From: Pleurocapsaceae cyanobacterium CSU_1_1
GTDB lineage: Bacteria; Cyanobacteriota; Cyanobacteriia; Cyanobacteriales; Xenococcaceae
DNA length: 37,281 nucleotides
Assembly: GCA_012034765.1 (NCBI GenBank)
Contig: JAAUOU010000041.1
Span: forward strand, 1 to 37,281
Direction of reading: 5' to 3'
Numbering within the stretch: the stretch's first letter is position 1; each line of letters starts with the position of its first letter. Positions 1-37,281 of the stretch are shown here, piece by piece. Under the pieces are notes generated by a model, which had not been told where the DNA came from, did not search any database, and was given only the letters and a program-made list of their open reading frames with translations. The translations under genes and the position numbers were made by a program.

Positions 1-32
1 ACGCTGGCGCTGGCGAGCTAACTCCATTCGCG

Positions 33-611
33 ATGCGGCACTTCACGGAGTTTCGACGTGCCTGCAAGCATCCCCAAGCCGATCCACCGTTCGCCACTGC
101 GCCTGGCTCTGGGCAAGGCGTGGTTCATAAACAAGCGCCGGCTGACCTGGCATTTTCAAAAGCGCGCTTTGCAAGCGAGCGAAGGGATGAGAATCTTGCC
201 CACCTCCACATGCACCACGGCACGCCGATGTTGCGCGAACTCTCGGGCGTCGACATGGAACTGCAGCGGAACAAGATGGCCTCACTGGCCGTTGCAGCTT
301 CATGCATCGATGGGCTGATCATCAAGCCGGGCGAGACCTTTTCATTCTGGCGTCTTGTCGGAAAGCCAACGGCGCGCCGTGGCTTCAAGATGGGGCTTGT
401 TCTGCGCAACGGCACCATCCAGCAGGACGTGGGCGGCGGCCTCCAGATCCCGAGCGTCATCACGCGGAACATGTCGCGCGTCGCGAACCGCATTGTAAAG
501 GGCCTGCTCGGCGGACATGCAATACAGGTCAGGCCCGTCCAAAAAAACAAAATGGATGGGGACAAGATTCGCTTGTGTAGAAGAGACGGGGTGGGACAAG
601 ATGATAAATAA
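33..611 (+). pseudogene. VanW-family protein fragment, frameshifted, foreign composition
   Basis: The frame from about 160 to 460 reads like the VanW family (accessory proteins of unknown biochemical role, named from vancomycin-resistance clusters): LIIKPGETFSFWRLVGKPT, then GLVLRNG and a GGGL motif. The matching N-terminal piece (RLALGKAWFINKRRLTWHF) is in a different frame, from about 85 to 156. The two join if one T is restored in the T-run at 153-156, so this is a one-base frameshift. The Cys that usually follows GGGL is missing and the downstream residues no longer resemble the family, so the 3' end is lost too. Base composition is GC-rich, unlike everything after about 600, and there is no GCGATCGC site here. 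It is either contaminating or chimeric sequence, or a decayed transferred gene. Family assignment is from memory of motifs. Confidence 0.6.
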
Positions 612-615
612 ATAA

Positions 616-2619
616 ATAGAAAAGGGCAAGAAACCTGTTTGGTTCAATTCCCAAAGCCTTCATACTCTCCACAATATCATCAAACATTTCTTTGATGGTT
701 ATTTTCATACCCTCGTAGAACCCCATCCCCGTTATGCGCAACTGTATCATCAGCGTCAGGAAAAAGGATTTGCTTGGTGTCTGGAGTATTGGACAGCACA
801 GGACTATAGTGATTTACTAGCTTGGCATAACTTGGCTTGGATCGATCCTCTCTTTTGGGATGATCCAGAAATTGCCACCTGGCTTAAACAGGGCAAGAAT
901 TTCACCTTAAGCGATCGCCAAAGAATCTACTCCAAACAGCGAGAAATTATTCAGCGAATTATTCCCCAGCATAAAAAAATGCAAGATCGGGGACAGTTGG
1001 AGATTATGACCACTCCCTACACCCACCCGATTTTACCTTTACTGGCTGATACCAATGCAGGAAGAGTCGCTGTTCCTAATTTGTCTTTACCCCAGCAGCG
1101 TTTTCAGTGGACAGAAGATATTCCTCGTCATTTAAGTATTGCCTGGGAAATGTACATCGATCGCTTTGAACAAGAACCCCTTGGTTTATGGCCGTCTGAG
1201 CAGTCTGTTAGCCCGATAATTTTGCCCTATATTAGTCAGCAAGGTTTTAAGTGGATTTGTTCCGATGAAGCAGTATTAGGTCATAGTATTAAGCATTTTT
1301 TCCATCGTGACGAGGCGGGTAACGTTTCTGAACCTGAATTACTATATCGTCCCTATCGCCTAGAAACTGAACATGGAGATCTGGCGATCGTCTTTCGCGA
1401 TCACCGACTGTCTGATTTAATCGGCTTTACTTATAGTGGGATGAATCCTCGTCATGCTGCTGCGGATCTGATCGGGCATTTAGAAGCGATCGCCCGTTCC
1501 TTGAAATCTCATCAAGATCAACCCGATACGGCATTACAAAAGCCTTGGTTAGTAACTATTGCCCTAGATGGCGAAAACTGCTGGGAATACTATCCCCGTG
1601 ACGGAATTCCCTTTTTAGAGGCTTTATATGAAAGATTGAGTCGTGATGAAGATATCAAGTTAGTAACGGTCAAAGAATTTATTCAACAGTTCCCACCGAC
1701 GGAAACTATACCTTCCCAACAACTACACAGTGGCTCATGGGTAGACGGTAGCTTTACAACCTGGATCGGCGATCCTGTCAAAAACCGCGCCTGGGATCTA
1801 TTAACCGCAGCTAGAGAAACCCTAGCTCGACACCCAGAAGCAACAGAAGAGGCGAACCCTGAAGTGTGGGAAGCTTTATATGCTGCTGAGGGTTCAGACT
1901 GGTTTTGGTGGTTTGGGGAAGGGCATTCTTCTAACCAAGATGAAATGTTTGACCAGCTATTCCGCGAACATATCGCTGCTATCTATCATGCCCTCAATGA
2001 ACCTGTACCCCAAGAAATTTATCAGGCGGTAGATAAACATGAAGTAAAAGGCGATCGCTCTCCCCAAAGCTTTATTCATCCCATTATTAACGGTGTTGGT
2101 GATGAACAAGACTGGGATCATGCAGGTAGAGTCGAAGTTGGTGGCGCTAGGGGAACAATGCACCGTAGCAGTGCCGTCCAACGGCTGTTTTATGGCTTGG
2201 ATCACCGCAATTTTTATCTGCGTTTAGACTTTAAAGCAGGAGTCAAGCCCGGTAAAGATATTCCAGGAGAATTACATTTACTTTGGTACTATCCAGGGGT
2301 CACAAATCATAATAGTCCTGCGCCAATCGCACTTTTGCCAGATGAACCACCGCTAAACTATCATTTCCACCATCATTTAGGTGTTAACTTAGTTACTGAA
2401 TCAGTCTGGCTACAAGAGTCTCATAGCCATGGTCAATGGCACATTCGCGCTTGTCGTGCCGAAGTGGCTTTCGAGCAGTGTTTAGAAATTGCAGTTCCTT
2501 GGGCTGATTTACACATAGAACCAGATTACCCTCTAGAAATACTCGCGATATTTGCCGATCATGGTAAATTTCAGAGTTTTGTTCCCGAAAACAAGTTTAT
2601 TCAGCTACAAGCACCTTAG
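616..2619 (+). CDS. Glycoside hydrolase family 57 protein, 5'-truncated
   Basis: Retaining alpha-glucan-active enzyme family (amylase or branching-type GH57), probably acting on glycogen or maltodextrins in the cytoplasm. Homology is visible from about 650 (HFFDGYFHTLVEPHPRYAQL) and runs to the stop. Recognisable pieces are LWPSEQSV (likely nucleophile region), IALDGENCWEYY (likely acid/base region), GSWVDGSFTTWIGDP and GSDWFWWFGEGHSSNQDEMF. Cyanobacterial homologues I recall are about 740 residues and begin with a HQHQP motif. Here the first ~80-100 residues are absent, and the open frame starts after a stop at 613-615 with no ATG, GTG or TTG until a TTG at 832. That TTG lies inside conserved sequence, so it is not a natural start. 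The truncation coincides with the change to GC-rich DNA on the left. It is either a true gene cut by an assembly join or a disrupted gene. Confidence 0.85.
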   Translation: MEKGKKPVWFNSQSLHTLHNIIKHFFDGYFHTLVEPHPRYAQLYHQRQEKGFAWCLEYWTAQDYSDLLAWHNLAWIDPLFWDDPEIATWLKQGKNFTLSDRQRIYSKQREIIQRIIPQHKKMQDRGQLEIMTTPYTHPILPLLADTNAGRVAVPNLSLPQQRFQWTEDIPRHLSIAWEMYIDRFEQEPLGLWPSEQSVSPIILPYISQQGFKWICSDEAVLGHSIKHFFHRDEAGNVSEPELLYRPYRLETEHGDLAIVFRDHRLSDLIGFTYSGMNPRHAAADLIGHLEAIARSLKSHQDQPDTALQKPWLVTIALDGENCWEYYPRDGIPFLEALYERLSRDEDIKLVTVKEFIQQFPPTETIPSQQLHSGSWVDGSFTTWIGDPVKNRAWDLLTAARETLARHPEATEEANPEVWEALYAAEGSDWFWWFGEGHSSNQDEMFDQLFREHIAAIYHALNEPVPQEIYQAVDKHEVKGDRSPQSFIHPIINGVGDEQDWDHAGRVEVGGARGTMHRSSAVQRLFYGLDHRNFYLRLDFKAGVKPGKDIPGELHLLWYYPGVTNHNSPAPIALLPDEPPLNYHFHHHLGVNLVTESVWLQESHSHGQWHIRACRAEVAFEQCLEIAVPWADLHIEPDYPLEILAIFADHGKFQSFVPENKFIQLQAP

Positions 2620-2621
2620 TA

Positions 2622-2642
2622 CAATGAGCAATGAGTAATGAC
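2622..2642. repeat. Short heptamer-type repeat (TGAGCAA-like)
   Basis: Three partial copies of a TGAGCAA/TGAGTAA unit lie directly after the GH57 stop. The same unit recurs at 7407-7453, 15744-15773 and 27746-27800. Confidence 0.6.
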
Positions 2643-2676
2643 TATTTGGTTTGTGGAATTTTGTTTAATTTTTTAG

Positions 2677-2871
2677 CCTTTGTTACCTAAAAACCAGCGT
2701 CGTCGAGGTTACGCAACTCAATTAATGGCAGCCATGACAGACTGGGGACGCAATCGAGGAGCAACCAAAGTTTATCTTCAGGTAGAAACTGCCAATCAAC
2801 CAGGGATAAACTTCTACAATAAGCTAGGATTTACTGAAGCCTATCAGTATTTTTATCGCATCAAGTCATGA
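2677..2871 (+). pseudogene. GNAT acetyltransferase C-terminal remnant
   Basis: The 63-residue frame contains the acetyl-CoA pyrophosphate-binding motif of GNAT N-acetyltransferases (QRRRGYATQLM, compare R/Q-x-x-G-x-G/A), followed by the typical YLQVETANQPGINFYNKLGF strand-helix end. The N-terminal half (about 80-90 residues) is missing: a TAG at 2674-2676 closes the frame and only a TTG at 2680 could start it, in the middle of the domain. A short TGAGCAA repeat sits just upstream, so repeat-associated deletion is a plausible cause. Its stop overlaps the ATG of the S4 gene (ATGA at 2868-2871), suggesting the two were once co-translated. Unlikely to be active as it stands. Confidence 0.65.
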
Positions 2872-3074
2872 AGGATTTAATGTTAACACCACATATCAAG
2901 CTCGACCAGTTTCTTAAATGGCAAGGACTTGCCCAAACTGGCGGAGAAGCTAAAATTATCATTAAACAGGGAATAGTTACGGTAAACGGAGAAACAGAGT
3001 TGAGACGAGGACGCAAACTAGTTACAGGCGATCGCGTTACCGTTACTGGCACAACTCATCGAGTAGAACTTTAA
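2868..3074 (+). CDS. Small S4-domain RNA-binding protein (YaaA/RlbA type)
   Basis: A 68-residue protein that is essentially one S4 RNA-binding fold: HIKLDQFLKWQGLAQTGGEA, then IIKQGIVTVNGETELRRGRKL and GDRVTVTG. Single S4-domain proteins of this type bind structured RNA, usually rRNA. The ATG at 2868 overlaps the preceding remnant; the second ATG at 2880 (MLTPHIKLDQF) has AAGGA about five bases upstream and is the better-supported start. It is followed by about 165 bases of AT-rich non-coding DNA before the convergent MoaD-like gene. Confidence 0.85.
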   Translation: MKDLMLTPHIKLDQFLKWQGLAQTGGEAKIIIKQGIVTVNGETELRRGRKLVTGDRVTVTGTTHRVEL

Positions 3075-3239
3075 TTAAGTTGTGTTGGCGATCGCTGTAT
3101 TATGTATTAATTAGTTAATTAATAAAATTATCTGGTCGTAACTAACTCTAATCTATTTTGCCACTCTAGAAAAAAAGAGACTAGCAACTAAGCTAATCTC
3201 CAATATACTTACTGTTACGAAATCTATAAATCTGTCGGA

Positions 3240-3515
3240 TTAACCCCCCGCAACAGCAGGAACTATGCTCACTTCATCACCATCACTGAGGGCTGTATTT
3301 GTACCATCAAGAAACCGAATATCTTCGCTGTTGACATAAAGATTTAAGAAACGACGGGGTTGACCACTCTCATCACAAAGACGAGCTTTGATACCTGGAC
3401 AGTTGCTTTCCAAAGCATCGATAAGTTGGTCAATATTGCTACCATCACACTCGATAGTTGCCTGATTGTTAGTGAACTTTTGCAGCGGAGTTGGAACTAA
3501 TACTTTAACGGTCAT
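3240..3515 (-). CDS. CysO-like MoaD/ThiS-family sulfur carrier protein
   Basis: A 91-residue beta-grasp (ubiquitin-like) protein ending in the diglycine needed for thiocarboxylation (IVPAVAGG). The segment [18 protein letters not shown] and the C-terminus resemble Mycobacterium CysO (RFVNIYVNDEDVRF...ILPAVAGG as I recall it) more than classical MoaD or ThiS. I chose the ATG at 3515 ([12 protein letters not shown]) over the upstream one at 3548 because the family begins with this beta strand. It lies 152 bases downstream of thrC on the same strand. CysO-type carriers donate sulfide to a PLP enzyme; here the neighbouring PLP enzyme is threonine synthase. No E1-like (MoeB) or JAMM protease gene is in the window, so the activation partner is elsewhere. 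Confidence 0.85.
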
Positions 3516-3667
3516 GATCGATTGAAAAATAAATGAACGATGTAACAAGACTTGATGGATTTGAAGGTAATATTTTAAGCTTTCACTGGATTTATTATGA
3601 GGCAGCTTAAAAACAGGTTAACAATTAAATCCCACTTACTTCTAACAGAACAATTAACAAACAACGA

Positions 3668-4966
3668 CTAGATACTAGCTTGCTGCCACTCCAGACGCTC
3701 TAGAGTACGTGAACGTTCTAGCGCACGCTCAAAGCTGTCTAGTTTTGGTTCGATGGTTAAAGGCTCACCGATGTATCCTTGCACTGCTTCTTGGGTTTTT
3801 AAACCATTACCAGTGATATAAACAACTGTTTTCTCATCAGGGTTAATTTTACCAGCTTCTACTAGTTTCTTCAGGACGGCAATAGTTGTACCACCAGCAG
3901 TTTCAGTAAAGATACCTTCTGTTTCTGCTAATAACTTCATACCTTCGATAATTTCTGCATCCGTGACGCTTTCGATATTACCGTTGGTTTTACGCGCGAT
4001 ATCTAGGGCATAGTATCCATCAGCAGGATTACCGATCGCAATCGATTTAGCGATGGTGTTAGGCTTAACAGGAGTAACAAAGTCTCTGCCTTCTTTAAAT
4101 GCTTGAGCAATGGGGGAACAACCTTCTGCCTGTGCGCCACTAAAGCGAACTTGCTTGTCTTCGATTAAACCGACTTTAACAAATTCGTTAAAACCTTTAT
4201 AGATTTTGGTAAATAGAGAACCAGAGGCTAAAGGTGCAACGATATGATCGGGTAATTCCCAGCCTAATTGTTCTGCTACTTCATAACCTAAAGTTTTAGA
4301 ACCCTCAGAATAGTAAGGACGCAGGTTAATATTGACAAAACCCCAACCGTAGCTGTTGCCTACTTCAGAACATAGACGGTTCACCTGGTCATAGTTACCT
4401 TTAACCGCCATCACTGTAGGGTTGTAAATTAGAGTACCCATGATTTTTCCTGCTTCTAAGTCCGCAGGAATAAATACGCAGCAGTCCATCCCTGCATGAG
4501 CAGCGATCGCTGCTGTAGAATTGGCTAAGTTACCAGTACTTGCGCAAGAAACCGTAGAAAAGCCTAGTTCTCTAGCACGAGTCAAAGCTACAGACACCAC
4601 CCTGTCTTTAAAGCTAAGAGTAGGCATGTTGACCGCATCGTTTTTAATATACAGATTTTTTAGACCCAGACGGCGAGCTAAACGGTTGGACTTAACCAAA
4701 GGAGTCATGCCTGTGCCAACATCAATGGGATTTTCACTCTCTACGGGTAAAAATGCTTTGTAGCGCCAAATTGAATTAGGGCCAGCGGCAATAGTTTCAC
4801 GGCTAACCTGGCGACGAATTTCGTCATAATCGTAAGCAACTTCTAAAGGCGAAAACGTTTCTTCGCACACGTTCAGTGCTTCTAATGGGTACTTAACGCC
4901 ACCTTCTTTTGATACTAAATGGGTAAAAGTGCGTCCTTTAGCCGTTTTGATGGGTGTCTGGGTCAT
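3668..4966 (-). CDS. thrC: Threonine synthase
   Basis: PLP-dependent fold-type II enzyme converting O-phospho-L-homoserine and water to threonine and phosphate. The 432-residue length is usual for the longer class. Visible signatures: MPTLSFKDR with the PLP Schiff-base Lys at about residue 120, SCASTGNLANSTAAIAAHAG, the phosphate-binding PLASGSLFTK loop, SIAIGNPADG, and ETEGIFTETAGGTTIAVLKK near the C-terminus. The N-terminal ~70 residues form the extension typical of cyanobacterial and plant-type enzymes. Start ATG at 4966 (MTQTPIKTAKGRTF) fits the family. A CysO-like sulfur carrier gene follows on the same strand. The mtnP terminator lies upstream, so thrC should have its own promoter in 4967-5063. 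Confidence 0.95.
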   Translation of the reverse strand: MTQTPIKTAKGRTFTHLVSKEGGVKYPLEALNVCEETFSPLEVAYDYDEIRRQVSRETIAAGPNSIWRYKAFLPVESENPIDVGTGMTPLVKSNRLARRLGLKNLYIKNDAVNMPTLSFKDRVVSVALTRARELGFSTVSCASTGNLANSTAAIAAHAGMDCCVFIPADLEAGKIMGTLIYNPTVMAVKGNYDQVNRLCSEVGNSYGWGFVNINLRPYYSEGSKTLGYEVAEQLGWELPDHIVAPLASGSLFTKIYKGFNEFVKVGLIEDKQVRFSGAQAEGCSPIAQAFKEGRDFVTPVKPNTIAKSIAIGNPADGYYALDIARKTNGNIESVTDAEIIEGMKLLAETEGIFTETAGGTTIAVLKKLVEAGKINPDEKTVVYITGNGLKTQEAVQGYIGEPLTIEPKLDSFERALERSRTLERLEWQQASI

Positions 4967-5063
4967 GATTTAACATTTATTTCGTCAACAGTTATTGAAT
5001 GCTATCACGAGTAAAAACCACTAGTCAAACATACCCGATAATTTTAGTCGGGATTAATTTAAA

Positions 5064-5113
5064 CAAAAAAAGAGCCATTGCGCGATCGCTTAACATTAGA
5101 TCGAGCAATGGCT
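5064..5113 (-). terminator. Rho-independent terminator of mtnP
   Basis: On the - strand, AGCCATTGCTCGATC pairs with GATCGCGCAATGGCT with one mismatch around an ~11-base loop (arms 5099-5113 and 5073-5087), followed by a run of T (5064-5070). It sits 49 bases past the mtnP stop. The stem incorporates a GCGATCGC octamer. Confidence 0.85.
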
Positions 5114-5161
5114 TCAGAGCATTCGTCAGTCGGTAATTAATTGGTAATCAAATTGGCAACC

Positions 5162-6034
5162 TTAAAAATACTTTTTAGTTAATAAAGACAGCTTTGCTTT
5201 AGTTGCTGGGGGAATCTTGTCTGGAGGGGTCAAAATAGCGTATTTCAAAGCTGAATGAGCCATTGATTCTGGCGGATTGGTCTGTAGTTGTTGGACTGTT
5301 GCTTTAATTACCAATTGAGCATTGATGGCATTTTTCTGCAAATTCCCAATAATCATTTCCACCGTAACGCTGTCATGATCGGGATGCCAGCAATCATAAT
5401 CGGTTACTAGTGCCAAAGTAGCATAGGCTATTTCTGCCTCTCTGGCTAACTTCGCCTCAGTCAAATTAGTCATGCCAATAACTGTTGCATTCCAACTGCG
5501 GTAGAGATTAGATTCCGCCTTGGTCGAAAATGCAGGTCCTTCCATACAAACATAAGTACCACCGCGATGTAAATTTACGTCTGACAAATTTAATGAATCT
5601 ACAGCATCAGCCAAAACATCAGCAAGATTGGGGCAAATAGGGTCACCAAAGGCAATGTGGGCAACTAACCCATCGCCAAAAAAGGTAGAAACACGATTTT
5701 TGGTGCGGTCAATAAACTGATCGGGAATTACCATATCTAGAGGTTTAGCAGCTTCGGTGAGTGAGCCAACGGCAGAAGCAGAAATAATATATTCAACCCC
5801 TAATTGCTTCATCGCATGAATATTGGCACGAAAAGGCAATTCTGTAGGCAGCAGATGGTGATTACGCCCATGACGAGCCAGAAAAGCCACGGTTGCGCCT
5901 TCTAGTTGACCAATGATGATTGCATCCGAGGGATTGCCAAAAGGAGTAGTTAACTTGACTTCCTGAACATCCTTGAGAGCATCCATTTTGTATAGACCAC
6001 TGCCACCAATTATGCCAATTTTTGCCTCGATCAT
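5162..6034 (-). CDS. mtnP: S-methyl-5'-thioadenosine phosphorylase
   Basis: Phosphorolyses 5'-methylthioadenosine to adenine and 5-methylthioribose-1-phosphate, the first step of methionine salvage in the cytoplasm. It is a 290-residue PNP/MTAP family member: [12 protein letters not shown] at the N-terminus (phosphate loop), [20 protein letters not shown], a SASAVGSL loop, [36 protein letters not shown], and [19 protein letters not shown] with the base-binding Asp. These fit MTAP rather than purine nucleoside phosphorylase. Start ATG at 6034 ([13 protein letters not shown]). Followed by a clear terminator. The neighbouring thrC links the region to aspartate-family and sulfur amino acid metabolism. 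Confidence 0.95.
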
Positions 6035-6115
6035 AAGTCTGTCAAATTCTGATTGTAATTACGCTCGGTTATTTTAACGATCCTAATATATAGACTAAAT
6101 ACTCTACAAGCCAAA

Positions 6116-6289
6116 ATGCAGGAGTATCAAAGATTGGGCGTAAAGTTAGGACTTCTAATTAACCCTCAAGATCGGCAGGTTGAGGTTTATCGACTTCATC
6201 AGGAGACAGAAATATTGGATTCCCCCACCGCGATCGACTGCCATCCTCTCATGCCTACTTTTACCCTTGATTTGACTGAGATTCTTTAG
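6116..6289 (+). pseudogene. Uma2-family endonuclease remnant (C-terminal piece)
   Basis: A 57-codon frame reading MQEYQRLGVKLGLLINPQ, then DRQVEVYRLHQETEILDSP and a PLMPTFTLDLTEIL end. This is the typical C-terminal quarter of cyanobacterial Uma2 (DUF820) proteins, a PD-(D/E)XK nuclease fold often present in many copies per genome. Upstream, TLQAK still fits the family, but the catalytic core is absent and the sequence instead runs into the mtnP promoter region. The remnant is next to another PD-(D/E)XK fragment on the opposite strand. Confidence 0.65.
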
Positions 6290-6307
6290 TAACCCTGGCA
6301 GATCGTC

Positions 6308-6853
6308 TTAATCTTCAACTTCAGAGGCTAATACCAAAGGCATAACTTCTGTCCCAGGATCAAAGGTGAGGTTGCTGACAAGGCGATCGCGAATCAATTT
6401 GGCAATCATTTGATTAATCCGATACATTTCTGGGCAAGAATTAAAACGGTATTTAACATCGATAATTCGCTGTTTTTTCAGCAGGGTTTTACTTTTCTTT
6501 TTTTCTTCTACCTGTTTGCTGCGGTTACGCAGAAAGATATCAGGTTTTTCATCACGACTTTTAACATCAGGCAAAATATCTGAACGATAATTGCGCCAGT
6601 ATCCTTTAAAATTTTCACTCTTGGGATTCTTATAGAGCTTGAAACTATCCAATGTGGGAATATAAAGGGAATAAAATTCTTTTTCTTTAATCACCTGAAA
6701 ATATCCCCAGTCTTTTTCCTGACGGTTGAGCAAGATATTTAGAGTCAATTCTAAAGAAGGTAGCTTGGTAACGGAAGTAGGGTAGTTTTGTTGGCTATAC
6801 ATAACGTTTAGGCAGAATGGGGATGTTGCTAAGAAAACCAAGATATGTTCCAT
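6308..6853 (-). CDS. Putative PD-(D/E)XK nuclease-like protein, probably a C-terminal fragment
   Basis: A 181-residue protein I cannot place in a named family with certainty. Residues about 104-134 carry PDIFLRN followed by QRIIDVKYRFN, the D-x(n)-D-x-K arrangement of PD-(D/E)XK nucleases (D105, D132, K134). A helix with YRINQMIAKLIRDRLVSN follows, resembling the end of McrC or DUF2357-type nuclease domains. The first ~17 residues are hydrophobic (ILVFLATSPFCLNVM) and may not be native; the second Met (18, MYSQQNYPTS, at 6802) is an alternative start. Given the adjacent Uma2 remnant it may be the leftover of a longer restriction-type gene. Confidence 0.5.
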   Translation of the reverse strand: MEHILVFLATSPFCLNVMYSQQNYPTSVTKLPSLELTLNILLNRQEKDWGYFQVIKEKEFYSLYIPTLDSFKLYKNPKSENFKGYWRNYRSDILPDVKSRDEKPDIFLRNRSKQVEEKKKSKTLLKKQRIIDVKYRFNSCPEMYRINQMIAKLIRDRLVSNLTFDPGTEVMPLVLASEVED

Positions 6854-6908
6854 TAATTAAAGGCACTAATTAAAACAATCTCTATCGAGTCGGTAAAATC
6901 ATATAATC

Positions 6909-7427
6909 ATGAATCTAGAAAAATTCCTAAGCTTAAGTGCAGGTAGATGGTTTAGTCAGCGTACCAACTACTTTTTAGACCAGAATCAATCCGCCAGCAG
7001 CAAGGCTGATATTACCATTGAATTGCTAGCTGCTGATGACTCGCGAGTATTGGAACTTTGTCGACAGCACAATTTAGACTCAAATTTAGCTGTTGGTGGC
7101 GCAGTTCAAAGCTGGGATAACTCCGTAGACTGGGGCAAAGATAAACAGGTGGGTTCAGCAACTATTGTTTTAGTAAGTAATCCAGATAGTGAGACTACAG
7201 GAAAACTTATTCGTCCCCAAGATCCCCAAGTTGTTGGACAGTATGTATTAGGTCAAGATGAGGCACTAACTCTGACGATTGAAAATGACGAAATGTCTGC
7301 CGAGGAACGACAGTGGTTTGCCAGCGACAACTTTAAAATGCGTACCACAGTAGTTAAATATAGCGATGGTACTAAGCAAACCTCGTTTTACTCAGAAATT
7401 CGCAAAGCAGTGAGCAGTGAGCAATGA
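6909..7427 (+). CDS. CpcS/CpeS-family phycobiliprotein lyase
   Basis: Attaches linear tetrapyrroles to cysteines of phycobiliproteins during phycobilisome assembly. The 172-residue lipocalin-fold protein shows the family start (LEKFLSLSAGRWFSQRTNYF), then VGGAVQSWDNSVDWGK, GKLIRPQDPQVVGQYVLGQD, ERQWFASDNFKMRTTVVK and SFYSEIRKA at the end. CpcS proteins I recall have SFCSEIR; here Tyr replaces Cys, so this may be the CpcU-like partner or another paralogue rather than CpcS itself. The last codons (AVSSEQ and the TGA) are made of the TGARCAR heptamer repeat, so the native C-terminus may have been replaced. ATG at 6909; no strong ribosome site visible. Confidence 0.85.
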   Translation: MNLEKFLSLSAGRWFSQRTNYFLDQNQSASSKADITIELLAADDSRVLELCRQHNLDSNLAVGGAVQSWDNSVDWGKDKQVGSATIVLVSNPDSETTGKLIRPQDPQVVGQYVLGQDEALTLTIENDEMSAEERQWFASDNFKMRTTVVKYSDGTKQTSFYSEIRKAVSSEQ

Positions 7428-7453
7428 ACAATGAACAATGAGCAGTGAACAGT
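7407..7453. repeat. TGARCAR heptamer tandem repeat
   Basis: About six degenerate copies of a seven-base unit (TGAGCAG/TGAGCAA/TGAACAA). The repeat begins inside the lyase gene and supplies its stop codon. Related arrays are at 15744-15773 and 27746-27800. Confidence 0.75.
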
Positions 7454-7507
7454 AATATCACAAGGATACGATGTCAGTAATCAGTAATCAGCGCGAAGTT
7501 AAGGCGC

Positions 7508-7600
7508 GTTTTGAGAAAGAATACTCTTACTCAAAAGCCGCCGTGCGTTGCGGGGGTTTCCCCCGTTGTCTATCACGGATACACCTTCGGATAAGCAAAC
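7508..7600. repeat. Foldable intergenic repeat with two hairpins
   Basis: TTTTGAG/CTCAAAA arms (7510-7537) form one hairpin. GCGGGGG-TTT-CCCCCGT (about 7554-7570) forms a second, GC-rich one. Short direct repeats (cagtaatcag, agtaatcagtaatca) flank the block on both sides, as expected for a mobile or palindromic interspersed repeat. It lies between two convergent genes and could also act as a terminator. No coding sequence is seen. Confidence 0.5.
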
Positions 7601-7626
7601 TTCGTAAGAAGTAATCAGTAATCAAT

Positions 7627-8280
7627 TTATCTTCTAGATTGTAGTTGACGATAAACATCGCGGATATCCACCTTGTGATAAGCCAGGGCAACTAGGGTGT
7701 GATAGAGCAAGTCTGCCACTTCCGAGGCGATTTGTGCTGGTTGATCGTCTTTGCAAGCCATGACTACTTCGGCTGATTCTTCACCGATTTTTTTAAGGAT
7801 TTTGTTGTCTCCTCCCGCAATTAGCTGGCAGGTATAGGAAGATTCTGTCGGGTTAGCCAGGCGATCGCAAATCACGCGATAGACTTCTGATAATGTGTCG
7901 GCAGGAGGTGCAAGCTTGCGCTCATCGATCTGATGGAAACAGCTACGCTCCCCTGTGTGACAGGCAATATCCCCAACCTGTTCAATGGTAATTAATAGAG
8001 CATCACTATCACAATCGTAACGCAGCGATCGCACTTTTTGGATATGTCCTGAAGTTGCCCCCTTGTGCCATAATTCCTGACGGGATCGACTCCAGTACCA
8101 AGTTTCCCCCGTAGCCAAAGTTTTCTGTAACGATTCTTGATTCATCCACGCCATCATTAATACTGTACCGTCAAGATAGTCTTGAGCGATCGCAGGTACT
8201 AACCCTTGTTCGTTGTAGCGAATTTTGTCTAGAGGCAGACTGTAATTTTTAGTTTTACTTGAGGACATCGTGTTGTGCAA
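7627..8280 (-). CDS. hisIE: Bifunctional phosphoribosyl-AMP cyclohydrolase / phosphoribosyl-ATP pyrophosphatase
   Basis: Catalyses steps 2 and 3 of histidine biosynthesis. The N-terminal HisI domain (about residues 15-120) shows [46 protein letters not shown] and [10 protein letters not shown], with the zinc-binding cysteines present. The C-terminal HisE domain (about 125-215) shows [33 protein letters not shown] and the MazG-like acidic cluster. The fused order and 217-residue length are normal. Two starts are possible: ATG 8280 or ATG 8268 ([11 protein letters not shown]); neither has a clear ribosome site. The 3' end faces a repeat region. Confidence 0.95.
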
Positions 8281-8468
8281 ATTTATAAAGTCAGAAGTTA
8301 CAAAGGGCTTGCCCGTAAGTAGTCAGAAGTGATTTAACAACTTTTTTAGTTCAAATTTCAAGATGTCTTTTTTCCTCACTCTTCTTTTATCCCTATCAAG
8401 ATTGTCACGCGAAAACGGATAATTTCCAAATTTAGTTGATCACAAGTTGTACTACAAGTTTATTGCCA

Positions 8469-8501
8469 CAAAAAAGCTGCTCCACAATTTGAAGCAGCTC
8501 T
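8469..8501 (-). terminator. Terminator of the 55-residue small protein gene
   Basis: On the - strand AGCTGCTTC...GAGCAGCT pair (arms 8493-8499 and 8475-8481) and are followed by six to seven T. It lies about 20 bases past the stop of the small gene at 8522-8689, which supports that gene being transcribed. Confidence 0.8.
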
Positions 8502-8521
8502 GTCAATCTAAATCTTAAAAC

Positions 8522-8689
8522 TTAAATCAATCTATATTCGATATAAGCCTCACTAGAATTAACAATCTCCAGGCTGCCCCAAGATTCCAAATCTTTGAGA
8601 TAATTAAGATTTTTTTGGGTATTTAGCACTCTACCGATAAAAGCATTTCTACTTTTTCTGATGTTGCTTCTTAAAGTGTGCATATTCAT
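8522..8689 (-). CDS. Small conserved-looking protein of unknown function (55 aa)
   Basis: A 55-codon frame from ATG 8689 to TAA 8522: MNMHTLRSNIRKSRNAFIG, then RVLNTQKNLNYLKDLESWGS and LEIVNSSEAYIEYRLI. A second ATG at 8683 is also possible. The N-terminal third is basic (RSNIRKSR), the rest is amphipathic; no membrane segment or signal peptide. A strong terminator follows about 20 bases later, and about 300 bases of AT-rich DNA upstream leave room for a promoter. I do not recognise the family. The gene is independent of clpP (separated by ~300 bases, same strand, clpP upstream). Confidence 0.6.
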   Translation of the reverse strand: MNMHTLRSNIRKSRNAFIGRVLNTQKNLNYLKDLESWGSLEIVNSSEAYIEYRLI

Positions 8690-8987
8690 TGTTTTAGACT
8701 CGATACTCAGTTATTTACCAATTTGTCAACAGTATAAATACTAATAGTTAATTATTAGCAAATCTAATGTATATTTATATTTCTTAAGCATAATTTGCGA
8801 ATAGCTTAAGAGTTTAAATACTGTCATGCAAATGTTTACCAATGTTTACAATAAGATTGTGCAAAAATCTTGTCTTAGTTTTTGCAACTTTAAAAGTTAC
8901 ACAAGTAATCGCAAAAATAATTAAACAAAAAACTGGCAAGTTTAATTAACCCACCAGCATATTGAAATTATTAATTAATATCTAAGA
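8690..8987. other. AT-rich intergenic region between clpP and the small protein gene
   Basis: No open frame of note. Very AT-rich, with several TATAAT-like boxes on the - strand. Likely the promoter region of the 55-residue protein and the 3' untranslated region of clpP. No clear terminator is seen for clpP. Confidence 0.4.
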
Positions 8988-9587
8988 CTACTGCTTATCT
9001 TCAATTACCTGATCGATTAGACCATATTCCATCGCTTCATAAGCTGACATAAAATAATCGCGATCGGTATCTTTTTTGATTTTTTCGATAGATTGTCCTG
9101 TATTATCTGCCATCATTTGATTCAATTGGTCACGAATACGCAGAATTTCTTTGGCTTCAATGTCAATATCTGTCGCCTGTCTGCGTCCTTGAACACCGCC
9201 TAAAGGCTGATGAATCATAATCCGCGAATGAGGCAGCGCCAAACGCTTACCTTTAGTGCCACCGCAGAGCAAGAATGCCCCCATCGAAGCGGCTAAACCA
9301 ACACAAATAGTTACTACCTCAGACTTGATGTGGCGCATCGTGTCATAGATTGCCAACCCAGCAGTTACAGAACCGCCAGGGGAATTTATATAAAGGTAGA
9401 TTGGTTTACCAGGATCTTCAGAATCTAGGTACAGCATGATCGCAATGATCTGGTTAGCGAGACTATCGTTAACCCCTCGACCAAGAAAAATAATACGCTC
9501 ACGATAGAGACGGTCATAAATGCTAATCCAGTCGCTATACTGCTGACCAGGCATTTGATAGGGAACTTTGGGAATACCAATGGGCAT
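8988..9587 (-). CDS. clpP: ATP-dependent Clp protease proteolytic subunit (ClpP3 type)
   Basis: A serine peptidase that forms heptameric rings and degrades substrates unfolded by ClpC or ClpX. The 199-residue protein has the full triad: Ser101 in [10 protein letters not shown], His126 in [11 protein letters not shown], and Asp177 in KDTDRDYFM. The oxyanion segment [10 protein letters not shown] is also present. It follows clpR on the same strand with about 97 bases between. In cyanobacteria, ClpP3 and ClpR form the essential mixed proteolytic core working with ClpC, and the two genes are characteristically paired as here. Start ATG at 9587 ([14 protein letters not shown]). Confidence 0.95.
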
Positions 9588-9684
9588 AGACTTTTTTACC
9601 TTGATAAGGGTTTCTTGTGTTCTTTTTTTTATTTAAAGCTTTGGGTTATTAGCTCTTGATTTAGCGGACAGATGATAGCTTAAT

Positions 9685-10374
9685 TTAACTAAGAGCAGCT
9701 ACGGGAGTAGGCAAATCGCGAGTGCTTTCTAAAACTTTATCGATTAAGCCATACTCCTTGGCATCTTGAGGAGTCATATAAAGCATTCTGTCTGTATCTT
9801 TTTCTAGCTTCTCTACTGATTGACCAGTATTACGGCTAAAGATTTCTAAGACAGCACGCTTGTTTTCAATAACTTCTTTGGCGCGAATTTGAATATCTGT
9901 CGCCTGTCCTCTAGCTCCCTGGCGAGGCTGATGAAGAATAATTGTGCCGTTGGGCAAGCTGGCGCGATAGCCTTTAGCTCCAGAAGAGAGAATCATCGCT
10001 GCCGTTCCCATCGCCTGACCAATGCAGATAGTGTGTACTTGGGGCTTAATATAATCCATAGTGTCACAGATAGCAAAAGCTTCTGTTTCAAAACCGATCG
10101 AGTCTCCACCATACCAAGAAGTACCAGTAGAGTTGATGTACATGGTGATTGGTTTATCTGGATCATCAAATTGGAGAAAAAGTAATTGAGCTACGATCAA
10201 CTCCGTAACGTCAATTCCCATTTGGTCTTTATACTCATCGGGAGAAACTAAGGGAAGACCTAAATAGATAATGCGCTCTTTTAATAGTAGAGAAGGTAAA
10301 TCTGGGGGTGGAGTGCGATAGTTGCCACCGCCTCCTCTATAGGGAGCTTGTACTGCCTGAATTAGTGAATCCAT
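9685..10374 (-). CDS. clpR: ClpR, catalytically inactive Clp protease subunit
   Basis: A ClpP homologue without peptidase activity that forms mixed rings with ClpP3 in cyanobacteria and plastids. The position of the nucleophile (GxAxSMGA in ClpP) reads CIGQAMGTAAM here, so the serine is lost, while the His segment (TIILHQPRQGARGQATD) and DTDRMLYMT remain. The 229-residue length includes an N-terminal extension with a glycine-rich YRGGGGNYRTPPP stretch, and an internal loop (NSTGTSWYGGDSIGFETEA) replaces the usual NSPGG, which is typical of ClpR. The gene is first in the clpR-clpP pair. The ~190-230 bases to the divergent gene at 10602 should hold its promoter. Confidence 0.95.
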   Translation of the reverse strand: MDSLIQAVQAPYRGGGGNYRTPPPDLPSLLLKERIIYLGLPLVSPDEYKDQMGIDVTELIVAQLLFLQFDDPDKPITMYINSTGTSWYGGDSIGFETEAFAICDTMDYIKPQVHTICIGQAMGTAAMILSSGAKGYRASLPNGTIILHQPRQGARGQATDIQIRAKEVIENKRAVLEIFSRNTGQSVEKLEKDTDRMLYMTPQDAKEYGLIDKVLESTRDLPTPVAALS

Positions 10375-10601
10375 AGTTTTATTAGTAAATTTACCTCTTA
10401 CGTTATATTGTTATCTACGCGACAAATTGACGGGAGAAACAATATCTAAGCTCAAATTATTGCTTTGATGTCAGAGTTCGTACAAATGATTTTAACGCAT
10501 CTATCTACCAGGATTTACCTTGTTTTAACCTTTAAAACCGAACTTCAACCGTACTAACCGAACTATTGGTGTTTTCCAGCTATAAGCTGCTCCATTTAAC
10601 T

Positions 10602-11894
10602 ATGGCTAGAACAATTGCTCTAATTGCCCACGACGGGAAGAAAGACGAAATAGTAAATTTTGCGCTCAACCACCAGCCTCTGTTGTCTCGCTATCATCTG
10701 ATTGCTACGGGGACTACAGGGAAAAGAATCAAGGACGCAACTAAGCTCGAAATAGAAATTATGGCATCAGGTTCATTGGGAGGAGATGTGCAAATTGCTG
10801 CTAAAGTCGTAGCGGGGGAAGTGATTGCCGTAATTTTTCTAATCGATTCTTTAAATGCTCAATCCCATGAGCCAGATATTCAAACACTATTGCGGATTTG
10901 TAATTTACATTTAGTTCCTTTGGCGACTAACTTAGCGACAGCAGAAGCGATCGCCAGTAGTTTTGCTCAGAGTCTGGTAGCTCATTTGATTTTTAATCCT
11001 GTGTCGGGCAATGGTAACGGTAAACAAGATCTGGAATTTATTAAACAAACTCTAGAGCCTCATTTACACCTGGAGGTGCATTTAACTAGTCCTGATATCG
11101 ATCCGCGGGAATTAGCCGAACAGGCGATCGCTCAAGGTGCAGACTTAATTATTGCTTCGGGAGGTGACGGCACGATTTCGGCAGTGGCAGGAGCAGTTAT
11201 CGGTACGGAGATTCCTTTGGGAGTTATTCCTAGAGGGACGGCAAATGCCTTTGGTATGGCGTTGGGTATTACTCAGCAAATCAACCAGCTTAGAAGAGCT
11301 TGTGAAATAATTTTGGCAGGAAAAATTAGGATCATCGATACTGCTTTATGTAATGATTTGCCTTTAATTCTTTTGGCGGGAATTGGTTACGAAGCCGAAA
11401 CCATCGAAAAAGCCGATCGCGAGGCGAAAAACCGTTGGGGTTCTCTGGCTTATATTATGGCAGGCTGGAGACAGTTGGACGAACAGCAATTGTTTGAAGC
11501 AGAAATTGAAATTGCGGGAGAAATCAGAACTTTTCAAGCAGGAGCAATTACTATTGCCAACGCTGCACCCCCCACTTCAGTCTTAGCTCAAGGCATAGGC
11601 GAAGTGGTTGCCGATGACGGTTTATTAGATATTACAATTGCTACGGTGGATAATAAGCTCCAGGCGGTGACTACGCTCTTAGGCATGTTGGGGGCTGCCC
11701 TAATTAGAACTAACGCGGAATTAGATAATGTCGTTCATTTGCGATCGCCAAAAGTCAAAATTTCCGCTGCCCCAAAACAAAAAGTTGTGCTGGATGGAGA
11801 AATGATCGGCAATACGCCTCTAGAAATTGAATGTCTGCCCCAAAGTCTGAAGGTATTTGCCCCCGTTACACAAAACAAGAATGATAAGCAATAA
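10602..11894 (+). CDS. Methylglyoxal synthase fused to a YegS/DagK-type lipid kinase
   Basis: Two domains in one chain of about 430 residues. Residues 1-120 are methylglyoxal synthase (dihydroxyacetone phosphate to methylglyoxal and phosphate): LIAHDGKKDE, ATGTTGKRI, GSLGGDVQI, IDSLNAQSHEPDIQTLLRI and VPLATNLATAE. These keep the His and Asp residues equivalent to E. coli MgsA His19, Asp71, Asp91, His98 and Asp101. Residues about 125-430 are a diacylglycerol-kinase-like domain: IFNPVSGNGNG, ASGGDGTISAVAGAV, GVIPRGTANAFG, DGLLDI and VVLDGEMIG. The ATG at 10602 (MARTIALIAHDG) is preferred over a TTG at 10566 because the family begins there. I recall this fusion from other cyanobacteria; why the two activities are joined is not known to me. 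Confidence 0.9.
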   Translation: MARTIALIAHDGKKDEIVNFALNHQPLLSRYHLIATGTTGKRIKDATKLEIEIMASGSLGGDVQIAAKVVAGEVIAVIFLIDSLNAQSHEPDIQTLLRICNLHLVPLATNLATAEAIASSFAQSLVAHLIFNPVSGNGNGKQDLEFIKQTLEPHLHLEVHLTSPDIDPRELAEQAIAQGADLIIASGGDGTISAVAGAVIGTEIPLGVIPRGTANAFGMALGITQQINQLRRACEIILAGKIRIIDTALCNDLPLILLAGIGYEAETIEKADREAKNRWGSLAYIMAGWRQLDEQQLFEAEIEIAGEIRTFQAGAITIANAAPPTSVLAQGIGEVVADDGLLDITIATVDNKLQAVTTLLGMLGAALIRTNAELDNVVHLRSPKVKISAAPKQKVVLDGEMIGNTPLEIECLPQSLKVFAPVTQNKNDKQ

Positions 11895-12003
11895 TGTAGC
11901 AAGTTCAAGCAGCTTAAATTTTTATAAGCAAAAAGTTCCAGTTCATTTGCTGTCTGGTGAGCAAAAACTTACAGCTATTATTTTGCAACAATTACTAGAA
12001 TAG
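11881..12003 (+). CDS. Possible 40-residue small ORF overlapping the kinase stop
   Basis: ATG 11881 overlaps the last codons of the preceding gene in another frame. It encodes MISNNVASSSSLNFYKQK, then VPVHLLSGEQKLTAIILQQLLE and a TAG. The second half looks like an amphipathic helix rather than random sequence, so it could be a translationally coupled small protein or a fragment of a decayed gene. No family is recognised. The rest of 12004-12122 is AT-rich leader for the next gene. Confidence 0.25.
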   Translation: MISNNVASSSSLNFYKQKVPVHLLSGEQKLTAIILQQLLE

Positions 12004-12122
12004 CTAATAATGGTCGAGGTCTAATCAAGTCGAACTTTTTGCTGAGTTAAAAAAAATAATCTAGCCAAAAAATTAGTTAATTCAATTATTAATACTAGTA
12101 GTTATTTAGCCAATACCAATAT

Positions 12123-13787
12123 ATGAAATTTAAGTATAAAATCACTCAATTAACCATCGCTAAAGCAGCGAGTAGTGTCTTGGCATCAGGTTTCCTATTT
12201 GGCGCGATCGCCATTCAACCGACTCAAGCTGAAGTCACTTCTGTAGCCCAGGCTCTTGCTCCTGAAGAAGTGAATCTTCGTGCCAAACAAATTGTGGTGC
12301 GCATAGACGGGGCTAACGTTGGCTCTGGTTTTATTCTCGAAAGTAAGAATAGTACATATACTGTGCTAACTAACTGGCACGTGATGAAAAACCAGGGAAG
12401 TTATACTGTACAGACGATTGATGGTCGCAAGCATCAGGTGACACCTACCAGCATTAAACAATTGCCAGGAGTAGATCTTGCTATTTTGCAATTTAACGCT
12501 GACCAAAATTATCAAACTGCCGAATTAGGGGATTCCAGTAGTCTGAGTGAAGGGCAAATCATCTATTTTGCGGGCTATCCAGGAGAATTACGGCGTGAAG
12601 ATAATCGTTACTATCGCTTTTTTACGGCTAATATAGTTGGCATTCTGCCCAACTCAAGCGAAAATGGCTATTCCCTTATTTATAGCGGAGAAGCCTTTCC
12701 TGGTATGAGCGGAGGACCTGTGCTTAATCGAGATGGGGTAGTGATTGGCATTCATGGAGAAGCCAATATTAATGCAATTTCAGGAGGCACTTCCAACTAT
12801 GCAATACCAATTGTCAACTATCAACAGGCGATCGCTAAATTAAAGACTCAACCCACCGCTCAAACCCCCCCAGCAACCACCAACCCAAAACCTGAAGTAG
12901 CAGCTCAAAAGCCCCCAGTCAAAACACCAGCATCCACTAGCCAACAGTCATCACCTAATTCCCCTAACGTTTCTTCCGTCCCCACCTTTTCTTCTGGAGG
13001 CAAACCCGCCCAAAAACCAGCAACTAAACCAGAAGTAATTGTCGAAACCGAAACCGAACCCAAACCGCCAGAACTAACCAAGAAACCCGAAGTAATTGTC
13101 GAAACCGAAACCGAACCCAAACAGCCAGAAGTGGAACAAATTTCTGTGACAAATGGCAGAAAAATTGCCTTGATCTCTCCAAGAACTGGGATTGATTACA
13201 CTAGGTTACGCGATCTACTTGAGCAGGGCAAATGGTCAGAAGCAGATCTGCATACCTATCAATTAGTCGAGCAGATTATCAAGTCCGCTAAAAATGACAA
13301 CAAGCATGTCTTTATAGAATTAAAAACTATTGCCAAATATTCTTGTCCTGATATTAGAACCGTAGACTCTCTCTGGAAGAAATATAGTAACGATCAATTT
13401 GGCTTTAGCCCACAACAGGAAGTATGGCAGAGCGTCAATCAGGATGGAGACTTTTCCACTCAAACTTGGCGGCGTTTCGCTACTGAGGTAGGTTGGAAAA
13501 AAGGGGATACTATTAATGGTAGCGGTTATTTACTATACGATCAGCTTGAATTTGAGCCGTCAAAAGCACCCCCAGGACAGCTACCCTGGTGGTTTTCCCT
13601 TCCAGATGAAGAACAAAAGGTAATTAAATCTTTATTTGCCCGCTGTAATTTTAATCCCACAACCGCAGAGTTGGAAGCAGAAGCAAAAGACAATTCTGGG
13701 GACACGGCTCAAAACCCTGATCATAATAATTTTAATAGCAAGAACCAGCCCAACATCAGCAAACCGCCTAAATCTAATCAAAATTAA
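12123..13787 (+). CDS. Exported trypsin-like serine protease with C-terminal GUN4 domain
   Basis: The 554-residue protein starts with a signal peptide (about 1-36: basic start, hydrophobic SSVLASGFLFGAIAI, TQA cleavage region). A trypsin-like domain (about 50-240) follows with the triad His86 (LTNWHVM), Asp118 (GVDLAIL) and Ser196 (FPGMSGGPV). A Pro/Thr-rich linker (about 243-340) contains two copies of a 19-residue repeat beginning KPEVIVETETEPK. Residues about 358-492 form a GUN4 domain (DYTRLRDLLEQGKWSEAD, PDIRTVDSLWKKYSNDQFGFS, WRRFATEVGWKKGD, LPWWF). GUN4 normally binds porphyrins and stimulates Mg-chelatase inside the cell, whereas this copy is predicted to be periplasmic or lumenal. 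Its function is not established; tetrapyrrole-sensing proteolysis is an inference. Confidence 0.88.
   Translation: MKFKYKITQLTIAKAASSVLASGFLFGAIAIQPTQAEVTSVAQALAPEEVNLRAKQIVVRIDGANVGSGFILESKNSTYTVLTNWHVMKNQGSYTVQTIDGRKHQVTPTSIKQLPGVDLAILQFNADQNYQTAELGDSSSLSEGQIIYFAGYPGELRREDNRYYRFFTANIVGILPNSSENGYSLIYSGEAFPGMSGGPVLNRDGVVIGIHGEANINAISGGTSNYAIPIVNYQQAIAKLKTQPTAQTPPATTNPKPEVAAQKPPVKTPASTSQQSSPNSPNVSSVPTFSSGGKPAQKPATKPEVIVETETEPKPPELTKKPEVIVETETEPKQPEVEQISVTNGRKIALISPRTGIDYTRLRDLLEQGKWSEADLHTYQLVEQIIKSAKNDNKHVFIELKTIAKYSCPDIRTVDSLWKKYSNDQFGFSPQQEVWQSVNQDGDFSTQTWRRFATEVGWKKGDTINGSGYLLYDQLEFEPSKAPPGQLPWWFSLPDEEQKVIKSLFARCNFNPTTAELEAEAKDNSGDTAQNPDHNNFNSKNQPNISKPPKSNQN
13026..13131 (+). repeat. Two-copy 57-bp in-frame tandem repeat in the protease linker
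   Basis: Copies start at 13026 and 13083. Each encodes KPEVIVETETEPKxPE plus a short spacer. They are near identical at DNA level, indicating a recent duplication within the low-complexity linker between the protease and GUN4 domains. Confidence 0.8.
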
Positions 13788-13855
13788 AGTCTAAAGCTTA
13801 GAGCTACGAAAAATCCTCTGAGCGCTACTATCATTAAAATGAACAGCGATCGCCA

Positions 13856-14275
13856 ATGAAACAACATCAAATAGCTTTAAAAATCAAAACTACAGGTAAA
13901 TCTCTCCATAAGATTACCAGCCAAGTCGAACAGGCTGTGGCTAAATCTAATGTAGTGACAGGACTTTGTACAATTTTTGTCCGTCATACTTCTGCTTCTT
14001 TGTTAATTCAAGAAAATGCCGATCCTGATGTTCTAATTGATTTAGAAAACTTTTTTGCCCAACTAGTACCTGAAGATGCTAATCGCTATATCCACGGTGC
14101 AGAAGGTGTGGATGATATGCCCGCTCATATTCGCTCGGCTCTAACTCATACCTCAGAACAGATTCCAATTTCTAGCAGCAGGTTGGTTTTGGGTACTTGG
14201 CAGGGAGTATATCTTTGGGAGCATCGTCAACGGGGTAACTATCGAGAAATAATTGTTCATATTAGTGGTGAGTAG
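13856..14275 (+). CDS. yjbQ: YjbQ/UPF0047-family protein (secondary thiamine-phosphate synthase annotation)
   Basis: A 139-residue beta-rich protein of a very widespread family; trace thiamine-phosphate synthase activity has been reported for E. coli YjbQ, but the physiological role is unsettled. Visible signatures: CTIFVRHTSASLLIQENADPDV, HGAEGVDDMPAHIRSALT and LVLGTWQGVYLWEHR, with the conserved histidines of the putative metal or active site. Length is normal. ATG 13856 follows a GCGATCGC octamer. The stop (TAG 14273-14275) is immediately followed, and slightly overlapped, by the open frame of a DUF952 protein, so the two may be co-translated. Confidence 0.9.
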   Translation: MKQHQIALKIKTTGKSLHKITSQVEQAVAKSNVVTGLCTIFVRHTSASLLIQENADPDVLIDLENFFAQLVPEDANRYIHGAEGVDDMPAHIRSALTHTSEQIPISSSRLVLGTWQGVYLWEHRQRGNYREIIVHISGE

Positions 14276-14277
14276 TC

Positions 14278-14631
14278 ATTTTAAGTCCAAATACCTATCA
14301 CATAACTTCTGTCACCGAATGGCAGTCAGCGAAAACCACTGGTGAATACAAACCAAAAGGATTTGCCCAGGAGCAGTTTATTCACCTTTCCTATAGTCAT
14401 CAACTCTTAACCGTAGCTAATCGTTTTTATGGAGCGCAAAACGGACTTGTTATATTAATGATCGATTCATCTAGAATAAAGGATGGTCTAATTGAGGAAA
14501 ATCTGGAGGGGGGTATTGAGTTATATCCTCACTTTTATGGCGTATTGCCGATTGATGCTGTGATTGATGCGATCGCCTTTCCTTGTAATGCTGATGGTAG
14601 CTTCGACTTACCAGTCGAATTAAACATTTGA
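14278..14631 (+). CDS. DUF952-family protein lacking a standard start codon
   Basis: An uninterrupted frame from 14272 to the TGA at 14629-14631 encodes TYHITSVTEWQSAKTTGEY, KPKGFAQEQFIHLSYSHQ, LLTVANRFYG and GGIELYPHFYGVLPIDAVI. These fit the DUF952 family, whose members start with YHIT and contain the FIHxS motif. Function unknown, and the full domain (about 115 residues) is here. The frame opens right after a TGA at 14269-14271 and contains no ATG, GTG or TTG before the YHIT strand; the only known, rare option is ATT at 14278. It follows yjbQ directly, so translational coupling could help initiation. Alternatively, a mutation removed the start and this is a very young pseudogene. Homology is from memory. 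Confidence 0.7.
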   Translation: MLSPNTYHITSVTEWQSAKTTGEYKPKGFAQEQFIHLSYSHQLLTVANRFYGAQNGLVILMIDSSRIKDGLIEENLEGGIELYPHFYGVLPIDAVIDAIAFPCNADGSFDLPVELNI

Positions 14632-14689
14632 ATTATGACTTGAATTATTTATCTTGACGAAGATCGTCTCGCTCATGCGATCGCTTTCC

Positions 14690-15115
14690 ATGGAAAAAGT
14701 AAAATCTTGCGGTGTAATCTGCTTCACAAAAACTAAAAAACCATCATTTTTGTTGATGAAGCGATCCTATCGTTATGATTTGCCCAAAGGTCATATTGAA
14801 CCAGGAGAGACAGAGTTACAGTGCGCCCTACGAGAATTATTTGAAGAGACGGGAATTACTAGAAAGCAAGTCTGCTTGGAATTGGATTTTCGCTTTCGCA
14901 CAATTTATTATCCTCGTTATCGACGTTTTGGGGGAGAAAAAGTCGAGAAATCTTTAGTTATCTTTTTTGGCTGGGTAAGTGAAGAATTAGAAATTGTCAT
15001 GACCGAACATAGTTCTTCTGAATGGGTTAAATGGAATCCCCCTCACTATTTTCATAACCGAATTATTGACGAGTTATTAGAAACAGTAGAACGAAAACTA
15101 ATGATTGAGCGATAG
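14690..15115 (+). CDS. Nudix hydrolase (diadenosine tetraphosphatase-like)
   Basis: Hydrolyses a nucleoside diphosphate linked to another group; the short Ap4A hydrolase-like architecture (SCGVICFTK...FLLMKRSYRYDLPKGHIEPGE) suggests an asymmetric bis-nucleosyl-tetraphosphatase or related housecleaning enzyme. The Nudix box is complete: GHIEPGETELQCALRELFEETGI (G-x5-E-x7-REL-x-EE-x-GI). ATG 14690 (MEKVKSCGV) is preferred; upstream in-frame options at 14675 (ATG) and 14654 (TTG) would add residues with no domain homology. About 140 residues, normal size. It converges with the HhH gene on the opposite strand with only six bases between the stops. Confidence 0.85.
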   Translation: MEKVKSCGVICFTKTKKPSFLLMKRSYRYDLPKGHIEPGETELQCALRELFEETGITRKQVCLELDFRFRTIYYPRYRRFGGEKVEKSLVIFFGWVSEELEIVMTEHSSSEWVKWNPPHYFHNRIIDELLETVERKLMIER

Positions 15116-15121
15116 CAGTAA

Positions 15122-15637
15122 TTAAAATCTCACATAGTGCATTATTTGCGAGATTAGATTGCTATCAAGGTTGAGGCGAGTTGATAAATCAACCAGGTTG
15201 CGATATTTACCATGTTGTTGCCGTTGGAATACAATTTCTTGAGCTAAGTCAAAAGACATTTCAGGAATGGCAGCAAGTTCTTCAATCGAGGCGCTATTAA
15301 GATTAGTTTTTACAGGACTCAGAGGACTAAGGCGATCGTAATAGGCAAAAGCCAAAACTGGTTCATAGGGCTGCAAATGTTGCACAGAAACACCGATCGT
15401 CGCAGCAATATCCTCTAGACAAACTAACTCTACTCCCATTCTGACCAATTCTACCAGCGATCGCGCCTGACGAATAGAAACTCCTGGTAGTCGCAGCCAA
15501 TCATCCACCGTGGCTAAATTAACGTCAATCTTAATCCCTAATTCAGCAGCGATCGCAATTTCACTTAAAGACTGAAAACGATAGTAAGGATCGTTGGCTA
15601 TTTTCTTTCTGATTCCAATCTGAGATAGCTTAAACAT
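15122..15637 (-). CDS. Helix-hairpin-helix (ComEA-like) DNA-binding protein
   Basis: A 171-residue protein with two HhH-type modules: about 37-70 (IDVNLATVDDWLRLPGVSIRQARSLVEL) and about 110-145 (TNLNSASIEELAAIPEMSFDLAQEI, with YRNLVDLSTRL after). These non-specific DNA-binding motifs resemble those in ComEA and DUF655 proteins. There is no signal peptide or membrane anchor, so it is not a canonical ComEA receptor; a cytoplasmic DNA-associated role is inferred. Start ATG at 15637 (MFKLSQIGIRKKI). The upstream 130 bases are a repeat block rather than an obvious promoter. Confidence 0.8.
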   Translation of the reverse strand: MFKLSQIGIRKKIANDPYYRFQSLSEIAIAAELGIKIDVNLATVDDWLRLPGVSIRQARSLVELVRMGVELVCLEDIAATIGVSVQHLQPYEPVLAFAYYDRLSPLSPVKTNLNSASIEELAAIPEMSFDLAQEIVFQRQQHGKYRNLVDLSTRLNLDSNLISQIMHYVRF

Positions 15638-15660
15638 AGAAATGATTACTGATTATTTGC

Positions 15661-15734
15661 CCTAAAGGACTAGCTTCTTACGTCCTAAAGGATACCGCTC
15701 CGCATATCGCGTCGCGAAGCTTATCCTTTAGGAC
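15661..15734. repeat. Dispersed inverted repeat, GTCCTAAAGGATA family
   Basis: Perfect 13-base arms GTCCTAAAGGATA (15682-15694) and TATCCTTTAGGAC (15722-15734) enclose a GC-rich loop containing TCGCGAAGC. An additional CCTAAAGGACTAGCT lies at 15661-15675. The same CCTAAAGGACTAGCT string and arms recur at 24777-24820, defining a family. Confidence 0.8.
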
Positions 15735-15743
15735 TGATTACTG

Positions 15744-15773
15744 ATTGCTCACTGTTCACTGTTCAATGTTCAA
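15744..15773. repeat. TGARCAR heptamer tandem repeat
   Basis: About four units of TGAACAG/TGAACAT/TGAGCAA (reading on the - strand). The TGA stop of the TM2/SHOCT gene (15770-15772) is part of the repeat. Confidence 0.7.
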
Positions 15774-16159
15774 CTGATTTGCTCTAAAAGCTGACGGCGT
15801 TTTTGTTCAAACTCATATTCTGTAACCAAACCATCTTCTCGTAGCCGATCAAGTTCCCGCAAGGCTTCGGCGATCGCTTTTACCTGGGGAGCGGTACTCA
15901 AATTAAAGTTATCTTGATATCCATTAAATTGACGCTCAAACTGTTCTAAATCTTGCACCAAATACCACACAGCATCAATTGCCGAAGCAATATGAGGAAT
16001 GGGCGTAGACCACAATAAAAGATACATGATGCCCCATACTGGCTGACCTAAATATAGTTTATGCAGTCCTATAACAGGGGATACAGTACCTAATAGCGCT
16101 AAGGCTACGGCGAAACGACGCTCTTTATGATATTTAAAAACTTGCTCTAGTACAGACAT
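15770..16159 (-). CDS. TM2-like membrane protein with C-terminal SHOCT domain
   Basis: A 129-residue protein from ATG 16159 (MSVLEQVFKYHKERRF); an upstream ATG at 16180 adds seven residues and is less likely. Two hydrophobic segments (about 18-36 and 44-62: AVALALLGTVSPVIGLHKLYLG and IMYLLLWSTPIPHIASAI) with GLHKLYLGQPVWGI resemble a TM2 domain. The last ~30 residues (EALRELDRLREDGLVTEYEFEQKRRQLLEQI) are a SHOCT domain, a short helical oligomerisation module. Role unknown. The stop codon lies in a heptamer repeat. Confidence 0.8.
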   Translation of the reverse strand: MSVLEQVFKYHKERRFAVALALLGTVSPVIGLHKLYLGQPVWGIMYLLLWSTPIPHIASAIDAVWYLVQDLEQFERQFNGYQDNFNLSTAPQVKAIAEALRELDRLREDGLVTEYEFEQKRRQLLEQIS

Positions 16160-16264
16160 GCAAAATTTGACTACCCTCAATAATTGAGTTTACTTTAGCC
16201 TATTTTTTTGATGTATCCCAGCCCAAAACTAGGCACAAAAAAATAATTAGTTAGTAGGCGATTT

Positions 16265-17019
16265 CTACAATTCCAAAATCTTTAACAACTCTAAAACCAC
16301 CCCATTCGTCCAGCCGAAGCCAATTTCGTTAGAACTATAGCCAAAAAAGATTTCGTCAGAAACGTTAGCCGAACAAGTACACACATCATATTTCTCCACT
16401 AGCGTCCCAGTTTGATTAAATTCTTGAACCGCCATAGTTAAAAACTTACCTGCAATCCTTTTAGCATCTTCTTCGTAGCCGTAGCGCAGCAATCCTTCGA
16501 CGGCGATTAAATTTAAAGGAGCCCAGCCAAAAGGAGCATCCCATTGATTTCCACTAACGTGAGTACTGGTCAGTATACCTCCTGGTTGTTCAAACTTAGC
16601 TAAATTTTGCCATACACGTTTAGCTTGTTCATCTGAAGCAATCCCCGCCCACAGAGGATAAAAGGTGGTAGCATACTCGTATTGTCTGCGATCGCCAGTT
16701 CGGAAATTGTAGTCAAAATAAAGCCCTGCTTCTTCATCCCATAAAAACTGATTAATTCTTTCTTGGCGTAAAGAAGCGCGATCGCGCCATTGAGCTGCTA
16801 TTTGCTCATAACCGAGAATTTCATTGATTTTAGCGGTATCTTTCTCCATTTGCACTAGCAAAACGTTGAGGCAGACAGGCGCATACTAAAAGGGCCAAAA
16901 CGGTTAGTGATATCAAATCCTGACTCTCGCATCGAGCGATCGCCTTGATAAAATAACTCGCTTAACTCATCTGTTTGGCGATCGTAATACAGGTTGACAT
17001 CGTAATCGTCGATTAGTTG
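16265..17019 (-). pseudogene. Decayed alpha,alpha-trehalase (GH37)
   Basis: Two frames together reconstruct the C-terminal half of a GH37 trehalase. The first (17019 to about 16887) reads DDYDVNLYYDRQTDELSELFYQ, then GDRSMRESGFDITNRFGPFS. The second (about 16886 to 16265) reads YAPVCLNVLLVQMEKDTA, QWRDRASLRQERINQFLWDE, HVSGNQWDAPFGWAPLNLIAVEG, LVEKYD and GYSSNEIGFGWTNGVVLELL. GPFS joins YAPVC directly, where trehalases have about five extra residues, so a small out-of-frame deletion occurred near 16886. The N-terminal half (~250 residues) is absent: the remnant starts exactly after the stop of the HAS-barrel gene. The second frame alone gives a 198-residue ORF, but it lacks most of the (alpha/alpha)6 barrel, so activity is unlikely. 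Confidence 0.85.
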
Positions 17020-17679
17020 CTACCAGTGAATTTGGCTCAAAATATAGCGCAGGCGATCATAATCATCCTTGAGCAGAGTACTGAGAGTGCGTCCTACATT
17101 CACCAGCCAATCTCGATTTGCCTGACGCTGACGATAAACATCTCTGACTGAAGCTGCTACCAAAGATTCGACAGGAATATCTTTGACTGATAATAAAGTT
17201 CTCAGAAAGTCTAATTTTTCGGTAAAGTGAACTACTTCCACCTCGTCGCAATGATAAACCGACTGATGAATTTGAGGTGGGCGAGGAGGCAGGTATTGAT
17301 ATATTTGACCTAAATTATTACCGTTCAAATTATTAGGCGTTTCAAACCCAACAATCGCTGCTTTAAACTCAGTTTTCAGCATGGCAAAAATTTGAGGCTG
17401 CTGTTCCCGCAATTCTTCTAAAGACAAGCCTAACGCTCTTGCGCGGTGAACTGAATCAATTGGACTAGTAGTGACATAAGTGACGACGGCAAAGATTTTA
17501 TTCCCCGATTCTTCATCAAAAGACTTGATCCAGCTACCAAAAGGAGGCATTACAGGAAACTTCAGATCTTCGGGTTCAAGACATTGAGCTAGATATTGGG
17601 TGGTTGAAGTTTCGATTACCTCTCCAATATGCTGAGGATTGCGACCATCGACTGTAAATTGAGGCAGGGGAAGACGCAT
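17020..17679 (-). CDS. HAS-barrel domain protein, cyanobacterial conserved
   Basis: A 219-residue protein starting MRLPLPQFTVDGRNPQHIGEV, with a small beta-barrel (HAS-barrel) N-terminal region like the N-terminus of HerA/ATP synthase-type proteins. PPFGSWIKSFDEESGNKIFA, then TTSPIDSVHRARALGLSLEEL and DYDRLRYILSQIHW at the end match a protein I recall as widely conserved in cyanobacteria. Its function is unknown to me. The C-terminus looks intact, although a decayed trehalase begins at the very next base after its stop. Start ATG at 17679. Confidence 0.75.
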   Translation of the reverse strand: MRLPLPQFTVDGRNPQHIGEVIETSTTQYLAQCLEPEDLKFPVMPPFGSWIKSFDEESGNKIFAVVTYVTTSPIDSVHRARALGLSLEELREQQPQIFAMLKTEFKAAIVGFETPNNLNGNNLGQIYQYLPPRPPQIHQSVYHCDEVEVVHFTEKLDFLRTLLSVKDIPVESLVAASVRDVYRQRQANRDWLVNVGRTLSTLLKDDYDRLRYILSQIHW

Positions 17680-17773
17680 TGTTGAAGACTGGAAGGGATA
17701 AACAGTATAAGGATAATAAGATAATACTTTTATTCTCTTGACTATCCCGATCTTGATCTTGAGTAGACTAACC

Positions 17774-17965
17774 TTATTTTTTCTTCTTGGTTAAATCTAC
17801 TGCTGCCAATTCCCCTAGATTGAAAGTCACTAATTTATCCCAGTTGCCACCTTCAAATAGTACGGCTACTTTCCCATCATCGATCCGCTGTACCAATCCT
17901 TGGTAATTAAAGTAGATATCGTCAGAATTGGTAACTTTAACCGTTGCACCAGGTAAAATAATCAT
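17774..17965 (-). CDS. ndhS: NAD(P)H dehydrogenase (NDH-1) subunit NdhS
   Basis: A 63-residue SH3-like protein: [20 protein letters not shown], then [33 protein letters not shown] and a lysine-rich tail. This is the arrangement I recall for NdhS, the cyanobacterial and plastid subunit on the stromal/cytoplasmic arm of NDH-1 that helps ferredoxin docking for cyclic electron flow. Length fits. ATG 17965. It is about 95 bases upstream of the HAS-barrel gene on the same strand and may be co-transcribed. The identification rests on motif memory, so a related SH3-like protein is possible. Confidence 0.75.
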
Positions 17966-18044
17966 TTGCTTAAATGCGATCGCTTTTGGGAGAATAATTT
18001 ATTTTACCTAGTTTACCAAGTAAACCTCTGGTTGGTGAAAGAAA

Positions 18045-18734
18045 TCAATCTTTAATCGCATCCAGGATTTCATCAGTAGTTGGTTTGTAGTTGGGTTCGA
18101 CTAGTTCAATATTCTCTTTCCAAATATAATAAACTTGCTCAATTGTCCCATCATGGTGACTCCAAGAACCCGTGTAATCAATAAAATTCAGCCTAACTAA
18201 AAGCCATTCTTGGTCAGGAGAATCTAATGGTTTGGTAGCAAAAATAAATCCCGCCTCATTATCCTGATATTCATATAATTCAAGAGCATACAAAGAACCT
18301 TGCCACCCATATTCTCCCGAAATTGTTGCCTCGATCGCCGCTCTTTCAGTATTGTTTTTAGGAGTAAAAATAAACGCTTCTTCTGGGATTTCTTGATAAA
18401 TTACTGGTGACCAGCTAAATTTACTCAGCATAAAGTCCGCTAGTTTCTGTAAAGCCTGTTTATCTTTGGTCATGAGCCAAATTTCTGGCTCTAGGCGATT
18501 ACTAATTATCCACTTAATTTCGTTTCTAAATTTGTATGCTACAGCAGCAAAAGCATGATCGTAAACTAACTTGTAATCGATACCAACGTAACCTTCGTTT
18601 AGTAATTGTTCAATAGTTTTTTGTGAAGGAAAAGGTTTTTTATAAGAAAAGTCATAATGTACTGGTCTGGTTTGCAAATCAAAGTCTAGATAGGTATTAT
18701 TTGTCCGTAGTTTATTTATCTTATTATATTTCAT
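18045..18734 (-). CDS. Protein of unknown function
   Basis: I do not recognise this protein. From ATG 18734 (MKYNKINKLRTNN) it has 229 residues; an upstream start at 18794 adds a hydrophobic 20-residue stretch with no obvious role. It is soluble-looking, rich in aromatic residues (WSPVIYQEIPEEAFIFTP, YGWQGSLYALELYEY, FIDYTGSWSHHDGTIEQVYYIW) and acidic at the C-terminus (TTDEILDAIKD). No cysteine-metal or nucleotide-binding motif is seen. It is flanked by ndhS downstream and by AT-rich DNA upstream, and looks like a single-gene unit. Confidence 0.7.
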   Translation of the reverse strand: MKYNKINKLRTNNTYLDFDLQTRPVHYDFSYKKPFPSQKTIEQLLNEGYVGIDYKLVYDHAFAAVAYKFRNEIKWIISNRLEPEIWLMTKDKQALQKLADFMLSKFSWSPVIYQEIPEEAFIFTPKNNTERAAIEATISGEYGWQGSLYALELYEYQDNEAGFIFATKPLDSPDQEWLLVRLNFIDYTGSWSHHDGTIEQVYYIWKENIELVEPNYKPTTDEILDAIKD

Positions 18735-18794
18735 GATAAATATTATTTTTTTAAGAACTAATAATTTATTGTTCCCCAAACAAATATCAAACAT

Positions 18795-19244
18795 ATAGGT
18801 ATTATTTTAAATCAGTTAATATGAGATCTAAAATTAATTTTTGCTTGTATATTGACAAATGCTTAAACCATTAAAAACTAAAAGTCAATTTTAAATTAAT
18901 GAAATAATTTACTTAAGTGTAAGAAATAAAAAAAATTTCAATATTTTCAATCATTATCTCATCGTAATAATCGTAAGCAATGATTATTTGAAAGTTACCT
19001 TGCTCTTGACATAATTAAATTTAAACGCTTAACAGCTTAAGTAAATATTTAAAACATTAATCAATTAAATGGTCACAGCCAATTATTACGATTAAATTGG
19101 AGATAATTTAGCTCTCAAATTGATTTATAAAATGGCGATCGCCAAAATTAAATTTTTGTAATCATAAGTAATTAAAAAAATCATGATTGTATTTGACCAA
19201 GAATAGATAAAATAAGGCTTGTGCCAAGAGTGAAAAGGTTATCT
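18795..19244. promoter_or_regulatory. AT-rich divergent intergenic region upstream of purL
   Basis: About 430 bases without a gene. A TTGACA at 19013-19018 followed after 17 bases by TTAACA is a candidate purL promoter on the + strand. GGCGATCGCC (HIP1 core) lies at about 19134-19143. AAAAGG at 19233-19238 is a ribosome site six bases before the ATG at 19245. No hairpin resembling a purine riboswitch aptamer was recognised. Confidence 0.35.
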
Positions 19245-22200
19245 ATGTCTGCCATGTCTGAGATTGGGTCTGCCCCCTTTAGTGCTGAAGAAATCGCCTC
19301 AGAAGGTATCAAGCCAGAGGAATATCAAGAAATTGTCAATCGTTTGGGTCGCCATCCTAATAAAGCCGAGTTAGGTATGTTTGGGGTCATGTGGTCAGAA
19401 CACTGCTGTTATAAGAACTCTCGACCTCTTTTAAGCCAGTTTCCCACTACAGGAGAAAGAGTCTTAGTCGGGCCAGGAGAAAATGCTGGGGTCGTAGATT
19501 TAGGTAACGGTCTACAACTAGCATTTAAAATTGAATCCCATAACCATCCTTCGGCAGTTGAACCGTTTCAGGGGGCAGCTACAGGAGTGGGGGGCATTCT
19601 GCGGGATATTTTTACGATGGGTGCGCGTCCCATTGCCATTCTTAATTCTTTGCGGTTCGGTAATTTAGAAGATGCCAGAACTAGGCGTATATTTCAAGGA
19701 GTAGTTGAAGGCATCTCACACTATGGTAATTGCTTAATTGCCAGTGAAACTTTCATCTGGAGGGATAACCAAGGTATTCACTTTGATACTATTGGCAACT
19801 TTGTGGAATCTCTCATGCCCAAAAATCAGGATACCTATGAGTTATCTAAATTTCAACAGGTAGAAACTCTTTCTTATAATTCTGAAACTCAAAAAAGTTG
19901 TTGGCAACCTGTCAAAAGAATTTTTAAACGCACTACCCAACAATTAATTAAAATTCGTACTTCTTTAGGACGTACTTTAACAGTAACACCCGATCATCCT
20001 GTATTAACTCTAGAACATGGCGATCGCATTATTAAACCAGCAGCTAAACTAGAAGAAGGTGATTATCTACCTCTACTTTTGGATTTTCCAGACAACGAGC
20101 AGTCAATAGTAAACATAGACTTGTTAGCTATATTAGGAGAAGCACATCAGGATGTTTATGTCGATCTACCCTCAAACTGGCAGCCGAATCCTGAAATTAA
20201 AGCTGCATTGAGGCAAATTGAACCTTCTACTCTTAAACGTCATCGTTATTGGCAAAAAGGATATCTGCCTCTGGCTCATTTCTTTAAACTAGAATCACTG
20301 CTAGATATTTCTCGTCAAGACCTCAGACTATATAGGCGCAGTGGTAAAGCTAATTATCCTCGTGCAGTTATCTCGGTCAACGATTTATTTGCCCGTTTAA
20401 TTGGGTACTATCTCTCAGAAGGTTGTATATCTCAAAATGCCAATACCTACAAAATTATCTTTACTTTTGCTCATCACGAATCAGAATATGTCAATGATGT
20501 CATAGCAGGATTAAAAAGTCTGGGACTACGCCCCTGCATAGAAAAAAGAACCTCCACTATAATTGTTTATGCTACTTCCTGGTTATGGGGATATCTGTTA
20601 AAAGAAGTTTGGCAATGTGGTTATTTGGCTACTAATAAATCAATGCCAGCTTTTGTCTTTCAATTATCCAGTCAATTACAAAAGGAAGTACTAAAAGGTT
20701 TATTCCGAGGGGATGGCTCGTTAACCACTAAAACCAATGGTAATCACGCTAAAATCACCTTTGCTACCACTAGTAAAAAACTATTCGAGCAGACTTTAGT
20801 ACTACTTCAAAATCAAGCGATCGTTCCCTATATTTATTGTCAACCATCTAAAAAAGGAACAATTGAAGGACGCGACTATATTAGTTCACCTCTTTGGCAA
20901 CTAGAAATTAATAACTATGATAGTTTAACAATACTTGCGGATGTTTTTAGTCAGGAACGTAATCAACAGTTAGCGATCGCTTTAGCTAAATATAACGGCA
21001 ATAAACATTCTTTTCCGCGATATTTTATTACTGATAAACTAGCTTTCGTCAAAATTAAGAATATAGAACTAGAAGCTGTTACCGACACTTCAGTATATGA
21101 CGTAGAAGTGGATAATACTCACTTATTCGCTACTACTTCAGGTATTGTTACTCATAATTGCATTGGCGTACCAACGGTAGCAGGAGAAATTTACTTTGAT
21201 CGCGCTTATTCTGGTAATCCCCTAGTCAACGCAATGGCATTGGGACTCATGGAAACCGATGAGATTGTTAAATCTGGGGCAGCGGGTATCGGCAACCCCG
21301 TACTGTATGTCGGTTCAACCACTGGCAGAGACGGTATGGGGGGCGCAAGTTTTGCTAGTTCAGAGTTAACCGATGATTCCATGGATGATCGCCCTGCGGT
21401 GCAGGTAGGAGATCCCTTTTTGGAAAAATCTTTAGTAGAGGCTTGTTTAGAAGCTTTTAAGACTGGTGCAGTAGTCGCAGCACAGGATATGGGGGCAGCG
21501 GGATTAACCTGTTCTACCTCCGAGATGGCGGACAAGGGTGGCGTGGGTATTGAACTAGATTTGGACTTAATCCCCGCCAGAGAACCAGGGATGACTCCCT
21601 ATGAGTATCTTCTCTCAGAGTCCCAAGAAAGAATGCTGTTTGTGGCAACTAAGGGTAGAGAACAAGAATTAATTGATATTTTCCACAAGTGGGAACTTCA
21701 GGCAGTGGTTGCGGGTTCGGTAATTGAAGAACCAGTGGTTAGAATTTTATATCAGGGAGAAATAGCAGCAGAAGTTACCGCTACTGCCTTAGCGGATGAT
21801 ACTCCTATTTATCACAGGGAATTGTTAACCGAACCCCCCGCTTATGCGAAAGAAGCTGCTCAATGGACGGCAGATAATTTACCTGGCTGCGATTATCAAG
21901 GGATAGACGTTCAGGGAACTTACAAAACCTGGAATGAGATTTTGCTTCAGCTATTAGATACCCCCACTATTGCCTCGAAGCAATGGGTATATCGTCAATA
22001 TGACCATCAAGTACAAAATAATACAATTCTCCTGCCTGGTGGGGCAGATGCAGCGGTAATTAGAGTTCGTCCTATCGATGCCAAACCCGAAGACTGTAAT
22101 ATTGGTGTAGCATCAACTACCGACTGTAACCCCCGCTATGTCTACCTCGATCCTTATGAGGGTGCAAAAGCAGCCGTCGCCGAAGCAGCACGTAATCTTA

Positions 22201-23003
22201 GCTGTGTTGGGGCAGAACCCTTGGCAGTTACGGATAATCTCAACTTTGGTAGTCCTGAAAAACCCGTAGGCTACTGGCAACTAGCTAACGCTTGTAAGGG
22301 GATAGCCGATGCTTGTCGGGAACTATCCACCCCTGTAACGGGAGGAAATGTTTCTCTATATAACGAAACTTTAGATTCAGCGGGTAATCCTCAACCGATT
22401 TACCCCACTCCCGTAATTGGCATGGTGGGTTTAATTCCTGACATCACTAAAATCTGCGGACAGTCTTGGACTAAAGAAGGGGATGTTATTTATCTCTTGG
22501 GTAACTCTAATTACGTTCTCGGTGGATCTGAATATTTAGCAGCAGTTCACGGTACGGTGGCAGGAAAACCGCCCATAGTTGATTTTGATCTCGAAAAAAG
22601 TGTTCAGGCTGCTTGTCGCTATGGTATTCGTCAGGGATGGATTCAGTCGGCTCATGACTTAGCAGAGGGGGGATTAGCGGTTACTTTAGCCGAAGCCTGT
22701 ATTGGTAATAGTTGGGGGGCAACAGTAAATATCCCTGTATCTGAGTTTCAACGTCTAGATGAAATTTTGTTTGGTGAAACAGCTAGTCAGATCGTGGTAT
22801 CAGCGAGTCCAGATTTAATGGATACTTGGGAAACTTATCTAAATAACAATTTAGCTGACTGTTGGAGGAAAATAGGTGTAGTGGGTTCACCTCAATCGGC
22901 ACTAAAGATTTTAACAAATGATAATCTATCGTTAATTAATGTTAAGATCGCAGAGGTAACGATCGCTTGGTCACAGGCTATAGAAAAAAGACTAAATTCT
23001 TGA
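19245..23003 (+). CDS. purL: Phosphoribosylformylglycinamidine synthase PurL, interrupted by an intein
   Basis: Glutamine-dependent FGAM synthase subunit, fourth step of purine synthesis. The precursor has 1252 residues from ATG 19245 ([16 protein letters not shown]), chosen for the AAAAGG six bases upstream; GTG 19221 is an alternative. Removing the 476-residue intein leaves about 776 residues, normal for the small PurL type. Extein signatures: [15 protein letters not shown] with the catalytic His, [61 protein letters not shown] and [12 protein letters not shown]. The extein junction reads [14 protein letters not shown], a highly conserved PurL loop. purF follows in the same direction. purQ and purS are not in the window. 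No second purL copy is here, so splicing should be required for purine autotrophy. Confidence 0.97.
19731..21158 (+). mobile_element. LAGLIDADG homing-endonuclease intein in PurL
   Basis: A 476-residue in-frame insertion beginning with Cys (CLIASETFI, block A) and ending SGIVTHN, followed by extein Cys (+1). Splicing features: block [13 protein letters not shown] (TxxH), block [17 protein letters not shown], block G with His-Asn then Cys, that is, a class 1 Cys/His-Asn/Cys intein. The endonuclease domain has two dodecapeptides: [14 protein letters not shown] (intein residues about 221-234) and [12 protein letters not shown] (about 321-332), each with its acidic catalytic residue, so homing activity may be retained. 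Codon use and HIP1 content (GCGATCGC at about 20022 and 20973) match the host, implying long residence or transfer among cyanobacteria. Boundaries are set by the conserved PurL sequence on both sides. Confidence 0.95.
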
Positions 23004-23169
23004 TGCTGATTGAATCAGTGATGAGACAAGGAAATTTTTACACGAGCGAGAAAAGACCTCAGCTTTAGTTTGAGCCAGCATTTAGTCTGGAAGATGTTAA
23101 AAACATTTCCCTAGTAAATACATATATCTGTAAATACTTATTACCCAAAAGTAGGAGCCAGCCAATAGC

Positions 23170-24666
23170 ATGATGCCACAACAATCTTTCGATTGGATAG
23201 AAGATTCTGATTCTTTAATGGATGTTCAGCGGGCTGATAAGCCAGAAGAAGCCTGTGGTGTATTTGGGGTATATGCCCCTGAAACAACTTTTGATGTAGC
23301 CAAGCTCACCTATTTTGGTCTTTATGCTCTACAACACCGAGGACAAGAATCAGCAGGAATCGCTACTTTAAATAAAGGCGATCTTTATTGTCACAAAGAC
23401 ATGGGATTGGTTTCTCAAGTATTTAATGAAGAAATATTAGGACAGCTACCTGGAGAAATTGCGGTTGGTCATACACGCTATTCTACTACTGGCTCTAGTT
23501 TAAAAGAAAATGCTCAACCTGTAGTATTAGATACTAGACTAGGGAAACTAGCTTTAGCCCATAATGGTAATTTAGTCAATGCTGTAGAACTGCGTCAGCA
23601 TTTAATTCAGCGAGAAGCTAATTTTATTAGCTCCACCGATTCCGAAATGATTGCTTTAACGATCGCCGATGAAGTTAATCAGGGTAAAAACTGGATTCAA
23701 GGAGCAGTAAGTGCCTTTAAAATGTGTGAAGGGGCTTATAGTTTAGCGATCGCAACTCCTGATGGCTTAATGGGTGCGCGCGATCGCAACGGTATTCGTC
23801 CTTTGGTAATTGGTGTACTGTCAACAGAAGATGGAAACCAGCGCTATGTCTTATCCTCAGAAACCTGTGGTTTAGATATCATTGGGGCAGAATATGTCCG
23901 TGACGTACAGCCAGGCGAATTAGTTTGGATCACTGATTCAGGGGTTGCATCGGTAATTTGGACAAAAGAAGCAGATAAAAAGCTCTGTATCTTTGAAATG
24001 ATCTACTTTGCTCGTCCTGACAGTGTGATGCACGATGAGACTTTGTATAGCTACCGTATTCGTCTTGGTAGACAACTAGCTAGAGAATCCTTTGTAGATG
24101 CCGATTTAGTAATTGGAGTTCCCGATTCGGGTATTCCTGCGGCGATCGGTTTTTCTCGTGAATCAGGGCTTGCTTATGGTGAAGGGTTGATAAAAAATCG
24201 CTATGTCGGGCGTACCTTTATTCAACCTACCCAAAGTATGCGAGAAGCGGGGATTCGCATGAAGCTTAATACCCTCAAAGATGCTTTGCAGGGTAAAAGA
24301 ATTATCATTGTTGATGATTCGATCGTGCGTGGCACAACCAGCAAAAAAATTGTTCAAACCTTAAGAGATGCTGGGGCAACGGAAGTACACATGCGCATTT
24401 CTTCTCCCCCCGTAACTCATCCCTGTTTTTATGGTATCGATACCGATAACCAAGATCAGCTAATCGCTGCGACCAAATCTGTAAAAGAGATTGAAGCAAG
24501 AATTGGGGTTGATACCTTGGCATATTTATCTTGGGAGGGGATGCTTGAAGCAACTCAGGAAAACACCCATAATTTCTGTTCAGCTTGTTTTACTGGCGAC
24601 TATCCCGTTAATATCCCCGAAGATGTCAAGCGCTCTAAATTGATGTTAGAAAAAATCAAGGTTTAG
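23170..24666 (+). CDS. purF: Amidophosphoribosyltransferase
   Basis: Commits PRPP to purine synthesis: PRPP + glutamine to phosphoribosylamine. The 498-residue protein carries a ~28-residue propeptide before the N-terminal nucleophile Cys29 (EEACGVFGVY), the glutaminase elements LQHRGQESAGI, VGHTRYSTTG and AHNGNLVN, and the phosphoribosyltransferase PRPP loop IIIVDDSIVRGTT. Cysteines near the C-terminus (NFCSACFTGDYP), together with the propeptide, suggest the Bacillus-like class with a 4Fe-4S cluster. Start ATG at 23170; ATG 23173 is equally possible, with GTAGGAG at about 23151-23157 as ribosome site. It lies 167 bases downstream of purL. Confidence 0.96.
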   Translation: MMPQQSFDWIEDSDSLMDVQRADKPEEACGVFGVYAPETTFDVAKLTYFGLYALQHRGQESAGIATLNKGDLYCHKDMGLVSQVFNEEILGQLPGEIAVGHTRYSTTGSSLKENAQPVVLDTRLGKLALAHNGNLVNAVELRQHLIQREANFISSTDSEMIALTIADEVNQGKNWIQGAVSAFKMCEGAYSLAIATPDGLMGARDRNGIRPLVIGVLSTEDGNQRYVLSSETCGLDIIGAEYVRDVQPGELVWITDSGVASVIWTKEADKKLCIFEMIYFARPDSVMHDETLYSYRIRLGRQLARESFVDADLVIGVPDSGIPAAIGFSRESGLAYGEGLIKNRYVGRTFIQPTQSMREAGIRMKLNTLKDALQGKRIIIVDDSIVRGTTSKKIVQTLRDAGATEVHMRISSPPVTHPCFYGIDTDNQDQLIAATKSVKEIEARIGVDTLAYLSWEGMLEATQENTHNFCSACFTGDYPVNIPEDVKRSKLMLEKIKV

Positions 24667-24689
24667 ATATAGGACTGTGGGTCAAGCAA

Positions 24690-24840
24690 ACGAATATGCA
24701 GTTAGAATTGCGATCGCACCAGAACAAGATTTTTTTGCCAAGGCGATCGCATCCATTCGAGTGCGATGCACAGCGAGTCCTTTAGGGCAAGCCCTTCGGG
24801 TATCCTAAAGGACTAGCTCCGCTTCGCGCTTCGCGATCGC
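24690..24840. repeat. Dispersed repeat block with CCTAAAGGACTAGCT inverted repeat
   Basis: The arms GTCCTTTAGG (24777-24786) and CCTAAAGGAC (24804-24813) pair; the adjacent CCTAAAGGACTAGCT is shared with 15661-15675. Around it are four GCGATCGC-like octamers and GCTTCGCGCTTCGCG. The string ACCAGAACAAGATTT at about 24718-24732 recurs at about 25173-25187, on the other side of the antitoxin gene. No gene is seen in 24667-24892. Confidence 0.6.
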
Positions 24841-24892
24841 AATTTTAATCTGATATAGTTTGGATTGAATCAATTGAACGCAATTCTACTAG

Positions 24893-25096
24893 CTAAATGA
24901 ATAAGCTAGACGAAACCTTAAACATTTCACCGAGCTTTTTAGCTTGGGACTTACTAATTGATCGTTTACCATTAACTACTTCCGAAACGATTCCGCTTGA
25001 ACCAATAATTCCAACTAGATCGGACTGTTTTTTGCCGCTTGATTCCATTAGATATTGCAACATTTCAGTTGGAGATTGCGTTTTCCAATCATCCAT
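24893..25096 (-). CDS. Orphan HigA-type HTH antitoxin
   Basis: A 67-residue protein from ATG 25096 (MDDWKTQSPTEMLQYLMESS) with an XRE-type helix-turn-helix: KKQSDLVGIIGSSGIVSEVVNGKRSISKSQAKKLGEMF. This is the C-terminal domain of HigA antitoxins. Full-length cyanobacterial HigA proteins I recall carry ~50 more N-terminal residues, so it is either a short form or truncated. No HigB/RelE toxin is found on either side within a kilobase. A consensus-like promoter ends about nine bases before the ATG, and a palindrome lies between its two boxes, so the gene appears self-standing and probably autoregulated, perhaps as a nearly leaderless mRNA. A TTG at 25135 in the same frame coincides with the -35 box and is not a likely start. 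Confidence 0.7.
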   Translation of the reverse strand: MDDWKTQSPTEMLQYLMESSGKKQSDLVGIIGSSGIVSEVVNGKRSISKSQAKKLGEMFKVSSSLFI

Positions 25097-25105
25097 CGGA
25101 CAAAA

Positions 25106-25135
25106 ATTATCTCTCAATATGAGAGAGTTTGTCAA
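25106..25135 (-). promoter_or_regulatory. Promoter with palindromic operator for the HigA-like gene
   Basis: On the - strand: TTGACA (25135-25130), 18-base spacer, GATAAT (25111-25106). The spacer contains TCTCTCATATTGAGAGA (25126-25110), a perfect palindrome with 7-base arms and a 3-base centre that overlaps the -10 box. This is where an autorepressing antitoxin would bind. The ATG is only nine bases past the -10, so the transcript would be almost leaderless. Confidence 0.6.
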
Positions 25136-25296
25136 GTTATCGATCGCAATTCTACTCTGTCAAATCTCGATCACACCAGAACAAGATTTCTGTTTTCAGG
25201 CGATTGGACTCCGTCCACGCTGCGCGATCGCAGTTTCTCATGAGAGGGCATCATTAGTATTGACCAAAAAACCTATCTCAACCTGAAATAGAATAT

Positions 25297-25383
25297 ATGA
25301 ATGCACCTACCGATAGCAAAACGGCATGGGAGAGATGGTGGCGAATTGAATTATTGAAAAGTACAACTTTGATTTTAAAGTGA
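25297..25383 (+). CDS. Possible 28-residue leader ORF before the DUF29 gene
   Basis: Encodes MNAPTDSKTAWERWWRIE followed by LLKSTTLILK; the TGA ends one base before the DUF29 ATG (TGATATG). The spacing suggests translational coupling, but it may equally be a remnant. No family recognised. Confidence 0.2.
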   Translation: MNAPTDSKTAWERWWRIELLKSTTLILK

Positions 25384-25384
25384 T

Positions 25385-25804
25385 ATGGAAGAATTATTAA
25401 TGCTACGTCAATTTATCGAAGAGCAAAAATATGACCAGGCTTTGGAATTAGTTGGCGAACTCGAAGCAATGTCTAAAGAAGATAAACTAAATAAAATTTA
25501 TAGTTATGCCGTAATTTTACTTTTACATCTTATTAAACAAGCAGCAGAAGAGCGCATTACTAGGTCTTGGGAATTTTCAATCTATAATTCAACTAAAGAA
25601 ATTAAACGAACTAATAAAAGACGTAAATCAGGAGGATATTATGCCAATGAAGATGAATTACAAGAAATTTTAAATGATGCTTTTGACACTGCCATAAAAA
25701 AAGCAGCTATTGAAGCTTTTGAAGGTCAATATACAGAAAAAGAGTTGCTTTTAAAAATAAAGCCCGAAGAAATTAAGGAGCAAGCTTTGTTATTAATCGC
25801 ATAA
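25385..25804 (+). CDS. DUF29-family protein
   Basis: A 139-residue helical protein of a family abundant in cyanobacteria with unknown function: LLMLRQFIEEQKYDQALELVGELEAMSKEDKLNKIYSYA, ILLLHLIKQAAEERITRSWEFSIYNS, and NKRRKSGGYYANEDELQEIL. This member has the longer form with the YYxNEDEL motif. DUF29 genes often accompany toxin-antitoxin and mobile regions, which fits its position next to an orphan antitoxin and repeats. ATG 25385 directly follows the stop of a tiny upstream ORF. Confidence 0.85.
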   Translation: MEELLMLRQFIEEQKYDQALELVGELEAMSKEDKLNKIYSYAVILLLHLIKQAAEERITRSWEFSIYNSTKEIKRTNKRRKSGGYYANEDELQEILNDAFDTAIKKAAIEAFEGQYTEKELLLKIKPEEIKEQALLLIA

Positions 25805-25869
25805 AAACAAGATTTCTCCTCTCAGCGATCGCCGTTTGAGTTTAGGATATAGTAATGTATTACTAATTT

Positions 25870-27720
25870 TTACTCCCAACCGAACTCCATACCTAAATAT
25901 TTTTCCAACTGTCTATTATAAGGAGCAAAGTATTTGACTAAAATCTCTCTAAGAGCCGGATCTGCGTCTTGATAAGAACCAGAATTAACTTTAGGATAAT
26001 TATTTAATAGACAGCCAGGTAGATCGAGAAACTTAAATACCTGTTCCATATTTGCCCCAGGATTCAGATAAAAATCTTCACTTTTGAGAATTAAGAATTG
26101 TTCGCGTCCTAAAATTTCCATCCAGGGTTTGAGTTTATAGATATAAAGACTACTCATAATATTGTCTGGATTATAGTAGCCTGTGTTGGTAATCTCTGCT
26201 TCAGAGACGGTAGCTAATCGATCAATTTCAGTCGCGATCGCCGTTGCCAAATCTAGCTTAGTCAAGCCTGTATTCAGCTTATGATAATGCCAAGATATTG
26301 CTCGATCTACGGGATTTCTGAGTAATATAATAATTTTGATCTGGGGAAAAGTATCCTTAATTCTTTGTGCCACTTCAGGAAAGCGGAGATAATTAGGGGT
26401 GGCTTCTCCTGTCCGAAAATCAGGGCGATCGCTAATAGTCGGGAAATGAGCTAAATACCAATCAATACCTCGTTCATAATGTTGCCAATAGAAATCAAGC
26501 TCTTTCTTGTGAGAAAGTAATACTTGAGGATGGCGACTAAGGTAATGGTAAATTGAGGAAGTTCCGCATTTAGCTGCTCCTGCAATAATAAAGTCGGGTC
26601 CAGATTTTTTTTGACTTGGCCAGTCCAATTTTGCCAGATCGGGATAGGCTTGAATTGCCTGTTGATAACTGCCAGTACGGTAACAGTCTACCGCTTCCTC
26701 CACTCGATCTTGTTGAGTCAAAGCATCCCCTAGATTTCCCCAGGCAACACTAATTTCTGGATGCTTGCTAACTATCTGGCGATAAACCTTAATTACCTCA
26801 GAAAATTGTTCCTCAGCGATGGGAGTATATTGCAGATCTATATAGGTACTCTTGAAAAAAGGATCGAGTTGAATTGATTCAAGATAAGCTGTAATCGCCT
26901 CTGGGAAAGAACCTTGAGCGCGCAAAAGTTTACCAAGCTGAAAATACAACTCAACAGTAGCAGGGAGATCTTCAGCTAAAGTCGATTCCTCACCACTAAC
27001 AGCAAATGCTGCTAAAAGATCTTCTTTACCCAGGTAATTGATTGCCTGACGCAAACAAGCGATCGCTAAATCAAATTGCTGAAGGTGTCGATAAATCGCT
27101 CCCATCTTGACCAAAGCAAGAACAAACTCAGGATTAATTGAAATTGCTTGCTGATAGGCTGAAATTGCCTGTTGCCATTGCCGTTGATTTTGCCGAAGCT
27201 TTCCTAGCTGATAGTAGGGGAGAGCATAGTTTTCCTTGAGAGCGATCGCCTGTTGCCAACAGGATTCCGCTGCAACATATTCTTTAAGGGCAAAATTAGT
27301 CAATCCCCAATGATAGTAGACTCTAGCACTTTGCTCTAGTTCTGCTGCCTGTTGAAAATTATTGCTGGCTCGCAACCATTTCTTTTGAGCGGCTAAAGCC
27401 GATGCGAGAGCAAAAAGATAGTTAGAGTTTTGGGGATTATTTTTAACTCCCTGACGATAGACTTTAATCGCCTGCTCATCTTTACCCTCTTGCAACAGCA
27501 GATCTGCCAAAGTTTTATATACCGACTCAAAATCAGGCTGAAGCGCAATTGCCTGTCGGTAATGCTTAATTGCTAATTGCCATCGTTGTTGTTGAGCATA
27601 TAAATCTCCCAAATCCGCTTGTAATTGGGCAGATTGGGGATTAACCGCTATTTGTTGAATACACTCGGCGATCGCCTGGTCAATGGCAACTGGATCTAAT
27701 CTAGACAAAGAACTTTTCAC
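25870..27720 (-). CDS. TPR-repeat sulfotransferase
   Basis: A 616-residue two-part protein. Residues about 10-365 consist of tandem TPR motifs (for example LGDLYAQQQRWQLAIKHYRQAIALQPDF). Residues about 375-616 form a PAPS-dependent sulfotransferase: the 5'-phosphosulfate loop FIIAGAAKCGTSSIYHYLSRHP (about 378-398) and the 3'-phosphate loop IIILLRNPVDRAISWHYH (about 455-472). The enzyme would transfer sulfate from PAPS to hydroxyls of a glycan or protein, with the TPR region presumably docking the substrate or partner. No signal peptide, so cytoplasmic. It is the last of three TPR-fused enzymes in the same orientation; a heptamer repeat separates it from the methyltransferase. Substrate unknown. 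Confidence 0.9.
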   Translation of the reverse strand: MKSSLSRLDPVAIDQAIAECIQQIAVNPQSAQLQADLGDLYAQQQRWQLAIKHYRQAIALQPDFESVYKTLADLLLQEGKDEQAIKVYRQGVKNNPQNSNYLFALASALAAQKKWLRASNNFQQAAELEQSARVYYHWGLTNFALKEYVAAESCWQQAIALKENYALPYYQLGKLRQNQRQWQQAISAYQQAISINPEFVLALVKMGAIYRHLQQFDLAIACLRQAINYLGKEDLLAAFAVSGEESTLAEDLPATVELYFQLGKLLRAQGSFPEAITAYLESIQLDPFFKSTYIDLQYTPIAEEQFSEVIKVYRQIVSKHPEISVAWGNLGDALTQQDRVEEAVDCYRTGSYQQAIQAYPDLAKLDWPSQKKSGPDFIIAGAAKCGTSSIYHYLSRHPQVLLSHKKELDFYWQHYERGIDWYLAHFPTISDRPDFRTGEATPNYLRFPEVAQRIKDTFPQIKIIILLRNPVDRAISWHYHKLNTGLTKLDLATAIATEIDRLATVSEAEITNTGYYNPDNIMSSLYIYKLKPWMEILGREQFLILKSEDFYLNPGANMEQVFKFLDLPGCLLNNYPKVNSGSYQDADPALREILVKYFAPYNRQLEKYLGMEFGWE

Positions 27721-27745
27721 TGATTAATTATATTAATTACTAATT

Positions 27746-27800
27746 ACTGCTCACTGCTCACTGTTCACTGTTCATTGTTCATTGCTCATTGCTCATTGCT
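27746..27800. repeat. TGARCAR heptamer tandem repeat
   Basis: About eight units (on the - strand TGAGCAA, TGAACAA, TGAACAG, TGAGCAG). The TGA stop of the TPR methyltransferase (27793-27795) is the first units' TGA. It forms nearly the whole spacer between two genes of the cluster. Confidence 0.85.
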
Positions 27801-29253
27801 TGCGAATAATTAATTGGAAAGTAGCAGGAGATAAATGAACTACTTGCCACTGATCTTTAACAGAAGCCAAAAAGCGATCGGTACCTGTTTGGGGATCTTG
27901 TTGGGGATCTTGAGGATTACGCCAACCATAGTAACCAAATATCAGAAATCCTCCTGATTTAAGCAGTTTCCAAGCTAGTTGAGCATTAATTTCGCTGTGT
28001 TCAATCAATTTACATCGATCCTGAAGATGAATTAAATCAAACCTATTAGGGGTACATTCTGCCATTTGCTGGTGAGTATCACCCAGGCACAAGCTTACTT
28101 TGGATTCTGCACCAGTTTTAATGATGTTTTCTTTAAATTTGCCTGCAAACTGGCTATCAATACAGGTAAGATGGCTTGCTTGGTGAGTTAACAACTGATC
28201 TACCAGCCAACAGCTAGACATTCCCTGATAACAGCCTACTTCTAGAGCATTGATCGGTTGTTCTGAAAAAGATTTAAGCAGTTCTGACCATACAGGAATA
28301 CGATGACTAAAAATATCTGTCGAAAAAAAATAGTCATGGGAGACACATTGATCCCAACCGCGTTGTTCACAGGCTTTTTGAAAGTTGGCAGCAGCGTCAG
28401 CTAATTTGCCTTTTGCCCGCAGAGCATTACCTAATTGACTATATACCCACGGATATTCCTCCACCAGATTAATAATGGCATAGCAGGTAGAAATTGCTTC
28501 ATCCCACTTCTCAGTCAGCAAAAAGATTTTAACCAAGTCGCGATATGCCCAGGGAAAATCAGGATCGTATTTAATCGTTAGACGCAAACAGGCGATCGCT
28601 TGTGCAAATACACCTTGCTGAAGATAAATCGTACCTAATTTATACTGTGCCTTAGCTGCTGTTGGTTCAACCTCTAACAGTCGCCGATAGACAGCCTGTG
28701 CTAGCTCTAATTTGCCCTGCCGTTGGTAAATTTCTCCTAGATCGAAAAATGCAGCTACGATGCCCTGACTCCCCATCGTTGCCTGTTCATAACAGGCGAT
28801 CGCTTCCGTGATTTTGCCTTTCTTTTCTAAGGCTTTGGCTAATTTATAATATCCTTGTTGGTTAACTAAGTTGGGGTTAATCTGAATTGCTTGATACCAG
28901 CATTCCATTTCTGCATCTCTACGCTGGAGTTGACCATTGATCTGAGCCAAAGCAGAGTAGATTCGCGCGCAATTAGGAAAGTACTCTAGTGCATGTTCAA
29001 ATGAACTTAGGGCAGCGATTAAATCGTTTTCCAATAAATGTAGTTCTCCCAGTTGAGAATATGTTTCTGCCAAATTAAGAGTGTGATCTAATGCTAGAGA
29101 ATGCCAGATAATAGCTCGGTCAAATTCGGCTCTTCCTTGAAGTAGATTACCTAAATTATTAAAAGCAGCCTGCCACTGTTCAGGATTATCGGCGCTAGTT
29201 GTAATAGCCTGTTCGCACTGAGTAATAGCCTGAGCTAAATAGGTAGAATTCAC
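27793..29253 (-). CDS. TPR-repeat class I SAM-dependent methyltransferase
   Basis: A 486-residue protein with about eight TPR units in residues 1-300 (FNNLGNLLQGRAEFDRAIIWHSLAL, LGEIYQRQGKLELAQAVYRRLLEVEP and others). A Rossmann methyltransferase domain follows from about 325: motif I NALEVGCYQGMSSCWL, an acidic HLTCIDSQF after strand 2, FDLIHLQDR at strand 4, and LAWKLLKSGGFLIFGYYGW. The class I fold is clear, the acceptor is not. Together with its TPR-sulfotransferase and TPR-GT61 neighbours on the same strand (about 60-70 base gaps), a role in modifying a sugar or surface molecule is inferred. The stop codon lies in the heptamer repeat. Confidence 0.88.
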   Translation of the reverse strand: MNSTYLAQAITQCEQAITTSADNPEQWQAAFNNLGNLLQGRAEFDRAIIWHSLALDHTLNLAETYSQLGELHLLENDLIAALSSFEHALEYFPNCARIYSALAQINGQLQRRDAEMECWYQAIQINPNLVNQQGYYKLAKALEKKGKITEAIACYEQATMGSQGIVAAFFDLGEIYQRQGKLELAQAVYRRLLEVEPTAAKAQYKLGTIYLQQGVFAQAIACLRLTIKYDPDFPWAYRDLVKIFLLTEKWDEAISTCYAIINLVEEYPWVYSQLGNALRAKGKLADAAANFQKACEQRGWDQCVSHDYFFSTDIFSHRIPVWSELLKSFSEQPINALEVGCYQGMSSCWLVDQLLTHQASHLTCIDSQFAGKFKENIIKTGAESKVSLCLGDTHQQMAECTPNRFDLIHLQDRCKLIEHSEINAQLAWKLLKSGGFLIFGYYGWRNPQDPQQDPQTGTDRFLASVKDQWQVVHLSPATFQLIIRKQ

Positions 29254-29311
29254 GAATTTAATTGATAAAAATTGATGAATGAATGATCAAATCAAAAACT
29301 AATTTTAGTTT

Positions 29312-31285
29312 TTAGTTTTGTTGCTGACAATGCTGTAAAACCAATTTGAGCGCATCAATACTAACAAAAATATCTTCAGTTAGCGCGTTTTGGTACATTA
29401 AATTACGTAGAGATGAACAGCTAAAGTTTTTTCCCACTATGTAATAGTGCTGTAAGTCTAGCTGTTGGCTAATCATCCAGTAGTCTGTTCTGATGTAGTT
29501 AGGAGAAAAAAGCTCAACCACTTGAGTATTAGGAGAACAAAAAACTAGGTTAGTTAGCCCCGAACCATGGGGAGAGACAATCATCTTGGCATTAGCAAAT
29601 ATCTCTACCTGCTCTAAAAAAGACATTTCCTCCAGAAACACCGTCACAAAACCTGATTTAACCAGTAACTGGCTAATCTCTACCTCGTTAACCAACTGCC
29701 TATTTTTAGCCTTAGCTCGACTAACATAGATTTTAGAACGATCATTCTGGCTGTGATTAATTTGAGGCAAAAAGGTTTGTCTGAGAAATCTAATTGTTCC
29801 TTCGGGAACCCAGTCTAAATAACCAGGGAAAGAAGGTACAATTAGCTCGCTAGCTTGAATATGACTGTGGCGATCGCTTTCAATAATTTTATCTTGGGCA
29901 ATCCCCAGCAGTTTTAAAGTTTCTTGCTGATAAGATTTGCTCAAACTATTGACCACAAACCAATCAATCTCTTTAAATTTGATCTCACTGCGTCTTAATA
30001 GTTCTAATCTCGGCAAAATATCAAACATCCAATGGTAGTAAACATGACCTGCTAAACCAGATAATAAAGCCACTTTACCTGTAATTGTTTCGATTGGTGC
30101 AATGTTGTCCTGCTCATAAATTTTATGTTCGACTCTTTCTTGATAAGGGCATCCAGGCAAAAACCAGGGATAGTCTCTCGATAAATCTCCCAACAGATAG
30201 TTATCTGGTGTCATAACTGCCATGGCAGAACAAATTACCCAAGAGTTTTTCTGTGGTGCTACCCAAGCTCTACCATTGGGAATCGTCACCACAAAAGGTA
30301 ATTCCGTCTCAATTGTAGGAGCTTGCTTGAGGGAACATTTATAGGCATTTTGACCGATCTGAAGTGGTTTAAACTGAGCGATCAGCTTGGTCATACAATT
30401 GTTGCAGTTGACTCCCCCACAATCTGGGTAGGATGTATGACCAGGGGTGATTTGAATGGATTCAGGTTGTCTGACTATTTTGGTTTTTTTGAGGCTGTCT
30501 GCTGATTGTGACCACAACACCTGCACATAGTCAAAATCCTGTAAATTACTGTCTCGCACCCAGTCTTGAGTGTGGTGATAAATTTGAGTCGGTAATGATG
30601 CTAGATTGTCTTCTGTGGGAAATAATTTGGGTAGCTGTTTCCAGTCAGTTTCTTGGTTGTGATCGTTTAAAACCTTTTCATAGTAATCAATCGCTTGTTC
30701 TGCCTGCTGAGTTTTTTCCAATAGCTTACCAAGCTGAAAACAAATCTGAGGTTGATTCGGTTGAACCGCCAAACCTTGATGGTAGATAGTCACGGCAGCA
30801 TCTAATCTTTGCTGGCGAGCTAGACAGTTTCCTAACTTAAGATATAGATCCAGATCTTGCGGTTGAAGCTGTAAAGCACGTTGATAATAAGTTTCCGCCT
30901 GCTTGATTCCGCCAAACTCAAATAAAACATCTCCCATATAACCATAGGTTCGCCAGAGATGATGATAAGCTTCCTCTTGTTGTCCTAGCTTTAATGCCTG
31001 AAGCAAGCGAGCGCAGGCTAATTTGGCTATTTCCAAGCGATCTTCGGGACTGCTGGCTAGTTTTCCCTGACAATAAGCATCAACAAACTCTGGTTCTAGC
31101 TCAATTATTTTTTGCCAGGATTTTAAAGTCGATGCTAGATCGCCCATTTTTTGCCGCACTTCGGCGTAATTACCGTGAGCCAAAACATTCTTGGGATCGA
31201 GCTGAAGCACATGATGAAAACATTGGGTGGCTTGAACATAGTTACCCTGTTGCTGCCAAAGACGACCAAGATTTTGATGTGCCAA
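29312..31285 (-). CDS. TPR-repeat glycosyltransferase family 61 protein, 3' part of a frameshifted gene
   Basis: Residues about 1-230 are TPR units (MAHQNLGRLWQQQGNYVQATQ and following). From about 320 the protein is a GT61 (DUF563) transferase: GRAWVAPQKNSWVICS, GHVYYHWMFDILPRLELL, KIYVSRAKAKNRQLVNE, and EQVEIFANAKMIVSPHGSGLTNLVFC. GT61 enzymes transfer GlcNAc, xylose or arabinose to glycans or proteins. The listed start is an internal TTG; in truth the TPR region continues upstream in two other frames to 32009 (see next entry). Restoring one base at about 31296 gives LDPNHGLAHQNLG, a normal TPR. The full gene would encode about 898 residues. The insert CGGVNCNNCM (four cysteines) between the TPR and GT61 parts may bind metal. 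Confidence 0.88.
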   Translation of the reverse strand: MAHQNLGRLWQQQGNYVQATQCFHHVLQLDPKNVLAHGNYAEVRQKMGDLASTLKSWQKIIELEPEFVDAYCQGKLASSPEDRLEIAKLACARLLQALKLGQQEEAYHHLWRTYGYMGDVLFEFGGIKQAETYYQRALQLQPQDLDLYLKLGNCLARQQRLDAAVTIYHQGLAVQPNQPQICFQLGKLLEKTQQAEQAIDYYEKVLNDHNQETDWKQLPKLFPTEDNLASLPTQIYHHTQDWVRDSNLQDFDYVQVLWSQSADSLKKTKIVRQPESIQITPGHTSYPDCGGVNCNNCMTKLIAQFKPLQIGQNAYKCSLKQAPTIETELPFVVTIPNGRAWVAPQKNSWVICSAMAVMTPDNYLLGDLSRDYPWFLPGCPYQERVEHKIYEQDNIAPIETITGKVALLSGLAGHVYYHWMFDILPRLELLRRSEIKFKEIDWFVVNSLSKSYQQETLKLLGIAQDKIIESDRHSHIQASELIVPSFPGYLDWVPEGTIRFLRQTFLPQINHSQNDRSKIYVSRAKAKNRQLVNEVEISQLLVKSGFVTVFLEEMSFLEQVEIFANAKMIVSPHGSGLTNLVFCSPNTQVVELFSPNYIRTDYWMISQQLDLQHYYIVGKNFSCSSLRNLMYQNALTEDIFVSIDALKLVLQHCQQQN

Positions 31286-32009
31286 ACCATGGTTGGGTCT
31301 AAAATAATTGCTGTTTCAAAACTAGTCAGTGCAAGTTCTGGTTGAGAATTAAACCAATACACCTGACCCAGGTTATTGTGTAAAGTAGCCCAAGTTGGAT
31401 CAAAAGCAATACCTTTTCTCAGGGTAGAGATTGCTTTAGTATACTCTTGTTGACGGGCGTAGGCACTCCCCAAATTACTATAGGCGCGAATTAAATCAGG
31501 CTGGATGATAATTGCCTGCTGATAGGCAGCGATCGCCTTTTCCAGTTCTCCTTTTTGATCGTAAAGTACGCCCAAATTGAAATATGCTGATTCATAGTCG
31601 GGCTTGATTTTAATCGTTTGATTATAGGCACGATCGCTTCTTGCCAATTGCCCATTTGATGCAGCACTACCGCTAAGTTGTACTGCAATTCTGCCCAATC
31701 AGGGTTTAACTTCAAAGCCTGTTTATAGTGCCATACTGCCTGTCGGGAATCTTGCTGCTTACTGTGGAGTAAACCTAATTCTGCATAAATTTCTGCCTGA
31801 TTAATTCTAGTACCAAGAGTTTTGCGGTAAGCACTAATAGCTAAAGCAATTTGACCCTGTTGAGCATAAGCTCTAGCAAGATAGGGATAGAAATCAACCC
31901 CATTGGGATCAGTGGCGATCTCCTGTTTACAGATATCAATAACCTGCTCCCATTCTCCTCGCCCTAAGTGAGATTTAATCTTTTTGAATGAGGATTCGCC
32001 TCTTATCAT
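31286..32009 (-). pseudogene. 5' TPR region of the GT61 gene, split by two single-base deletions
   Basis: From ATG 32009, frame A gives MIRGESSFKKIKSHLGRGE and TPR units up to HQMGNWQEAI. At about 31630 the sequence CACGATCGC, where CAGCGATCGC would restore the frame and a HIP1 octamer, shifts reading to frame B (YNQTIKIKPDYESAYFNLGVLYDQ, ending TAIILDP). At about 31296 a missing base in a C/G run shifts to frame C, the 3' gene. The three frames join into one continuous TPR array without gaps or lost repeat units. Both lesions are 1-base, so either the gene died recently or these are sequencing errors and the gene is whole. Confidence 0.8.
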
Positions 32010-32196
32010 TGACGCTAGCGGGAATGACCCTGACTCAAATTACAGATATAGATAGAGATAGAGTGATAGGATAACTCGATTAATTCAAAAATAAAGCTAT
32101 AGCGATCGCTCTAAAGTAATTTCTCAACCGAAATGTTGACAATGACCGAGCAATCTATGACCAATAATTTTAAGTTGAATATTCATACATACTATT

Positions 32197-32223
32197 AGAC
32201 CCACAACTTTTCGTCATGGGTCT
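32197..32223. terminator. Hairpin in the gap between the RTX gene and the TPR cluster
   Basis: AGACCCA and TGGGTCT (7-base arms, 13-base loop). On the + strand it is followed by ACTTCTTTTACTTC, on the - strand by no T-run. It lies 65 bases past the RTX gene stop and may limit read-through into the TPR genes. Weak support. Confidence 0.4.
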
Positions 32224-32287
32224 ACTTCTTTTACTTCTATTTTAGCGACTCAATATAGTATGTAGTCTTGCCTTAGATTGATTTCTC

Positions 32288-32845
32288 TTACGAAATTTCC
32301 CAATTATCACTGCCTTCTTGTTTACTGATCTGAAGATCTTCCAGACCTTTGCCAATGTTAATAGCTTCTTGTTCCCCAACAGATATTATCCCTGTATTAG
32401 CATCGTAGCTCACAACCTCATCACCTACCCCCAAAATTCTGATCAGATCAGTACCTTCGTTTTCAAAATCGATAATTTGATCGATTTTGCCAACTAATTC
32501 GTCGTTGGCAAATTCAAACAGATCTTCACCAGCACCACCTTTAAGCACGTCAGCACCAAGACCTCCTTTGAGGGTGTCGTTACCTTCACCACCATCAAGA
32601 AGATCAGCGAAAGCACCACCTGCCAACAAATCATCCCCATCTAACCCCAGCGCAGTAGAACCACCTGCTGCCGTCAGGAGAATATTATCATTCTTACCGC
32701 CACCCACAATAGTAAGAGGTGAGCCAGATTCTTCTCCATTGGGCTTAACCTCAATTAGATTTGCTTCTCCCTGCAAACCTATGTATTCTAAATTTTCACC
32801 AACAATGGTTGCACCGTTTCCTAAATCTAAGACAATACTTGACAT
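32288..32845 (-). CDS. RTX-type calcium-binding repeat protein
   Basis: A 185-residue acidic protein. Residues about 50-112 contain nonapeptide repeats of the GGxGxDxLx type (LDGDDLLAGGAFADLLDG, GEGNDTLKGGLGADVLKGGAGEDLF), which form a calcium-bound beta-roll. These are followed by the usual DQIIDFENEGTDLIRI end that closes such domains. The N-terminus (MSSIVLDLGNGATIVGENLEY) has no Sec signal. RTX proteins usually leave by type I secretion through an uncleaved C-terminal signal, but no transporter gene is in the window. About 400 bases of AT-rich DNA lie upstream. Same strand as the TPR sulfotransferase/methyltransferase/GT61 genes, so it is a candidate substrate or surface partner (inference). 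Confidence 0.85.
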   Translation of the reverse strand: MSSIVLDLGNGATIVGENLEYIGLQGEANLIEVKPNGEESGSPLTIVGGGKNDNILLTAAGGSTALGLDGDDLLAGGAFADLLDGGEGNDTLKGGLGADVLKGGAGEDLFEFANDELVGKIDQIIDFENEGTDLIRILGVGDEVVSYDANTGIISVGEQEAINIGKGLEDLQISKQEGSDNWEIS

Positions 32846-33249
32846 AATTAATATATTCCTACTATTTATAGTTTGATTTTGACTAAAATATCTCCTCGAA
32901 AAACTTTAGGTATTAAACCTATTGCTACAAACTATCATAATTCATATTTTTTTTATGTCCAGTGACAAGATATATAAACTTATCTATTTTTAAATGCTAA
33001 TAGGAAGATTGCTATTTTCTTCTGATTATTTAGAAAAATAGTTCTTTTTATACGTAAAAATACTAATAATAGATAAATAAGCTCAAGTGTAGATAGATAA
33101 ATGGTTTTAAATTTCAAGATATTTAAATATTTATTTTAAAAATAGATTTAAGCTAAAAATTAGCTTTTAAATCCCAAATAGTTAGATTTTTAAATATGCC
33201 ATATCAAGCAAATTCAATTTTGTAAATTAGAATAATTACTGATATTTAG
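32846..33249. other. Very AT-rich intergenic region
   Basis: About 400 bases without a convincing gene on either strand. It should contain the promoter of the RTX gene (- strand). No repeat family member, tRNA-like structure or GCGATCGC octamer was seen. The run of AT-rich sequence is longer than elsewhere in the window apart from 18795-19220. Confidence 0.4.
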
Positions 33250-33609
33250 TCAAAACATTGACCCTATATTCGATAATTTGGCGTTAATATCAAGATTGCG
33301 GATATTTGCTTTAAAATACGCATCAAAAAAATCTCCCACTATCGGTACAAAACCAACTGTAGTCTCTAAGGCAATATTCTGAATCATTTTGCTGATTTGA
33401 GACTTTTCTAGCCCAAAGCTACTAGCTAAATAAATCATGTAAGCAGAAATTGCTGCTCCAACTAAGTCTCCTCCTCCTGGAATCAATCCTAAAATAGGGT
33501 CTAAACCAATCCGAAACTTAGTTCCAGGAATACCGATTGCTGTATCTAATAACCTGGCGATCTTACGAATTTGGCGGAGCTTATTTAACTGTTGTATTTT
33601 ATTCATCAA
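33250..33609 (-). CDS. DUF4112-family small membrane-associated protein
   Basis: A 119-residue protein: KIARLLDTAIGIPGTKFRIGLDPILGLIPGGGDLVGAAIS, then IALETTVGFVPIVGDFFDAYFKANIRNL. The two glycine/proline turns around GLIPGGGD and FVPIVGD, with hydrophobic flanks, are the hallmark of DUF4112. Function unknown. Start ATG at 33609 or, one codon later, 33606. Single gene; the upstream 90 bases separate it from the pepP stop on the same strand. Confidence 0.85.
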   Translation of the reverse strand: MMNKIQQLNKLRQIRKIARLLDTAIGIPGTKFRIGLDPILGLIPGGGDLVGAAISAYMIYLASSFGLEKSQISKMIQNIALETTVGFVPIVGDFFDAYFKANIRNLDINAKLSNIGSMF

Positions 33610-33700
33610 AATAATTAAGTTACTGCTTTAATCCACGACACAATATTATTACAACTTTAAAGTGATCGCTATCTAGTATAATCTCTCGTTAGAGATATAT

Positions 33701-35113
33701 TTATACATTTGATACTAAACTCTCGATTTCTTCTATCTTGGTTGGTAATTCCGCGGTTAAGACTTCTGCACCAGATTCAGTAATCAAAACATCGTCTTCA
33801 ATACGAATACCTCTAACATCGCTAAACTGTTCTAAGCGTTCCCAATTAACTACATCCTGATACTTAGCGCGAAAATTAGCATCATTTAAAATTGCAGGTA
33901 CTTGATAGAAACCTGGTTCAATGGTGACAAGCATTCCTGATTGGAGAGGGCGGTTTAATCTGAGATAACCTAAGCCGAAGCGATCGCTCCTGGTTCGTCC
34001 TGGTTCGTATCCTGCCACATCTCCTAAGTCTTCCATATCATGCACATCTAAACCCAGCAGATGTCCAACACCATGAGGAAAAAATAAGGCGTGAGCGTCT
34101 ATTGCTACTAAATCTTCAGGCTTACCCTTGAGAATGCCTAAGTCTACTAAACCTGTGGCAATTACTAACGCTGCGAGTAAATGAATGTCTTGATACTCTA
34201 CTCCAGACTGTAGTTGGGCAATGCAATCATCATGAGCTTGTAAAACAATTTCGTAGATATCTTTTTGAGTAGGGGAAAACTTACCTGAAACTGCCCAGGT
34301 GCGGGTGATATCTGCTGCCCAGCCGTTAGCAGTTTCTGCCCCCACATCGGCGAGTAAGAGATCGCCTGGCTGTAGCTGATGGTGATAAGACTCGTTATGT
34401 AAAACTTCTCCCTGTACGGTGACAATACTGTTGTAGGCACAGGACATATTATGAGCGATAATTATTCCTTCCATTGCTCCGCGTATTTTTGCTTCAGTGG
34501 TGGCATTTTTAGTTGCCCTCATTCCTGCTTGGTGTGCTTTGACGGATACCTTAGCGGAAGAACGTAATTCTGCTAATGCCAAATTATCGTGGCGCGATCG
34601 CAATTTTACTAATGCTTGAGCAAGTTCTAAATCCAGATTGGCTGCTTGATTAGCCAAAGCCACAGGGCGATTTAGTAATTGACACTGTTGTTGATAAGTA
34701 GCCAAATCCTGAAGAGCGATCGTAGCTGCACCTGCGGTTTTACTGGCTAAATCAGCCCAAGGATATGTCCGCTCTGCGCCAATCATTGCACCTATTTCAT
34801 CTCTATCTGGTGCTGCACCATGCCAGAGAGTGTTTTCTGGTGGTGGATTATCCATAAATAATTCTAATTCCCCTGCTAATAGGCGGATAGCTGCGTTGTG
34901 TAAGGGAATACCAGCAAAATAAAGAAAATGGCTACTTGCGCGGAAGGGAAGCTTGTTCGCGGGAAAATTACGTCCCACAAAATTACCAGACCACAAAATA
35001 ACTGGATGTTTAATTAGCTGCGCTAGTTTTACTCTTCTTTGTTTTAAACCTTCAATTAAAGAGCGATCGCTCACGGCAGTCAACACAACCATTTTCTTTC
35101 TTGGACTAATCAA
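33701..35113 (-). CDS. pepP: Xaa-Pro aminopeptidase (aminopeptidase P family)
   Basis: Releases N-terminal residues preceding proline. The 470-residue protein has the creatinase-like N-terminal domain (HFLYFAGIPLHNAA, and others) and the pita-bread catalytic domain with all five metal ligands visible: Asp in LLLADVGAE, Asp in AADITRTW, His in FFPHGVGHLLGLDVHD, Glu in VTIEPGFY and Glu in GIRIEDDVL. The initiator is ATG 35113 (MISPRKKM) or ATG 35092 (MVVLTAVSDRSL); neither has a distinctive ribosome site. It is divergent from the DUF4332 gene with only 57 bases between, so both promoters overlap. Cytoplasmic. Confidence 0.93.
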   Translation of the reverse strand: MISPRKKMVVLTAVSDRSLIEGLKQRRVKLAQLIKHPVILWSGNFVGRNFPANKLPFRASSHFLYFAGIPLHNAAIRLLAGELELFMDNPPPENTLWHGAAPDRDEIGAMIGAERTYPWADLASKTAGAATIALQDLATYQQQCQLLNRPVALANQAANLDLELAQALVKLRSRHDNLALAELRSSAKVSVKAHQAGMRATKNATTEAKIRGAMEGIIIAHNMSCAYNSIVTVQGEVLHNESYHHQLQPGDLLLADVGAETANGWAADITRTWAVSGKFSPTQKDIYEIVLQAHDDCIAQLQSGVEYQDIHLLAALVIATGLVDLGILKGKPEDLVAIDAHALFFPHGVGHLLGLDVHDMEDLGDVAGYEPGRTRSDRFGLGYLRLNRPLQSGMLVTIEPGFYQVPAILNDANFRAKYQDVVNWERLEQFSDVRGIRIEDDVLITESGAEVLTAELPTKIEEIESLVSNV

Positions 35114-35170
35114 TATCCATTAGTATAGATAATTCTTCTTTGTAAACTAATCAAAGTATCAATTAAAGCC

Positions 35171-35590
35171 ATGCAACCTCAATATTGGGTGATCGATCTT
35201 TTACCAGGGTTGATGTTATCCGAACAAAAACTGTTGAAAGCTCAGGGAATAGAAAATACTCTAGATCTACTTAAACAAACGCCAACTTTAAAGTCAAAAA
35301 TAGATTTAGCAGGTAAACTCAAGTTGCACCAAAAACACCTCAATAAGTGGATTGCGCTGGCAGATCTAGCCCGTATTCCTAGCGTCGGCAGTCAATATTG
35401 TGGACTATTACTACATGCAGGGATAGCTTCCGTAGGGCAACTAGCTCAAACTCCTTTCCATCGATTACATCCCCAGATTGTTCGCCTACAGGTCACAACT
35501 ATAGGTCGCCAAGATTTAACCCCACCAGTATCACTAGTAAAACAATGGGTAGAAGAGGCAAAAATACTCTCGTTAACAATACGGGATTAA
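35171..35590 (+). CDS. DUF4332-family helix-hairpin-helix protein
   Basis: A 139-residue protein, PGLMLSEQKLLKAQGIENTLDLL, then LNKWIALADLARIPSVGSQYCGLLLHAGIASVGQLAQTP. The second part is a helix-hairpin-helix resembling those of DNA-binding proteins, and the overall layout matches DUF4332. Role unknown. ATG 35171. Its stop overlaps the stop of the convergent permease gene by four bases (35587-35590). Confidence 0.8.
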   Translation: MQPQYWVIDLLPGLMLSEQKLLKAQGIENTLDLLKQTPTLKSKIDLAGKLKLHQKHLNKWIALADLARIPSVGSQYCGLLLHAGIASVGQLAQTPFHRLHPQIVRLQVTTIGRQDLTPPVSLVKQWVEEAKILSLTIRD

Positions 35591-36840
35591 CTTCTCAAAG
35601 CAATAATCGGATCTAGCTGGGCTGCATTACGAGCAGGGAAAACGCCAAAAAACAGACCAATTCCTCCAGAGGCAGTCAGGGCGAGGAGGATTGATTGAAA
35701 ACTCACTATGGCTTCTAAAGGAGAGAGAGTAGCTACAACTATTGTTCCTCCTACGCCCAAACCAATTCCAATTACACCACCAACGGTAGATAAAATAATT
35801 GCCTCAATGGTGAACTGAATTAAAATATCGCTACCAGTTGCCCCTAGTGCTTTGCGTAAGCCAATTTCTTGGGTACGTTCGACTACCGATACCAACATAA
35901 TATTCATAATGCCGATACCGCCAACAAGCAAAGAGATACTTGCAGTTGCTCCCAAGATTAAAACTAAAATATCAGTGACGCGATTGGCAGTTTCCATTAC
36001 ATCTTGTTGACTACGGACAGTAAAGTCATCTTCACCTTTGAGAATGTTGTGGCGTAGACGTAAAAGATTCGTAATTTGATATTGTGCTGCACTAGAACCT
36101 TCAGAGTTTCTAGTCATTACAGCAATTGACTGGAGAGTAGGACTATTAGTATTGGCTTCTTGTCCTGTAATTTGATTTGCCATGACCATAATCGGGATAA
36201 AAACCGCTTCATCTTGGTTTTGTCCCATAGATACGCCTTTTTCCGCCATCACGCCAATTACCTCAAAGCTAAGATTACGAACCTTAATTTTTTGACCAAC
36301 GGGATTTTGCTTGCCAAAGAGAGTATGGGCGGTATCGCTGCCTAATACAGCTACGCGTTGCGAAGCGAAGCCGTTAGGCTTATCGCTTGTTTGAACATCT
36401 AAAATATTAAAAAATTCTCCCCGAGCAACTTGAGCATTTCTAACGAGAGGATATTCTGGGGTTGTACCAGTAATAGTTACCTGGGTTTCTTGGCTTCTAT
36501 AAGTAACTCGCAAACGTTCGCTTTTTTCTGGGGCAACGGCAGTTATGGCAAGGACTTCTTTAGCGATCGCTTCTGCATCTTCTAGCACTAAAGTATTAGC
36601 TTGTACTGCCCCAGCTTGTGGTCCTCTTTGGTCTATACCTGGGGTTACGAATAAAAGATTTGTTCCTAATGACTCGAATTGCTGATTGATATATTTCTGT
36701 CCCCCTTGTCCCACTGCAACCATCGCAATTACTGAAGCATTACCAATAATTACACCTAGCATCGTCAAACCACTCCGCAGTTTATTACTATAGAGGGTTT
36801 TGGTTGCCATATTGATATTTTCAAAAAAATACGCGCTCAT
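35587..36840 (-). CDS. MacB-type ABC transporter permease (FtsX/MacB fold)
   Basis: A 417-residue permease from ATG 36840 (MSAYFFENINMATKTLYSN). One transmembrane helix at the start (LRSGLTMLGVIIGNASVIAMVAVG), a large MacB-PCD periplasmic domain (about 45-270) and three C-terminal helices (LVLILGATASISLLVGGIGIMNIMLVSV, with VERTQEIGLRKALGA, then AIILSTVGGVIGIGLG and SILLALTASGGIGLFFGVFPA). There is no ATPase domain, so a separate ABC subunit is expected. The upstream ATG at 36912 would translate a heptamer repeat as YPLPTTH units and is rejected as the start. A short string, GTTGCGAAGCGAAGCCGTTA (about 36357-36376), resembling intergenic repeats, is read in frame as SDKPNGFASQ. An RND/HlyD-type adaptor lies directly upstream. 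Confidence 0.9.
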   Translation of the reverse strand: MSAYFFENINMATKTLYSNKLRSGLTMLGVIIGNASVIAMVAVGQGGQKYINQQFESLGTNLLFVTPGIDQRGPQAGAVQANTLVLEDAEAIAKEVLAITAVAPEKSERLRVTYRSQETQVTITGTTPEYPLVRNAQVARGEFFNILDVQTSDKPNGFASQRVAVLGSDTAHTLFGKQNPVGQKIKVRNLSFEVIGVMAEKGVSMGQNQDEAVFIPIMVMANQITGQEANTNSPTLQSIAVMTRNSEGSSAAQYQITNLLRLRHNILKGEDDFTVRSQQDVMETANRVTDILVLILGATASISLLVGGIGIMNIMLVSVVERTQEIGLRKALGATGSDILIQFTIEAIILSTVGGVIGIGLGVGGTIVVATLSPLEAIVSFQSILLALTASGGIGLFFGVFPARNAAQLDPIIALRS

Positions 36841-36843
36841 TAG

Positions 36844-36906
36844 TAGTGGGTAGTGGGTAGTGGGTAGTGGGTAGTGGGTAGTGGGTAGTGGGTAGTAGGT
36901 AATGGG
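36844..36906. repeat. Heptanucleotide tandem repeat (TAGTGGG x9)
   Basis: Seven exact copies of TAGTGGG followed by TAGTAGG and TAATGGG, starting four bases from the permease start codon. A typical cyanobacterial short tandemly repeated repetitive sequence. On the - strand it is open in frame with the permease and would encode YPLPTTH units. Confidence 0.95.
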
Positions 36907-36947
36907 TAACAACTTTTGACTTTTGACTTGGTTGTTATAGATGATAA

Positions 36948-37208
36948 CTACGGTAATCCTGTTCTTATAGGAGCTTGTCCAGGGGGGAAATCGATGAAAA
37001 CGCGATCGCCTGCTGATAAGCCTTGAATAATCTGGGTTTGACCATTTTCATTAAAACCAACCCTAACAGGTTTAAATTGGGCTTGAGCGCGATCGCCTAG
37101 TACCATAACGCCGATTTCACCTTGGTTAGTGGTAATTGCTACTGTAGGAATTGTGGCTCTTCTGGAATTCCCGTGGTAGACACTAGATATGGTGTGGGTT
37201 AAGAAAGA
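36948..37208 (-). CDS. Efflux periplasmic adaptor (HlyD/MacA-like), C-terminal part only
   Basis: From the stop TAG (36948-36950) upstream, the frame reads RATIPTVAITTNQGEIGVMV, then LGDRAQAQFKPVRVGFNENG and QIIQGLSAGDRVFIDFPPGQAPIRTGLP. This is the last beta-barrel and membrane-proximal segment of a MacA/HlyD adaptor that links an ABC or RND pump to an outer-membrane channel. Adaptors have 350-500 residues. Here recognisable sequence ends near 37160, and the frame is closed by a TAG at 37209-37211, so the rest is missing: cut by an insertion, or frameshifted. The permease gene follows downstream after the heptamer repeat, forming a MacAB-like pair. Confidence 0.75.
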   Translation of the reverse strand, partial: SFLTHTISSVYHGNSRRATIPTVAITTNQGEIGVMVLGDRAQAQFKPVRVGFNENGQTQIIQGLSAGDRVFIDFPPGQAPIRTGLP

Positions 37209-37281
37209 CTAAATCTTTCATAGCCATGAATATCGAGCGTAAGTCGTTGAAAAAGGCGATCGACATCAAAAATGCCATAGC
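37199..37281 (-). other. Partial open frame at the right edge, possibly the end of an inserted gene
   Basis: On the - strand from the window edge a frame reads YGIFDVDRLFQRLTLDIH, then GYERFSLS and TAA (37199-37201). It lies where adaptor sequence should be and could be the C-terminus of a transposase that split the adaptor gene. I do not recognise the family with certainty, and the + strand also has a short open frame here (MNIERKSLKKAIDIKNAI from about 37222). Confidence 0.3.

Follow-up and report, generated by a model that had tools for sequence, protein, structure and literature searches.

The PurL protein encoded in the window, the 37,281-nucleotide stretch of Pleurocapsaceae cyanobacterium CSU_1_1 contig JAAUOU010000041.1 analyzed here, is interrupted by what is very probably a full-length intein of class-1 type that splices and belongs to a homing-capable family, with loss of the endonuclease elsewhere at the same site. 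The main interest of this intein is the comparative series found at one codon: within one bacterial order, empty, endonuclease-bearing, endonuclease-dead, and endonuclease-deleted forms of a single insertion site stand side by side, and endonuclease integrity accompanies signs of mobility.

The PurL open reading frame (ORF) (19,221–23,003, plus strand) begins with a GTG codon and encodes 1,260 aa. It contains only one insert, in frame and at exactly 19,731–21,158 (plus strand; 476 aa, 54.5 kDa). The N-extein (19,221–19,730, plus strand) ends in EGISHYGN, and the C-extein (21,159–23,003, plus strand) resumes at Cys+1 with [10 protein letters not shown], giving the junctions HYGN–C and HN–CIGVP. 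Both exteins were delimited by ORF translation and family match; the flanks match the equivalog NF002290 with 1033 bits (cut-off 648), and the G+C content of the insert is 36.1% versus 45.4% in the flanks. Pfam assigned the insert to Intein_splicing (PF14890, 1.4e-18, above cut-off) and LAGLIDADG_3 (PF14528, 8.7e-14), and NCBIfam to intein_Nterm (1.2e-11) and intein_Cterm (5.6e-5), with TIGR01445 and TIGR01443 exceeding their cut-offs; no PurL-specific intein model was among the NCBIfam matches listed for the insert. The insert also matched the PI-PkoII structure (PDB 2cw7, E 9.4e-16), and a profile search matched this structure across both domains of the intein (E 2.5e-21). AlphaFold2 run from two sequences gave a poor model (mean pLDDT 42.2).

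An intein is defined by Cys, Ser, or Thr at position 1, a block B TxxH, a C-terminal His-Asn, and Cys, Ser, or Thr at position +1 of the extein. The insert has Cys1 within the block [14 protein letters not shown] (19,731–19,769, plus strand, as are all features of the insert), TPDH at residues 86–89 in block B (19,986–19,997), H464 and the terminal His475-Asn476 in blocks F and G (21,087–21,158), and Cys+1 in the extein. The endonuclease region comprises residues 156–378 (20,196–20,864), the span absent from the largest mini-intein, L070, and 202 of its 223 positions are absent from all three natural mini-inteins. Motifs and alignment placed in it the two dodecapeptides expected of a LAGLIDADG enzyme, each with its terminal acidic residue: block C (20,382–20,426) with YYLSEG and E230, and block E (20,685–20,729) with FRGDGS and D328. 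The block D lysine, K303 (20,637–20,639), was identified by alignment, and a further motif is block [12 protein letters not shown]. An earlier sequence-only reading had proposed a complete intein here, beginning with Cys, ending in His-Asn followed by Cys, with TPDH and block F motifs and acidic residues in both dodecapeptides, and had predicted a spliced PurL of ~84 kDa; each of these features was recovered, and the joined exteins compute to 784 aa and 84.2 kDa. The sequence supports an intein of class-1 type that is complete and whose LAGLIDADG endonuclease is apparently intact. Judged from sequence, that 19,731–21,158 is an intein is virtually certain, that it splices is highly likely, and that its endonuclease is active at present is reasonably probable.

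PurL would be translated as a 1,260-aa precursor in which Cys1, aided by the block B Thr and His, would attack the Asn-Cys bond; the chain would then pass to Cys+1, and Asn476 would cyclize with His475, joining the exteins into the 784-aa PurL. These steps are those of the textbook class-1 pathway. The nested LAGLIDADG domain would be expected to cut intein-less purL, the target being the conserved codons for YGN–C(I/V)GVP, and the intein would be copied in as the cut gene is repaired. The genome containing the window (4.6 Mb, 196 contigs) matched PurL only as two halves of one gene. The earlier claim that the cell needs splicing to make purines holds, because the interrupted gene is the single PurL copy matched in an assembly that is 95.88% complete; no support was found for a regulatory link between purine synthesis and the intein. 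A purF-like gene, an ORF named by sequence reading, lies downstream of purL (23,170–24,666, plus strand), and the purL–purF order is identical in the empty relative G466 and in the occupied G507. Elsewhere in the window, sequence reading indicated a VanW-like fragment at the contig start (33–611) that is unlike the rest in style and possibly a broken gene, and a run of TPR-repeat genes on the minus strand (25,870–32,009) with sulfotransferase-like and glycosyltransferase-like ends and overlapping broken frames near 31,135–32,009. Outside the window, the same genome encodes a GyrB-like gene (G000:C192, L075) that reads as having an intein-like insert with an extra helix-turn-helix-like stretch, the frame being broken in the endonuclease part into frames of 904 aa and 312 aa that overlap by ~34 bases.

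The draft state of the window's genome (196 contigs) leaves room in principle for the PurL insert to be a chimera or an artefact of assembly or binning. This is barely credible: the insert preserves the frame to the exact codon, and the site is occupied also in independently assembled genomes, several listed as one contig each (G338, G352, G391, and G513), and in the metagenome-assembled genome of Xenococcaceae cyanobacterium MO_167.B27 (contig JASJCP010000002.1), whose intein at this PurL codon is 75% identical. Intein matches were found in 9 of 386 genomes in a phylum sample (E <= 1e-20) and 39 of 388 in an order sample; one of the 39, G493, matches solely by an intein that lies in a different gene. 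Among the 388 order genomes, 369 gave a match to a site probe, a 134-residue PurL stretch that spans the insertion point. The site is occupied in 38 of these, 37 with split probe matches plus G446, whose contig ends inside the intein, and uninterrupted in 331, all with match E <= 5e-70, some assigned from coordinates and the remainder from E-value and match count. Of two PurL matches in the genome G651, one is read as a continuous frame. For G527 and G446, whose frames begin inside the intein, a naturally split PurL intein was considered and rejected, both frames lying at contig ends. In G099, G039, G401, and L028 the PurL match breaks near host residue 480, where extra residues occur, which looks like a lineage-specific insertion. 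Two single-contig genomes of 1.4–1.5 Mb that are rated 99% complete, G574 and G582, gave no PurL match at E <= 1e-8 and are possibly reduced genomes lacking purine synthesis.

By the taxonomic codes of the sample, occupied genomes are spread over 13 families and 21 genera, several of the latter including empty species too. Empty sites, which the sequence-only reading had proposed seeking in related cyanobacteria, exist even within the window's own genus, where all 12 of the other sampled species are empty. The closest relatives, G466 and G546, are both empty and have host residues 96.7% and 96.4% identical to those of the window; the host bases of G466 are 90.3% identical, and its purL neighborhood reads as alike. 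The occupied G507 belongs to the window's family. A quick host-gene tree of 85 rows requires at least 15 changes between occupied and empty states; its rows are 37 occupied alleles and 48 near and scattered empty ones. Rows left out of the comparisons are L012 (taken as the genome of L013), L031 and L069 (both at contig ends, L069 being that of G446), L060 (the second half of the window's gene), and L091 (an empty candidate).

In all 37 distinct complete alleles, including endonuclease-dead and mini alleles, Cys1, the Thr and His of block B, the His of block F, the terminal His-Asn, and Cys+1 are conserved. The residue that would become +1 was read directly at 48 empty sites and is Cys in 41, Ala in 5, and Ser in 2; the corresponding residue in PurL structures is Ala in 3viu and Ser in 2hs0. 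Ala supplies no nucleophile, and such a site could therefore not host a splicing intein of class 1. Within genus g146, L053, L054, and L057 are empty with Ala at +1, and the occupied relative L013 has Cys; because of the Ala, these three sites, as they stand, would be unable to host the PurL intein.

The endonuclease is more variable. Both acidic residues are kept in 25 of the 37 alleles, the window's included. L028 keeps its GD and is shortened just after it, and L030 has the first acid replaced by Lys and most of block E gone. In genus g175 both acids are absent from seven complete alleles and from the partly read G446 (YYIATG and RNNP). Three alleles, from three different families by the same taxonomic codes, are mini-inteins (L070, 261 aa; L073, 200 aa; L074, 217 aa), and their deletions look independent, because L073 and L074 each have same-genus species that bear the endonuclease. 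At 200–261 aa, the mini-inteins are candidate splicing tools. Because empty, mobile-looking, endonuclease-dead, and mini alleles coexist there, this one site displays much of the homing cycle, and with all forms in one gene, both the cycle and the persistence of dead endonuclease domains become testable with natural alleles.

Nei-Gojobori synonymous differences were compared in same-genus pairs between the intein and up to 160 + 480 host-gene codons. When both alleles had intact endonucleases, all 12 pairs, from genera g10, g176, g13, g181, and g34, differed less in the intein than in the host gene, and in codon bootstraps of eight of these pairs the share of replicates with intein difference equal to or above that of the host was 0 to 0.0225. 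The order was reversed in 21 of 21 dead/dead pairs, with bootstrap shares of 0.96 to 1.00 in the four pairs resampled; all 21 come from g175 and so amount to one independent case. L028, classed as dead for this comparison despite its GD, occurs in no same-genus pair. Among five intact/mini pairs the intein difference was higher in three, equal in one, and lower in one, and two mini pairs gave bootstrap shares of 0.58 and 0.90. One pair, L006–L008 (G103–G245), differs at 3 of 1446 intein bases. Its upstream flank has no difference in the first 105 bases and then 31 in the next 395, and its downstream flank has the first difference at base 6 and 29 in 500. At the upstream rate, the chance of 105 identical bases is ~2e-4, for a pair chosen after inspection. 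The pattern is what gene conversion with a short, one-sided co-converted flank would leave. An identical flank is absent from the other four of the five pairs mapped, where the first upstream difference lies 28 (L019–L021), 7 (L023–L025), 4 (L024–L027), and 22 (L007–L008) bases from the insert.

Low synonymous divergence of the endonuclease-bearing inteins might instead reflect unusual synonymous constraint or mutation rather than transfer, and the G+C content of the intein is indeed below that of the exteins in 12 of 12 alleles checked. We consider this very unlikely, given the reversal in all 21 pairs of endonuclease-dead alleles and the sharp ends of the L006–L008 tract, one of which falls within the host gene. 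A mobile family is supported by its patchy distribution, by empty sites in close sisters, and by inteins that resemble one another more than their host genes do. Recombination independent of the endonuclease could also spread the PurL intein, and the divergence data do not fix the breaking enzyme. Over 666 allele pairs intein identity tracks host identity (r = 0.82), so that much of the intein's history follows host relatedness and no long-distance transfer is proven. A candidate transfer between orders, L011 (G286) and L029 (G391), whose inteins are sisters (100/100) and unusually alike, was rejected: the host data are compatible with sister hosts, the joint tree being the better one (p-AU 0.657), with the order of G286 represented by one genome only.

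The endonuclease-dead alleles of g175 depart from simple decay. The homing-cycle model expects the endonuclease to decay after fixation (PMC8966425; PMC1654191). The PurL site is occupied in eight of eight readable g175 genomes, the ninth, G469, having a PurL fragment that lacks the site. Their endonuclease domain is full length, with YFVAAG-like and RNNP or RTNP motifs where YYLSEG and RGDG are expected. Endonuclease dN/dS is 0.03–0.10 in the 20 of 21 pairs for which it is computable (L033–L066 is saturated), near the value of the host enzyme, and in 20 of 20 pairs falls below the value for the rest of the intein (0.09–0.21), which is everything outside residues 156–378, linkers included. Bootstrapping of six pairs gave upper 95% limits of 0.058–0.140 for endonuclease dN/dS, and 144 of 227 endonuclease columns are invariant, as are 125 of 234 in the rest. 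Wider pairs are near synonymous saturation, and the close pairs L032–L033 and L032–L034 therefore carry the weight. A comparable order holds among intact alleles (mostly 0.06–0.14 for the endonuclease, versus 0.13–0.28 for the rest; the outlier, 2.23, is for L023–L025, with ~1% of synonymous sites differing), so that in g175 constraint did not relax, rather than rose. The g175 clade sits on a long branch of the intein tree (0.87), as if fast change had been followed by settling.

A need to stay in frame explains the lack of stops in the dead domain and not its low dN/dS. The strong purifying selection suggests that the domain helps splicing or has another role; our reading is that it would be retained for splicing or folding, a DNA-binding role being possible and pure conjecture. 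Endonuclease-domain deletion impaired splicing in several inteins, a relation termed mutualism, and the dead endonuclease domain of the Pyrococcus horikoshii (Pho) VMA intein could be removed with splicing retained (both from PMC8966425). We hold domestication as a tentative explanation, at somewhat less than even weight: the dead domain of g175 would have become a requirement for the splicing or folding of PurL, or would act as a DNA-binding regulator, with the domain deleted in other lineages at this site. If true, it would provide a natural test of the mutualism between intein and endonuclease.

The window's intein and its nearest relative share 75% identity. Two histories fit, one of gain after divergence from G466 and one of losses in its sisters; gain is favored because the 12 other species of the genus are empty. 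No donor was found among the sampled relatives, and counts of flank differences around the window's intein are flat, with no co-conversion tract. These two results, together with the similar extents to which intein and host gene differ from those of the nearest occupied relative (in the pair L001–L013, a synonymous difference of 0.65 for the intein versus 0.71 for the host, bootstrap share 0.09), are what would be seen if the intein splices with an endonuclease that is now inactive, having been inherited or gained independently of homing. That reading is unlikely, if well short of negligible: the allele keeps the block D lysine and the two acidic residues, the 12 of 12 empty species fit a recent gain, and endonuclease-region dN/dS between the window's allele and L013 is 0.08, a weak argument because dead domains elsewhere in the family are equally conserved. 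An endonuclease that is still active remains our preferred reading. No vehicle was identified: the intein's matches among phages, 11 records in total, share 21–31% identity with it, and a search of plasmids with the intein gave no match. Among viral contigs no relative was found with a single-sequence query, and an alignment query gave one 25% match (L108). Phage purL matches occur in 26 records, and the 20 listed all cross the intein site unbroken. Microcystis phage MaAM05 (MW495066.1, 243,207–243,638) has an annotated purL whose match spans the intein site in one piece.

The sequence-only reading had considered that the allele might be undescribed, and this stands for the open-access papers searched: among those listed, none was found by title to concern a PurL intein, intein registries and catalogues lying outside that search. 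As far as those papers show, PurL, a metabolic enzyme, is apparently not a described intein host. Two inteins have been counted in Nodularia, with hosts unnamed in the accessible portion of PMC3610870. The nearest inteins seen in another host, those of G493 (L071) and G461 (L072), are 36% identical over residues 42–476 and differ in lying in nucleotide-sugar-dehydrogenase-like genes, as read from their frames. Both are f17 genomes, and G461 carries a PurL intein as well as the one in its dehydrogenase-like gene.

The PurL intein resembles PI-PkoII (2cw7/2cw8) in having a HINT domain split around a LAGLIDADG domain in the same domain order, but occupies another host and site, and the sequence likeness is distant. 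The host gene of PI-PkoII is presumably an archaeal DNA polymerase. Among VMA inteins, the endonuclease of Pyrococcus horikoshii is dead and that of Thermococcus litoralis active, and g175 is like the former in having lost both catalytic acids while keeping the domain (PMC8966425). The VMA inteins differ in their archaeal VMA host and in the dispensability of the dead Pho domain, whereas the conservation in g175 was measured over seven genomes. Like the split DnaE inteins (PMC5874633), the PurL intein lies in an essential cyanobacterial gene. DnaE inteins are divided over two genes, unlike the PurL inteins read here, all of which are contiguous.
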